From: Chloroflexota bacterium
GTDB lineage: Bacteria > Chloroflexota > Anaerolineae > Promineifilales > Promineifilaceae
Length of the DNA: 64,000 nucleotides
NCBI GenBank assembly: GCA_024277135.1
Contig: JAJRVV010000245.1
Location: 1 to 64,000 of the forward strand
Reading direction: 5' to 3'
Shown here: positions 1 through 64,000 of the stretch, piece by piece
Numbering within the stretch: the stretch's first letter is position 1
Layout: each line of letters starts with the position of its first letter
The notes under the pieces: generated by a model
Told to the model about the DNA's origin: nothing
Database searches by the model: none
What the model saw: only the letters and a program-made list of their open reading frames with translations
Program-made: the position numbers and the translations under genes

Positions 1-201
1 CAATTCCAAATCTAAACGGCGTTTGGTAGGGGCGGGATGGCGCGGTATGACCTTGGCATAAAAAAACAACTTGTTCCGCGCCATCTCGCCCCGATTTCGG
101 CCATTCTCAGGGCGAGATGGGCGGGAGACACCTCCGTTCGCCAAAGACGAGATGATTTCCCGCCCATCCCGCCCCTACGACTGATTTCAGATTTGGAACT
201 G
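1..201. repeat. large imperfect foldback element (may extend left of the window)
   Basis: Left arm caattccaaatct...tggtaggggcgggatggcgcgg, right arm cccgcccatcccgcccctacga...agatttggaactg. Confidence 0.6.
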
Positions 202-1732
202 CTGTCAGATTACCGGCGCTATCCAGTTTGCCGTCGGTAAACGGTTTCTGCCAAACGGTGATGCTTTTACGCAGGGCGCGACGGCCGTATCGGCTCATTT
301 GCTGACTGCTGTTCCCTTTTCTCTGGGGCAGCACAAAAATTTTAACGGGTTTAAATCCTACAGCCTCGGCTAAATTGACGCTTAATAAATCTACCGGAAT
401 AACTTCCCCGGCATAGCGCACATTGTCATTCACGATGGCAACGTGCCCGCCGCGTTCACAGACGCGATACAGCTCGGCAAAGACAAACGTCAATTCGGCG
501 AAGTATTGCCAGATCATCCTGAGTACGCCTTTGTTGTTGATTTGCCCTAATTGGTTGCGTGTGTGCAATGCCTGGTTGATCTCTCGCAACGCTTCATTTT
601 CCTGCCAGATTTTTCTGATCTGTTCAAACCGCGCTTCTTGCCCGATAGAGGCGTAAAATTGTTGCAGCTTGTCCAGTTTTGGCTTATTTTCCACCGTGCA
701 GGAAAGCATATCTTGCCGCAGGCGAAAAATCCCATCTTTCACCTGTAGGTAAGCTAATTCCAGGGCATAGGTTCGGGTGTAATCGTACCGGTTGGCGTAG
801 GGGGGAGAGGTGATGACAGCCTGGAAACGGCCGTCCTCCATGAGCGGGAGCGTATAAAGCACATTGCCCTCAACCAACTCTTGCCGGCTGCTATCCGGTC
901 GGGCCGCTTGTAAACGGCCGACGTCTCGAATGACCTGGTTTAGTTTTTGCAGGAAAGCGTGTGGTACAGTGGGGATTTCGCCTTTGTCAATACCTTTCAC
1001 CGGTTTTTTGCCCTGACCAACGCGAACCTGGTTGCGTTTAATAATTTTTTGGGCGCGGCCGTCCCACCTGAGATATTGTCCATCTTTGCGCGTGTAACTG
1101 ACATCTTCCAGGACGCTCATCAGAATGGCGCGGCAAAGCTGCCGGGTCAGCGGCGACACATCCATTTGCTCAAACCACGCCAGGTAGGCCATGATCACCT
1201 GTTCGTTTTCGGGGGGGAACGCGCTTTCGGTGATGGTCAGGTGGGGGAAAGCGTTGTCAGATGCGGGTGGTTGCTGCTCTTGAATCAGGTCGCGCACGGC
1301 CGTCATCTCTGCCAGATCATAGGCAAACACGGCCGTTTTCGCTTTCCAGGCCAAATGGCAATGGGGCAGCAATTCAATGCCAACCGCGTCAATACCCAAC
1401 ATTTGCGCCGTTAGCAGCGTGGTCCCTGACCCGGCAAAAGGATCGAGGACGCTGTCGCCCGGCGAAATGCCGAATTCTACCAAGAGCAATTCAACCAGTT
1501 GCGCCGAAAACCCTTCCCGGTATTTGATCCAACTGTGTAACGTTTCCGTCTTGTTGGCTTGAAAGCTGACAAGCCGCCGGTTAAAAACATCCGTTAATTG
1601 CAAAAACTGAGCGTACCGCTGTTCCAGTTGCAGCCGCGCCCGTTCATCACACACGCCATTGTGTGAAAACGAGTTTTGGGTTAAGAGGAGAGGCGGTTCT
1701 GCCAGAATGTTAGGAAGAGCCAATTGTCGCAT
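107..1732 (-). CDS. site-specific DNA methyltransferase (N4-cytosine/N6-adenine type), orphan
   Basis: ORF 107..1816; motifs DPFAGSGTTLL (AdoMet) and VITSPPYANRYDY (catalytic PPY). Residues 1-28 of the ORF are antisense WYL-gene sequence, so Met29 (1732) is the likelier start. Confidence 0.85.
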   Translation of the reverse strand: MRQLALPNILAEPPLLLTQNSFSHNGVCDERARLQLEQRYAQFLQLTDVFNRRLVSFQANKTETLHSWIKYREGFSAQLVELLLVEFGISPGDSVLDPFAGSGTTLLTAQMLGIDAVGIELLPHCHLAWKAKTAVFAYDLAEMTAVRDLIQEQQPPASDNAFPHLTITESAFPPENEQVIMAYLAWFEQMDVSPLTRQLCRAILMSVLEDVSYTRKDGQYLRWDGRAQKIIKRNQVRVGQGKKPVKGIDKGEIPTVPHAFLQKLNQVIRDVGRLQAARPDSSRQELVEGNVLYTLPLMEDGRFQAVITSPPYANRYDYTRTYALELAYLQVKDGIFRLRQDMLSCTVENKPKLDKLQQFYASIGQEARFEQIRKIWQENEALREINQALHTRNQLGQINNKGVLRMIWQYFAELTFVFAELYRVCERGGHVAIVNDNVRYAGEVIPVDLLSVNLAEAVGFKPVKIFVLPQRKGNSSQQMSRYGRRALRKSITVWQKPFTDGKLDSAGNLTAVPNLKSVVGAGWAGNHLVFGERRCLPPISP

Positions 1733-1902
1733 GAGGTTATTGTAGCATGATTTGATTTGACCGTCGGCATCATCAGCCGGGTGCAAGATCAGCCGGACGG
1801 CCGTCGCCAATTCCACGTGTTGGAAAAAATCGTCGAAGGGTGGGGGAACGGCCGTAAGGTCAACAGACTGGATCGGTATCAGTTTTTTTCACATACTACA
1901 TT

Positions 1903-2139
1903 TTATTGCGTTGCATGATGCACAGCGTACTCATCTAATAAGCGGCGAATCATTTTCTGATACGGGACATGATGTTTCTCCGCTTCTTGTTTGAAAAATT
2001 CGATACTAACTCTGCTTAAAGCTATTGTTACCTTGACCGTTTCTTCTCTAAACGCTAATTCTTCTGGTGATGGAAGAAAATCCGCAATAACTTTAACCTT
2101 TCCGATTGGCCCGTTTTCATAATTGATTCTGTTCTTCAT
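1903..2139 (-). CDS. BrnA-like antitoxin (CopG/RHH type)
   Basis: MKNRINYENG...VTIALSRVSIEFFKQEAEKHHVPYQKMIRRLLDEYAVHH; overlaps the 3' end of an upstream BrnT-like ORF. Start at internal Met 2139. Confidence 0.7.
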   Translation of the reverse strand: MKNRINYENGPIGKVKVIADFLPSPEELAFREETVKVTIALSRVSIEFFKQEAEKHHVPYQKMIRRLLDEYAVHHATQ

Positions 2140-2413
2140 AGATTTGTTTTCCTTTACGCCAGTAACCAGCTCCAAAAATTCGTATTCGATCATTACGATA
2201 AGTAAACCGCACTGTCAAAATTCCGTTACCGATTTTACCGAGACAATAGTATCGTCTTTCAGTTTCGGTACTATGAGACAAGTCATCCAAAATGATACGA
2301 TCGGGATCGGCAAATGCGTATTGAGCCAGAGCAAATGGAACGCTATGCTTTTTCCGATTTAATTCGTCTTTATCATCATCCCATTCAAATGATGAAGATT
2401 GCCTTGCACTCAT
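2117..2413 (-). CDS. BrnT family toxin
   Basis: FEWDDDKDELNRKKHSVPFALAQYAF...RRYYCLGKIGNGILTVRFTYRNDRIRIFGA is typical of BrnT. Confidence 0.85.
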   Translation of the reverse strand: MSARQSSSFEWDDDKDELNRKKHSVPFALAQYAFADPDRIILDDLSHSTETERRYYCLGKIGNGILTVRFTYRNDRIRIFGAGYWRKGKQIYEEQNQL

Positions 2414-2526
2414 GTTAACACTATATTACAAGTATGGCTGTATGGCAATACGTTTGTATGGCGTCGGAGATGTGAGGCTTAATGTTCTTGGCATGATGTT
2501 AGACCTACTTGCTCATGCTAACTATC

Positions 2527-2637
2527 AGATTCAGTAGATCAAGATTTTCGCCACGAATGCCACGAATTACACGAAAAACACGTTCTTAATTCGTGAAATT
2601 TGTGCAATTCGTGGCAGATTTTGGATCTACTGAGATT
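2527..2637. mobile_element. MITE-like element, copy 1 (101 bp, 2532-2632) with TSD AGATT
   Basis: CAGTAGATC...GATCTACTG termini, internal inverted repeat GCCACGAAT/ATTCGTGGC, flanked by AGATT (2527-2531 and 2633-2637). Confidence 0.85.
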
Positions 2638-2743
2638 ACTGGCATTGTTCAGTTTGCCGTCGGTAAGCAGTTTCTGCCAAATGGTGATGCTTTTACGCCA
2701 GGCGTGACGGCCGTATCAACTCATTTGACCGTCGGCATCATCA
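2638..2743 (-). pseudogene. remnant of a methyltransferase 3' end, internally deleted
   Basis: 2638-2727 matches 212-302 (end of the methyltransferase ORF); 2728-2743 (accgtcggcatcatca) matches 1759-1774 near its 5' end; joined at shared atttg. Confidence 0.75.
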
Positions 2744-2807
2744 AGTGGTAAAATTTAGAACATAAGGTCTAAAAACACAAGCTCGACGTTCACGCATCAA
2801 GAAACCC

Positions 2808-3776
2808 ATGTCACGATTAGCGTCCCGCACCGCCCGATTGCGGCAGATAGAAGAATTGCTGTTGGTTTCCCCGACAGGGTTGAAGGCGGCCGAGATCGCC
2901 GGCCGGTTGGGGGTGGATCGGCGCACCATCTATCGGGACATTGATTTTTTGTGCGACCAGAAGCTGCCGATATGGCAGGAAAACGGCCGTTTCGGCATCA
3001 ATCGCGCCGGTTATCAAGCCAACGTCCGCCTCACCTTCCACGAAGCCACCGCGTTGGTCATGGCCGGGCTGCTGCTCTCCCGCACCGTCAGCGATTATGA
3101 CCTGCACGTAGCCGCCGCCCTGCGAAAACTGGCGGCCGTCTTCCCGCCTAACCTGGTCGCCCACCTGGAACGTATCATCAGCCGGGTGCAAGATCAGCCG
3201 GACGGCCGTCGCCAGCTCCACATTCTGGAAAAAATCGTCGAAGGGTGGGGAACCGGCCGTAAGGTCAAAGTCGGCTACCGTTCCCCTCGCAGCGGCAAAC
3301 TGCGCCTGCGCATTCTGGCTCCCTATGCCCTGGAACCCACCCCGTCCGGCATCTACGTCATCGGTCATGACGAGTGGGCCGAAGACATCCGCACCTTCAA
3401 ACTGGATCGGCTGGAAAGCGCCGTCATCCTCAAGAAGCAGTACGCCATCCCCGAAAATTTCGACCTGTCCGCCCGCCTCAAAACCGGCTGGCGCATCATG
3501 GCCGGGGACGCCCAGACAGAAGTCGCCCTCCGCTTCACCCCGGAGATGACCTCCCGCGTCCGGGAGCGGCGCTGGCACGCCAGCGAAACCTGGGAGACGC
3601 TGCCCGACGGCGGCTGCCTCCTCCGCGTCAAAGTAGCCGACCCCCGCGAAATGCAGCCCTGGATTCGCAGTTGGGGCGCGGCGGTGGAACTGCTGGCCCC
3701 GGAGTGGCTACGGGCGCAAATCGGGGAAGAACTGCGGCAGGCGGCGGCGCGGTATTGTGACAAGGTGAAGGGGTGA
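2808..3776 (+). CDS. HTH (DeoR-type) WYL-domain transcriptional regulator
   Basis: MSRLASRTARLRQIEELLLVSPTGLKAAEIAGRLGVDRRTIYRDIDFL...GRKVKVGYRSPRSGK...YVIGHDEWAEDIRTFKLDRLE. Confidence 0.9.
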   Translation: MSRLASRTARLRQIEELLLVSPTGLKAAEIAGRLGVDRRTIYRDIDFLCDQKLPIWQENGRFGINRAGYQANVRLTFHEATALVMAGLLLSRTVSDYDLHVAAALRKLAAVFPPNLVAHLERIISRVQDQPDGRRQLHILEKIVEGWGTGRKVKVGYRSPRSGKLRLRILAPYALEPTPSGIYVIGHDEWAEDIRTFKLDRLESAVILKKQYAIPENFDLSARLKTGWRIMAGDAQTEVALRFTPEMTSRVRERRWHASETWETLPDGGCLLRVKVADPREMQPWIRSWGAAVELLAPEWLRAQIGEELRQAAARYCDKVKG

Positions 3777-5444
3777 TTACCTTGTCGCCTTGTCGCCGTG
3801 CCATCTTCTCATCCCATCAAAAGTCGGCAGCCCCAAATCCACCATCGGCCGTCCCGCCAGGAAAGCGTCCAGCGCGGCGCGAGTGGCTTCCCGGTCGTCC
3901 CAGGGATACTCTGTTTTGCCGAAACAGATAGATTGTTCGTGCCCCTTGCCGCAAATCAACACCAGATCGTCAGGGTGGGCCAGCGTCAGCGCCAGGTAGA
4001 TGGCCTGCCCCCGGTCGGGGATGCGCCAGAACGTTTTGCCTTCAATTCCCCCCTCATTTTGCGCCCCCTGCGCCATCAACGCCAGAATCTCGTCCAGCGG
4101 CTCGGCGCGCGGGTCTTCGGCGGTGAGGATGGTCAGGTCGGCGTCGCGGGCGGAAATCTCGGCCATGATGCGCCGTTTCTCCACGTCCCGCTGCCCGGCG
4201 CTGCCGAAAACGGTGATCACCCGTCCCGCCGTCATTTGCCGGGCGACGGCGATGGCTTTTTCCAGGGAGATGGGGGTGTGGGCGAAATCCACCATCACCT
4301 GGAAGAGCTGGCCCCGGTCAATCCGCTCCATGCGGCCGCTGATGGGGGGCACACTTTCCAATCCGGCTGCAATGCGTTCCGGGGGGATGTTCAGAGCCAC
4401 GGCCGTACCCGCCGCCGCCAGCATGTTATACACGTTAAATTCGCCCACCAGCGGGGAAGCGATGGCCGTCTCTGTCCCGTCGGGCAGCGTCAGGGTGAAA
4501 TGCGTTTTGCCCGGCGCGTGCCGGACGTCGTCGGCGGTGATGCCGGCGGGTTGGCGCAGGGCGTAGCTGAGGCGGCGCAGGCCGGGGATGGCAGCCAGAC
4601 GGCCGTATGACCCATCATCCCGGTTGAGAACGGCCGTCGGCGGCGCGGCCCGCTTGCGCCGGCTGGCGTTTGGCGGCAGGGCGCGGACGGCCGTCATCGC
4701 AAACAGCCGTTGCTTGGCCGCAAAATAATTCTCCCAGGAGCCGTGAATGTCCAGGTGTTCGTGGCTGATGTTGGTGACGATGGCGATGTCGTAGGCGACG
4801 GCCGTCACCCGGCCCAAAGCCAGCGCGTGCGACGTCGTCTCCAACACCACATGCGTCAGCCCGGCGTCCGCCATCCGCCGCAAATAATGGTGGATGAGGG
4901 GCGCTTCCGGCGTGGTGACGTGCAGCGGCAGCGCTTCCTCCACATCGCCGATGATGGCTTTGATGGTGGAGAGCATCCCCGTTTTGCGCCCGGCGGCTTG
5001 CAAGACGGCGTGGATGATCTGGCTGGTGGAGCTTTTGCCGTCGGTGCCGGTGACGCCGATGACGACCAGTTCGTGGCTGGGGAAGCCGTACCAGGCGGCG
5101 GCCAGCCAGGCGATAGCCGCCGCCGTGTCGGGGACGGTGACGTACAGCACGTCCGGCGGCAGAGCCAGACCCAATTCCGCTGCCGGGCGCTGGGCGACGA
5201 TGACGCGCGCTCCTTTGGCAATGGCCTGGGGGATGTAGCTGTGGGCGTCGCTCCACACCGCGCCGTCGCCGCGCAAGCGCAGGCGAGCCACGAAGCACGC
5301 CCCCGATTCCAGCGCCCGTGTGTCGTCGGTGAGCTGGGTCAGGGGGATGTCCGCACCGTCGTACTCAGGGGGTTGGGCGTGGCTGGTTCCGGCGACGGCT
5401 GCCCCCCAATCCGCCAGCAGTTGTTTCCAGGAATGTCGTTTCAT
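3777..5444 (-). CDS. Mur ligase, MurE-like
   Basis: VVIGVTGTDGKSSTSQIIHAVL, TTPEAPLIHHYLRRM, FAHTPISLEKAI, TAEDPRAEPLDEI, CGKGHEQSICF. Confidence 0.85.
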   Translation of the reverse strand: MKRHSWKQLLADWGAAVAGTSHAQPPEYDGADIPLTQLTDDTRALESGACFVARLRLRGDGAVWSDAHSYIPQAIAKGARVIVAQRPAAELGLALPPDVLYVTVPDTAAAIAWLAAAWYGFPSHELVVIGVTGTDGKSSTSQIIHAVLQAAGRKTGMLSTIKAIIGDVEEALPLHVTTPEAPLIHHYLRRMADAGLTHVVLETTSHALALGRVTAVAYDIAIVTNISHEHLDIHGSWENYFAAKQRLFAMTAVRALPPNASRRKRAAPPTAVLNRDDGSYGRLAAIPGLRRLSYALRQPAGITADDVRHAPGKTHFTLTLPDGTETAIASPLVGEFNVYNMLAAAGTAVALNIPPERIAAGLESVPPISGRMERIDRGQLFQVMVDFAHTPISLEKAIAVARQMTAGRVITVFGSAGQRDVEKRRIMAEISARDADLTILTAEDPRAEPLDEILALMAQGAQNEGGIEGKTFWRIPDRGQAIYLALTLAHPDDLVLICGKGHEQSICFGKTEYPWDDREATRAALDAFLAGRPMVDLGLPTFDGMRRWHGDKATR

Positions 5445-5454
5445 CGTTATCTGT

Positions 5455-6642
5455 TTACCGTTGATTGTTGATTGTTTCGATTGAAATCAGCGACGGCCGC
5501 GCCAGCAAACCGCGCACCCCATCCCCACGTACAGCCATCACCCGGCTGTCGGCGAAGTAGGGGAAATCAAACCGCGCCGGATCGCCGGCTCTGAGACTGG
5601 GCAGAGGCATCAGCCGCGCCGTCAGCGGTTTATCCAGACGGACGGCCAGCGCCGCCACGTCCAGCAAAATGCCGGTTAGCGCCGCCTCATCCACATCGCC
5701 GGGCAGGGGAATGGTGTCCAGCCCCACGCCGCAAACAGCCGAGTACGCCAGTAAATCCGTCACCCTTAACTGTCCCTCGGCGGCGCGGCGGGCCAGTATC
5801 GTATCTTCCAGCACCGGCAGCATCAGCCCGGAGAAGCCGCAGCGGGGGAAATCGGCGCGAGCGATGGCCTCGGTGATGAAGGCGGCGGTGAAGAGGCTGC
5901 CCGGCGCGCCCACGTGGGGCAGCCCCAACGCTTCCATGGCGCCGCCCAGGCTTTTGTCTTCTGTGGGAAAGGGGGCCAGCGAGAAATCTATGCCGCCGAA
6001 GGGGATGGCGTGTTGTTGGGCCAGTTCGGCGGCCGCTGCCGTCAGTTCGGCGGCGGCCTGTTCGATGGCCTGCACCAGATTACGCCGCGCCTCGTCCAGC
6101 GAATCTGCTTTTTGGAAGGCGGTGACGGCCAGGTCGGCGGCTTCGATGGCGAGGGCGAAGCGGGGCGGGCCGCCAGCGTGGTAAGCGACGGGGAAGAAGG
6201 GGGAACCGGGCGGGCAGTTGGCGATGGCCGCCAGGTACAAATTGCCGAAGCCGTTCTCCATCAGACGACTGACCTGCCGGATGACGCCTGCCGTTTGTTG
6301 ACACCGTTCCAGAGAGAGACGGCCGCGCCCATCGGCGATCTCGATGGCGGCAAACAGGGCGTCGCTGGCGGCGAGGAGTGCCGGGATGCGGCTCACCCAA
6401 TCGGCGGCGTGGCGTAGCAGCGCCGGCCCCAGGCTGATGTAGTCGGCGCCGGCGGCTTGCCAGCCGGCGGCGAATGGGGCGGGGTCGGCGTCGGCTGGCT
6501 GCCAGTCGGGGAAGGGGGGCAGGGCCAGCCGGGCGGTTTGCACGGGGTAGGAAAAGGCGGCGCGGGCGGATTGGTAGAAGCGGGCGGCCGTTTCCCGGCT
6601 GAAGTCGGGTTCACAAAAGAGGGTGACGGATCGGATTTCCAT
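5455..6642 (-). CDS. DUF711 (UPF0210) family protein
   Basis: MEIRSVTLFCEP...FGGIDFSLAPFPTEDKSLGGAMEALGLPHVGAPGSLFTAAFITEAI...CGFSGLMLPVLEDT; Met at 6642. Confidence 0.8.
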   Translation of the reverse strand: MEIRSVTLFCEPDFSRETAARFYQSARAAFSYPVQTARLALPPFPDWQPADADPAPFAAGWQAAGADYISLGPALLRHAADWVSRIPALLAASDALFAAIEIADGRGRLSLERCQQTAGVIRQVSRLMENGFGNLYLAAIANCPPGSPFFPVAYHAGGPPRFALAIEAADLAVTAFQKADSLDEARRNLVQAIEQAAAELTAAAAELAQQHAIPFGGIDFSLAPFPTEDKSLGGAMEALGLPHVGAPGSLFTAAFITEAIARADFPRCGFSGLMLPVLEDTILARRAAEGQLRVTDLLAYSAVCGVGLDTIPLPGDVDEAALTGILLDVAALAVRLDKPLTARLMPLPSLRAGDPARFDFPYFADSRVMAVRGDGVRGLLARPSLISIETINNQR

Positions 6643-6700
6643 GTGCGTGTCCTCGTAGTTGACAGAATGTACAAGCTCGTTAGAATCCATTCAATCTCAA

Positions 6701-6807
6701 AAAAACGAGTAACTACTAACGCTCTGGCCGGTCTCCCGACCGAGCCGGCGGGGTGGCGCGGTGGGGACACCGGCCACAGCCGAGAGGCTTGGTAGTTACA
6801 AAAACGA
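6701..6807. mobile_element. MITE-like hairpin (6709-6799) with 8-bp flanking direct repeats AAAAACGA
   Basis: Termini GTAACTAC/GTAGTTAC plus inner arms GGCCGGTCTCCC/GGGGACACCGGCC; flanks AAAAACGA at 6701-6708 and 6800-6807. Confidence 0.6.
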
Positions 6808-6882
6808 AAAACGAAAAACGTAAGGGTGGTTTTTGCGCTTGAATCTTTATGTTTTTGTTTTCCTCATTGGAATTCTACCTGT

Positions 6883-7446
6883 ATGTTAGCTGAAAACGAA
6901 GAACTAGGAACTGAAACTGCGCCAGAAAAAGTGAATGAGCGCCCAACTGAGCTTGACGAAGAATTAGAAACCGAAACTGCGTCAGAAAAGGTGAATGAGC
7001 GCCCAACCAAGCTCTCAGAACCGACGCCCAACCTCTCTGAGCCAGAAGTGGCTGATGAACCGGAAAAGCCGACGCCTAAACCGAAACCAGTCCGGCGCAA
7101 AAGTGCGCCATCATTGAAGCAGGTGGTGAACTGGTTTGCGGCGTGCGCGCGTTGCAGCTTTTTCCTGGCTGGTTATAAAACGGCCGTTGGCGCAGACGCA
7201 TTGGATGAGGCTGCCGGCGACAGCCATGCTGGCTGGCTGACATTGGCCTGGAACCAGGCGGTGTGTTCGCTGGTGCATAAATCTTATGGCAGCCGCCTGG
7301 ACATGGATTGTTACCATTATGACGGGATTTGCCCCGACTGCCGCCGTCATTTTTCCTTTCGGGGAGCGGTTGAAGAGGATGAACGCAACAGTTTTCAGAT
7401 TGAGTTGAAACCCCGCGCCGGCCGGCGAATTGATTTTGGATTTTAG
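6883..7446 (+). CDS. hypothetical protein with two 20-aa tandem repeats and a C-terminal CPDCRRHF zinc-ribbon-like motif
   Basis: ORF 6826..7446; internal ATG at 6883; 60-bp tandem repeat 6901-7020. Confidence 0.6.
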   Translation: MLAENEELGTETAPEKVNERPTELDEELETETASEKVNERPTKLSEPTPNLSEPEVADEPEKPTPKPKPVRRKSAPSLKQVVNWFAACARCSFFLAGYKTAVGADALDEAAGDSHAGWLTLAWNQAVCSLVHKSYGSRLDMDCYHYDGICPDCRRHFSFRGAVEEDERNSFQIELKPRAGRRIDFGF

Positions 7447-8234
7447 GTTTTGGATTTTGGATTGGGGCGCTGGCGGCGTTGACGGGCGGCTTCAAACAGG
7501 ATGACGGCGGCGGCGACGGCCGCGTTGAGGGATTCGGTGGCGGCGTGCATGGGGATGGTGAGACGGCCGTCGGCGATGGCCTGGGCCGCTTGTCCTGGCC
7601 CGCGCGCTTCGTTGCCGATGGTGAGGGCGGCCGGGGTGGTCCAGTTGACGGCCGTGTACGTTTGTTCGCCATCGGCGGCGGCGATCCAGGTTTGCATCTC
7701 CCCGGTTAGCTGCTCAATTTGCGACCAATCTACCTGATGGATGGGCAGACGCAGGTGAGCGCCCATGCCGCCGCGCACCACTTTGGGATTAGTCGCATCC
7801 ACGCAGCCAGGGGCCAGCAGCACGCCTTCTACCCCGGCGGCGGCGGCGGTGCGCAACATGGTTCCCAGGTTGCCGGGGTTGGCGATGGCGTCGAGGATGA
7901 GGAGCAGGGACGGCCGTTCGGGTAAGGGCTGGGGCGTGTTCTTGACCACCGCCAGCGCGCCCGGAGCCGTTTCGGTATCGCTCATGAGGCGCATCAATTC
8001 ATCGCTGACAACCTGCATGGGCGCCGGGATTTGTTGTAGAATAGGGGTGGAAACGGCCGTGTTGAGCCACTGCTCCGTACACAAAATCAACAGCGCCTGG
8101 GCCGGCCATTGCGCCAACTCCGACAGCCACCGCGTCCCCTCAACCACAAACGCCCGCTCTCGCCGCCGGAACCGCCGTTCTGCCTGGAGCCGCTTGACAT
8201 ATTTTACCTTTGGATTTGCCGGGCTGCTGATCAT
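7443..8234 (-). CDS. TrmH/SpoU family RNA 2'-O-methyltransferase
   Basis: LLILDAIANPGNLGTMLRTAAAAGVEGVLL...VVRGGMGAHLRLPI...LTIGNEARGPGQAA...RLTIPMHAATESLNAAVAAAVILFE. Confidence 0.92.
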   Translation of the reverse strand: MISSPANPKVKYVKRLQAERRFRRRERAFVVEGTRWLSELAQWPAQALLILCTEQWLNTAVSTPILQQIPAPMQVVSDELMRLMSDTETAPGALAVVKNTPQPLPERPSLLLILDAIANPGNLGTMLRTAAAAGVEGVLLAPGCVDATNPKVVRGGMGAHLRLPIHQVDWSQIEQLTGEMQTWIAAADGEQTYTAVNWTTPAALTIGNEARGPGQAAQAIADGRLTIPMHAATESLNAAVAAAVILFEAARQRRQRPNPKSKT

Positions 8235-8239
8235 AAAGC

Positions 8240-8270
8240 AATGAACAATGAGTAATGAGTAATGAGTAAT
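8240..8270. repeat. heptanucleotide tandem repeat (aatgaac/aatgagt x4)
   Basis: aatgaac-aatgagt-aatgagt-aatgagt-aat. Confidence 0.85.
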
Positions 8271-8357
8271 TTTTTGCCTTCATCCTTATTGTATCTTTTT
8301 TGCCGGGAGCGGGTTAATATACCTGAAGCTTGTTGAAGAAATCGAAAGGAGATGTGA

Positions 8358-9194
8358 ATGGGTCAAATCAAAGGTCTTTATAAATTGAGCCGGCCGATGT
8401 CCACTTTGTCCGGAGTGTTGGCGGTGGTTTTAGGCGGCTATGTAGCCCGTACCGGCGAGTGGAGCAAGATTGTGTTGGCGGCATTGGTGACGATGATCGT
8501 TTCGGCGTCAGCTAATGCGTGGAATGATTATCTGGATTTGGAAATTGACCGGATCAATCAACCGCAACGGCCGTTGCCCTCCGGTCAGGTGCAGCCACGA
8601 ACCGCTTACGTTTTCTCGCTGACGTTAGCTATCCTGTCTCTGGTGATGGCTACTTTCATCAATTTGCCCTCATTTTTGATTGTGCTGGCGGCCAATGCGC
8701 TGCTGTACATTTACTCTTTGCGCCTGAAAAGCACAGTGTTGCTGGGCAATGCTACGGTGGCTTTCATCTCCGCCACCAGCGTGATGTATGGCGGCGTCGC
8801 CGCCGGTAATGTGATGCCGACGTTGTGGCTGGCGGCGATCATCATGGTGGCGATTATGGGGCGCGAGGTGTTGAAGACGCTGGCGGATTATGAAGGGGAT
8901 TTGGCGCAGCGGGTGCGCACAGTGGCTACCGTTTGGGGACGGCGTTGGGCGCGGGTGGTGTTCTACGTTTTGGTGGGCATGAGCGTCATTATGATGATGA
9001 CGCCTTATTTGTTCCGGGTTTATCGCCCGGTGTATGCTTATGTGGTGGCGCTGGGGGTTTACCCGGTGGTCTTTTACATCGCTTTACGGGTGACACGGGA
9101 GCGCGCCGGCCCGCAGTTGGAACGGCTGAGCCAGTTGATGAAATATGACTTTATGATCTGGTTTCTGGCGGTTGTGTTAGGTGCGGCCGGGTAA
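8358..9194 (+). CDS. UbiA family prenyltransferase (geranylgeranylglycerol-phosphate geranylgeranyltransferase-like)
   Basis: NAWNDYLDLEIDRINQPQRPLPSGQVQ and DYEGDLAQRVRTVATVWG prenyltransferase motifs; multiple TM segments. Confidence 0.85.
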   Translation: MGQIKGLYKLSRPMSTLSGVLAVVLGGYVARTGEWSKIVLAALVTMIVSASANAWNDYLDLEIDRINQPQRPLPSGQVQPRTAYVFSLTLAILSLVMATFINLPSFLIVLAANALLYIYSLRLKSTVLLGNATVAFISATSVMYGGVAAGNVMPTLWLAAIIMVAIMGREVLKTLADYEGDLAQRVRTVATVWGRRWARVVFYVLVGMSVIMMMTPYLFRVYRPVYAYVVALGVYPVVFYIALRVTRERAGPQLERLSQLMKYDFMIWFLAVVLGAAG

Positions 9195-9379
9195 CGCTGT
9201 GTTCACCGGCTGGCAGCAGTAAACTACAATTTTCGCGGATGATTAGTACCTTAAAAAACGCGCGATCTCGCTCGTCCGCGCGCAATATTTGTTAGGCAAG
9301 AACGACACAACCTACTCATTACAATTGTTGAGAACAGTCTGCGATAGACTTGTCTTTTTGCCAACAGTTTTTGCCATTA

Positions 9380-9524
9380 AGATTTACGGCATGGTTCATT
9401 TTGAGCCAAACCATCTTTACAAATTGTAGGACGATTTTGCAAATCGTTCCCTGGGCGATTTACAAAATCGCCCTACAAAGTTGTTAAGTAGGCTTTCTGG
9501 TTTTTTGAACCATGCCAGATTTAC
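9380..9524. mobile_element. MITE-like element (9388-9516, 129 bp) with 8-bp TSD AGATTTAC
   Basis: 11-bp perfect TIR GGCATGGTTCA/TGAACCATGCC; AGATTTAC at 9380-9387 and 9517-9524; nested inverted repeat TGTAGGACGATTTT/AAAATCGCCCTACA. Confidence 0.85.
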
Positions 9525-9799
9525 GCTTGGTGAGCTTCCATGTAGGCTCTCAACAGCGTGTTTATTTTCGTTTGGTATCCGCGTCCCTGCGCGCGAAACC
9601 ACTCCAGAACATCATTATCAACCCGTATGGTAATCTGCTGTTTTTTTTGCGTAGGTTTTAGACCGCGACGAACAACAGCTTTAGCAAACATTTCAGGAGT
9701 AATCTCAGGTACATCAGATAGGTCAATATCTTCATCTTGCATGGCATCCAACCGTTCCCAGTCAGTAAGTGACTTGTTTGAAGTATGTGATTTGTTCAT
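9521..9799 (-). CDS. brnA: BrnA family antitoxin
   Basis: DEDIDLSDVPEITPEMFAKAVVRRGLKPTQKKQQITIRVDNDVLEWFRAQGRGYQTKINTLLRAYMEAHQ. Confidence 0.9.
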   Translation of the reverse strand: MNKSHTSNKSLTDWERLDAMQDEDIDLSDVPEITPEMFAKAVVRRGLKPTQKKQQITIRVDNDVLEWFRAQGRGYQTKINTLLRAYMEAHQA

Positions 9800-10040
9800 A
9801 TTTTGTTGCCTTTCTAGCTGAAATGATTCGGGTAATTGCGCCTCGTTCGGTATGGACAACGGCAATGACGCGGCCTTTCAGCAAACCGAATGTGATAAAC
9901 CGTTGCTCGCCGTAGTCAAAGCGGTTATCTTCAACAGTAACAATGTCCCTGTCAAAGATAGTCATCGCATCCTCAAAATCAATTGCATGATTTCGAACAT
10001 TGGCAAGCCGTTTATCCTCATCCCAATCAAACTCTTGCAT
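9762..10040 (-). CDS. brnT: BrnT family toxin
   Basis: MQEFDWDEDKRLANVRNHAIDFEDAMTIFDRDIVTVEDNRFDYGEQRFITFGLLKGRVIAVVHTER...IRIISARKATKYE-like. Confidence 0.92.
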   Translation of the reverse strand: MQEFDWDEDKRLANVRNHAIDFEDAMTIFDRDIVTVEDNRFDYGEQRFITFGLLKGRVIAVVHTERGAITRIISARKATKYEQITYFKQVTY

Positions 10041-10140
10041 AACTGAATTGTAACTACAAATAGTCGTTATATCAAGTGTGGGTTTGCTGGGGATATCCTG
10101 AACCTTCTCTGCCTAACTCGGTTAGCTGGCAACTAAAGCG

Positions 10141-10176
10141 GCGGAAGGGCGGATCATCATCGCCCTTCCGCTTTTT
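10141..10176 (+). terminator. hairpin followed by T5
   Basis: gcggaagggc-11nt-gcccttccgc then ttttt; arm overlaps the ppk stop region. Confidence 0.5.
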
Positions 10177-12268
10177 CTTTGGCCAGGGGATGGGGGACAC
10201 GGCCGTTCAGGAACCAGTTCTGGCTGTTAAATGGTGTTTGACCATCTTCCAAAAGGGTGTGGCGGGGCAGGTAACGGCCGTCGGGCTGGAGCAGGCTCCC
10301 TTTTTCGGTGTCGTTGAGATATACCTGCAAGATATTGTCTACAATGCTCTGACGCATCTCTGGGTTTTCAATCGGGAACAGCACTTCTACCCGCCGGTCA
10401 ATGTTGCGCGGCATCAGGTCGGCGCTGCCGGTGTACATGTCTGACTGGCCCTGGTTGTGGAAATAGTAAATGCGGCTGTGTTCCAGGAAACGGCCGACGA
10501 CGCTGATGACGCGGATATTCTGGCTCACGCCGGGCAACCCTGGCCGCAAACAGCAGATACCGCGCGCGATCAAGTCTACTTTCACCCCGGCCTGGGAAGC
10601 CCGGTACAAGGCGCGGATGATGGGGGCGTCCACCAATGAGTTGCACTTGAAAATGAGACGGCCGTTTTCGCCATGTTCAATCTCTTTTTCGATGAGGGCT
10701 ATAAAATGACGACGCATATTCACTGGCGCGACCAGGAATTTGCGGTACTCATCTTGCCGGGAGTAGCCGGTTAGATAGTTAAAAATTTCGGTGGCGTCCG
10801 CCCCAAAATCATCATTGCGCGTCATAAAGCCCAAATCGGTGTACAACCGGGCTGTCACCGTGTTGTAATTGCCGGAGGAAAGATGGACATAGCGGCGAAT
10901 CCCGTCCCGCCCTTTACGCACCACCAGGCATACTTTGCAGTGGGTTTTCAGGCCAATCAAGCCATACACCACATGGACGCCCACTTTTTCCATCGCTTTG
11001 GCCCATTCGATATTCGTCTCCTCATCAAATCGGGCTTTTAGTTCCAGCAGCGCCGCCACCTGCTTGCCATTGTCGCGGGCGCGCATCAACGCCCGCACAA
11101 TCGGCGGGTTTGGCCCCACCCGGTACAGCGTCATTTTGATAGCCATCACCTGGGGATCGTCGGCGGCGGCGTTGACGAAATCTACCACCGGTAAAAAACT
11201 GTCGTAGGGATGGTGCAGCAAAATATCCTGTCGATCTAAGATGCTGAAAATGTTGTCGCCAAAGCGCAATGGGCCGGGTAAGTCTGGCTTAATGGTGGGG
11301 TCTTTGAGTCCCGGCCGTTCTAATTTGTGCAATTCCCACAAGCTGCTTAACCCCAGCGGGCCGCTGGTGGTATACACGTCAAATGCGCCGATGCGCAGGT
11401 TGGAAATGAGGAGTTGGCGAATATCTTCCGGCGTGTTTTCAGCGATTTCCAGCCGCACCACCGAACCAAAGTGACGTTGGCGCAGGCTCTCTTCCATGGT
11501 CAACAACAAATCATCCGCTTCTTCTTCCTGGATTTCCATGTCGGTGTTGCGCGTCACCCGGAAGGGGTAGGCGGCGACGACTTGGATGCCGGGAAACAGG
11601 CGGCTGAGATTGGCGGCGATGATTTGTTCTACCCAGACAAACTTTTGCACGGCCGGCATCAACAAATCATCCGGATCGAGCGGTTTAAGCGGAACCAGCC
11701 GGGGCAAGGCGGCGGGCACTTTGACGCGGGCAAAATGGGTTTCGTCCGCTTCGGCATCGTAAACGACGACGGCCAAATTGAGGCTTAAGTTGGAGATGTG
11801 GGGAAAGGGATGGCCGGGATCGAAAGCGAGGGGGGTCAATACCGGGAAGATTTCCCGCTCAAAGTATTCGCTCAACCGTTTTTGTTGGCGGCTTTTTAAG
11901 TCGCTGAAATTGAGGACGTGAATACCGGCTTTTTTTAGCTGGGGGTGCAGTTCTTCTTTCCAGCAGCGGGCGGCGTCGGCAAATAGTTGGGTGACGGCGC
12001 GGTGGATAGCGACCAGTTGTTCGCGGGGAGAGAGGCCGTCGGGCGGCCGTTTGTCAATGCCCAGCAACACTTGCTGTTTTAAGCCGGAGACGCGCACCAT
12101 GAAAATCTCGTCCATGTTGGCGGAGAAGATGGCCAGGAATTTGGCTCGTTCCAACAGGGGGTGGTTGTCGTTGGCGGCTTCGTTGAGGACGCGCCGGTTA
12201 AATTCTATTTGGCTCAGTTCGCGGTTGATGTATAAGCTGGGGTCGGTTAACTCGATTTCTTTACTCAT
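10157..12268 (-). CDS. ppk1: polyphosphate kinase 1
   Basis: YINRELSQIEFNRRVLNEA...HHPYDSFLPVVDF...MTLYRVGPNPPIVRALMRARDNGKQVAALLELKARFDEETNIEWA...GLKTHCKVCLVVR...DRRVEVLFPI. Confidence 0.97.
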   Translation of the reverse strand: MSKEIELTDPSLYINRELSQIEFNRRVLNEAANDNHPLLERAKFLAIFSANMDEIFMVRVSGLKQQVLLGIDKRPPDGLSPREQLVAIHRAVTQLFADAARCWKEELHPQLKKAGIHVLNFSDLKSRQQKRLSEYFEREIFPVLTPLAFDPGHPFPHISNLSLNLAVVVYDAEADETHFARVKVPAALPRLVPLKPLDPDDLLMPAVQKFVWVEQIIAANLSRLFPGIQVVAAYPFRVTRNTDMEIQEEEADDLLLTMEESLRQRHFGSVVRLEIAENTPEDIRQLLISNLRIGAFDVYTTSGPLGLSSLWELHKLERPGLKDPTIKPDLPGPLRFGDNIFSILDRQDILLHHPYDSFLPVVDFVNAAADDPQVMAIKMTLYRVGPNPPIVRALMRARDNGKQVAALLELKARFDEETNIEWAKAMEKVGVHVVYGLIGLKTHCKVCLVVRKGRDGIRRYVHLSSGNYNTVTARLYTDLGFMTRNDDFGADATEIFNYLTGYSRQDEYRKFLVAPVNMRRHFIALIEKEIEHGENGRLIFKCNSLVDAPIIRALYRASQAGVKVDLIARGICCLRPGLPGVSQNIRVISVVGRFLEHSRIYYFHNQGQSDMYTGSADLMPRNIDRRVEVLFPIENPEMRQSIVDNILQVYLNDTEKGSLLQPDGRYLPRHTLLEDGQTPFNSQNWFLNGRVPHPLAKEKAEGR

Positions 12269-12416
12269 AGGATTGATTGGTTGTGGGTAGACGGCCGTAA
12301 AGCCTCAATTTATCTCTCCTATTAACTGTATAAAGGAATTAGCTACTTGTCTACCCCTTCATAGCCCAATTTCAAAATCTATGGAATTTGAGCGCCATAA
12401 AATTCTCATAAATCTC

Positions 12417-12444
12417 TTACACTTTGAATTAAACGTGCTATAAT
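12417..12444 (+). promoter_or_regulatory. putative sigma70-type promoter of the sdh operon
   Basis: TTACAC-16nt-TATAAT about 170 bp upstream of sdhC. Confidence 0.35.
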
Positions 12445-12615
12445 CCGCGCCTGTATATTTTTAGGTAATTGCAGACGCAACCCAATTACGGAGTAAATGG
12501 CATTGACGAACAATCATTGCATCAGTGGCACAGCCTGTTTTCGCAAATGTGAAACGACGATACCTCTCAACTATTTTCCCCTTCAATCCTTTAACCATAC
12601 GGAGGACTTAGCTTT

Positions 12616-13071
12616 ATGTCAACATTAATTCTCACGATCCGCGAAAGCGCCCGTTATCGCGGCCGTAGCGGGCATCTAAGCTGGATCGCTCACCGCTTGT
12701 CTGGTTTGGCGATACTTAGCTTTCTACTCATCCACGTTTGGGACACGGCCAACGCTAACTTTTTTCCTGACGTGTATAGATGGTCTGTAGAATTGTTCAA
12801 GCACCCGCTTTTTACTTTGGGCGAAATCGGCCTGGTGGCGGCCGTGATCTACCATGCTTTCAACGGCATCCGCATCACAATTTTGGATTTCAAACCAGAG
12901 TGGTGGAAATACCAGAATCGCAGCGCGATCATAGCCTGGACATTGTTCCTGGTTGTTTTTGTGCCCATCGGCATCCTCATGGTAAATGGGATGTTCCATT
13001 TCTGTGCTGAATTGACCGGAGAGGGCAGCAGTTGCTGGACGCTGCCCCAGTTGAGTGATTATTTGCAATAA
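12616..13071 (+). CDS. sdhC: succinate dehydrogenase cytochrome b subunit
   Basis: GHLSWIAHRLSGLAILSFLLIHVWD...YHAFNGIRITILDF; first gene of sdhCDAB. Confidence 0.9.
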   Translation: MSTLILTIRESARYRGRSGHLSWIAHRLSGLAILSFLLIHVWDTANANFFPDVYRWSVELFKHPLFTLGEIGLVAAVIYHAFNGIRITILDFKPEWWKYQNRSAIIAWTLFLVVFVPIGILMVNGMFHFCAELTGEGSSCWTLPQLSDYLQ

Positions 13072-13083
13072 GGAGCAGAAGAT

Positions 13084-13485
13084 ATGGCTACATATTCAGG
13101 TGTTACCCATCGTAAGGTCAAAGTTCAGGGCAATTTCGAGCGTTACGCTTTTATGTTCATGCGTTTTTCTGGCGTTTTGTTGCTGGTACTGGCTGTTGGC
13201 CACATAGCCATTCAGCATGTGGTCAATAATGTGCATAATCTGACCATTCAGTTTGTGGCTGAACAGTGGAATTCGTGGGGCTGGAAAGCGTATGACTTAC
13301 TCTTGCTGATTTTTGCCTTTACGCACGGCATCAATGGTTTACGCAATGTGTTGGAAGATTATGTGCATAATCCCAAAGCGATCAAGGTGATTAATACGTT
13401 ACTGGCTGTTTTTGTGGTTGTGACGATTTTATGGGCGGGGTATGCGATTGCCACTTTTGACTCTGCGCCCTTCCTCAACAACTAA
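13084..13485 (+). CDS. sdhD: succinate dehydrogenase membrane anchor subunit
   Basis: three TM segments; FAFTHGINGLRNVLEDYVH; operon position. Confidence 0.85.
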   Translation: MATYSGVTHRKVKVQGNFERYAFMFMRFSGVLLLVLAVGHIAIQHVVNNVHNLTIQFVAEQWNSWGWKAYDLLLLIFAFTHGINGLRNVLEDYVHNPKAIKVINTLLAVFVVVTILWAGYAIATFDSAPFLNN

Positions 13486-13500
13486 TAAAGGAAATAAATC

Positions 13501-15288
13501 ATGGCGGAGATTAAAGTACACCAATTTGACGCAGTCATCGTTGGCGCGGGCGGGGCCGGTTTGATGGCGGCCCTTTATGCCGGCAAGTCGGCCAATGTGG
13601 CGGTGCTTTCTAAATTGTATCCGACCCGATCCCATACCGGCGCGGCCCAGGGCGGCGTTGGCGCGGCATTGGGCAACATTGAAGAGGATTCCTGGGAATG
13701 GCACGCTTATGACACGGTAAAGGGATCGGATTATCTGGCTGACCAGGACGCGGTAGACGTGTTGTGCCAGGAGGCAATCAACACAGTCATCGAACTGGAA
13801 CACATGGGGCTGCCTTTTGACCGTTTCCCGAATGGGAAAATATCCCAACGCCGGTTTGGCGGGCATACGAACAAAGATACCGGCAAGCCGGTGACACGGG
13901 CCTGCCATGCCGCCGACCGTACCGGCCACATGATTTTGCAGACGCTTTATCAGCAGTGCATCAAAAATGATGTCAATTTCTTCGATGAGTTTCATGTGGT
14001 GGATTTGATTCGAGTAGATGAGACGGTGCGCGGCGTGGTGGCAATTGAGATGGCCACGGGCGAGTTTCATGTGTTCCACAGCAAAGCGGTGATGTTTGCC
14101 ACTGGCGGTTGGGGGCGTGTGTGGGAAGTCACTTCCAATGCTCATTCGCTGACCGGCGATGGCCCGGCAATTTGCCTGCGGCGCGGGATTCCATTGCAGG
14201 ATATGGAGTTTTTCCAATTTCACCCGACCGGGATTTACAAGTTGGGCATCCTGATCACGGAAGGGGTGCGCGGCGAAGGCGGCGTGCTTATCAACGGTGA
14301 AGGCGAGCGGTTCATGGAAGTGCGCGGGTATGCGCCGAATATCAAGGATTTGGCCAGCCGAGATGTGGTGAGCCGGGCGATTTATCTGGAGGTGAAGGCG
14401 GGTCGCGGCATCAACGGCCAGAAGTATGTGCATCTGGATGTGACGCCGGAGGTGGTGAATCATTATTATGAGAAGGATGGCGAAGATCGGCGGATTGACC
14501 GGGCGTATATTGAAGCGAAATTGCCGGACATCGCTGACTTTACGCGGACGTACCTGGGCGTGGACCCGGTGACGGAGCCAATGCCGGTGCAGCCGACGGC
14601 GCATTATGGTATGGGCGGGATTCCTACGGATGTAAACGGCCGTGTCCTCATAGACGCGAACAAAACCTTCCTACCCGGCCTTTATGCGGCTGGCGAGGTG
14701 GCTTGCGTCTCCGTGCATGGGGCTAACCGACTGGGGACGAACTCGCTCACCGACCTGGTGGTGTTTGGCAAATTGGCGGGCAAGGATATGGCGACTTATT
14801 GCGAGTCGGCTGAGATGCTGCCATTGCCGGATGGCGCCGCTGCTGAGGTGATTGCCGAATTTGAACGAATTCGTCAGAGCAAAGGCGGCGTCAGCCCGAC
14901 TGATTTGCGTAAGCGGATGCAGGAAACGATGACGGAGAATGTGAGCGTTTTCCGTACCGAAGAGACGATGAAGGCGGCTCTGGATGAGTTGAAAGAGCTG
15001 CGCGCCCAGTACCAGAGTGTGGAGATTCAAGACAAGGGTAAGACCTTTAATACCGATATTCTGGAAGCATGGGAATTGGGTTGTTTGTTGGAGATCGCCG
15101 AAGTGACGGCCGTTTCCGCCTACACCCGCCCTGAAAGCCGCGGCGCCCATGCCCGCGACGACTTCCCCAAACGGAATGATGTAGATTGGTTGAAGCATAC
15201 CTTGTGTCACCGGGATGGGGATGGCTACCGTCTGGATTACAAGCCAGTTACCCTGGGCCGTTACGAACCAAAAGAACGGGTTTATTAA
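13501..15288 (+). CDS. sdhA: succinate dehydrogenase flavoprotein subunit
   Basis: [12 protein letters not shown]...[21 protein letters not shown]...FQFHPTGIY...[18 protein letters not shown]...[22 protein letters not shown]. Confidence 0.97.
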
Positions 15289-15302
15289 GAGGAGAATGAC
15301 TA

Positions 15303-16025
15303 ATGAAAGCGCTATTACGTATTCGCCGTTTTAACCCGGAAAAGGATAAACAGCCCTGGTGGGGCGAGTATACGCTGGAAGATGTGAACACCAACGACTC
15401 TGTTCTCGATCTGCTCCATCGGGTGAAGTGGGAACAGGATGGCGCGCTGGCTTTGCGCCGCTCCTGCGCGCATGGCGTGTGCGGGTCGGATGCTCTGCGT
15501 ATCAACGGCGCCAACATGCTGGCCTGCAAGACGCTGGTTTCTCGCTTGCCGGCGTCAGGCGATGTGGTCAAGATTCAGGTGGAGCCGCTTTTGGGGCTGC
15601 GGGTGTTGAAAGATTTGATCGTGGACATGGAGCCATTCATGGATCATTACAAGTCGGTGATGCCCTATTTCATCAACAATTCGGCGCCGCCGGCAGACGG
15701 CCGTGAACGACTCCAATCCATCGAAGACCGGGCGCGATTTGACGACACCACCAAGTGCATCTTGTGCGCCGCCTGCACCACCTCCTGTCCCAGCTTCTGG
15801 GCCAATGGCAGCTACATCGGCCCGGCGGCCATCGTCAATGCCCATCGCTTCATCTACGATTCGCGGGATGAGGGGGCGGAAGAGCGGCTGGCGGTGGTGG
15901 GCGATTCCATGGGCGTCTGGCGCTGCCGCACCAATTTCAACTGCACCAATGCCTGCCCGCGTGAAATTGAAGTCACGAAGGCGATTGCTGAAGTGAAGAC
16001 GGTGTTGGCGCGCGGGGTGATTTAG
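15303..16025 (+). CDS. sdhB: succinate dehydrogenase iron-sulfur subunit
   Basis: SCAHGVCGSDALRINGANMLAC; CILCAACTTSCPSFW; CRTNFNCTNACPREIEVTKAI. Confidence 0.97.
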   Translation: MKALLRIRRFNPEKDKQPWWGEYTLEDVNTNDSVLDLLHRVKWEQDGALALRRSCAHGVCGSDALRINGANMLACKTLVSRLPASGDVVKIQVEPLLGLRVLKDLIVDMEPFMDHYKSVMPYFINNSAPPADGRERLQSIEDRARFDDTTKCILCAACTTSCPSFWANGSYIGPAAIVNAHRFIYDSRDEGAEERLAVVGDSMGVWRCRTNFNCTNACPREIEVTKAIAEVKTVLARGVI

Positions 16026-16056
16026 GACTTTCGATGGCTGATTGATGAATTTTGAA

Positions 16057-16084
16057 GCCGGTCAAATGTTGACCGGCTTTTTTA
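16057..16084 (+). terminator. Rho-independent terminator of the sdh operon
   Basis: agccggtcaa-at-gttgaccggct followed by a T run. Confidence 0.85.
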
Positions 16085-16101
16085 TATCATTGGGAGGCAG
16101 C

Positions 16102-17244
16102 ATGCGGCGCTGGCTGACATCGAATGAAACCTGGTTGCGCGGCGGCCGCTGGCTGGCGGCGCGGCCGTTGTGGGGCACGGCCGCTTTGCTGGCGCTGGGG
16201 ATGAGCCGAAACCGGAAACAGACATTGCTCTTTTTGGCGGGCGCGGCCGCGCTGCCCCTGGCCCATCTATTGTGGCGGCACAGCTATTATAGCGAATGGC
16301 TGCCCAACACCTACACCCTCAAGGTGTATGGCGTTCCCGGCCGTCTGACGCGCGGGGCGCGCTATCTGGCGCTGTTTGTGCGCAATTACGGCGTGCCTTT
16401 GGCCATGGGCGGGTTGGGCGCGGTGTGGTTGTGGCAGCGGCGAATCACCCTGCTGTTAGCGGGTGTTGGTTTGGGTATGGGCTATATTTTGCTGGTGGGG
16501 GATGATATTTTCCCGTACAGTCGCTTTTTAGCCCCGATTGTGCCGCTTTTGTTGGCGCTGGCGTTTGCTGTGGGCACGGCCGTTACCTCAAACCCAAAAG
16601 CGCGGCTGATGTTGATGAGCGCGGTGAGTACGGCCGTGCTGGCGAATGTGGGCGCGTTCCAACTGGACCAACTCACCTCCACCAATGGCGAACCGGCGCG
16701 GGGGCTGGCGGCGGCCGTCCTTATCGAGCAGTACACCGACCCGGATACCACTATCGCCGTTTCCGCTGCTGGCGCAGTTCCTTATTTCAGTCAGCGATAC
16801 ACGTTTGACATGCTGGGCAAATCTGACCCGGTTATCGCCTGCATGGAGCCGGTTCCGGCGGTACCAGTAGGGCATAGCGCGGTAAACCGCAAATGAGCAA
16901 TGAGCAATGAACAAATAAATTGCGCGGTTGACGCAAATGTTGCAGAGGAATTCTATAACAAGTATGATTTCACTTACAGCTTAGACCAGGAGCCGGACTT
17001 GGTTATCATGGAGTTATCGGCGGCGTCGGTCAATGAATGGATTTGGTTAGCTGAAGGGGATTTGGCGCCTTCATTCCGTAACCGGCATTTCGTGGCGCTT
17101 ATTACAAACGAGGTTTTTCAGGCCGATTATCTGCCCCACGCTATTGATCTGCCGTTTTTACGCCAGCAAAATATGATTTATTATCGGGAAACGGCCGTCA
17201 GCCGGCTGCACCTGGAATCGTGGCAGAACCCCCGCCTCAATTAA
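16102..17244 (+). pseudogene. N-terminally truncated, stop-interrupted membrane glycosyltransferase-like gene
   Basis: 16102-16896 (SYYSEWLPNTYTLKVYG...FSQRYTFDMLGKSDPVIACMEP) ends at TGA 16894-16896; the same frame resumes at 16900 with FYNKYDFTYSLDQEPDLVIMEL, the expected next part of the family. Confidence 0.6.
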
Positions 17245-17247
17245 TCA

Positions 17248-18981
17248 TCAACCATCAGCGATCAAAGTCCCTCCCGGTTCATAATCAGCCAAAATAGAGC
17301 CGCCGATGAACTCGCGCAAAATCGAATCGCCAGCGATGATGTGCAGGCTTTCCTGGGGAATAGGGTCGAACCATTGCAGAAAGGCCAGCAGCCGGTTCGC
17401 CTCCACCCGTTCCCGCGTCCCCGGTTCCACTTGCAGCAAAAGCGGCTGCGCCAATTTTTTCAGCGCCGACAATTCGTAAACCAACGCCGAATTGAAGAAG
17501 ACGTCGGCATTGTTCTGATGAGGGAAAATGTGTCGTTTTTCGCCGCGGCGGACGCTGGGCCAGCGGCCAATGGTGTCGGCGGCGGTGTAGCCGCGATGGG
17601 CGGCGTCGCGCGCAATGCGGCGCAAAAGGCGGGTGTCGGTGGTGGGGACGCGGTTGTGCCGGTCCAAATTGAGTTGGGTGAAAGCTGAGATAAAAATCCG
17701 GTAATAGGAACCTGGCGGCAGGTTTTCTACCAGGCAGGGATTGAGGCCGTGAATCCCTTCCACGATGATGACGTGATCGGGGCCGATGCTCAGTTGATGC
17801 CCTTCTTCTCGTTGGCCGGTGTGAAAGTTGTAGCGGGGCTGGATGATGGTTTCGCCCGCCATCAACTGCGCCAGATGGCTCTGGAAAAGAGCTACATCCA
17901 ACGCTTCCAGCGCTTCAAAATCATAATCGCCGTTTTTGTCGATAGGGGTATCTTCGCGGTTGACGAAGTAGTTGTCCATGCCGATGGCTACCGGGTGGAT
18001 ACCGAGCGCCATCAATTGAATAGCCAGCCGTTTGCTGAAGGTGGTTTTTCCGGCCGAGGTGGGGCCGGAGATCATGACGAGTTTGACCTGGGGGCGGCGG
18101 GCGGCGATTTCGGCGGCGATGGCAGTGAGCTGCCGCTGGTGGAAGGCTTCGGCGATGAGAATGATTTCTTGGGCGCGGCCGTCCCGAATAGCCCGGTTCA
18201 GCGCGGCCACACTGGGGACGCCGACGATGCTCAACCACTCATCATAATCCTGAAAAATGCGGGCCAAGACCGGCTCGTCTTCAAATGGTTGCAGCGCGTC
18301 TGGCTGTTGGCGGCGGGGAAATTGGAGGATGAAGCCATTGCCATACGGCCGTAAATCGAACAAATCCAGGTAACTGGTGCGCGGAACCATGAAGCCGTGG
18401 TAATAATCGCGGACGCCGTTCAACTCATACAGCGTCAGATAATCCTTGCGTCGTTTGGCGAACAACTCTGCTTTTTCCTGATCGCCGCTCTCCCTGAAGA
18501 GCTGCAAGGCTTCGTCGAGCGGCGCTTGCACTTGGGTGATGGGTAAATCGGCGTCAACCAGTTCTTGCATTCGCTGTCGCAGCCGGCGGAGATCTGCGGC
18601 GGAAACGGGTTGTTTGTCCACCCGCTCGCAGTAGTAGCCGCCGAAGGGCATCGAGTGATGGACGGCGATAGTGACGCCGGGGAACAGTTCGGCGGCGACG
18701 GCGATCATGAGGAAAGTGAGAGAGCGGCGGTAGATGCGGGTGCCATCGGAATTGGCGGTGGTTTCCGGCTCGATGTCGGCGTCGGCCAACAGCGGGCGGG
18801 AGAGTTCGCGCAGTTTGCCGTTCATGATGGCGGCCACGATACGGCCGTTCACTCTCTCTTGCAGATGGGCCGCTTTGATGAAATCTTCGATGGGCGTGCC
18901 GATGGGGCCTTCAAAGGCACGGCCGTCGGCAAACCGGGCTTGCACTGTCTGACGAATGGGAACGGGAATGATCTGGCTCAT
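17248..18981 (-). CDS. nucleoside kinase: TGS/threonyl-tRNA-synthetase-like N-terminus plus uridine kinase/PRK domain
   Basis: MPFGGYYCERV; VKLVMISGPTSAGKTTFSKRLAIQLMALGIHPVAIGMDNYFVNREDTPIDKNGDYDFEALEALD. Confidence 0.9.
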   Translation of the reverse strand: MSQIIPVPIRQTVQARFADGRAFEGPIGTPIEDFIKAAHLQERVNGRIVAAIMNGKLRELSRPLLADADIEPETTANSDGTRIYRRSLTFLMIAVAAELFPGVTIAVHHSMPFGGYYCERVDKQPVSAADLRRLRQRMQELVDADLPITQVQAPLDEALQLFRESGDQEKAELFAKRRKDYLTLYELNGVRDYYHGFMVPRTSYLDLFDLRPYGNGFILQFPRRQQPDALQPFEDEPVLARIFQDYDEWLSIVGVPSVAALNRAIRDGRAQEIILIAEAFHQRQLTAIAAEIAARRPQVKLVMISGPTSAGKTTFSKRLAIQLMALGIHPVAIGMDNYFVNREDTPIDKNGDYDFEALEALDVALFQSHLAQLMAGETIIQPRYNFHTGQREEGHQLSIGPDHVIIVEGIHGLNPCLVENLPPGSYYRIFISAFTQLNLDRHNRVPTTDTRLLRRIARDAAHRGYTAADTIGRWPSVRRGEKRHIFPHQNNADVFFNSALVYELSALKKLAQPLLLQVEPGTRERVEANRLLAFLQWFDPIPQESLHIIAGDSILREFIGGSILADYEPGGTLIADG

Positions 18982-19045
18982 TGTAAACTCCATTGAGAAT
19001 TTGAGAGATTGGGGGGCGTCGCTTTAGCTGGAGACCGGGTCTTCT

Positions 19046-20104
19046 CTACCTGTGCCATGCAGGGCAGAACGACGGCGCAAACCAGCGGGTGCTGGCGCGT
19101 CCGCGCAGGCGGCTGAGGCTGGGCAGGCAGGCGATGATCACCCGGGGATTACTGGCGCTGATTTTGACGGCCGTCTGTCCCAGACGAGATTGCAGTTCAA
19201 TGTCCAGCGTGTTGGCGTCGCCAAAGAGGGACGTTTCGCTGCCGATGGGCACTACCAGCGCCACCGGCACGGCATACCCCTTGATGTAAAATGCCCGGCC
19301 AAAGAAATCAACGTAATGGTAAACGATATGTTCGCCGTAGGTGATGAGGCCGGAAACAGGCTGTTCGCCCAACACCAGCAAGGATTCTTTGGGCACGTAC
19401 CCTTTGTCAATTTTAATGGCAATCGTCCATTGGGAAGCGAGTTCGGGGGAGATGCCGTTGCGAGCGGCCACGGCACGGCCGTATTTATCCAACACACTGG
19501 CCGCATAATTTTGCGTGACCTGGCCGTCCACCTGATCCCAGCCGCCGCTGTAGGCAGCCAGGGCGGCGGCCAAATCACCGCCTGCCTGCCGGATGATCTC
19601 CGACAGAATGGCCGTTCCCCAACGCAAATTTGTGATTGGGTCTTCCAGCGCTTCGGGATCGGGCCGCCATTCCAGGCCGGGGCTGGAAGGCATCACCCCC
19701 ATCAGACCCACCGCGCCTACCCGGCTGATGACATTGGGGATACCGTTGGACTCCTCATCCACCACGGCGGCGATGAAATCTGGGTCCAACCCCTGTTCGG
19801 CGGCAATCAGCGCGATCTCTTCTGACCATTGCCGAATCACTTTTTTCCAGATGGGAGAGAGGATTTGTTCTCGATTGCCGGCGCGAAACAGGTCGTTGGT
19901 TGGCGTGGCGCGCACTGTGACCGGCCACAAGAAAGAGGCCATTAGCGAGCAGGTTAGCGCCAGATGTATAAGCGATCTGATGGTGAATCGGGTTGGATAC
20001 GGCATCATTCGGGTGTTTGTGAGATAAGAAAAGCGAGTCATGGACTCGCCTGATTGTTTTGCCTGTTTCGCAGACATTCTAGCATATCTGACTGGTTGTG
20101 CCAA
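19046..20104 (-). CDS. lytic transglycosylase (SLT domain); likely start at internal Met 20041
   Basis: AAEQGLDPDFIAAVVDEESNGIPNVISRVGAVGLMGVMPSSPGLEWRPDPEALEDPITNLRWGTAILSEII...AALAAYSGGWD. Confidence 0.85.
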   Translation of the reverse strand: MAQPVRYARMSAKQAKQSGESMTRFSYLTNTRMMPYPTRFTIRSLIHLALTCSLMASFLWPVTVRATPTNDLFRAGNREQILSPIWKKVIRQWSEEIALIAAEQGLDPDFIAAVVDEESNGIPNVISRVGAVGLMGVMPSSPGLEWRPDPEALEDPITNLRWGTAILSEIIRQAGGDLAAALAAYSGGWDQVDGQVTQNYAASVLDKYGRAVAARNGISPELASQWTIAIKIDKGYVPKESLLVLGEQPVSGLITYGEHIVYHYVDFFGRAFYIKGYAVPVALVVPIGSETSLFGDANTLDIELQSRLGQTAVKISASNPRVIIACLPSLSRLRGRASTRWFAPSFCPAWHR

Positions 20105-20108
20105 TGGG

Positions 20109-20633
20109 TTATGGCGCGGAAAAATGCCACCCGGTCAGGTCAGGATTAACATGCCACCAGGAGACGTTGGCGGCGGATAACGGCCGTTTCCAATGCGACG
20201 GCCGTTTAATCTGAACCGGCTCCTGGGTTTGGGCGTCCGGCAGCAAAATGGCTTCGACGCTGATCCCGGCCCGCATCTCGCCGCTTTTTTGGCGGAACGC
20301 CATCACCACCAAACGACTGGTCAACTCCAATTCTCGCATAAATCGTTGGACTTGACGGCCGTCCGCGTCAAAGCCAAAAATCTCGGCCCTGGGAAACTGG
20401 TCGCCAAAATCGCGCACCCATTGGTAAATGGCCTGTGACCGAATTTCGCTGCCCCAATCGTCCAAAACGAAGGCGGGAAACAGCAGGGTTTTGCTGCCTT
20501 GCAGGACGAAGGCGAAGCGCAGATAGAGAGAGTGTTCGTTTTTAGTTTGGGGTTGGTGCTTCAGGAGCAGGAGAGCGGCACGGCCGTCTCCGGTGAACAG
20601 CTTGCCGTGAATGTGTTGGCTGATTGGTTTCAT
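20109..20633 (-). CDS. hypothetical protein
   Basis: ORF 20109..20681; internal Met 20633. Confidence 0.5.
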   Translation of the reverse strand: MKPISQHIHGKLFTGDGRAALLLLKHQPQTKNEHSLYLRFAFVLQGSKTLLFPAFVLDDWGSEIRSQAIYQWVRDFGDQFPRAEIFGFDADGRQVQRFMRELELTSRLVVMAFRQKSGEMRAGISVEAILLPDAQTQEPVQIKRPSHWKRPLSAANVSWWHVNPDLTGWHFSAP

Positions 20634-20795
20634 GGTGATGGTACTCCGATCCACCATATCAAAATGTGGGGCGGGCGGCAAATCATTTGTAAGTTGCCAG
20701 TTTGACGATGGCTGTCTATCATTTCCCGGAGAAGTGACACAGGCAGCTATTTGCTGCCTATGATATAGAAATCCGCAGGCGTGGCAGAGTGTACA

Positions 20796-20833
20796 GATTT
20801 TTCTCTGTGTCCTCAGTGAACTCTGTGGCTATT
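20796..20833. repeat. dispersed 38-bp phrase repeat, copy 1
   Basis: gatttttctctgtgtcctcagtgaactctgtggctatt; 35/38 identical to 62561-62598. Confidence 0.8.
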
Positions 20834-20848
20834 GGTAAAGGATGCGCG

Positions 20849-21889
20849 ATGAAAGCAGTTGTTTTTCATGAACATGGCAGTTTGGACAATGTGGTTTATG
20901 CCGATGTGCCGGAACCGGAAATCGGGCCAGAAATGGCGTTGATCGAAGTGAAGGCGGCGGCGTTGAACCGGCTGGATTTGTGGGTGTTGGCCGGTTGGCC
21001 GGGATTAAATTTGAAGATGCCGCACATCATAGGCAGCGATGGCGCGGGGGTGATTGCGGCCGTCGGCCAGCGCGTTTCCGGTTTTACGGTGGGGGATCGG
21101 GTGGCGGTGAACCCGACCTTGAGCTGCGGCCAATGTGATTTTTGTCTGGCGGGGCGGGATAACATGTGCCGCCGCTTCGCCCTCTTTGGCGAGCATGTGG
21201 ATGGTTTTTTGGCTGAATATGCGGCCGTACCGGTCCGGAATCTGCTCAAAATGCCGGATAACGCTGGTTTTGTGACGGCGGCGGCGGCTTCGTTAGTGTT
21301 TGTGACGGCGTGGCATTCGCTCATCACCCGCGCCAAGTTCCAAGTGGGCGAGTCCATTTTGATCGTGGGCGCTGGCGGCGGCGTGAACACGGCCGCTATC
21401 CAGGTGGCGCGGCTGGCGGGAGCCGGTCAAATTTACGTAGTGGGATCATCCGCCGCCAAGCTGGCGTTGGCGCGAGAGTTGGGCGCGGATGTGACGATTA
21501 ACCGAAATGAAGTGGATTGGGGCAAGGCGATTTTCAAAGCGACCAACCGGGAGGGCGTGGACGTGGCAGTGGACAATGTGGGCGCCGCCACTTACCAAAA
21601 GTCACTGCGGGCGTTGAAGCGGGGCGGCCGTTTGTTGACGGTGGGAAACACCAGCGGCCCTAAGTTTGAGATTGACAACCGGCTGTTGTTTGGTAAGCAT
21701 TTGAGCATCATCGGCAGCACCATGGGCGCGATTCGAGATTACGAACAGGTGATGGGGTTGCTGTTTGACGGCCGTCTGCGAGCCATCGTGGATTCGGAGC
21801 ATCCGCTGAGTCACGGCCCATCTATCCTGAGAAAATTGGATTCTGGCGATGTATCAGGTAAATTAGTGGTCAGCGATTTCAAGAGATAG
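20849..21889 (+). CDS. zinc-dependent alcohol dehydrogenase (MDR family)
   Basis: MKAVVFHEHGS...GSDGAGVIAAVGQRVSGFTVGDRVAVNPTLSCGQCDFCLAGRDNMC...ILIVGAGGGVNTAAIQVARLAG. Confidence 0.92.
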   Translation: MKAVVFHEHGSLDNVVYADVPEPEIGPEMALIEVKAAALNRLDLWVLAGWPGLNLKMPHIIGSDGAGVIAAVGQRVSGFTVGDRVAVNPTLSCGQCDFCLAGRDNMCRRFALFGEHVDGFLAEYAAVPVRNLLKMPDNAGFVTAAAASLVFVTAWHSLITRAKFQVGESILIVGAGGGVNTAAIQVARLAGAGQIYVVGSSAAKLALARELGADVTINRNEVDWGKAIFKATNREGVDVAVDNVGAATYQKSLRALKRGGRLLTVGNTSGPKFEIDNRLLFGKHLSIIGSTMGAIRDYEQVMGLLFDGRLRAIVDSEHPLSHGPSILRKLDSGDVSGKLVVSDFKR

Positions 21890-21984
21890 ATCGCGCATTG
21901 AACAATGGGTTGGCATTCGCCAACCGCTACAATTGAAGCCCTGCCTCGTGCTGTATCAGTAGGCGGTGTGAAACGGAGGAGAAA

Positions 21985-23142
21985 ATGTCACTCATTCCTA
22001 CTTTTCCGACCCGCTGGACAGTTATCTTGTTTGCCTTGTTGCCTTTCCTGTTTGCTGCTTGCAGCGCATCCCCCGGTGAAATCAAAATCGGCGTATTGGC
22101 CCCGTTGAGCGGCCAATACGCCGAGACCTCTGGTCAGCCAATGGTGGATGCGGTGCAATTGGCGGTGGATCAAGTAAATGCAGCCGGCGGCCTGGAAGTT
22201 AACGGCCGTCGCTACGAAATCGTGTTGGTTGTTGAAGATGATGCGGCCAACCCGGAAACGGCCGTCTCCGCCGCTCGGAAACTCATCAACCAAGACGCAG
22301 TGATGGCCCTCATCGGCCCGCCATTTAGCAGCGCCGCCATTCCGGTGGCCGATGTGGCCGAGCAAGCGGGCGTGCCTATGATCAGCCCCACGTCCACCAA
22401 CACCCAAACCACGCTGGACAAAACGTTTGTCTTTCGCGCCACCTTTGTGGATGTTTTTCAAGGGGCGGCCATGGCCCGATTTACGCTGGACGAATTGGGG
22501 ATGAATCGGGCGGCCGTCTTGTACGACATCGCCAATTCGTATAATCGGGGGCTGGCGGAAACCTTCCAGTCCGCTTTTATAGCGGCAGCGGGCGGCAAAA
22601 TCGTCGCCTTTGAATCGTACACCACGGATGAGAATGTGGATTTCAGCGAGCAGTTGAACGTGATCGCCGCCGCCGATCCGGATGTGTTGTTTTTGCCCAA
22701 TAACACGGATGATGTTTTATTGCAGGCAGAGCAGGCGCGGCAGATGGGCATCAATGCCACCATCTTAGGCGGCGATTCGTGGGAAGGGGAACGGTTGATG
22801 GGTCAGACGCCGTTTGATGACGCTTATTTCAGCGGCCATTTTTGCCGGGATGATAAGATTGAGGCGGTGCGGCTGTTTAATGACCAATTTGAATCGGCAT
22901 ACGGCCGTGAACCCAACGGTTTAATCGCGCTTTCATATGATTCTGCCAATCTGCTATTGGCCGCCATGCAAACCCAGACGGAGTTGACCCCCAAATCCAT
23001 ACGAGATGGGCTGTATGCGGTCGAGTTCAACGGTGTCACCGGCGAAATCAGCTTTACCGATTCCGGCGATCCGGTGAAAAGCGTCGCTATCTGGCGTATT
23101 AAGGGCGATGAGAGGGCGTGTTATCAACTAATCAACCCATAA
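21985..23142 (+). CDS. branched-chain amino acid-type ABC substrate-binding lipoprotein (LivJ-like)
   Basis: lipobox LFAAC; IKIGVLAPLSGQYAETSGQPMVDAVQLAVDQVNAAGG...DDAANPETAVSAARKLI...GPPFSSAAIPVADVAEQAGVPMISPTST. Confidence 0.92.
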   Translation: MSLIPTFPTRWTVILFALLPFLFAACSASPGEIKIGVLAPLSGQYAETSGQPMVDAVQLAVDQVNAAGGLEVNGRRYEIVLVVEDDAANPETAVSAARKLINQDAVMALIGPPFSSAAIPVADVAEQAGVPMISPTSTNTQTTLDKTFVFRATFVDVFQGAAMARFTLDELGMNRAAVLYDIANSYNRGLAETFQSAFIAAAGGKIVAFESYTTDENVDFSEQLNVIAAADPDVLFLPNNTDDVLLQAEQARQMGINATILGGDSWEGERLMGQTPFDDAYFSGHFCRDDKIEAVRLFNDQFESAYGREPNGLIALSYDSANLLLAAMQTQTELTPKSIRDGLYAVEFNGVTGEISFTDSGDPVKSVAIWRIKGDERACYQLINP

Positions 23143-23240
23143 CGCGATAAACCGCAGGTTTGCAAGTTTGCAGGTCACTTGCAGCCTTGCAGAGTGACAA
23201 ACATTTATTCATCACACTTGGGGGGTGAGAGGTATCGGGC

Positions 23241-26200
23241 ATGAAGTTGTGGAAGACAAACCTGATGGCCCGGCTTGTCAGCTATTTTCTTTTTTTGTCG
23301 CTGGCAACGGTGAGCCTGGTCGGGTTTATCACCTATAACCAGGCGCAAGAAACGCTGAAACAAGCGGTGTTTGAACGCTTGAGCGCGGTGGCTGTCTTAA
23401 AAGAGGACGATCTCACGCGATGGATAGATTCTCAACGTGAGGACGTGCAGTTCATTGCCACCTTGCCCGAATTCAAACGGCAAACGGCCGTGCTCCTCAA
23501 CCTGGCCTATGCCGACACGCCTCTTTCTGATCCAGCTTATCAACAAGCCCACGATGCCCTTTTAATGTTCCTCACCGATATTTTAGACAACTGGTTGGGC
23601 ATGAGCGAAATCATGGTCATGTCCAATGTAGGCGGTCAGATTATCCTCTCCACAAACCCGGAACAAGAGGGGCAGTACCGGGTGTTGGATACATACTATG
23701 TTCGCGGCCAGGAAGAAACCTTTGTTCAAGGGGTATATCCTTCCCCTATCACTAGCAAACCGGCTATCACCATTGCCACGCCCATTTTGGCTGAAGGGGG
23801 CCAGCGGTTGGGAGTTTTGGCCGTTCATCTGAACCTGAACCACATGGACCGAATCATATTAGACCAAACAGGTCTCGGTGAATCGGCTGAATTATATCTG
23901 GTTGACGCCTATAACGTTTTTGTTTCCGGCGAACGATTTGGCCGCCGCGATTATCCGCGCGGTGTGCATACGGCGGGGATTGATGCGGCCGTAAACGGCG
24001 AACAGGACGTAGGCACGTACCAAAATTATGCGGGTATGCCCGTCATTGGCGCTTATCGGTGGTTGGACGAATTGGGCGTGGCCTTATTGGCGGAAATGAG
24101 TCAGGAGGAGGCTTTGGCGCCGGCGCGGCGATTGGCGACCACGATTTTGACGATTGGGGCATTCACGGCCGTGCTTCTGGCAGTTGGCGTCTACACCCTT
24201 GCTCTTCAGATCGTCCGCCCCATTCTGGCGATCACGGAAACGGCCGTGCAAGTGGCCGGCGGCGACCTCACTCGTCAAGCGCCCCAGTCAGGCGAAGATG
24301 AAGTCGGGTTGTTGGCCCACGCCTTCAACCAGATGACCACCCAACTGCGTCTCCTCTATACCGGACTTGAGGATAAAGTGGTCGAATTGCAAAAAGCTGA
24401 ATCAGCTCTACAGCAAAACGCCCGTCGTCTAGAAGCGCTGCACGAACTAGACAGCGCCATCCTGGCCACACAATCTCCTGAAGAGATGGCTGCCGCCGTA
24501 CTCAACCACCTGCGCGATCTCATCCCTACCATCCGTTCCAGCGTCACCCTGTTCCATGAAGAAGCTGGTGAAGCTTATATTCTGGCCGCCGCCGGCCCCG
24601 GTGATGACAAGATCGGTTCCGGCCAGACGATTCCCCTTTCCGCTTTTGGCGATTTGGCGGATTTACGCGCCGGACGGCCGCGTTATGTAGATGATGTTCC
24701 CCAAATGCCTGGAGACTCCTATACCCGTGACAGCCTGCTCGATCTTGAAGTTAATTGCTACATCAACTTCCCCCTTAACTGGCGAGATACACTCATCGGC
24801 TCCCTTAATTTAGGCAGCCATGACGCCAACCTGCTCCATGAAAAAAACATGGACATCGCCCGCGAATTGGCGGACCAATTAGCCGTTGCCTTGCGCCAGG
24901 CCCAATTGTTCGATGATACCCAACGGCAGTTGCAAGAATTAAGCGTTTTGCACGCGGTGGCCCTGGCGGCAACGGAAGAAACTGACGAAAACGCTCTCAT
25001 TCAGCGCGTCACCCAAATTGTCGGCAAAACCTTATACACAGATAGCGTAGGCGTCTTGTTGGTGGATGCTGTTTCTGAGAACCTGGTCACGCATCCTTCC
25101 TATCAAGGATTGGAAAACTACATGGGTGACGCCACCTATCCCATTATTGAGGGCGTTACTGGCTATGTCGCGCGTACCGGACAGCCGGTGTGTGTTCCCG
25201 ACGTTTCCCAGGAACCCAAGTATCGTCGCGCATTGGCCGCTACCCGCTCTGAGTTATGTGTGCCCCTTAAAGCGGGTAGGGGGATTTTGGGTGTGTTTAA
25301 CGTGGAAAGTAATCAGCTGGACACGTATGCAGATGCGGATATGCGGCTGTTGGTGACATTGGCAGGGCAATTGGCGACGGCGATTGAACGAATCCGCCTG
25401 TTTGACCAGGCGCAAGCAGAGATTGTGGTGCGGCGGCGGGCGGAAAAGGCGCTGCGACAGGCGCGGGATGAGTTGGAACTGCGCGTGGCCGAGCGCACCG
25501 CCGAATTAACCCTGCTCAACCATGCCAGCCAGGCGCTCATCTCCACGTTGGAGCAAGACCAGGTGCTGGTGACGGTTTTGGGCGAACTGCGTAACCTGCT
25601 CCGAATCGTGGCTTGCTCCGTGTGGCTGTTGGATACGAAGACGGGTGAAATGGTCTGCCGCCAAAGCTCTGGGCCAACACGGGGCCAGATACAAGGGCTG
25701 CGTTTGCCGATGGGTGTGGGAATTGTGGGTTGGTGTGTGCGTCACGGCCGCAGCCTCATCGTTGCCGACGCCCAAACTGATGATCGGCATTATACGCAGC
25801 TTGACCAGTTCATGGGCATCACCACCCGCTCCTTGCTCACAACGCCGCTCATCGTGCAGGGGCGTGTGATTGGGGCTGTCCAGGCGCTGGATGTAGATGT
25901 AGGCCGGTTTGATGAGACTGATTTGGTTCTGGTGGAATCGTTGGCGGCCACGGCTGCCTTCGCCATCGAAAACGCCCGGCTTTTCAGCCAGGCCCGCATA
26001 GATGCGGAAACTCGCGCGGTTTTGTTGAGCGAAGTGAACCATCGTGTCAAAAATAACCTTTCCGCCATTATTGGGCTGCTGTATGCCGAGCGCCGCCACT
26101 CCGATCTGACCGATCAGCCGCGATATCAATCCATCATGCAGGACTTGATCAGCCGGGTGCAAGGACTAGCCACGGTTCATGAACTGTTGTCTGCCTCAGG

Positions 26201-26687
26201 CTGGACGCCTGTTTCTCTGTCAGAACTGGCCCGCGAGGTGATTCAATCCGCTTTGCAAGGGTTGTCGATGGATAAACATGTTCGGGTTGAAGTGGCGCAA
26301 ACGGCCGTCCTGGTGACTCCCAATCAGGCTAACTATCTGGCGCTGGTGTTGAACGAACTGACGACCAACGTCATCAAATATGCTCTGGATGGGCGGCCAG
26401 AAGGAATGGTTTGGGTGAAAACGACGCTGGCCGATGGGCGGGTTAGCCTGGAATATCGAGACGACGGGCCGGGTTATCCGCCAGATGTATTGGTCGAACG
26501 CTCGCCCCGATACAACGTGGGCTTTCACTTGTTGCATAACATGGTGCGTCGTAGTCTGGATGGAACGCTGAGGCTGGCTAATGATGACGGCCGTTCCGGA
26601 GCCATTGCCACTATTACCTTCAAAGCATATTCCGAATCCACTGTGGACATCACTGGCGTCCACACACTGCGAGAGGGTTATCAATGA
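23241..26687 (+). CDS. multi-sensor histidine kinase (extracytoplasmic Cache-like, HAMP, several GAF, HisKA_2-type kinase)
   Basis: N-terminal TM; HAMP-like TETAVQVAGGDLTRQAPQSGEDEVGLLAHAFNQM; GAF-like blocks; LLSEVNHRVKNNLSAIIGLLYAE; C-terminal ATPase. Confidence 0.88.
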   Translation: MKLWKTNLMARLVSYFLFLSLATVSLVGFITYNQAQETLKQAVFERLSAVAVLKEDDLTRWIDSQREDVQFIATLPEFKRQTAVLLNLAYADTPLSDPAYQQAHDALLMFLTDILDNWLGMSEIMVMSNVGGQIILSTNPEQEGQYRVLDTYYVRGQEETFVQGVYPSPITSKPAITIATPILAEGGQRLGVLAVHLNLNHMDRIILDQTGLGESAELYLVDAYNVFVSGERFGRRDYPRGVHTAGIDAAVNGEQDVGTYQNYAGMPVIGAYRWLDELGVALLAEMSQEEALAPARRLATTILTIGAFTAVLLAVGVYTLALQIVRPILAITETAVQVAGGDLTRQAPQSGEDEVGLLAHAFNQMTTQLRLLYTGLEDKVVELQKAESALQQNARRLEALHELDSAILATQSPEEMAAAVLNHLRDLIPTIRSSVTLFHEEAGEAYILAAAGPGDDKIGSGQTIPLSAFGDLADLRAGRPRYVDDVPQMPGDSYTRDSLLDLEVNCYINFPLNWRDTLIGSLNLGSHDANLLHEKNMDIARELADQLAVALRQAQLFDDTQRQLQELSVLHAVALAATEETDENALIQRVTQIVGKTLYTDSVGVLLVDAVSENLVTHPSYQGLENYMGDATYPIIEGVTGYVARTGQPVCVPDVSQEPKYRRALAATRSELCVPLKAGRGILGVFNVESNQLDTYADADMRLLVTLAGQLATAIERIRLFDQAQAEIVVRRRAEKALRQARDELELRVAERTAELTLLNHASQALISTLEQDQVLVTVLGELRNLLRIVACSVWLLDTKTGEMVCRQSSGPTRGQIQGLRLPMGVGIVGWCVRHGRSLIVADAQTDDRHYTQLDQFMGITTRSLLTTPLIVQGRVIGAVQALDVDVGRFDETDLVLVESLAATAAFAIENARLFSQARIDAETRAVLLSEVNHRVKNNLSAIIGLLYAERRHSDLTDQPRYQSIMQDLISRVQGLATVHELLSASGWTPVSLSELAREVIQSALQGLSMDKHVRVEVAQTAVLVTPNQANYLALVLNELTTNVIKYALDGRPEGMVWVKTTLADGRVSLEYRDDGPGYPPDVLVERSPRYNVGFHLLHNMVRRSLDGTLRLANDDGRSGAIATITFKAYSESTVDITGVHTLREGYQ

Positions 26688-27811
26688 GAAATGAGAAACT
26701 CCGCGTTCTGATCGCTGAAGATGATTACCTGGTGAACGAAATGGTGCGGGGCATCCTGTTGGAATTAAATTATGATGTCGTGGGAGAAGCCACCACTGGG
26801 CCGCAAGCGGTGGCGATGGCCGCCAGCTTGCGACCCGATGTCATCATCATGGATATTCAAATGCCGGGGTTCGACGGCATTGAAGCCACCCAACGCATCC
26901 AACAAACATGCCCTACGCCGGTGGTCATTCTCACAGCGTATGAAACGCCCGATCTGGTGCAGCGGGCCGGCGCCGCCGGCGCCAATGCATACCTGGTGAA
27001 ACCAGCCAATGCCCGGGGATTGGAGCGCGTGATCACCATTGCCCGCGCTCGATTTGGAGACATGCAGGCTTTGCAACATCTAAATGCCCAGCTTCAGACT
27101 GACAACAAAGAGTTGGACGCTTTTGCCCACACCGTTGCCCATGATTTACAAAGTCCGCTGAGTCTGGTCATTGGGTTTTCCGATTTACTGCGCGAGAGCG
27201 TGACGCATAGCGTGGCGCATGGCGCGGCGCATTATCCACCGGAAAAGGTGTCGGAAATTCTAGGCGCGATTTCCCGAAATGCGCGCAAAATGAGCAACAT
27301 CGTTGACGAGTTGATGTTGTTGGCTGGCGTGCGCAAAATGGAGGTGGAATTGGAGCCGGTGGATGTGCTGTTGACTGCTTTGGAGGCGAAACAACGGGTG
27401 GCGCATCAAACCATGGAGACGGGCGCTATCATGGAAACGAGTGATTCCTGGCCCCTGGCCCTGGGATATGCGCCCTGGATCGAGGAGATTTGGGCCAATT
27501 ATTTGAGCAATGGCATCAAGTATGGCGGCCAGCCGCCTCATCTCCGCCTGGGGGCGGAATTGACGGGGGATGGGATGGTGAAGTATTGGGTGCGGGATAA
27601 CGGCCGTGGCCTGTCGCCGGCCGACCAAGCCCGATTATTTGTGCCTTTCACTCAGTTGAAGCAGGTGCGGGCCAAAGGGCATGGATTGGGACTGTCCATC
27701 GTTCAGCGCATCGTGGAAAAACTGGGGGGGCGGGCCGGTGTGGAAAGTGTAATTGGCGGGGGAAGTACATTTTGGTTTGCATTACCGCAGGTGAATGATG
27801 AGACTGTTTGA
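26684..27811 (+). CDS. response-regulator receiver plus histidine kinase (REC-HisKA-HATPase)
   Basis: RVLIAEDDYLVNEM...DVIIMDIQMPGFDGIEATQRI...FAHTVAHDLQSPLSLVIGFSDLL...VRDNGRGLSPADQARLFVPF...KGHGLGLSIVQRIVEKLGG. Confidence 0.92.
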   Translation: MRNEKLRVLIAEDDYLVNEMVRGILLELNYDVVGEATTGPQAVAMAASLRPDVIIMDIQMPGFDGIEATQRIQQTCPTPVVILTAYETPDLVQRAGAAGANAYLVKPANARGLERVITIARARFGDMQALQHLNAQLQTDNKELDAFAHTVAHDLQSPLSLVIGFSDLLRESVTHSVAHGAAHYPPEKVSEILGAISRNARKMSNIVDELMLLAGVRKMEVELEPVDVLLTALEAKQRVAHQTMETGAIMETSDSWPLALGYAPWIEEIWANYLSNGIKYGGQPPHLRLGAELTGDGMVKYWVRDNGRGLSPADQARLFVPFTQLKQVRAKGHGLGLSIVQRIVEKLGGRAGVESVIGGGSTFWFALPQVNDETV

Positions 27812-29177
27812 AATACTCGTTTTGGCGTTAGATGGTTTGTTTTTGGTGTGGGCAGTCCGCCGCCCGCGCTGGTTGAATTGGCTGCCGATCACGGCCGTCC
27901 TCCTCATTCCGCTGCATCTGGCGCTGGAAGGGTATCGCTGGCAAATGGCGCTGGCGTATGGGTTGACGGCCGTGCTGGCGGCGACGGCCGTCTGGCGATT
28001 GCGAACCGACGCCGCACCGGGGCGAATTTGGCGGGGGGTGGGTTTTGTGGCGGGCTGGTTGGTTTTGGTAACGGCCGTCGCTTTGCCCTGGCTGATGCCC
28101 GTCCCCCAACTGCCGCAACCAACCGGGCCATGGGGCGTGGGCACTGTCGCCTTCTATTTGGTAGATGAAAACCGCGATGAAATCTGGACGGACGATCCCA
28201 ATGATCATCGGGAGATCATGGCGCAGATATGGTATCCCACCGCGCCGGACCCTGTTGGCGAAACCGCCCCCTACCTAGAAAACCTGGATGTGGCCGGCCC
28301 GGCGCTGGCGGAGCAGTTTGATTTGCAGCCTTTCCTGTTCGATCACATCAATCTGGCCCAAACCTCCGCTTACCCGGATGCGCCGGTGGCGGATGGGACG
28401 TGGCCCATCATCCTGTTTTCGCACGGCCTGACCGGCTTACGCGGCCAAAATACGGGGATGGCGCAGGAGCTAGCCAGCCGCGGCTTCATCGTCGCCGCCA
28501 TTGACCATACCTATGGCAATGTGCTGACGGCGTTCCCGGACGGCCGCACCCTGTTTTACGATCCCTGCCGCATCGAGCCATCTTGTACGGTGACAGCCTT
28601 CGTCGGCGGGCGGCAGTTGGTGGGGCAGTGGGCTGAGGACATCGCCTTTGTGCTGGATGAAATGGCAGGATGGCAAAATGATCCGAACAATCGTTTCTTC
28701 AATCGGCTGAACCTGGACAGCGTGGGCGCGTTTGGTCATTCGACGGGGGGCGGCGCGGCCGTGCAGTTTTGTTATGATGATGTTCGGTGTGGCGCCAGTT
28801 TGGCGCTGGATGGCTGGATGCTGCCCGTCACCGACGATGTGGCAATTTTGCGCCAACCGGTCATGTTCCTCAGCACACCGGTCTGGCTGGGCGCGGAAAA
28901 CAGAGCGCGGGGAGAGGCGATGTATGCGCAGGCGGCCGGCCCCGCTTTTAACCTGACCATCGCCGGTACCGCCCATTATGATTTTTCCGACATGCCCCTG
29001 TTTTCGCCGCTCACGCCCCAATTGGGTCTTTCGGGCACGATTGACGGCGAACGGGTTTCGACCATTCTCAACCAGTACGTCGTCGCTTTTTTCAGCCGTT
29101 ATCTGGCAGATGCGGATGGGGAATTGTTGTCGCAGACGGCCGTTTTCCCCGAAGTGACGATGCAATCCCGCCCATAA
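27795..29177 (+). CDS. alpha/beta hydrolase (platelet-activating factor acetylhydrolase-like) with N-terminal TM region
   Basis: WPIILFSHGLTGLRGQNTGMAQELASRGFIVAAIDHTYGN...SVGAFGHSTGGGAAVQ. Confidence 0.85.
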   Translation: MMRLFEILVLALDGLFLVWAVRRPRWLNWLPITAVLLIPLHLALEGYRWQMALAYGLTAVLAATAVWRLRTDAAPGRIWRGVGFVAGWLVLVTAVALPWLMPVPQLPQPTGPWGVGTVAFYLVDENRDEIWTDDPNDHREIMAQIWYPTAPDPVGETAPYLENLDVAGPALAEQFDLQPFLFDHINLAQTSAYPDAPVADGTWPIILFSHGLTGLRGQNTGMAQELASRGFIVAAIDHTYGNVLTAFPDGRTLFYDPCRIEPSCTVTAFVGGRQLVGQWAEDIAFVLDEMAGWQNDPNNRFFNRLNLDSVGAFGHSTGGGAAVQFCYDDVRCGASLALDGWMLPVTDDVAILRQPVMFLSTPVWLGAENRARGEAMYAQAAGPAFNLTIAGTAHYDFSDMPLFSPLTPQLGLSGTIDGERVSTILNQYVVAFFSRYLADADGELLSQTAVFPEVTMQSRP

Positions 29178-29648
29178 CTACCGTTCAGTCAACGCGGCCG
29201 TTTCCGTCCCCACCACTCGTTTCAATTCAGCCGTTGACAACCGCATCAACGCATTGATTTCGCCGCCGCCGCCGTAGACCAGGGATTGCGCGTAAACGGC
29301 CGTGTCCACAATCGTCCGCAGTGGGGCGAGATGGCCAAACGGCGGCACCGCCCCTGCCGCATAGCCGGTGGTGGCTAACACCTGTTCCGCTTTGGCCGTT
29401 TTCAGCCGTTTCCGTGATACGCCTACGTAATCGGCCAGGGTTTTCCAGGCGATGCGGGACAACCCATTGGCGATGACCAGCAGCGGCTGCCCGTCCGCCA
29501 GAAACAACACCGACTTGATGATTTGCGCCGGTTCCACGCCGACGGCCGCCGCCGCGGCCGCCACCGTCGGCGTCTCCGCCTGCAAATGCACAATCTCCGC
29601 CTCAATCTGATTGTCGGCCAAAAAATTTGCCAGGTCTTTTGAATTCAT
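29178..29648 (-). CDS. YbaK/EbsC family aminoacyl-tRNA deacylase
   Basis: [43 protein letters not shown]...[22 protein letters not shown]. Confidence 0.92.
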
Positions 29649-29731
29649 TTCGTTTTACGCCTTTCCGTTTTACGTTTTCCTCCACTTCAGGCATAATTCT
29701 ACCAACAACAACCCAGGAGCGACAGAACCCT

Positions 29732-31351
29732 ATGAGTCAACTTATCAGTCATCTCAACCCGAACAGTCCGGAGTACAAAACCAATTTTGAGCATAATCAG
29801 AAATTAGCCCAGCTTTTAGCTGAACGACAGCGGCAGGCGGCGGGAGAACGGCCGTCCCGCGTCCTCGAATTGCAGCGTAAGCGAAACAAACTGCTGGCGC
29901 GCCAGCGCATCGAAGCCATTTTGGACGAGGGCAGCCCCTTCCTGGAACTCTCATCGCTGGCCGCCTGGGGCATGTACGATGGCGCCGCCCCCAGCGCCGG
30001 CATCGTCACTGGCGTGGGCCGGGTGTCCGGCATCGAATGTATGATCATCGCCAACGACCCCACCGTCAAAGGCGGCACCTACTTCCCGCTGACGGTGAAG
30101 AAACACGTCCGCGCCCAGGCCATCGCCGAGAAAAACCGCCTGCCCGCCATTTATCTGGTGGATTCTGGCGGCGCATTCCTCCATTTGCAGGACGAGGTGT
30201 TCCCCGACACAGATCATTTCGGCAACATCTTTTACAACATGGCGCGCATGTCCGGCAAACAAATCACGCAGATTGCGGCCGTGCTGGGCAACTGCACCGC
30301 CGGCGGCGCATACATCCCCGCCATGGCCGACGAAACCGTCATCGTCAAAGGCAACGGCACCATTTTCCTGGGCGGGCCGCCGCTGGTCAAAGCCGCCACT
30401 GGCGAAGAAGTCACCGCCGAAGAGTTGGGCGGCGCCGATGTCCACACCCGCATCAGCGGCGTCGCTGACCATTTCGCCAACGATGAGCCGGAAGCGTTGG
30501 CCTGGATTCGGGAGATCGTCAGCCATCTCAACCGGCGCAAAGAAATCCCGGTGGTGATGCAGGAGCCGGAAGATCCGCTGTACGATCCTGAAGAGTTGTA
30601 TGGCGTCATCCCCGCCGACGCCCGCCAGACCTACGACGTGCGCGAGGTCATCGCCCGGCTGGTAGACGGCTCCCGCTTGAGCGAATTCAAAGCCCGCTAT
30701 GGTCCCACCATCGTCACCGGCTTTGCCCACATCATGGGCATCCCGGTGGGCATCGTGGCTAACAACGGCCTGCTGTTCAGCGAATCGGCGGTGAAAGCGG
30801 CCCATTTCATCCAACTGTGCGGCCAGCGGGGGACGCCGCTGCTGTTCATGCAAAACATCGCCGGTTTCATGGTGGGCAAGCAGTACGAAAATGGCGGCAT
30901 CGCCAAAGATGGGGCCAAGATGGTGATGGCGATGAGCAACGTCAACGTGCCCCGCATCACCTTGCTGCACGGCGTCAGCCACGGCGCCGGCAATTATGGC
31001 ATGAGCGGCCGGGGATACGACCCCAACTTCCTCTTCACCTGGCCCAACAGCCGCATCAGCGTCATGAGCGGGGAAGCGGCGGCGGGGACGTTGTGGACGG
31101 TGGGGCAGCGGCGGGCGCTCAGTCGCCTGGAAAACCCGACGCCGGAACAGATCGCCGAAGTGGAAGCCGCTTTCAAGAAGCCGATTCTGGAAAAGTATGA
31201 ACGGGAAGGAGACCCGTATTACGCCACCGCTCGGCTGTGGGATGACGGCATTCTCGACCCGGCGCAAACGCGGATGGCGCTGGCGCTGGCCTTTTCGGCG
31301 ACGTTGAATGCGCCGTTGCCGACTGACCGGTATGGGACTTTCCGTATGTAA
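29732..31351 (+). CDS. acyl-CoA carboxylase carboxyltransferase subunit (methylcrotonyl-CoA carboxylase beta-like)
   Basis: [26 protein letters not shown]...[16 protein letters not shown]...[19 protein letters not shown]...[28 protein letters not shown]. Confidence 0.93.
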
Positions 31352-31376
31352 ACGAGAGATGTGGTAAAATTAGCGT

Positions 31377-32051
31377 ATGGCACACATCCCATCATCTGTT
31401 GCTAAAATTGCTCCTGGCGGCAACCTAACGACCCGACAAAAACGACGCTTTTTGATTGACATGGCGTTGCGCCGGATTCGGCCCGGCACGGGTAGCAGCC
31501 ATGAATTCATGAAAAGGAGAACGGCAATGCGCCAATGGCCTGACCTTCGTAAAATTCTGGAGGATTTCGACTGGGTGATCATAGGGGGGGTGGCTACAAG
31601 GGCTTATATGCCAGAACGTGTTACCAAAGACATGGATATTCTGGTTCGAGAGGAAGATGGCCGTGATGTATTAGACCGGTTACAAAAAGCTGGTTTTGCT
31701 GTTGTATCACCGTTATCAATAGGCGGATATATGTTGTCTTCGCTTGAGGGGGTAGAAATAGATTTAATTTTTGGAAATCAGACTTGGTTGGCTGAAGCGC
31801 TGGCTAACCCTGACTATGATTTTGCAGGTTATCCCGTTCTTGGCCTGCCTTACTTGATTCTCATGAAAATGATGTCTGCCCGAGGTCGTGATTTTGGCGA
31901 TGTCACCACGATGTTAGGATGGGCTGATGATGATGCTCTAGAAAAGGTGCGGCAGGTAATAACAAAATTTAGTCCTCAAGACAAAGATGATTTGGAATCG
32001 TTGATTTTCCTGGGCCAGCAGGAACGTCAACTGCCAGATGATTTGATTTAG
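31377..32051 (+). CDS. nucleotidyltransferase family protein (true start may be 31527)
   Basis: VIIGGVATRAYMPERVTKDMDILVREEDG...VEIDLIF; AAAAGGAGA upstream of ATG 31527. Confidence 0.7.
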   Translation: MAHIPSSVAKIAPGGNLTTRQKRRFLIDMALRRIRPGTGSSHEFMKRRTAMRQWPDLRKILEDFDWVIIGGVATRAYMPERVTKDMDILVREEDGRDVLDRLQKAGFAVVSPLSIGGYMLSSLEGVEIDLIFGNQTWLAEALANPDYDFAGYPVLGLPYLILMKMMSARGRDFGDVTTMLGWADDDALEKVRQVITKFSPQDKDDLESLIFLGQQERQLPDDLI

Positions 32052-32063
32052 GAATGAGTCGCA

Positions 32064-32125
32064 AGACATCCGATTTCTCACTGTCGAATGTGCTGACCTC
32101 GTGAGTGACAAGAAATCGGATGTCT
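32064..32125. repeat. 62-bp inverted-repeat element, copy 1
   Basis: AGACATCCGATTTCT ... AGAAATCGGATGTCT, 15-bp perfect arms. Confidence 0.85.
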
Positions 32126-32135
32126 GGTAGTTGCC

Positions 32136-33203
32136 TCAAGGCTTCACATCCACCACACCGCCAAACGAATTGACTGCCAACGTCCACTCACTGCCAGGGG
32201 TGAATTGGAGAAACTCCTCCAGGCTGCTGGTGGTGTAGGTGTACCGCTCCCCGTCGCTGGAAAACACAACTTCATATGACTCATCGGCGGCGCCGGTTCG
32301 TTGGTCGCCCGATAGCGATGTTTGCGGCCAAATCGGGTTTAGATCCGCGCCGCTGATTTGGGCGGTGTCCACTTCCACCCACTCAGTCACCGTGTACTCG
32401 CAGAAATCGTCATACACCTGGTATTCGCAATCTTGCACCACTTCGCCCAGGCCGGTTCCGGTATCTACCGTGTAGGGCGTGCCGCACACCTCGACGGAAT
32501 TGGGGGCGGGGTTGGCCTGGGTGCGGCGCACCCGCTCGGAGCAACTGCCCACGCTGGCATCGGCGGGGATTTGGTCGGCCCAGTCGCTGCGTTCCACCGG
32601 CCCCAGCGCTTCGATGGCGATGCTGCGCGTCCAGTTAACGGATTGGACGGAGCCGGTGACATCTTCGGTGCGCAGGAACATGACTGCCAGAATGCCGCAC
32701 AAACAGAGGAGGCCAATCAAAATGACGATGAGGAAAACGGGAACGCCTCGTTTCTTCTTGGGGGCGTCGGGCACGGCCGTTTCCCCATCCGGTTTTTGCA
32801 GGAGACCATTGCAGTTCGAGCAGCGCACGGCCGTTGCCGGGTTCATCGTGCCGCAGAAGGGGCATTTCACATCCGGCGCTTCCTTATCCTGAAACGCGCC
32901 CAAAACCTGGCCCGATTGCCGCCGGGCAGCATCGGTGAGATCCCCCATGCAGTTGCTGCAAGTTGTAGCGCCGGCCGGGTTGCGCGTGCCGCAGTAGGGG
33001 CAGATGATGTCTGGCCCAACTTTGGCGGCTTCAATCTTCTTCTGGTCAGTGACGATTTCCTCTTTTGCCGCCTGCTGAAATTTCACATCTTCCGGTTGGG
33101 GCGCTCCACAGTTTGAACATTTAGCGGCCGTGCCGGGATTGCGTGTGCCGCAGAAAGGACATTCCCATTCTAATTCTACATAACCGAGCGATTTTTTGGC
33201 CAT
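32136..33203 (-). CDS. membrane protein with three zinc-ribbon domains
   Basis: CPFCGTRNPGTAAKCSNC, CPYCGTRNPAGATTCSNC, CPFCGTMNPATAVRCSNC, then a TM segment and C-terminal domain. Confidence 0.75.
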   Translation of the reverse strand: MAKKSLGYVELEWECPFCGTRNPGTAAKCSNCGAPQPEDVKFQQAAKEEIVTDQKKIEAAKVGPDIICPYCGTRNPAGATTCSNCMGDLTDAARRQSGQVLGAFQDKEAPDVKCPFCGTMNPATAVRCSNCNGLLQKPDGETAVPDAPKKKRGVPVFLIVILIGLLCLCGILAVMFLRTEDVTGSVQSVNWTRSIAIEALGPVERSDWADQIPADASVGSCSERVRRTQANPAPNSVEVCGTPYTVDTGTGLGEVVQDCEYQVYDDFCEYTVTEWVEVDTAQISGADLNPIWPQTSLSGDQRTGAADESYEVVFSSDGERYTYTTSSLEEFLQFTPGSEWTLAVNSFGGVVDVKP

Positions 33204-33290
33204 CTGACGTTCTCCTCAGGAAGTGACTAAAATTTGAAGTGACTATAGTGATTCGTAATTTTCCAAAATCAAGCAAAGTGACAAACCAAC

Positions 33291-33334
33291 TTCACAATTC
33301 ACAATTCATAATTCATTATTCACAATTCATTATT
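33291..33334. repeat. heptanucleotide tandem repeat (attcaca/attcata/attcatt, about 6 units)
   Basis: ttcaca-attcaca-attcata-attcatt-attcaca-attcatt-att. Confidence 0.85.
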
Positions 33335-33407
33335 ATCACCATTCGTTGGCGGAGTTGCAAGGGGATTTTGTCGGTGTGGGTTATAATTCCGAGAATTGGA
33401 GGTGACG

Positions 33408-35078
33408 ATGACGCATTTTGACGCTTATCTGGAGGTTGGGGAATCGGGCGCTTGTATGGCGCGGATATTGACGCTGCCGGGCTGTTTTTTACGCGCCAAA
33501 AGCCGCGCGGCCGCATTGTCAGAACTGCCGGATGTGATTCTCTGGTATGATGAGTGGCTGCGACAGCATGGTGAACCAGGTCTGGATTTAGAGGAGCCAA
33601 TCACCGTCACGGCCGTCGTCACTGCCGATGTTTCCGGGCCATTTGATCCCGGCGGTGAAGCGGCCTTGTTTGCTTCGGAACTGGAACCGATCACCGATGC
33701 TGAAATCAACCGGTTTTTGCGGTTGGCGTCGTATAACCGGGCAGAACTGCTGGGGTTGATACGGCCGTTGTCCCCCTCTGTGCGCAAATGGCAGCCCGGC
33801 GCGGGACAGATGAGTATTGACGCCATTTTGCGGCACATGGGCCGGGCCGATTTGTGGTACGTCTCCCGGCTGTTGGCTGCGCCGACGCCGGTTGATGAGG
33901 CGGGGTTGACGGTGCGGCAGTTTTTGGATCAGGCGCGGGCGACGGCCGTCGCCCATCTGCAAACCCTCAGTGATGCCCAAAAACGGGAGCGATTTATCCC
34001 CCAGCATGATACCGGCAATTTGCAGGAGCCGTGGACGGCGCGAAAGGCGCTGCGGCGAATGTTGGAGCATGAACGAGAGCACATGCAGCACATCGAGAAA
34101 GTATTGGCGCAGTGGCGGGGCCGTTTGCTGGCCGAATTAGCGGCGGAACGGGCCAACCTGCTGTGGCAGCTCAATGGCCTGGACGAAACCACCCTATCCC
34201 AGGCTCCGGTTATTGAGGGGTGGACGGTGAAGGATTTGCTGGCGCACATCGGCGCCTGGGATGCGTTTCACACCGAGCGAACGGCGTTGGTCATGCACGG
34301 CCGTCTCCACGAAATCAAACCGGTAGGCGAGCGAGAAGGGATGGATGCGCGCAACCAAAACCTGCTGCACCTCTTCCGGGATGTGCCGTTCACCTTTGCT
34401 TTGGGCATTTGCCTAAAAGAAAGAAGCGGGTATCGGGCCACGTTGAGCCGTCTGTCGAACGCTGAACTACACCGAGAAATCCGGCTGCCCTGGGGCTGGC
34501 GCACCCGACTGCGGGTGTGGGCCGGTTGGCGGGCGCGGCACGATGCCGTCCACGCTGCTCAAATCAGCCAATGGCGGCAAACCTTGCCCAAAGAATCAAA
34601 ACGGGCCGGGCCAAAATCGGCGCTGTCAGCCATTTACAAAGCCAGCCGCCGTGAGTTTGTAGCGTTGGTCGAACTGCTCGATGAGGAAGAACGGTTGACC
34701 CGCCCGGTGTGCGGCGTGTGGACGCTCAAAGATGTGGTAGGGCATTTGCTGGATTGGGAACAGCTGGGGTTGACTGCCTTGCGCCAAATCTGTGCCGGGC
34801 AAACGCCGGAATTTGACGCCATCATCCCGGATTTTGACGCCTTTAACAACGCCAACGCGGCGGCGCGGCAGGATCAGCCGTGGCCGGATGTGTGGGCTGA
34901 ATTTGTGGCCGCACGGGCGCAGATGCTGTCACTCATCGCTGAGGTGGATGCGTCGCAGATGGAACGCGCGTTTACCACGCCCTGGGGAACGACCATCTGG
35001 TTATATCGCTGGCTGCTCATCTGGCCCGGTCATGAACGGGAACATGCGCGCGGGCTGCGGGATTCAGTAGATTCGTAA
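33408..35078 (+). CDS. multi-DinB-domain protein with a HicB-like N-terminal segment
   Basis: YLEVGESGACMARILTLPGCFLRAKSRAAALSELPD, then three DinB-like helical units; GGAGGTGACG upstream of ATG 33408. Confidence 0.7.
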   Translation: MTHFDAYLEVGESGACMARILTLPGCFLRAKSRAAALSELPDVILWYDEWLRQHGEPGLDLEEPITVTAVVTADVSGPFDPGGEAALFASELEPITDAEINRFLRLASYNRAELLGLIRPLSPSVRKWQPGAGQMSIDAILRHMGRADLWYVSRLLAAPTPVDEAGLTVRQFLDQARATAVAHLQTLSDAQKRERFIPQHDTGNLQEPWTARKALRRMLEHEREHMQHIEKVLAQWRGRLLAELAAERANLLWQLNGLDETTLSQAPVIEGWTVKDLLAHIGAWDAFHTERTALVMHGRLHEIKPVGEREGMDARNQNLLHLFRDVPFTFALGICLKERSGYRATLSRLSNAELHREIRLPWGWRTRLRVWAGWRARHDAVHAAQISQWRQTLPKESKRAGPKSALSAIYKASRREFVALVELLDEEERLTRPVCGVWTLKDVVGHLLDWEQLGLTALRQICAGQTPEFDAIIPDFDAFNNANAAARQDQPWPDVWAEFVAARAQMLSLIAEVDASQMERAFTTPWGTTIWLYRWLLIWPGHEREHARGLRDSVDS

Positions 35079-35106
35079 TCGTCTAGAATTCACTTCCTGA
35101 AATTGG

Positions 35107-35217
35107 AGACTCAGTAGATCAAGATTTTCGCCACGAATGCCACGAATTACACGAAAAACACGTTCTTAATTCGTGAAATTTGTGCAATTCGTGGCGGATT
35201 TTGGATCTACTGAGACT
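35107..35217. mobile_element. MITE-like element, copy 2 (101 bp, 35112-35212) with TSD AGACT
   Basis: One mismatch to copy 1; flanks AGACT/AGACT. Confidence 0.85.
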
Positions 35218-35285
35218 GGAGATTAGAGACTGCCAGTCTCCAGTTAACCAGTCTCCAATCTCCAAACTGGGGATATGTTTTTAGA

Positions 35286-38200
35286 CTATTCCATAATCAT
35301 GAACAACTTGCCATCAGACCGGCCAAAAATTTCCGGGAAGAAGGTTTCGCGGGCTGTGGCCGGCATCACCTGGAACTCGCCGGGGATGTTGGTTTGCAGG
35401 AAGTAGGTGTACTGGTACGTCCCGGCGGGCAGGAAATTGGAGCGGAACACGACCTTTGCATCCCGATATTCGATGCGATTGAACTGCCACCAGCCCCAAT
35501 AACCGCGCCGGTAATTGTCCTGGCTGACGTCGCCGCTCAAATTACCGGCCGTTGTCTCCAGGCCGGGGTCAATCGCTTCGGCGCCGGCCGGGATGGGATC
35601 TTCTACCAACACGTACAGCCGGTCATTGGGCAAGACGATGGTCAATTCCACCCGCACCTGCCCCCCGGCCGCGATTTGGGTGATGGGCTGGCACTCGTCC
35701 GTTTCCGGATCGCAGGCGGCATCGTAATAGGCGCGCTCGATGCTGAAGCCCCGGTTAACGGCCGTCACGCTTGCCGCCGGCAAAAAGCTGTTGAGATGGG
35801 CCGTGTAATACAAACGGCCGTTCCCCCCCGCGCGTTGGAAGTCAAGGAAATTGACTTCATCCGCCACCAGGTTTCTTAGCGGGATGGATGTATGGCGCGA
35901 GTCCAAAATCGTCTCCCGGTCAAACTGGCCGCTGACGATAGAGTTACTGTTTAACGCCAGCCGGTACTCATAATCCGCTTCCAGCTCGCCCGTAGCCGCC
36001 ATCCAATCGGCGAGGGCGTTGATCACCCACGCCGTTTCATGCTCGGTGGCCCAATGGCTGGCCGTCCGCGCCGACATGAGCCAGCGCACCGCGCCCGCGC
36101 CCAACGGGTTAGCGGGATCAATCCGGGCCAACGCATCCAGAATGACGGCCGTGCCCCGCACAACACTGCTCAAATTCCGGTAATCTCGATTCACGTCCTC
36201 CCAATGCGTACCGGTGGCAGAGAGGACGGCCGTGTCGTTCAAATCCGCCAGCAGCGCCATCTGCGCCGAGCCGCCCGAATTACCCGCCACTTCATACGCC
36301 AACGCCAGATACGCTTTGGCATACGGGTCAAGCAAATGGCGATGTTCGTCAAACAGCATCTCCATCTCCGACAAAAGCGTCTCCCGCCTCGTCGTCGGTT
36401 CAGTCAGAGAGCCAGTTTGCCTGGCTTCCGCCAGCACGTAGAGGAAAAACGCCTGCCGGTTTACCTGGTGCCGGCCGCTCAAACTGGCCGCCGGGGCCAG
36501 CTTGTCGGCCAGGAAGCGGGCGGCGTCATTCACCATCCGGCCGCTCACCGGATACCCCGTCTCCTGCGCCTTGCTTAAAGCCAGCAGGGTATACGCCGTC
36601 AGCCATTCGTCACTCTCGTTGCTGTAGCACCAGCCCCAGCCGCCATCTGTTTTTACCAGCCCTTCCAGGTCACGAATCAGTTGGGGGATGACATCGGCCA
36701 GCGCCCCGGCCAGTTTCGGTTCGTCCAGATTCAAGGCGCTGATGGCGCGGGCGGTGGCCGCATTCGCCAGCAGCCGGTCAGTCACCGAGTAGGCGCACAC
36801 AAACTGGTAATCCGGCCGTTCCAGGTAATCCAGCGACTGCAAGAGCGCCGCCGCCAGCGATGGGCTGAGGGTGACGTCAATGCTGCCCTGTTCCATGTCC
36901 ACCAGTTCCGGCAGCAGCACCGCTTCCACCCGCCGCTCCACGTCACCATCCAAAATCCCGGCTGTGCCTGCGATGTCGGGCGCGTCGTAGCGGTAGATGG
37001 GGATGAGGCCGTTGTCGCCAAAGGTGGGTTTGGCGGCGTCTCGATAGCCGCCGCCGGCCACGCGGAAGGTGAGGTCGGCCACGTTGGCGTTTTTGACTTC
37101 CACCTGCCAGCGGGCAAGGACACGGCCGTTGGCCGGGATGGTCACCGTCTGCTCGGCGTCATCCCGCAGTCCCAGCCCTTCCGCTTCCAGGGTGACGGCC
37201 GCTTCAATCTCGCTGCCGGTGTTGTTATTGACGATGGTTCCAATTTGTACCACATCCCCCACCGTGAAGAAGCGGGGCGTCACCGGGCGCAGCAACAGCG
37301 GCAGGGTGACGACCACATCCACGCTGGTCTGCCCCACCTTGCTGTCGGCGGTGATCGCTTTGCTGGACAGCCGCCAGGTGGTCAGGCTGTCGGGCAGGGG
37401 GATTTCGATGGCGGCGCGGCCGTCCGCATCCGTTTGCAGGCTGGCCCGCCAAAACGCCGTGTCCGGGAAATCTTGACGCACTTTTTCGTCATCTTCCTCT
37501 GTCCCGGCGGCGCGGCTGATGGCGGTGTCTTCCAGCAGCCCATCGCCGCCGCCGCCGCCCAAACCGGCCGTTTCCACCGGGATTTCCGGTTCCATCCCTT
37601 CGCCAGAGATGAACAAGCCGCCGCCAACCTGGCTGCGATAGGGTTGGGGCGCATAAAACGCTTCCAGAATGTCGGGCGCGTTGTCCTTTTTCAGCGTCAA
37701 CACTGCTAAATCCACCAGCGCCAGCGACACGTCGGCAGAAACGGGGTTTCCGGCCTTGTCGGTGGTGAAGATGTCGTAGACGGCCGTTTCCCCCGGCGCA
37801 AACAGGTCGGCGGCAGGGGTCAGCGTCACGTTCAAGCCTAACTGTTCTGGCGACACCGCCAGTTCGGCGATGCCCAGGCGGATGTCGGCGTAGGGGTTGT
37901 CGGGGTCATCAGGAGTGACGGGTTTGACGGCCGTCACCGACACAAACACATTGGGCGCATAATCAAGCGGCAGCGGCACATCAATCACATCGCTGTTTGA
38001 CTGCAAGGTAATCACCCGCTGCTCGATCAGTTGGCCCCGCTCAATCGTCAGCCACGCCTTGATCGGCCCGGCGAAGGGGGATTGCACCAAAATGCGCGCC
38101 GTCTCGCCCGGCTGGTACGCCTGTTTGTCGGGAACCAGTTCCATGCGCCGTTCGCGGGGGTCGGTGCGCCAGCCGATGAAGCGTTCGTCGGCCGCCCATA

Positions 38201-41200
38201 AGTTGGCGCTGCTGACGTGCTGCCGGCCGCCGCTGTCGGTGACGGCGGCCACGGCCACATAACTGCCCCCCTCTGGCGGCACGAAGCTGGCGGTGGCTTT
38301 GCCCAGGTTATTCGTCGTCACCCGTACCCGGTCAATTTCAGTGTCTACCGGCTGCCAGATGGTGCGGTAAATGCCGAATTCGGCGTCGCGGGTTCGTTCC
38401 CATTCCCGTTGGTAGAAAACGACTTCAACTGTTTGATTGGGCGCGGCGTTCCCTTCCCAATCCTGGGTGATGAGGTTGACGCTGGTTTCCGTTCCGGCGC
38501 GAGCAATGTAATTGGCGGGGACGACGCCGACATAGATTTCGGCAGCGTGCAGGGTGACGCTGGCCCGCCCCACCACGGGGAATTCGCTGATGTCGTTGAC
38601 GGTCACTTCCACGGTGAGGGTCTGGCTGCCGGGATCACGATCTTTGAGCAAATCGGCGGGCAGGTTGATGATGAGACGGCCGTCGCCATCGGTACGGCCG
38701 TTGCCGTTTGCCAGCCAATCACCCAAAAAGCCGCCGCCGCCAAACCCGAACGGGCCAAAGTCATGATAGAAATAATCGCCGCCGTCGCCGAAGAAGTAGA
38801 AAGAGCCGGTGATGGGCGGTTGGTAAGCGTCGGCGTAAATGTTCCACTGCACTTCCAGGTCGGCAGCCGGGCCGCCAAAGAAGTAGCTGGCGTCCACCGT
38901 CACCGCCACCGTCTCGCCGCGCAGCGCTTCGGCGCGATCCGGCGTCAACGTCAGCAAAAATTCCGGCTTGCGGTATTCGGCCACGGAGAAGGCGCGCCGG
39001 GCGTTGAAATCCCGGTCGTCCAGGAAGAGTTGGTAGGAGCCGGCGGCCGCGTCTTCCGGGATTTGGTATTCGCCGGTGAAGACGCCATCGGGCGATACGG
39101 AGACGGTCAGCGTGTCGTCCAATCCAGCGCCTTCGGGGTCGTAAAAGTTGGTGTTGAGGCGCAGGGTGAGGGTTTGCGGGTCGGGGAGTTGGTAACGGCC
39201 GTCATCCGTCTGCCGCACCAACCCTTTGAAGTATATGGTGTCCCCCGGCCGGTAAATGGGGCGGTCGGTGTAAATGTAGGCGAACAGTTCCGGCTCATCC
39301 TCATAGCCTACATCCAGGTCAAACTGCCACGGGCTGACGCCTTCGTTCCAATTGCTGGAGCCGACGCCGAATCCCGCCTGGCCCGGCTGATTGCTGACGG
39401 CCAGCACCCCGGACAGGTAGTTGTTGGGCGGGGTGTAGTCGAATTGGGCGAATCCGTTTTTGTCGGAGACGGCCGTGCCCAGCCGCGCCCCCTGCTGGTT
39501 GTAAAGCGCTAGATTTCGGCCGGATACCGGCTGGCCGCTGGCGATGTCCGTCACCCAGACATAGGCAGCGCCAAACATCTCTTTGACGACGATGTTGGCG
39601 TCGGCCACTATCAGGAGATGCCGCTGATTTTGCCAGTAGCGGGCGTCGCCCACGTCTGCCGAATCCACCGTCAGCATGTAAACGCCGGCGGGCAAAACCC
39701 CGCCATCCGCCAGAGGAACGTTTTGTAAAAATGCCTGGTCGTCAGGCGCGTCCGGGGCGAATTCCCAACGGCGGATCGGGGTGGCGGCGGGCCGGTAATC
39801 GTTTAGTTGGTATGGCTCGCCCAGCAGGTTGAGCGGCAGTCCCAGGTCGAACAGGCTGACGTTGAAGCTGTTGACGTTGCGATACAGCAGTTCCACGTCG
39901 GTGGCGAAGCTGGCGCTCACCTGGCTGATTCGGCCGGGTAAATTGAAGGAGGCGATGGGGGGGGAGGGAGGGGTGGTGAAGCGCCAGGTGTAATCTCGCC
40001 CCAGGGTGTTGCCGTAGGGGTCGGCCGCGTCGCCGGGGATAGTGACTTGGTAGGCGGTGTTAAGTTCTAGTTCAAAGTTGAGGGAGAGGTAGCTGCCGTC
40101 TTTGCTGAAGAAGTAATCAACGTCGTCGGGCGGCGGGTTGATGCGGATACGGCCGTCCACCGTGTCCCAATCCATGGGCGAGGCAAATTCCACCGAAATC
40201 CCGTACTGCCACGCTTCGGCCAGCCCGGTGGGGTGTACCAGCGCCACGCCGGGGAAAACCACCGTCTGGAAACTGCTCACCGTTTGCCGATCCAGCGCTG
40301 CGCCGCCGCTGGCCGATTGGGCGGAATCGTTGACGACGATTTGGTATTCCGTTTCCAGGTTGAGCGGTTGGCGCGGGGTGATCTGCAACACGCGATCATC
40401 GTCGAACCAGGCGGCGTCCACCGCCGCTTTGCCTTGTGTTGTGCCCAGGGCTACCGCCGCTTCCGTGCTGGCTCTATCCATGGGGGTGTTGAAGGTGATG
40501 GTGATGGGAGCGGAGGGGTTGACGCCAACGTCGCCCAGGGCTGGTTGGAAGGTGACGACGGCCGGCCGTACTGTGGTGAACTGCCAGTTAAAGCCACCGG
40601 ACAGCGCGGCCCCGGTGAAATCGGTCAAATCGTCGGCTATCGAGACCTGGTAGGTGGCAGCTGCCGCCAGCGGTTCATCCGGCATGAAGCGGTAAATGCT
40701 GGTAGAGACCCACTCTCCCTGTCCCGTCACGGGCGGATCGAAAGACAACGGCTGTGGCAAATCCGCTTGCTGGCCAGTCGTTACCAACGGCACAACGGGG
40801 CGGTTGAACAGCGCCGTCACCGCGCTGTTCGTGTCCACCCGTTCCGCGCCCGCCGCCGGGATGACCTGGCTCACTTGTAAGCTGCCGATGGTTTGCAGGT
40901 AAAGCTGCAGCGGCGTGTCCAGCGTGAACCCATTGAGGCTGGTAGCGGCCTGGCCGATGTTGACCCGGTATCGCTGCCGCCGCTGGTAGCTCTCGTCTGG
41001 GGTGAAGATGAGGGTGTCGGGCCGGGGCCAGCTAAAGCGGCCGTTCACTTTTGGCCCAGATGGCTGCCCTTCGTCGTCCACCGCTTCGATGGCAAACGCC
41101 TTTTCCACGGAGGGTTGGTTCATGGGCTGGTCAAATCGGATGGTGATGGCGCCGTCCAGCAATGCTTCTTCGCCGGGGGCGGGGCTGCTGTAGATGACTT

Positions 41201-41423
41201 GGGGCGGCCAATCAATGTCGGCGGGGTCAACGGCCGCCTGCCCGCCAGCGGCGGGTGGGGCCGGGGTGGGGGTGGGTTGGGCGTTGGCCGGGGTGGGGAT
41301 GATGGCGGTGGGGACGGCCGTTGGCAGCGGCGTCGGCTCTTCTTCCTGGCGGCGGCAAGCGGCCAGCGCTAAACCCAATACAACAGTTAAAACCAAAACA
41401 CGCAACCAGATATTTTTAGGCAT
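35286..41423 (-). CDS. alpha-2-macroglobulin family lipoprotein
   Basis: lipobox LALAAC; Ig-like repeats; [58 protein letters not shown]; C-terminal A2M domains. The ORF runs to 42053, but the upstream part translates repeats. Confidence 0.9.
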   Translation of the reverse strand: [2045 protein letters not shown]

Positions 41424-41519
41424 TGTTCCCATACGCTCCTGAATCGTCATCCGCCGGGGATGGCAATTGGCTAAATTCGACAGGCTCCATGTCTCTATTT
41501 TAACCTGTTCGACAACGAC

Positions 41520-41581
41520 AGACATCCGATTTCTCGTTGTTGGGTGTGTGGGGGTTGTGACTGACCAGAAATCGGATGTCT
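41520..41581. repeat. 62-bp inverted-repeat element, copy 2
   Basis: AGACATCCGATTTCT...AGAAATCGGATGTCT. Confidence 0.9.
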
Positions 41582-41599
41582 TGGCGGTTAACAAATTAC

Positions 41600-41661
41600 A
41601 GACATCCGATTTCTCGTTGTTGGGTATGCGGGGGTTGTAACTGACCAGAAATCGGATGTCT
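41600..41661. repeat. 62-bp inverted-repeat element, copy 3 (tandem to copy 2, 80-bp period)
   Basis: AGACATCCGATTTCT...AGAAATCGGATGTCT. Confidence 0.9.
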
Positions 41662-41690
41662 TGGCGGTCAACATTGTCAGCCGATGGTGA

Positions 41691-43955
41691 ATGTGCCAAA
41701 ATAACTTCAAGATGCGTATCATCGAAGGGGAAATTCCGGCGCAAAAGGCGTGGCGGGCGTTGGCGCTGCTCTCGCCAGATCGAGGATTGGGCAAGGCGTG
41801 GCAGTTGGGGCTGGCTCTGGCCCATGCAAACAGCGGTCAATTGTTGGCGGCCGTCATCACGCCGACGGCGGATGAGGACGCTTTGGCCCGCGCCCGGCAG
41901 ATGGCGGAGCGGGTCAAAATCGCCAGCCAATCCCACAGCGAAGCGACTCTCTTGATCGTTGAATCGGCCCAGTATGACCAGGGGGTGATTGATCTGGCGC
42001 GCCAGGCGGCCGTTGACCTGGTGTTGACGGTTGCCGATGATTTGATCTGGCATGATTTGAGCCGCGTTCCCTGCGCGCTGGGGGCGATGCGGGGGTCATT
42101 TGAAACGGAAGAGAGCGTCGGCGAATTGAAACGCATTCTAGTGCCGACTTCCGGCGGCCCTAATACGGCGCACGCCTTCAACTTTTTGCTGCCGCTGACG
42201 CCGGGCGTAGAAGTCACCGCGCTTTACGTGGCCCGACAAGCGCGGGGGGCGCACGAATCAGCGTTGGGACGGGCGCGGATGCGGCAAACGCTCAATTTTG
42301 TGGGGGCGGAAAATCGAATCCAGACGAAACTGGTACACGGCCGTACCATCACTGAAGCCATCGTGCGCGAGGCGGGCCAGGGGTACGACTTGGTGGTGAT
42401 TGGGGCCAGCCGGGAAAGCTCGCTGGACAAAGTGTTGTTTGGCGACATTCCAGCGGCGGTGGTGCGCCAGAGCAAGACGCCGATCATGATTGTGCGTGAG
42501 CCGGAAAGCCGGTTGGGTCATCTGGCGGGACGCGCTGCCTGGCGTCTGCAAAATTTTGTGCCCCGGCTCAATCTAAACGCCCGCACGCAGGCATATGTCC
42601 GCATTCGCCGCTCGGCGCGGCCAACCGCCGATTTCTTCATTCTCATTGGGCTGGCGGCGTTGATTGCGGCGTTGGGCCTCATTGTCAACAGCCCGGCGGT
42701 GGTGATTGGCGCCATGCTGGTGGCGCCGCTGATGTCGCCGATTGTGGGCATTGGCATGGCGATGGTGTTGGGCGACGTTCGCTTTTTACGGTTGTCGCTG
42801 GGGGCGGTGGCGCGGGGGTTGGCGCTGGCTGTTTTCCTGGGGGGGCTGGCTGGTTTGCTGCAATTGGGACGGCCGTTAACGCCGGAAATCCTGGCCCGCA
42901 CCCAACCGACGCTGATTGACCTGGCGATTGCCCTCTTTTCAGGGATGGCCGGCGCCTATGCGTTGAGCCATTCAGATGCGGCGGGGGCGCTGCCGGGCGT
43001 GGCCATTGCCGCCGCGCTGGTTCCGCCGCTGGCTGGGATGGGCATCGCGCTGACGACGGGAGATTTTCGCAGTTCGTTTGGGGCGTTGCTGCTGTTCACC
43101 ACCAACTTTGTGGCCATCAGTTCGGCGGCGGCGCTGGTGTTTTTGGTTTTGGGGTTTCGGCCGTCGCCGGCGCAGAAGGATCGGCGGCAGGTGCGGGCGC
43201 GGACGGCGCGGATGGCGGTGGTTTTGGTGGCGCTGGTGGCGGCGCTACTGGGATTTACCACCTATAACCTGGCGCAAGATTCCCGCCAGCGGGCGCGAAT
43301 TTATGAGGTGACGGAGGCGCAGGTGACGGCCGTCGCCGGGGCGGAACTGGCGGATTTGGAGATTGTGTCGTTTGCGGACGGCCGTCTTCAGTTGGAAATC
43401 ACCGCCCGATCCACGCGGCCCATCCCCTACAACCGGGTGGCCGACTTGCAGGAGAGCATCGGCATCCAACTGGCGGCGGAAGGGGTGATCCAGGACATCG
43501 CGCTGACGATGACGGTCATCGAAGTGACGGAGCTGGACCCGCTGCTGCCGCCGACGCCGACGCCGACCTTCACGTCCACCTTCACGCCCACGCCCGGCCC
43601 CACGCCGACCAACACGCCGACGCCGACCCATACGCCATCGCCTACGCCGACGAACACGCCGACGGTGATTCCCACCGACACGCCCACGCCCATCCCCACC
43701 GACACCCCCACCGTAATTCCCACTGACACCCCCACGCCAACGCCGACGCCGCCCGCGGCCGTCGTCGCTTATCCGTTTGGGCTGAATTTGCGGGCGGAAC
43801 CGGGCGTGTCCGGCGAGATTTTGGGGGTTGTGCCGGTGGAGACGGTGGTCGTTTTGCTGGATGGCTCTGTGGAATTGGATGGGTTTTTGTGGCAGGAAAT
43901 TTTGGTGGATGGGCAGTCGGGATGGGTGTCGGCGGCGTTTTTGGCACGGCCGTAA
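41691..43955 (+). CDS. USP-like domain(s) plus DUF389 membrane domain plus Pro/Thr-rich linker plus SH3-like domain
   Basis: [128 protein letters not shown]. Confidence 0.85.
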
Positions 43956-43982
43956 CCCCCGGCGAAATCACCTCATCCGGTT

Positions 43983-44010
43983 TTGTCAATCAGGCAAAAG
44001 AGAGTATAAT
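43983..44010 (+). promoter_or_regulatory. putative promoter of tRNA-Lys
   Basis: TTGTCA-16nt-TATAAT, 17 bp upstream of the tRNA. Confidence 0.6.
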
Positions 44011-44027
44011 TTTGGCCGCAATTTTGA

Positions 44028-44100
44028 GGCCCTGTAGCTCAACTGGCAGAGCAGTTGACTCTTAATCAATTGGTTGTGGGTTCGAGTCCCTCCAGGGTCA
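44028..44100 (+). tRNA. tRNA-Lys (anticodon CTT)
   Basis: GGCCCTG/CAGGGTC acceptor, D arm GCTC/GAGC, anticodon stem-loop GTTGA-CTCTTAA-TCAAT, TTCGAGT T-loop. Confidence 0.95.
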
Positions 44101-44110
44101 TAACCGGAAG

Positions 44111-44136
44111 CCGCTCAGATGATGGGCGGTTTTTTT
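44111..44136 (+). terminator. terminator of the tRNA transcript
   Basis: ccgctca-gatga-tgggcgg then T7. Confidence 0.75.
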
Positions 44137-44444
44137 GTGGGAAACGGCCGTGCCCCCTACTCACCACCCCGGCAAGAGCTATCTTTGGATACGACAAGAT
44201 ACCCCATCATCGGGATTTCCTGCTCGATATACCGTTGTTTCTGAATCGAGAAAAAGCGGACGGACGCCTCCACTTCAAATGTGACCATCTTTTCTCCCAA
44301 AAACGATTGAAAACTGGAGAAACCGGGGTCTTTGGGAACGGCAAAAATGCGCACCACGCACCCTTCGGCTGTTTACTGAAACTGATTGATTGATCAGCCG
44401 TTCTCGTTCTTCGGCGTCTTCGCTGGTGGCGACGGAAAACCCGG

Positions 44445-44864
44445 TTAAATGGGCAAATGCGCCTTCTGCCCGATCAATGGCAACGACTTGTCCTGATTCC
44501 ACCAGTTGCCAAACCGCTCTATTTGCGAGAAATCGCTGCCGGATGGTTTGACGCCGCTGATGTGAATGTCCGTGACAAACACACCTCCATCCCCTGTGTT
44601 TGCCATCGCAATCGGTTTGTTAGAGGCGAATGTCAACACTTGAACTTGATCCCGCCAGGCAACCACCTGCCGCACCTGGGGCAGCGCCGAGAGAATGAAA
44701 ATGATGGCTCCGGCGGCGACAGAGAACACGCCAATGACATTGGCAATGTAACGCAACTGGTTTTTCCAGGCGGATTGGTAACTGCTGCACTGGTTGCAAA
44801 GGATGGCTTGATGGGGAATGTCAGCCCCACAAGCAATACATGGTTTCTCACTCTTTTCAGTCAT
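44445..44864 (-). CDS. small zinc-ribbon membrane protein
   Basis: PCIACGADIPHQAILCNQCSSYQ followed by one TM segment. Confidence 0.65.
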   Translation of the reverse strand: MTEKSEKPCIACGADIPHQAILCNQCSSYQSAWKNQLRYIANVIGVFSVAAGAIIFILSALPQVRQVVAWRDQVQVLTFASNKPIAMANTGDGGVFVTDIHISGVKPSGSDFSQIERFGNWWNQDKSLPLIGQKAHLPI

Positions 44865-44884
44865 TGGCTACCTCCGATGTTGGA

Positions 44885-45943
44885 TCATTTTTCTTGTTTG
44901 GATGCCCACATTTGTAACGCTTCGGCAGCCATATCCCGCACATTTTGAGATTCATCCGTTTGCAGGGCTTGCAGCGAGGGCACGGCCGTCCCGATGTCCG
45001 CCACATATTTAGCAATTCGATACAACGCCCAGGCCGCCATCGTCCGCGCATCTGGTTCCGGATCGGCCAGGCGTTGGGTCAGGTCGGGGATGGTTGACGA
45101 TACATCCAGGCCGTTGGTGGCGGCATAGCCCAGGGTGATGGCGGCGTCATGCCGGATATCGAGCGATTCGGCCGAGAGCAGGCTGACGATGGTGGGCAAA
45201 ATCCCCAGAAAATCCAATCCTTCTTGCGCGGCAGAGACCAGCAGAGACATGCCGCCCAGTTTGACGGCTTCGTCGCTGGCGGCAAACAATTCGCCAATTG
45301 CTGCCCATTGGCGGGCGCGGACATAGTGGATGGTCAGCGCGGAACCGACGTTGGTGCGGGTTTCGGCGTCAGGGTCGCGGGTCAATTGATGCAGGCGGGG
45401 CACGGCCGTGCTGATGCCAATGCCCCGGCGCACAGCCCGATCTATGCGGTCGGCGGCGTTCTGGCGCGCGGCCGTCTCCTCGGCCGCCAAATCCGCCACA
45501 ATTTGCGGCAAATCCTGCCGCAGCCGCGCCGTCGCCAGGTAGCGCAAAAAACCTTCCCACGCCTGGGCCGCTTCAGGATTGACCATACCTGATTCCGTAT
45601 TTTCCTTGAGGATGTTGACCTTAACCTGCACGCTGGACAGGAGATCGTCAGACACTTGCGCCCCTCCATCCAGAAGCTGGCCGACCACTTTCATATGCCC
45701 GGCAAAAGCGGCGTTCATGAGCGGGGTTTTGTCCGCGCCGCCCAGATTTTCGATGTCGGCGCCGGCTGCCAGGAGGTGGGTGACGATTTCTGTGTGACCG
45801 TATTCGGCGGCTTCGTTGAGGGCGGTGTTGTTGTAGGCGTCACGGCCGTTTACGTCAGCGCCCGCCGCCAATGCCGCTTTGACCTCATCCAAATTCCCCT
45901 GTGCGGCCGCTTTAAGCAATTGTTCGTTGGGCGTCATGTTCAT
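44885..45943 (-). CDS. ankyrin-repeat plus HEAT-repeat protein
   Basis: LLKAAAQGNLDEVKAALAAGADVNGRDAYNNTALNEAAEYGHTEIVTHLLAAGADIE; C-terminal alpha-helical HEAT-like repeats. Confidence 0.85.
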   Translation of the reverse strand: MNMTPNEQLLKAAAQGNLDEVKAALAAGADVNGRDAYNNTALNEAAEYGHTEIVTHLLAAGADIENLGGADKTPLMNAAFAGHMKVVGQLLDGGAQVSDDLLSSVQVKVNILKENTESGMVNPEAAQAWEGFLRYLATARLRQDLPQIVADLAAEETAARQNAADRIDRAVRRGIGISTAVPRLHQLTRDPDAETRTNVGSALTIHYVRARQWAAIGELFAASDEAVKLGGMSLLVSAAQEGLDFLGILPTIVSLLSAESLDIRHDAAITLGYAATNGLDVSSTIPDLTQRLADPEPDARTMAAWALYRIAKYVADIGTAVPSLQALQTDESQNVRDMAAEALQMWASKQEK

Positions 45944-46068
45944 CCTCCATGCAGATGTCTGCCAGAAAACAGGATGCCAGCCGCTTCAGTTCGGCGGCTG
46001 GCAAGTTGGCGCTTAGATAGTTGGTGGAGTTGGGGTTGGACGGCCGTTTGCACAAAGAAGTCCGCCCA

Positions 46069-46581
46069 TCACTGCTCTGATGAATCCTTGGGATGTACCA
46101 GCAGCGCCGGAACGTCGACTTGGCGCATCACACGGTTAGCAATATCGCCGAAGAAAAAGCGCTTCACCCCATCCTGGGCGCGGGTAGACATGGCAATCAC
46201 ATCAATCCCATGTTTCTTCGTGAGCCGGATAATCTCCTGGGCCGGTTCATCTGTAAAGCACACTGACATCGAGACCTCATACCCCTGATCCGACAAACGC
46301 TGTATTGTGGGCAGGAGTTCCACCTCGGCGTCCGCCTCAAGGCTGTCCTCCTGTTGGTGGGCATAGATCGGATGCGTCTTGGGGCCAACCGGATTACCGC
46401 CCGGATCGAGCGCATAACCAGAGCCGGGGTCCGGCGCAGCGATGCCCAGGGCGCGAGGCGGTTTGGTCACGTAAAGCAAAATGAGTTCATTCTGCTGAGC
46501 CGGCAGCAGGGATTCCACATACGGCAGAATTTTTCGGCTCGACTTAGATCGGGTGACAGGGATCAACACTTTCTTCTTCAT
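46069..46581 (-). CDS. universal stress protein family
   Basis: MKKKVLIPVTRSKSSRKILPYVESLLPAQQNELILLYV...IDVIAMSTRAQDGVKRFFFGDIANRVMRQVDVPALLV. Confidence 0.88.
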   Translation of the reverse strand: MKKKVLIPVTRSKSSRKILPYVESLLPAQQNELILLYVTKPPRALGIAAPDPGSGYALDPGGNPVGPKTHPIYAHQQEDSLEADAEVELLPTIQRLSDQGYEVSMSVCFTDEPAQEIIRLTKKHGIDVIAMSTRAQDGVKRFFFGDIANRVMRQVDVPALLVHPKDSSEQ

Positions 46582-46659
46582 CAGGGTTGTCTCCTCGACT
46601 CGCACACTGGGGACATCGCCTCATGTCGGCCGGTTGCCCAAGCCCAGAGGCCGGTTCAT

Positions 46660-47679
46660 CTACTCCTCGGCCCCCTTTAGAGTCAATTTATCTACCAAAT
46701 GGCAGGCGGCAAAATGGCCGGGCTGATACTCTCTCCATTCGGGTTTCTCGGCCTTACAAATATCCTCTGCGTACTGGCAGCGGGGATGAAAGTGACAGCC
46801 TGGCGGGGGATCAATGGGGCTGGGGATCTCCCCTTGCAAGATGATCGGCCGCATCGAAGTATCCGGGTCAGGCGCTGGAATAGCCGACATCAGCGCTTCC
46901 GTGTAAGGGTGCAGGGGGTTGAAAAACAAATCTTTGGTGGGCGACATTTCCACGATCCGGCCCAAATACATGACCGCCACCCGGTCGCTGATATACTCAA
47001 CCACACTCAGATCGTGGGCGATAAAGAGAAGCGTCAAGTCAAATTCATCCTGCAAATCTACCAGGAGATTCAGTATCTCGGCTTGAACCGAAACATCCAG
47101 GGCTGAAACAGACTCGTCACAAACAATAAACTCAGGATGCAGAACGAGTGCGCGGGCAATGCCAATGCGCTGTCGCTGACCGCCGCTAAAAGCATGGGGG
47201 AAACGCCGCAGATGTTCGATGTTCAACCGGCAGCGCAGCGCGATGTCAGCCACACGTTCGTTCAACGCTTTTCCCCGGGCTACGTTGTTTACCACCAGCG
47301 GCTCGGCAATGATGTCGCGGACAGTCATGCGCGGATTGAGAGAGGAGTATGGGTCCTGGAAGATCATCTGCATATGCTGCCGAAACGCTTTTAGCTCTTT
47401 CCTGTTCAAAGCCAGCACGTCGGTGGCTTCCCCTTCCTGGAGATGGAAGTAGACGCTGCCGCTGGTCGGTTCAAATGCGCGCAGAATGGCCCGCCCGACA
47501 GTCGTTTTGCCGGAGCCGCTCTCCCCTACCAATCCTAAAGTTTCGCCCTTGTTAATGTAAAAGCTGACGTCGTCCACAGCCTTCACCGTCTGGGCGCTGG
47601 CGCTGAAGCGTCCCGCGCGCAGAGGGAAAAACTTCCTTAGATTTTTTACTTCTATTAGTTTGAGGGTTTCTTCAGCCAT
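46660..47679 (-). CDS. oligopeptide/dipeptide ABC transporter ATP-binding protein (OppF/DppF-like)
   Basis: [44 protein letters not shown]-type signature; C-terminal [12 protein letters not shown]. Confidence 0.95.
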
Positions 47680-47690
47680 AATTTTCTGCC

Positions 47691-48716
47691 TTAATCCTCA
47701 TACAAGAAACAATTCACAGTATGATTCTCGCTAATCTGCGTGATACGCGGCACATCAACATCGCACCGGCCGGGGATCATTTGTTGGCAGCGGGTGTGGA
47801 AGCGGCAGCCTCGCGGCCGGGCCAGTGGGCTGGGAACCTGTCCCTCAATCGCTACCAGGCGTTGATTTTTTCCCTTGCCGATGCGTGGGATCGCGTTCAG
47901 TAAATTGATTGTATAGGGGTGCTTGGCGTGGTAGAAAATATCGCGCCGGGAGCCTTGCTCTACCACCTCGCCCAGATACATGACCGCAATTTCATCGGCG
48001 ATTTGGGCGATCACACCCAAATTGTGCGTGATGAAAATGATCGCCATCCCAAACTCATTTTGCAGTTCTTTCATCATCTCCAAAACCTGAGCTTGAATGG
48101 TCACATCCAGGGCTGTCGTCGGCTCGTCGGCGATGAGGAGCGAAGGATGGCTGGAGAGGGCGACAGCGATCATGGCCCGCTGCCGCATGCCGCCGGACAA
48201 TTCAAAAGGATACTGCTTGAAACGCTGCCGGGGGTTGGGAATCCCTACCCGATCTAACAAATCAATTGCAATTTCCTGGGCTTCCTGCTTGCTTACATCG
48301 CGGTGCTCCAGGATGGCTTCCATAATCTGATTGCCAATGGTATATACCGGGGAGAAGGAACTCATCGGTTCTTGAAAGATGACGGCTACATCCCCCCCGC
48401 GAATACTTCGGATTTTGCGGCCGTTTTGTTTAAGCTGCGTAATTTCGACGACTTCGCCATCTTTGCGAGTCAGCTCAATCGAGGAGCCTTTGCCGATGAT
48501 CGAGTTCTTGGGCAGGAGCCGCATGATGGCCTGGGTGCTCACGCTCTTTCCGGAGCCGCTCTCGCCTACAATGCCTAACGTTCGCCCCTGATCTACGGAG
48601 AAATTGACGCCGTCAACGGCGGTGATGATCCCTTCATCTGTTTTGAATGAAATTCTGAGGTCTTTTACCTTGAGCAGGTGATACCCATTGTTAGATTCGT
48701 TTGTTGTCATACCCAT
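47691..48716 (-). CDS. oligopeptide/dipeptide ABC transporter ATP-binding protein (OppD/DppD-like)
   Basis: [63 protein letters not shown]. Confidence 0.95.
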   Translation of the reverse strand: MGMTTNESNNGYHLLKVKDLRISFKTDEGIITAVDGVNFSVDQGRTLGIVGESGSGKSVSTQAIMRLLPKNSIIGKGSSIELTRKDGEVVEITQLKQNGRKIRSIRGGDVAVIFQEPMSSFSPVYTIGNQIMEAILEHRDVSKQEAQEIAIDLLDRVGIPNPRQRFKQYPFELSGGMRQRAMIAVALSSHPSLLIADEPTTALDVTIQAQVLEMMKELQNEFGMAIIFITHNLGVIAQIADEIAVMYLGEVVEQGSRRDIFYHAKHPYTINLLNAIPRIGKGKNQRLVAIEGQVPSPLARPRGCRFHTRCQQMIPGRCDVDVPRITQISENHTVNCFLYED

Positions 48717-48736
48717 TATTTATCCCCATATCACGA

Positions 48737-49888
48737 TCAGCCGCTCACCTGGTATGGATCTGCAGCGTCTCTTACCCCATCCCCCAATACGGTAAAGGCC
48801 AGCACCGAAGTGACCACAAAAGCGGCCGGTATGAACAGCCAGGGAGCTTGCTGGATGGCGCGAACCGTCTGCGCATCTTGCAGTAGAACGCCCCAACTGA
48901 TTGTTGGCGGACGCAGACCCAGCCCCACGAAACTGAGCGCGGTCTCGCTCAAAATCACGTAAGGGAATGAAATGACCAGATCAACGATGATGTAACTCAT
49001 AAAGGCCGGCAGTAAGTGCCGGGCAATGATTCGACCAGGACTGGCTCCGGCTAACGTAGCGGCCACCACATAATCCTCGCCGCGCAGGCTGAGCAGCTTG
49101 CCGCGAATACGGCGGGCCAGCGTCGGCCAGCCAACGACCGCCAAAATCAAAGTCATGGCGAAATAAACCTGGGTAGACGACCATTCTTGGGGAAAGGCGG
49201 CCGCCAACCCCATGTACAGCGGAATTACCGGAACGACGCGCACAATCTCAGTTAACCGTTGGATGAGATAATCTGTCCAGCCGCCAAAATAGCCGGCCAC
49301 CCCGCCGATGATTAAGGCCAACATGAAGGAGATGAGTACCCCCAGCACGCCAATGGATAATGAGGTGCGCGTGGCGATCAGGGCACGGCCGAAGACGTCT
49401 CGCCCTAGACTGTCGGTGCCGAAGAGATGAACCGACCCTTCACTGATCCCAAACAGATGGGTTTTCATCTTTATCAGACCCAATAATTTGAACGGTTCGC
49501 CCGGAACGAAGAATTGAATCTCGCGGCGAATGGAAGGGTCAATCGTGCTCTCCATGCGTAAAGTTTCTGGGTTGCGCTCTGATTTAATGCCGGGGAGAAA
49601 CGGCCGTAACGCACAGCCATCATCGTTGCAAAAACGGGGGATTTGGGGGCTGACCAATACCGCATCACTTAATCGGGTCGTGCCGGTATAGGGCGCTAGA
49701 AAATCAGCAAAAAGCCCCAGGAACACCATGAAGAGCAGATAGTACGCCCCGGCCTGGGCCACGCGGTGCTTGCGAAAACGCCACAAAATTAACTGAAATT
49801 GGGTGGCTGAATAATAGCGCAGCGCCTCTTCTGACTCGGTGTTGTCAGGCGTGGGCGCTGCTGTTGAGGACAAATCGGCGGTTGTCAT
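48737..49888 (-). CDS. oligopeptide/dipeptide ABC transporter permease (OppC/DppC-like)
   Basis: HLFGTDSLGRDVFGRALIATRTSLSIGVLG; EDYVVAATLAGASPGRIIARHLLP. Confidence 0.95.
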   Translation of the reverse strand: MTTADLSSTAAPTPDNTESEEALRYYSATQFQLILWRFRKHRVAQAGAYYLLFMVFLGLFADFLAPYTGTTRLSDAVLVSPQIPRFCNDDGCALRPFLPGIKSERNPETLRMESTIDPSIRREIQFFVPGEPFKLLGLIKMKTHLFGISEGSVHLFGTDSLGRDVFGRALIATRTSLSIGVLGVLISFMLALIIGGVAGYFGGWTDYLIQRLTEIVRVVPVIPLYMGLAAAFPQEWSSTQVYFAMTLILAVVGWPTLARRIRGKLLSLRGEDYVVAATLAGASPGRIIARHLLPAFMSYIIVDLVISFPYVILSETALSFVGLGLRPPTISWGVLLQDAQTVRAIQQAPWLFIPAAFVVTSVLAFTVLGDGVRDAADPYQVSG

Positions 49889-49893
49889 ATTCC

Positions 49894-50889
49894 TTAACCT
49901 CCGGTTAGCTTGACGCGCGGATCCAGGATCGCGAGGGCGATGTCTGAGAGAAAATTCATAAACACGATCATAAAGGTCAGGATGAGCAAGATAGCGCCGG
50001 CCACAAACATATCTAAATCGAGATATGATTTGAGCAGCAGTTCCCCCAGCTCCGGCAAGCCCAAGACCAAAGCCACAATCGGCAGTTCAGAAAAGATGCG
50101 GTTAGCGTCAAAACTCATGGTGCTGACGACGGGGTTGATGGCTAGCCGGGCCGGGTATTTAAGCAGCAGCTTCCATTCCGGGACGCCCCGGGCGCGGGCT
50201 GCGGTCACGGACAGGCTGTTCAACTCGTCGAGCATGGTAGCGCGCACGGTTTGTAGTTGGAAGGCTGTGGCCGACCAGGCCAGGACGATGGCCGGGACGA
50301 TGAGGTGGCGGATCAGGTCTAACGCCTTTTCAAGGCTCCACGGGGCATCCTTGTACTCCGGCGAGATAAGCCCGCCGACAGAAGAGTCAAAATAAGTGAT
50401 GGCGATGTACAGCATGACCAGGGCCAGCAAGAAGTTGGGCAGGGCTAACCCCAAATAACTAAACACGGTCAACGAGTAATCTTCAATTGAGTTACGTCTG
50501 ATGGCGGCATACATGCCCACCGGTATCGCAATCAGATAGGTTACGATCAATGTTGAGAAAAGGATCGCCAGGGTTAGCCAGATTTTTTGTCCAATGACGT
50601 TGTTGACCGAAGTTTGAAAGGCAAAGGCTTCCCCAAAGTCACCGTGAAGGACAATGCCTCCAATCCAACTGAAATAACGCTCCGGGGCCGGCCGGTCGAG
50701 GCCAAATTCCGCCCGGATGTTTTCCAGGTCTGATTCGGTGATGTTGGTGCCCGTCCCCGAAAATTTACGGAACGCCCACCGCTCGGCGTAGTCGCCGGGC
50801 GGGAGTTCCATAATTGCAAAAACCATGATCGACACGAAGAACATGGTCACAGCCATGCCGATGATACGCTGAATCAGAAAACGGAGCAT
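49894..50889 (-). CDS. oligopeptide/dipeptide ABC transporter permease (OppB/DppB-like)
   Basis: MLRFLIQRIIGMAVTMFFVSIMVFAIMELPPGD; permease TM pattern; VTAARARGVPEWKLLLKYPARLAINPVVS. Confidence 0.95.
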   Translation of the reverse strand: MLRFLIQRIIGMAVTMFFVSIMVFAIMELPPGDYAERWAFRKFSGTGTNITESDLENIRAEFGLDRPAPERYFSWIGGIVLHGDFGEAFAFQTSVNNVIGQKIWLTLAILFSTLIVTYLIAIPVGMYAAIRRNSIEDYSLTVFSYLGLALPNFLLALVMLYIAITYFDSSVGGLISPEYKDAPWSLEKALDLIRHLIVPAIVLAWSATAFQLQTVRATMLDELNSLSVTAARARGVPEWKLLLKYPARLAINPVVSTMSFDANRIFSELPIVALVLGLPELGELLLKSYLDLDMFVAGAILLILTFMIVFMNFLSDIALAILDPRVKLTGG

Positions 50890-50967
50890 ATCTTCTCCTC
50901 CTTTATGTATGATTGAAGTAAGAATGCTCTACAATTCACTTAATACCTGCTGTTCTGAAAATAGATT

Positions 50968-51077
50968 AGATTCAGTAGATCAAGATTTTTGCCACGAATG
51001 ACACGAATTACACGAAAAACAAGTTCTTAATCGTGAAATTCGTGAAATTCGCGGCAAATTTTGGATCTACTGAGATT
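50968..51077. mobile_element. MITE-like element, copy 3 (100 bp, 50973-51072) with TSD AGATT
   Basis: CAGTAGATC...GATCTACTG, flanks AGATT/AGATT; diverged from copies 1 and 2. Confidence 0.8.
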
Positions 51078-51207
51078 GGAGTCCAAAGCGTACTTTGTAC
51101 TTTGGACTCCATATTCTGCAAACGTGTCCCCCGCCTCAACCTCTCTCCCTTGAGGGAGAGGGTGAGGGGTGTCGCATTGGCGACAGAGCAAGGGGTTCGC
51201 CTGGTCT

Positions 51208-53316
51208 TTATTCTTCGAAGTACCACTGGGCCGGGATCATGGGGTAGGAGCGGTAGTAGTCGTAGCTTACCACTGTGTAAGGCCCAAAGTTGCGCAACGT
51301 GTTGTGGTGGATGATCGGCGTTTTAAGGTTTCCAGCAATCCCGATCTTCCACAGATTGTTTACGTGAATGTCAACAATCTGCTCACCCAGGGCGTCGCTT
51401 TCCGGCGACCCAAGCGGGTATTGGAGGAATTGGGCGACGATGTCGTAAAGTTCGATGACATCGGCCGGCGGCTCGATGCCGGAGGCGCCATCGGTGTTCA
51501 CCCATTCTTGCCACTGGTAGGCAATACCGGGGTTAAACGGCTCGCCAAACGGAGGCAGCAGCATCTCGGTGTTCAACACGATGATAGCCCCGGCCGTGCC
51601 GTCATACTTCCAGGTGAGTACATCGGCCTGATTCGAATTGGCGCGATCACGATACTCGTCAGAAGTCACTTCCTTGAGAACAGTGGAAATACCAACCGCT
51701 TCCCAGTAATCTTTGACCAATTCGTGGGTAGCCACCGGGCCGCCCTGATTGGCGAATTGAAGATCAAGCGTGAGGTCTGAGCCATCAAGCCGATCGCGGA
51801 AGCCGTCGCCGTCCACATCAACCAGACCCATATCGTCGAGCAGCGCGTTAGCTGCATCCGGATCATATTCGATGAAGGCAGTTTTGTGCTCTTCTGTGAC
51901 GAAGTTAACGGTATTCGGATCGGCCGGGGTGGCCTGGATTGGCTCAGCCTGACCGAGGTAGACCAACTCAACGATCTCGGCCCGGTTAATGGCTAAAGAC
52001 ATCGCCTGACGGAAGCGCAGATCATTAAAAATTTCGCGCATCCCTTCATCCGGGTGGTTCAAGTTAAAGCCGTAGAATACGGTGGCGCCAACACCGAAGC
52101 CCAGGTCAACAGTGTAGTTGCCGTTGGCCTCATTCTCTTTGTAGAGGGGGAAGTCCACGATGTCAATTGATTGCACTTTGTAGTCAACTTCACCGTTGGT
52201 GATTTTCAGGTTGCGAACTTCTGAGTCAGGAACGTACAGCTCGTCTTGTTCGTTGATGTAGGGCAGTTGGTTGCCGACAGTGTCAACCATGTAGAAGTAG
52301 GGGTTGGCAACCAGGCGGCGCCCTTCGGTGGTCTCTTCTACTAATATGTGCGATTCCAGCGTGGGCAGTACGTCATCCGCTTCGCCGCTTAACAATGGGG
52401 AGGGGGTGTCGGTCCAGTCGCTGTTGCCATAGTAGAGTTCGGCCACTTCGGGCAGGGTCATGCCTTCGGCCATTTTCTTTTCAAAGAAATGTTTTGGTTG
52501 GAAGGGTTGGATGTAGGTGGTGGCAAAGAAGTTCAGGATGCCGGGGGTTGGTACCGGGAAGGTGAATTTGATGGTTGTTTCATCAACGACTTCTACCTTC
52601 ATGGTATCATCGCCAAAGGCAGCCCAACCTGGTGTGTTGGGAAAAACGTCGGGGTTCAGAATCAACTCGTTCATCCAGAACTCAATGTCGGCCGAGGTGA
52701 ATGGTTCGCCATCAGACCATTTGTGGCCTTTACGCAGAAAAACGGTCAGTTCAGTGAAATCATCGTTCCATTCCCAATCTTTGGCCACGTTAGGCTCAAT
52801 CGTCACGTAATCATCGCTGAAGCGAACAAGATTCACGTGACGAACGCTCAAGAAGTCGGACGTACCCGCCTCGGTTGCGTTGGAAAGCGCATTGAATACG
52901 CCGCCGTACTTGCCGATCGCTTCGTAGGGTACGACGACCAGCGGTTCATCCGGCACGCGATCTTCTACCGGCGGCAGGTCAGGGTTATTGGTGATCTGGG
53001 CGTTTAGTTCGGCGATGGAGGGGTTCTCATGGAAGGCCATGGTACAACCGGCGGCAGCTTCGTAATCGGCTAATTCGTAGAGTCGCTCGAATTCACCAGC
53101 CGTAACGCCGGCGCGGTCGGCTATGGTCACGGCCGGACAGCCCTCACCCATCGTTTCATCAGGCGCCGCTGCTTCCGTAGGCGCTGCTTGTCCCTGATCG
53201 GAGGCGGGTTCTGCTGGTTCCGGGGTTGTTTGATCATCTGTCCCGCCACAGGCGACAAGAACCAAAGCCAGCAAGATAAATAGCGTGATAAGCCAATGCT
53301 TTCTATTTTTCTGCAT
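51208..53316 (-). CDS. ABC transporter substrate-binding protein, family 5 (peptide-binding lipoprotein)
   Basis: MQKNRKHWLITLFILLALVLVACGG lipobox; EWNDDFTELTVFLRKGHKWSDGEPFTSADIEFWMNEL; DLRFRQAMSLAINRAEIVELVYLGQAEP. Confidence 0.93.
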   Translation of the reverse strand: MQKNRKHWLITLFILLALVLVACGGTDDQTTPEPAEPASDQGQAAPTEAAAPDETMGEGCPAVTIADRAGVTAGEFERLYELADYEAAAGCTMAFHENPSIAELNAQITNNPDLPPVEDRVPDEPLVVVPYEAIGKYGGVFNALSNATEAGTSDFLSVRHVNLVRFSDDYVTIEPNVAKDWEWNDDFTELTVFLRKGHKWSDGEPFTSADIEFWMNELILNPDVFPNTPGWAAFGDDTMKVEVVDETTIKFTFPVPTPGILNFFATTYIQPFQPKHFFEKKMAEGMTLPEVAELYYGNSDWTDTPSPLLSGEADDVLPTLESHILVEETTEGRRLVANPYFYMVDTVGNQLPYINEQDELYVPDSEVRNLKITNGEVDYKVQSIDIVDFPLYKENEANGNYTVDLGFGVGATVFYGFNLNHPDEGMREIFNDLRFRQAMSLAINRAEIVELVYLGQAEPIQATPADPNTVNFVTEEHKTAFIEYDPDAANALLDDMGLVDVDGDGFRDRLDGSDLTLDLQFANQGGPVATHELVKDYWEAVGISTVLKEVTSDEYRDRANSNQADVLTWKYDGTAGAIIVLNTEMLLPPFGEPFNPGIAYQWQEWVNTDGASGIEPPADVIELYDIVAQFLQYPLGSPESDALGEQIVDIHVNNLWKIGIAGNLKTPIIHHNTLRNFGPYTVVSYDYYRSYPMIPAQWYFEE

Positions 53317-53761
53317 TTCTCTCTCCTTCTGAGAATTTTTACTGTTCACCTGGGAGTTTGTCGGAAAAATTACAATAACAGCACGGATACGACGGATTCT
53401 CACGAGCAAAGCAAAGTCTGTGTCAATCCGGATCATCCGTGTCCCCATTCATTTGTTCTCCGATAGACTGTCAGGCATAAAACAACAAATAAGCTTTTAT
53501 GTTTCAGGCAACCGCCTGACGAATCAAACCATAAGCACCTTTCCTCCGTTAGATGACGTTTTCAATAACTCGCCATTAAACACAACACACAGGTTGTGCC
53601 GAACTGGGCCAATATCAGGCAAAATCAGGCAAAATTAGGTATTGTTGCTGTTGGGTGTCTGTGAGTATTGAAACTGTCCATAATTAGTTGATCCATGTTC
53701 TTTGGAGCCACGATTACAGCTAGTGTACATTGTGCCACCGCATATGACCAGTAATTCGGCC

Positions 53762-53824
53762 GCGCTGACACGGATCGTCGCGGCGCTTACACGGATCGTC
53801 TCGGCTGTAACACGGCATCTGGAT
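53762..53824. repeat. three 21-bp degenerate tandem units
   Basis: gcgctgacacggatcgtcgcg / gcgcttacacggatcgtctcg / gctgtaacacggcatctggat. Confidence 0.6.
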
Positions 53825-54148
53825 ACCTAACTTGTTGAATGGACTGCCTGCTATATTGGCTGTGAACCTGTCTCCGGGAAGGATATTATTCACGGATCGA
53901 ATTGGCTGGAGGAGGGATTATGACGATACTGATGGTACTGCTGGAGTCTGGCGAATTATAAAATCTTCTCTGGCGCGTGGGGCGATTTTCAAAATCGCCC
54001 TACACTGGAAAATTCAAAAAACGCCAGTGTCCAGGTACTATTCAACCGTCCTAAAATAGTACACTATCTCTGTAGTTTTCCAAAACGGCGGCGAATCAGC
54101 CGGAATTGACGTGGAAGCCCGGCTAAATTCGTATTGGGGAGGTGGTTT

Positions 54149-54202
54149 TGCGTCCTGCATCACGTGGTCGCTGATTCGACCCGGCGCGTGATGCAGGACG
54201 CA
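54149..54202. terminator. long hairpin immediately downstream of rny (16-bp perfect arms)
   Basis: TGCGTCCTGCATCACG ... CGTGATGCAGGACGCA, 7 bp from the rny stop; no clear T run. Confidence 0.5.
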
Positions 54203-54208
54203 TTTGCT

Positions 54209-55744
54209 TTATTTGGCGAAGCCCACCGCCCGCGTCTCGCGGATAACGGTGACTTGAATTTGGCCGGGATATTGCATGCTGTCTTCGATGGACTTGGAGA
54301 TGTCTTTGGACAGCCGCATCGCGCCCAAATCGTCAATTTTACCAGGCTTGACCAGAATGCGAATTTCACGACCAGCCTGGAGGGCATAGGCGCTGTCCAC
54401 GCCGGGAAATGAGGCGGCGATTTCTTCCAGTGTGCGCACCCGTTTGATGTAATTTTCCAAACTTTCCCGGCGCGCGCCGGGACGGGCGCCGGAAATGGCG
54501 TCGGCGGCTTCTACAATGATGGCCTCGACCGTTTCTTGCTCGACTTCATGGTGATGGGAAGCGATAGCGTTGACGACTGTTGGGGGCACTCTGAATCGTT
54601 TCGCAAATTCTGCGCCCAGCATGGCGTGTGTGCCTTCCTGCTCATGGTCCATCGCTTTGCCCAGGTCGTGCAGCAGACCGCCCATTTTGGCAATTTCGAC
54701 ATTGGCGCCCAGTTCGGCGGCGAGTACGGCCGAAATTTTGGCGGCTTCCACGGCGTGATGAAGCTGGTTTTGACCGTAGGAGGTGCGGTATTTTAACCGA
54801 CCCAACATTTGTGTGATTTGGGGATGAAGGCCGTGTACGTTGGCTTCATAAGCAGCTTGTTCGCCGGCTTCTTTGATGACTTGATTCACTTCTTTCTGGG
54901 CGTCTTTGATCAGTTTTTCGATGCGGGCGGGATGGATACGGCCGTCCGTGATCAGTTTTTCCAGGGCGCGGCGGGCGACTTCACGGCGTACCGAATCAAA
55001 GCTGGAAACGGTGACGGCTTCCGGGGTATCATCCACCACGATGTCTACGCCGGCGGCCTGCTCAAAAGCGCGGATATTACGGCCGTTTCGACCAATAATC
55101 CGCCCTTTCATCTCTTCCTTGGGCAGCGGCACCACCGACACCGTGATTTCAGCCACCTGATCGGACGCCACCCGCTGGATAGCCATCGCTACCAGTTTGC
55201 GCGCTTTGACTTCGGCCATTTCTCGCGCCTCGTCTTCTACTTCGCGCATGATGCGGGCCATGTCTTGCCGGGATTCTTTTTCCACATCGTCCAGAAGCAC
55301 TCTTTTGGCCTCTTCTGTTGACATGCTGGCTACTTTTTCCAACTGCTGCCGATGTTCATGGGTGATTTGATCTAATTCATTTTGACGGCGATCCAGACGG
55401 CTTTGCCGTTTGTTGAGTATTTTTTCCCGTTGTTCCAGCTTTTTTGCCTGCCCATCTAATTTTTCGCCGCGCCGGTCAATGCGCTCTTCTGTCCGGGACA
55501 AATCCTGGTAGCGGCGTTCGATTACTTTTTCGGCCTCGCTCCGAATTTGTTTGCTTTCGCGTAAGGCGATGTTATGAATATTCTCCGCTTCTTTTTCTGC
55601 GGCTGCTTTTCTCTCTTCAGTTTCTCTTTGTAAAGTGGCATAGGCTTGCTCAGTTTTGGGGCGGGTGATGAAGTAAACCGCGACCGCGGCTACAACGCCG
55701 CCTATGAGCAAACCGGCCACAATGCCGATCAATAATTGTTGCAT
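54209..55744 (-). CDS. rny: ribonuclease Y
   Basis: N-terminal TM, coiled coil, [85 protein letters not shown]. Confidence 0.97.
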
Positions 55745-55757
55745 TGTCTAACTCCTT

Positions 55758-56420
55758 TCATTTGTGACGGCCGCCCACATTTTCCAGTTCATCGCTTTCC
55801 TGAACGGCTTGCCACATTTCTTCACTGATTTGTTTGATAAGTCCATAATGAAATCCGCGCCGCTGCAAAAAGCCGCCCAGCTTGACGCAAAATGATTCTT
55901 CCGATAAATGTAAGCGGGCCAGTTGTGTCGCCTTTTTCTGTGCTGCCCGGCGCGCAGCCGCTTCTTCATCCACATCGGACAGGACGGCGTCAATGATCTC
56001 CCGGCTGATCCCTTTTTGTTGCAGTTCGTGCCGCAGCGCCAGGCGGCTGCGCGGCTTAAACGTTTCTCGCTGCTCCACCCAATAGCGGGCGAAGGTTTCA
56101 TCATCGAGCAGGTCAACCGCCATCAATCGGACAATGACGGTTTGAATGATGTCGTCAGCATACCCTTTTGGGCGTAAGTTCCGCTCTATTTCGGCAGCGC
56201 TGCGCGGACGATAGCTGAGCAATCGCAAAGCGGCTTGCCGCGCCTGCTCAACCGCCTCTTTTTGTTCAAGTTGTTCGATGTCGGCCGGCGTTAGTTCCTG
56301 ACCGATTTTGAGACCCTGCGCGGTAACGGCTGTAATCCCAAAAGCAAATTCCCCGTCCAAAAAAATACTAATCCGGGAGCGATTCTTTTTTTGCTGTGTC
56401 AGCGCCGTAATTTTGCCCAT
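55758..56420 (-). CDS. recX: regulatory protein RecX
   Basis: ARQAALRLLSYRPRSAAEIERNLRPKGYADDIIQTVIVRLMAVDLLDDETFARYWVEQRETFKPRSRLALRHELQQKGI. Confidence 0.9.
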   Translation of the reverse strand: MGKITALTQQKKNRSRISIFLDGEFAFGITAVTAQGLKIGQELTPADIEQLEQKEAVEQARQAALRLLSYRPRSAAEIERNLRPKGYADDIIQTVIVRLMAVDLLDDETFARYWVEQRETFKPRSRLALRHELQQKGISREIIDAVLSDVDEEAAARRAAQKKATQLARLHLSEESFCVKLGGFLQRRGFHYGLIKQISEEMWQAVQESDELENVGGRHK

Positions 56421-56676
56421 AATAAAAAAACCGCAGCATAAAACATGCCACGGCCGTTGATCGGGAATACGCCTAATAGCAACCCGCAGGTTGCTCAAAC
56501 CAGGTTGTAGATTTGCTCAGTTTAACGGTTGGCCTCAAGGCAAACCGAAAGGCGTAAAAATTTGCTGATTCTGGAAACAACCAGAGTGAATGGGCGGCCG
56601 TTTCCAATCAAAAGCCCGAACAGTACAGGTTATAGCCTGTAAAGCCAGTGGCACATCAAAAGGCGAGAGTGATTGT

Positions 56677-57696
56677 TTAATCAGCCTCAGCCGGACGTGC
56701 CAAAGCCGGCAACCCCGCTTGTTGGCGAACCAGGTCTTCCAGTTCGGCGAGCATTGCCGGATTCTCGGCCAGGAACCGCTTCGCATTTTCGCGGCCCTGA
56801 CCTAGAAGCGTTTCCCCATAGCGAAAAAAAGCGCCTCGTTTCGTGATGAGTTCGTAATCTACCGCCAGGTCCAAAACATCGCCTGTTCTGGACACCCCTT
56901 CGTTATACATGATGTCAAATTCGCACTGGGTGAAAGGCGGGGCCACTTTATTTTTCTTGACTTTGATCCGGGTGCGATTGCCGGTGACTTCGCCGCCAGC
57001 TTTGATAGCGCTAATGCGGCGAATATCCATTCGCACAGATGCGTAAAATTTGAGAGCGTTGCCGCCAGTTGTCGTCTCCGGGCTGCCAAACATGACGCCA
57101 ATTTTAGAGCGGAGTTGATTGGTGAAAATGACGATGGTGTTCGTCTGCTTGATAATGCCAGACAATTTTCGCAAAGCCTGAGACATCAACCGGGCTTGCA
57201 GTCCCATATGGGAATCGCCCATCTCCCCCTCAATTTCTGCGCGAGGAACCAGCGCGGCCACCGAATCCACCACCACCACATCCATGGTGCCAGACCGGAT
57301 CAGCGCCTCTGCAATTTCCAGGGCTTGTTCGCCGGTGTCGGGCTGGGAGACGTATAGATTATTTATGTCAACCCCGCATTTTTCGGCATAGCCGGGATCA
57401 AGGGCGTGTTCCATATCAATAAAGGCGCAAAGGCCGCCCATTTTTTGGGCTTCGGCGATGATGTGCTGGCAAATCGTGGTTTTACCCGACGATTCCGGCC
57501 CATAAATTTCAACGACACGGCCGCGCGGTACGCCGCCAACGCCGAGGGCGATGTCTAATGACAACGTGCCGGTGGGGATGGCTTCCACCTGGAGGTGCGA
57601 CGCCTCGCCCAAACGCATGATGACGCCCTCGCCAAATCGTTTGGTGAGAGAAGCCAATGTGTTTTCGAGCATACGGTCCCGATTGTTTTTGCTCAT
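56677..57696 (-). CDS. recA: recombinase RecA
   Basis: [66 protein letters not shown]. Confidence 0.98.
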
Positions 57697-57793
57697 AAGC
57701 GCCCTGATGGATTAGCGGTCTGTCTTAATTATTCTCAGAAACTTGCGCGGTTTGTAGATTCCTCCAAGTTTCTATTTTATTATTGGTTATGTA

Positions 57794-58723
57794 GTGTACA
57801 ATAGCGTTATGGAAATGGCAAACCAGCAAAAACCAGCTTTTCTGCTCAAAAACATTCGCATAGCCAGTAAGTCGGATGCGCCTCAAATCACTCAGCTTTT
57901 ACAACGTTCCGTCTATTCTGATTGGCATGTGGATTGGCGGCTGCCGGGAGATTGGATTGGGCGGAAAGGGTTTGTGCTGCTGTCGGCAAATGGCGGTGCG
58001 CCGCCGCGTCCTTTCCGCTCTGGCCGCGCTGCTGATTTGCTGGGATGTTTGGCGGTCACGGCCGATCCACCGCCGGCGGCCTGGGTGCGGGTGGTGGGAT
58101 TGTTGGACGTGATACGGCCGTTTCCCGCATTAGGAGCCATGTTTGAACGGGTGACGGCGAATTTGCGGGGCACGGCCGTCACTGAAATCAATTGGTTGGT
58201 CACCCACTCCTGGCCCATCGTTTATTTGCCGGTGATGGGGTTTGCCCTAACCAATCATATTGAGACCTATCGCAAAGACGGCATGGCGATGCCGCCCATC
58301 GAATCCGTGCCCGGTCTCACCTTTCGCCCGGCAGCGTTGGCTGATATGACGCTGCTGGCTGAGATTGAGACCGAAGGCTTTGCCCCCCGCTGGCGGTACA
58401 GCGCAGAGTCTCTCCGGTTGGCCCATTCGCAAGCGTTCTCTTTTGAGGTGGCGCTGCTGGATGGCGTGTTGGTTGGTTACCAACTGAGTACGCCGACGAA
58501 AATGGGGGCGCATCTGGCGCGGTTGGTGGTACGGCTGTGGCTGCACGGCCGTGGCGTCGGTTCCGCCTTGTTGGCGCAGGCCATTCACGGCTATCAGGCT
58601 CGCGGGCTGACGCATGTGACGCTGAACACGCAAGTTGATAACAAGCCATCACAGAACCTTTACCGAAAATTCGGCTTTGTCCCCACTGGCGAAAGAACCC
58701 CCGTCTGGACAAAGCAGTTGTAA
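57794..58723 (+). CDS. GNAT family N-acetyltransferase
   Basis: LARLVVRLWLHGRGVGSALLAQAIHGYQARGLTHVTLNTQVDNKPSQNLYRKFGF. Confidence 0.9.
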   Translation: MYNSVMEMANQQKPAFLLKNIRIASKSDAPQITQLLQRSVYSDWHVDWRLPGDWIGRKGFVLLSANGGAPPRPFRSGRAADLLGCLAVTADPPPAAWVRVVGLLDVIRPFPALGAMFERVTANLRGTAVTEINWLVTHSWPIVYLPVMGFALTNHIETYRKDGMAMPPIESVPGLTFRPAALADMTLLAEIETEGFAPRWRYSAESLRLAHSQAFSFEVALLDGVLVGYQLSTPTKMGAHLARLVVRLWLHGRGVGSALLAQAIHGYQARGLTHVTLNTQVDNKPSQNLYRKFGFVPTGERTPVWTKQL

Positions 58724-58741
58724 TCAAATTTGGAGGCGATA

Positions 58742-59386
58742 ATGAGCGATTTACCGACCGTCCATATCCCGGAAGATGCGCCTTACGTGAATGCGCTTTT
58801 TTTGCAAATGCTGCGCGGCATTGAAGAGGTACTTGGCGAAAACGGGTTGAATGCGGTGCTGCGCTCAAGCGGTTTGGCCCGGTACATCGGCAATCCGCCG
58901 GAAAACAATCTGGAAAGCGATATCTTGGCCCGCGAATATGCCCGCTTGAATGAAGCGATTGAAGAATTCACCGGCCGGGCTGGCAAAGGGATGCTGCGCC
59001 GGATTGGCCGCGCCTCTTTTCAGTGGGGGATGCGTGAGCAAGCGGCCGTGATGGGATTGGCTGGCATCGCTCTCAAAGCCCTGCCCCAGCGTTTGCGTAA
59101 ACGCGCCATCTTGCTAGGCTTACGCAAAGGGCTGATGGATGTGGTCGAATTTGGCAAAGTGGATGTCAAGTACGAAGGCGGCGTCATGATTTACACCGAT
59201 TACGCCTGCACCATTTGCCATACCCGGCACAGCGACCACCCGATTTGCCACCTTTATGTGGGCACGCTGGGAGAAGCGATGACCTTTGCCACCGGGAAGG
59301 ATGCCCGTGAATTTGATATTGTAGAGACCCACTGCCGGGCGCAAGGGCATGATTATTGCCGCTTTGAAATCCGGGATAGACAATGA
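58742..59386 (+). CDS. 4-vinyl-reductase (V4R)-like domain protein
   Basis: C-terminal CTICHTRHSDHPICHLYVGTLGEAMTFATGKDAREFDIVETHCRAQGHDYCRFEI. Confidence 0.65.
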   Translation: MSDLPTVHIPEDAPYVNALFLQMLRGIEEVLGENGLNAVLRSSGLARYIGNPPENNLESDILAREYARLNEAIEEFTGRAGKGMLRRIGRASFQWGMREQAAVMGLAGIALKALPQRLRKRAILLGLRKGLMDVVEFGKVDVKYEGGVMIYTDYACTICHTRHSDHPICHLYVGTLGEAMTFATGKDAREFDIVETHCRAQGHDYCRFEIRDRQ

Positions 59387-59395
59387 GAGGGACAG

Positions 59396-59698
59396 ATGGC
59401 GCGTTATGAAGTGAGCCAAACCCAATTGGCGGCAGCGATGGCGGGATTACCCGGCTGGACAGTCGTTGACGGCAAATTACATAAGGGTTTCAAGTTTTCC
59501 ACATTTGCCGCGGCGATGGGTTGGATGATGGCCGTTTCGATCATTGCCGATAAAATGGATCATCATCCAGAATGGGCCAACGTATACAATCGCGTTACTG
59601 TCAATCTGGCGACGCATGATTTGGGGGACGTGATCAGCAATTGGGATGTTGAGTTGGCTCAGAAAATGGATGAGTTTGCCAAAGGGTACACATTGTGA
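59396..59698 (+). CDS. 4a-hydroxytetrahydrobiopterin dehydratase (PCD/DCoH)
   Basis: [58 protein letters not shown]. Confidence 0.93.
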
Positions 59699-59705
59699 GG
59701 TGATT

Positions 59706-60911
59706 ATGTTGAAACCAACTTTCAAATGGGCAGATCCGATGCTGCTTAACGAACAGTTAACTGGCGAAGAAAGAATGATTCGCGACTCCGCCAGGGAATT
59801 TTGCCAGAAGCAGTTGATGCCCCGCGTGTTGGAGGCCAACCGTCATGAAACGTTTGACCGCCAGATTTTTAATGAGATGGGGGAAATGGGGCTTTTGGGC
59901 GTGACATTACCGGAAGCGTATGGCGCAGCGGGCTTGAACGCTGTCTGCTACGGTCTCATCGCCAGAGAAGTGGAACGGGTGGACAGCGGCTATCGCAGCG
60001 CCATGAGCGTACAAAGCTCCTTGGTCATGTACCCCATCTACACCTATGGCAGCGAAGCCCAGCGGCAAAAGTATCTGCCCAAACTGGCCAGCGGTGAATG
60101 GGTGGGTTGTTTTGGTCTCACCGAACCCAATCATGGCAGCGATCCAGGCAGCATGGAAACCCGCGCCAAAAAGACGGCCAATGGCTGGATTCTACACGGC
60201 AACAAGATGTGGATCACCAATTCATCTATCGCCGACGTATTTGTGGTTTGGGCCAAAGCGTATGGGCACGGCGGCGAAAATGGGGACAAGGACGGGGACA
60301 TTCGCGGTTTTATTTTGGAGAAGGGGATGGCGGGGTTGAGCGCGCCCAAAATCGAAGGGAAATTCAGCTTGCGCGCCAGCGTCACCGGCGAGATCGTGAT
60401 GGACGAGGTGTTTGTGCCAGACGAAAATCTACTGCCCGATGTGAAAGGGTTGAAGGGGCCGTTTGGCTGTTTGAACAAGGCGCGTTATGGCATTGCCTGG
60501 GGCGCTTTGGGCGCGGCCGAATTTTGCTGGCACGCGGCTCGTCAATATACGTTGGATCGCATTCAGTTTGGCCGACCGTTAGCCGCCACCCAACTGATCC
60601 AGCTCAAACTAGCCAACATGATGACTGAGATCGCGTTGGGGCTGCAAGGCGCTTTACGGGTCGGCCGTCTCATGGATGAAGGGAAGGCGACGCCGGAAAT
60701 GGTCTCTCTGGTCAAGCGGAACTCCTGCGGCAAAGCGCTAGACATCGCCCGCATGGCGCGTGACATGCACGGGGGCAATGGTATTTCTGACGAATTCCAC
60801 GTGATCCGCCATGTGATGAACCTGGAATCAGTCAACACCTATGAAGGAACCCACGACATCCATGCGCTTATCCTGGGACGGGCGCAGACCGGGATTCAAG
60901 CCTTCAAGTGA
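59706..60911 (+). CDS. acyl-CoA dehydrogenase (glutaryl-CoA dehydrogenase-like)
   Basis: [64 protein letters not shown]. Confidence 0.92.
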
Positions 60912-60922
60912 TGGAGTCACCC

Positions 60923-61867
60923 ATGAGCCGGTACAAGATCATCGTCAATCCCATTTCTGGACGGGGCAATGGGGCGCGTATCATCCCGGCTTTGCAGGCG
61001 CATCTCCAGGAGTTGGGCGTTGATTTTGATCTGGCGCGGACGGAACGGCCGTTTCACGCAGCCGAGTTAGCCCAACAAGCCGCCGCCGACGGATTTGAGG
61101 TGGTGGTGGCCGTAGGCGGTGACGGTACGGCCAACGAAGTCGTCAACGGTCTGATGCAAGCCAAACAAAACGGCCGCGCTCCATCGGTGGCTATGGGCGT
61201 GCTGGCGGCGGGGCGGGGCAACGATTTCGCCCACAACGTGGGCATGCCCTCCGATTTACGGGCCGGGTGTCAGGCGTTGGCGGCCGGCCATCGCAAAAAA
61301 ATTGACATCGGCCACGTCAGCGGCGGCTTGTTCCCGGACGGCCGTTACTTTGGCAACAGTCTGGGCATTGGCTTCGACGCCGTGGTCGGTTTCGAGGCGG
61401 CCAAAATGACCCGGTTGACCGGCTTCGTCTCCTACCTGGTGGCCGCTCTGAAAACGATTTTTCTCTACTATCAAGCGCCCCAGGTTGAAATCGAGGCCAA
61501 CGGCGAGACGATGGCCTTGTCTGCCCTCATGATCTCCATCATGAACGGCCGTCGTCAAGGCGGCATCTTCTTCATGGCCCCGGAGTCTGAAAACGACGAT
61601 GGCTTGTTTGATTTATGCATCGCCGAAAACGCCAGCAAAGCCCGCATCTTCACCCTCATCCCCCGCTTTTTTAATGGCTCCCAATTTGGGCAAAAGGAAA
61701 TTAGATTTGGGCAAACAGACCATTTGTTGGTGACGGCCGTGCAAGGCGTTTTACCGGCCCATGTGGACGGGGAGACGTTGTGTGAAGACGGCGTCAAACT
61801 GGAAGTGAGACTGCTGCCGCGCCAGCTTGATGTCGTTTGTCCCCAAAATCAACCGGATGACTCGTGA
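60923..61867 (+). CDS. diacylglycerol kinase family lipid kinase
   Basis: YKIIVNPISGRGNGARIIPAL; VVVAVGGDGTANEVVNGLM; GVLAAGRGNDFAHNVGMP. Confidence 0.93.
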   Translation: MSRYKIIVNPISGRGNGARIIPALQAHLQELGVDFDLARTERPFHAAELAQQAAADGFEVVVAVGGDGTANEVVNGLMQAKQNGRAPSVAMGVLAAGRGNDFAHNVGMPSDLRAGCQALAAGHRKKIDIGHVSGGLFPDGRYFGNSLGIGFDAVVGFEAAKMTRLTGFVSYLVAALKTIFLYYQAPQVEIEANGETMALSALMISIMNGRRQGGIFFMAPESENDDGLFDLCIAENASKARIFTLIPRFFNGSQFGQKEIRFGQTDHLLVTAVQGVLPAHVDGETLCEDGVKLEVRLLPRQLDVVCPQNQPDDS

Positions 61868-62541
61868 CGCTAACCTATCGCATCGTTAACGCCATCTTCA
61901 AACGCATTTTACGCATTTTGTGCCGGGTGGATGATTCCCAATGGCACAAAATCCCGGAAACAGGCCCGCTGCTCCTGGTCGTCAACCACGTCAATTTCAT
62001 TGAAGTGCCCATGATGATCACCCATCTCATCCCCCGGCCGCTCACCGGATTCGTCAAGTCGGAGAATTGGGACAAGCCCGTGTCTCGCTGGTTGTTTGAG
62101 ATGTGGAACGCCATTCCGCTGCATCGGGGCCAGGCGGATTTGACGGCCGTCCGCGCCGGATTGGCCGCCTTAGCCGATGGGCAAATTTTGGCGGTGGCGC
62201 CGGAAGGAACGCGTACGGGGGACGGCCGTTTGCGTCAGGGGCATCCCGGCATTGTGACTATGGCGCTCAAGGGGAAGGCGCCCATCTTGCCGGTGGCTTA
62301 CTTCGGCCATGAGATGTTCTGGCAAAATATCCGCCGCCTGCGCCGCACTGACTTTCGCCTGCGGGTGGGACGGCCGTTTATGTTGGAGATGGGGGACGGC
62401 CGTGTCACCAAACAAATTCGCCAACAAATGGTAGACGAAATCATGGTCCAAATCGCCCAATTGCTGCCCCCGGAAAATCGAGGGTATTACGCCGATTTGG
62501 ATGCGGCAACCGAGTCCTATATTCGTTTCTTACCTGAGTAA
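61864..62541 (+). CDS. 1-acyl-sn-glycerol-3-phosphate acyltransferase (PlsC-like)
   Basis: PLLLVVNHVNFIEVPMM; ILAVAPEGTRTGDGRLRQGHPGIVTMALKGKAPILPVAY; GTG start. Confidence 0.9.
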   Translation: MTLTYRIVNAIFKRILRILCRVDDSQWHKIPETGPLLLVVNHVNFIEVPMMITHLIPRPLTGFVKSENWDKPVSRWLFEMWNAIPLHRGQADLTAVRAGLAALADGQILAVAPEGTRTGDGRLRQGHPGIVTMALKGKAPILPVAYFGHEMFWQNIRRLRRTDFRLRVGRPFMLEMGDGRVTKQIRQQMVDEIMVQIAQLLPPENRGYYADLDAATESYIRFLPE

Positions 62542-62560
62542 ATGAATTTCTAAAAAGGCG

Positions 62561-62598
62561 GATTTTTCTCTGTGCCCTCAGTGGACTCTGCGGCTATT
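62561..62598. repeat. dispersed 38-bp phrase repeat, copy 2
   Basis: gatttttctctgtgccctcagtggactctgcggctatt; 35/38 to 20796-20833. Confidence 0.8.
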
Positions 62599-62617
62599 TT
62601 CGAGGAGTTCAATCTCC

Positions 62618-63292
62618 TCACCCGGTTTCCCGCTCCACATCTTTGTCAAAATCCACCCCGTCCGTCGCCGCCAACAACGGCGTGTACATTTCCCGAAATG
62701 TTTGGGCGATGTCCTCAATCGGCGTGTCGGCAAACTCGCCCCGGAACTGGAGATATTCCATGTGCCGGTTGCCGTCCAGGTCGAAGGGGTGATAGATGGA
62801 GTCTTCACGGCCGTTAAACGCCAACGGCCGTAACCGGAACTTTTCACACAACTCAATGTTAAAGGCGGGGGTGGCTTTTAGCCAACGGCCGTCCAGAAAA
62901 ACAGCCGTGTACCCGTGCCAGGCAAACACATCCGTCTTCATGGCCTGCCGCATCCGTTCCGTCGTCAGATGATTGCGCACATCGGCAAAACCGAGCCGGG
63001 CTGGAATTCCCACCGCCCGGCAGCACGCCGCCAGCAAAATCGCTTTGGGCACACACCAGCCGCGGCCCGCCCGCAATGTCTTGGACGCTTTAAATCCGTC
63101 AACCGTCAAATCAACCTGATACGGGTCGTACCGGATACCATCCCGCACCGCGTAATATAACTGCACTGCTTGTGCAACCGGGTCATCGGCCCCGGCGGCA
63201 TTCGCTTCCGCAAATTCCCGGACGAGCGGATGGTCCGATTCAATCGTCGGCGTCGGTTGTAGGAAACGAGGATCAATCAGTTTGTTACTCAT
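62618..63292 (-). CDS. transglutaminase-like domain protein
   Basis: VQLYYAVRDGIRYDPYQVDL...RAGRGWCVPKAILLAACCRAVGIPARLGFADVRNHL...WHGYTAVFLDGRWLKATPAF (Cys/His/Asp triad context). Confidence 0.9.
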   Translation of the reverse strand: MSNKLIDPRFLQPTPTIESDHPLVREFAEANAAGADDPVAQAVQLYYAVRDGIRYDPYQVDLTVDGFKASKTLRAGRGWCVPKAILLAACCRAVGIPARLGFADVRNHLTTERMRQAMKTDVFAWHGYTAVFLDGRWLKATPAFNIELCEKFRLRPLAFNGREDSIYHPFDLDGNRHMEYLQFRGEFADTPIEDIAQTFREMYTPLLAATDGVDFDKDVERETG

Positions 63293-63313
63293 CGCCAAAA
63301 GTATAACTCGTTC

Positions 63314-63351
63314 GCAAGTGCGCCGCACCTAAGAAGGTGCGGCGCACTTGC
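63314..63351. repeat. perfect 17-bp inverted repeat (REP/MITE-like hairpin)
   Basis: GCAAGTGCGCCGCACCT-aaga-AGGTGCGGCGCACTTGC. Confidence 0.9.
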
Positions 63352-63466
63352 CGGCCCAGGACAAGATTCCTATGCCGCTCTCTAGGAAATCTGGCCTACT
63401 CATGCCAAAACTGACCTGTTCCTACGTTACAATGAGCGGCAAAGGTGAATTTTTCACGGCTCATTC

Positions 63467-64000
63467 ATGACAGGTGACGACATGGTTGGATATGATGTGA
63501 TGACCGGAACAAGACAGATCGCCAGCAATGGCAACAGGCACAAGGTCATGAAAAACGGTTTCATCGAAAAAGAATACATCATCAACGGGCAAACAATTCA
63601 CGCCATGCAGGCCGGTAAATCGGGGCGGCAGGTGGCATTGATGATTCATGGTTGGTCTAGCTCCTGGTATGCTATGTCGCCGATTATGGGATTGCTGGCC
63701 CAGCGGTTTCATTGCGTCGCGGTTGATTTACCCGGTTATGGGCAGTCGCCGCCATTGGCAGAGCGCGCCACCATTCCCCGGTACGCTGAACTGCTGGCCG
63801 AATTGATCGAGCAGGTCAGCAATGGCCCGGTTGTCCTCATTGGCCATTCCATGGGCGGCATGACCGGCATCACCCTGGCTCTCAAATACCCCATTTTGGT
63901 AGAACGGATGGTGTTGCTCAGCCCCACCATCAGCGGCCGGTTGTCCACTTCCATCAACCTCTTTATCACCCCTATCACTTTCCTGGAACGCTTTACTGTG
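63467..64000 (+). CDS. alpha/beta hydrolase, truncated by the window end
   Basis: Own translation: ...VALMIHGWSSSWYAMSPIMGLLAQRFHCVAVDLPGYGQSPP...VVLIGHSMGGMTGITLALKYP; alternative start 63548. Confidence 0.85.
   Translation, partial: MTGDDMVGYDVMTGTRQIASNGNRHKVMKNGFIEKEYIINGQTIHAMQAGKSGRQVALMIHGWSSSWYAMSPIMGLLAQRFHCVAVDLPGYGQSPPLAERATIPRYAELLAELIEQVSNGPVVLIGHSMGGMTGITLALKYPILVERMVLLSPTISGRLSTSINLFITPITFLERFTV

Follow-up and report, generated by a model that had tools for sequence, protein, structure and literature searches.

A 101-bp MITE with ISH3-type ends in a draft Chloroflexota genome and its probable mobilisation in trans

Short elements that are moved by the transposase of another element have been described in archaea. 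Passages of two papers report ISH2 of Halobacterium as moved in trans by the ISH8 transposase (PMC10264941) and SMN1 and SM3A as trans-mobilised MITEs in Sulfolobus (PMC3718332). The ISH3 family of insertion sequences was in 2008 known from archaea only, and its ends begin with CRGT (De Palmenaer et al. 2008, PMC2266710). Passages on ISH3 and MITEs in the open-licence literature describe no ISH3-driven MITE, titles and abstracts of this literature hold nothing relevant on a MITE from Chloroflexi or Chloroflexota, and a search there for the CACGAATT repeat by sequence returned nothing.

Here we analysed a stretch of 64,000 nucleotides (the window), which is contig 218 of the draft genome G000 (4.98 Mb, 251 contigs, 97% complete). 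It carries a 101-bp element that is a MITE with ISH3-type ends and not an ISH3 insertion sequence, as it has no transposase gene of its own. Compared with ISH3 insertion sequences (NCBIfam NF033541) it is 101 bp instead of about 1.2–1.5 kb long and its palindromic interior is unrelated. As far as the passages on ISH2 and SMN1/SM3A go, the element shares with them the small size, the lack of a transposase, the ends of an autonomous element, the target duplications and the many copies, whereas the transposases that move those elements belong to different IS families or subgroups, and the duplications of ISH2 measure 10 bp in contrast to 5 bp here. The features in the window are as follows.

2527..2531, no strand: left target-site duplication AGATT of copy 1, read at the locus and from the genome-wide pattern
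2532..2632, plus strand: MITE copy 1, 101 bp, near-palindromic, without an ORF of note
2532..2548, plus strand: left terminal inverted repeat of copy 1, CAGTAGATCAAGATTTT, an ISH3-type end, up to 15 of 17 bases identical to intact ISH3 ends
2549..2615, no strand: interior of copy 1, a CACGAAT palindrome that occurs elsewhere without these ends
2616..2632, minus strand: right terminal inverted repeat of copy 1, reading inward CAGTAGATCCAAAATCT, an ISH3-type end, matching one end each of L189 and L143 at 16 of 17 bases
2633..2637, no strand: right target-site duplication AGATT of copy 1
35107..35217, plus strand: MITE copy 2 including its duplications, element at 35112-35212, AGACT on both sides
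50968..51077, plus strand: MITE copy 3 including its duplications, diverged, 100 bp, element at 50973-51072, AGATT on both sides
205..301, plus strand: right-flank paralogue of copy 1 with a single AGATT at 207-211, not a clean empty site
1-204: copy of a second MITE family, with further copies in G000 at C49:8095-8298, C117:15917-16143 and C23:15690-15891

The preliminary description of this DNA had recognised copy 1 as a near-palindromic element of 101 bp between two copies of AGATT and without a transposase, and all of this was confirmed: the element occupies 2532-2632, its termini read CAGTAGATC...GATCTACTG, and the 101 bp hold no ORF. Its strand folds into one long hairpin with a computed energy of -45 kcal/mol (z = -9.3). 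Searching the window with the first 21 bases gave three matches, against none in shuffled sequence. Across the whole genome at least 44 copies with both ends could be read together with their flanks, and the window holds three of these. The copies are dispersed and highly similar; 22 of the 44 do not differ from copy 1 at all, and 31 of those with 101 bp have at most one base difference, so that the spread of the MITE is recent. Several copies (L007, L010, L011, L025) are located in low-complexity intergenic sequence of the GGAGACTGGAGATTAGAGACT kind, which is rich in A...T target words.

An exact 5-bp direct repeat flanks 39 of the 44 copies, and no copy has flanks matching at 4, 6, 7 or 8 bp. 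Eleven different words are duplicated, namely AATCT, AGACT, AGATT, AGTTT, AGAAT, AAACT, AGTCT, AGTAT, ACTCT, ATTCT and AACCT, and A is the first and T the last base of all 39 duplications, while A...T words make up 7.7% of the background in the flanks. As the repeats are constant in length and varied in sequence, they are target-site duplications and not a part of the element, which agrees with the 5-bp duplication proposed earlier; invariant or non-matching flanks, which had been named as evidence against it, were not what the genome-wide copies showed. AGATT, which had been taken as the insertion site, is indeed duplicated at copy 1 but is merely one of several words that fit the target consensus of about A-R-N-Y-T. 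Of the five copies with unmatched flanks, two have two different valid target words (L027 with AATCT/AGTTT, L036 with ATTCT/AAACT), a pattern expected if copies had recombined or the assembly had been joined wrongly.

The uninterrupted sequence at 205-225 had been put forward as a paralogous empty site of copy 1. The homology on the right-hand side is real (86% over 100 bp), but on the left only two nucleotides of comparable flank (TC, 205-206) precede AGATT, since a different MITE fills positions 1-204. It is thus not a clean empty site; the paralogue is compatible with one but carries little additional weight, and the case for the 5-bp duplication is made by the copies across the genome. When the joined flanks of the 44 copies were compared with all collected sequence, only the tandem pair in L005 clearly spanned a junction. 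The repeat at 1-204 belongs to a second MITE family that is GC-rich and, like the 101-bp MITE, palindromic, non-coding, multicopy and equipped with ends starting with CAG. In contrast to the 101-bp MITE its full copies have the ends CAGCA(A/G)TTCCAAATCT and 9-bp duplications (AATCGGTTA on contig 49, TGTGAAACC on contig 117), and it is therefore probably moved by another transposase; the window copy lacks the first three bases because the contig begins there. The neighbourhood is a mosaic duplication, in which 207-1863 corresponds to 2633-3268: the sequence that runs unbroken through 2633-2743 is interrupted in the other copy by about 1.45 kb (302-1754), and a part of 3174-3268 recurs, at 93%, in 1769-1863. 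The window contains one more palindromic repeat, ACAGACATCCGATTTCTC...GAGAAATCGGATGTCT-like, as a tandem pair at 41518-41673 together with a third copy, 68% alike, at 32062-32137.

To find elements sharing the ends of the MITE, we screened 397 genomes of the class for the pattern CAGTAGATCNANRWTYT; 28 of them had matches, compared to two matches in all for the reversed control pattern. The matches pointed to further small elements that carry the same ends in distant families, and to L143, an element of 1287 bp with a single long ORF that matches the ISH3 transposase over the whole profile (1.1e-51) and also Pfam DDE_Tnp_1. A search for the transposase family across the class gave matches in 32 genomes, most of these matches scoring below the NCBIfam equivalog cut-off of 225 bits and hence representing relatives of the core family. 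Within the window's own bacterial family, four of 52 genomes have the transposase. We tabulated 16 ISH3 elements with both ends, measuring 1191-1475 bp and ending in CAGTAGATC or the near variants CAGTACATC, CAGTAGTTC, CAGTACTTC and CAGTGAATC. All 16 possess the transposase motif Y-(2)-R-(3)-E-(3)-R, and eight have flanking 5-bp duplications that match exactly, among them AGATT, AGTCT, AAACT, AGTAT, ATTCT and ATTTT. The clearest case is L189 from genome G029 of the same family, with 1275 bp, an open frame of 400 residues and AGATT on both sides; its ends are identical to those of the MITE at 14 and 16 of 17 positions, and G029 also carries one MITE copy. Plasmid records of cyanobacteria contain annotated ISH3 elements whose ends are related, such as CAGTAGACCGAAAAG in Trichormus, where the duplication is ACATT.

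At six of the 16 tabulated elements the flanks differ at one base. In five of these (L188, L156, L153, L149, L150) only the central base differs, being replaced by its complement, with AGTCT/AGACT, AGCCT/AGGCT, AGACA/AGTCA and AAGCT/AACCT as flanks, and the small element L142 behaves likewise; this pattern was noticed post hoc in a small sample, and it is absent from all 44 MITE copies of G000. Recombination between copies explains other flank mismatches better. The genome G065, a single contig, contains two oppositely oriented ISH3 copies (L146 and L215, C1 at about 745 kb and 778 kb) whose flanks are reciprocal when oriented alike (ATAAT/ATTTT and ATTTT/ATAAT), as an inversion of the intervening 33 kb or so would give.

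Taken from these comparisons, the MITE is very probably a non-autonomous element with ISH3-family ends that is moved in trans by an ISH3-type transposase. Both of its ends start with CAGT in agreement with CRGT, and ends and target sites together fit what is described for the ISH3 family (PMC2266710). The ends are shared with autonomous elements of relatives (L189, L143 and others) and not of the own genome. That the MITE is mobilised in trans had been presumed before; the ISH3 elements of relatives with the same ends and target sites speak for it, and we infer it for G000, as protein and HMM searches of this assembly found no ISH3 transposase. A further point against it is that the likeness to the insertion sequences covers only about 17 bp per end. 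All exact CAGTAGATC sites of the genome were listed, and those outside the MITE copies belong to no full-length insertion sequence. They lie in unremarkable DNA, in copies that have diverged or are incomplete, or in one half of a MITE that is cut close to the end of a contig by a sequence similar to the L124 inverted repeat.

The own genome does encode three DDE_Tnp_1 proteins, and a transposase from a family other than ISH3 that produces duplications near 5 bp (IS1634, IS701 or IS1380 type) could move the MITE, the likeness to ISH3 being due to chance or convergence. We consider this quite improbable, because none of the three has CAGTAGATC ends while the ends, the duplication length and the A...T rule of the MITE all fit ISH3, including the intact element of the same bacterial family flanked by AGATT. 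Even far less credible is a dispersed structured repeat that is not mobile, such as a REP-like sequence or an RNA or terminator hairpin with conserved flanks. The strong hairpin on one strand would suit it, as would the location of the sites, which show a slight preference for poorly coding sequence when compared with random positions in the vicinity, but the copies are nearly identical, the Rfam search matched no family at the element, and 11 different border words are exactly duplicated, which already refutes such a repeat unless the duplications were artefacts.

A further alternative differs from mobilisation by an ISH3-type transposase in the origin only and would leave the mobilisation the same: the MITE might have arisen by internal deletion from a specific ISH3 element, its interior being a remnant of the sub-terminal sequence of the parent. 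The agreement of both ends with ISH3 ends speaks for this origin, but we hold it to be unlikely, since the similarity is confined to about 17 bp per end (about 14-16 of the 17 outer bases being identical in Chloroflexota relatives), the interior beyond them resembles no intact ISH3 element seen, and the CACGAAT palindrome is also present beside other ends and alone. From sequence comparison the MITE rather looks like ISH3-type ends around an unrelated CACGAAT palindrome. Without CAGTAGATC ends the CACGAATT palindrome occurs in G000 at C2:15613-15670, C130:5916-5934, C132:4493-4511 and C214:37132-37189, and it is widespread in relatives of the class (L066-L090), either alone or beside other shared ends (L066, L068, L086). 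Somewhat speculatively, ends and palindrome might be separate modules, with the palindrome repeatedly gaining ends from various IS families and so continuing to spread by means of any transposase that is available, a scenario that we regard as doubtful.

For the ISH3-driven mobilisation we propose that an ISH3-type DDE transposase acting in trans would recognise the CAGTAGATC-nAA inverted repeats and insert the MITE at A-R-N-Y-T-like pentamers with a 5-base stagger, which would leave 5-bp direct repeats after gap repair. A recent burst of copies would have followed, after which the ISH3 transposase may have been lost, or the contig carrying it may be missing from the assembly.

In summary, the MITE is a real element of an ordinary kind that is new as a family, and its likely mobiliser can now be named. 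A hitherto orphan repeat from an uncultured lineage of Chloroflexota is thereby tied to a named transposase family that in 2008 was thought to be confined to archaea. The analysis also provides an exact rule for recognising such elements, namely CAGTAGATC-nAA ends combined with 5-bp A...T duplications, and as further small elements from distant families of this class carry the same ends, this rule is useful beyond the genome in which it was found.
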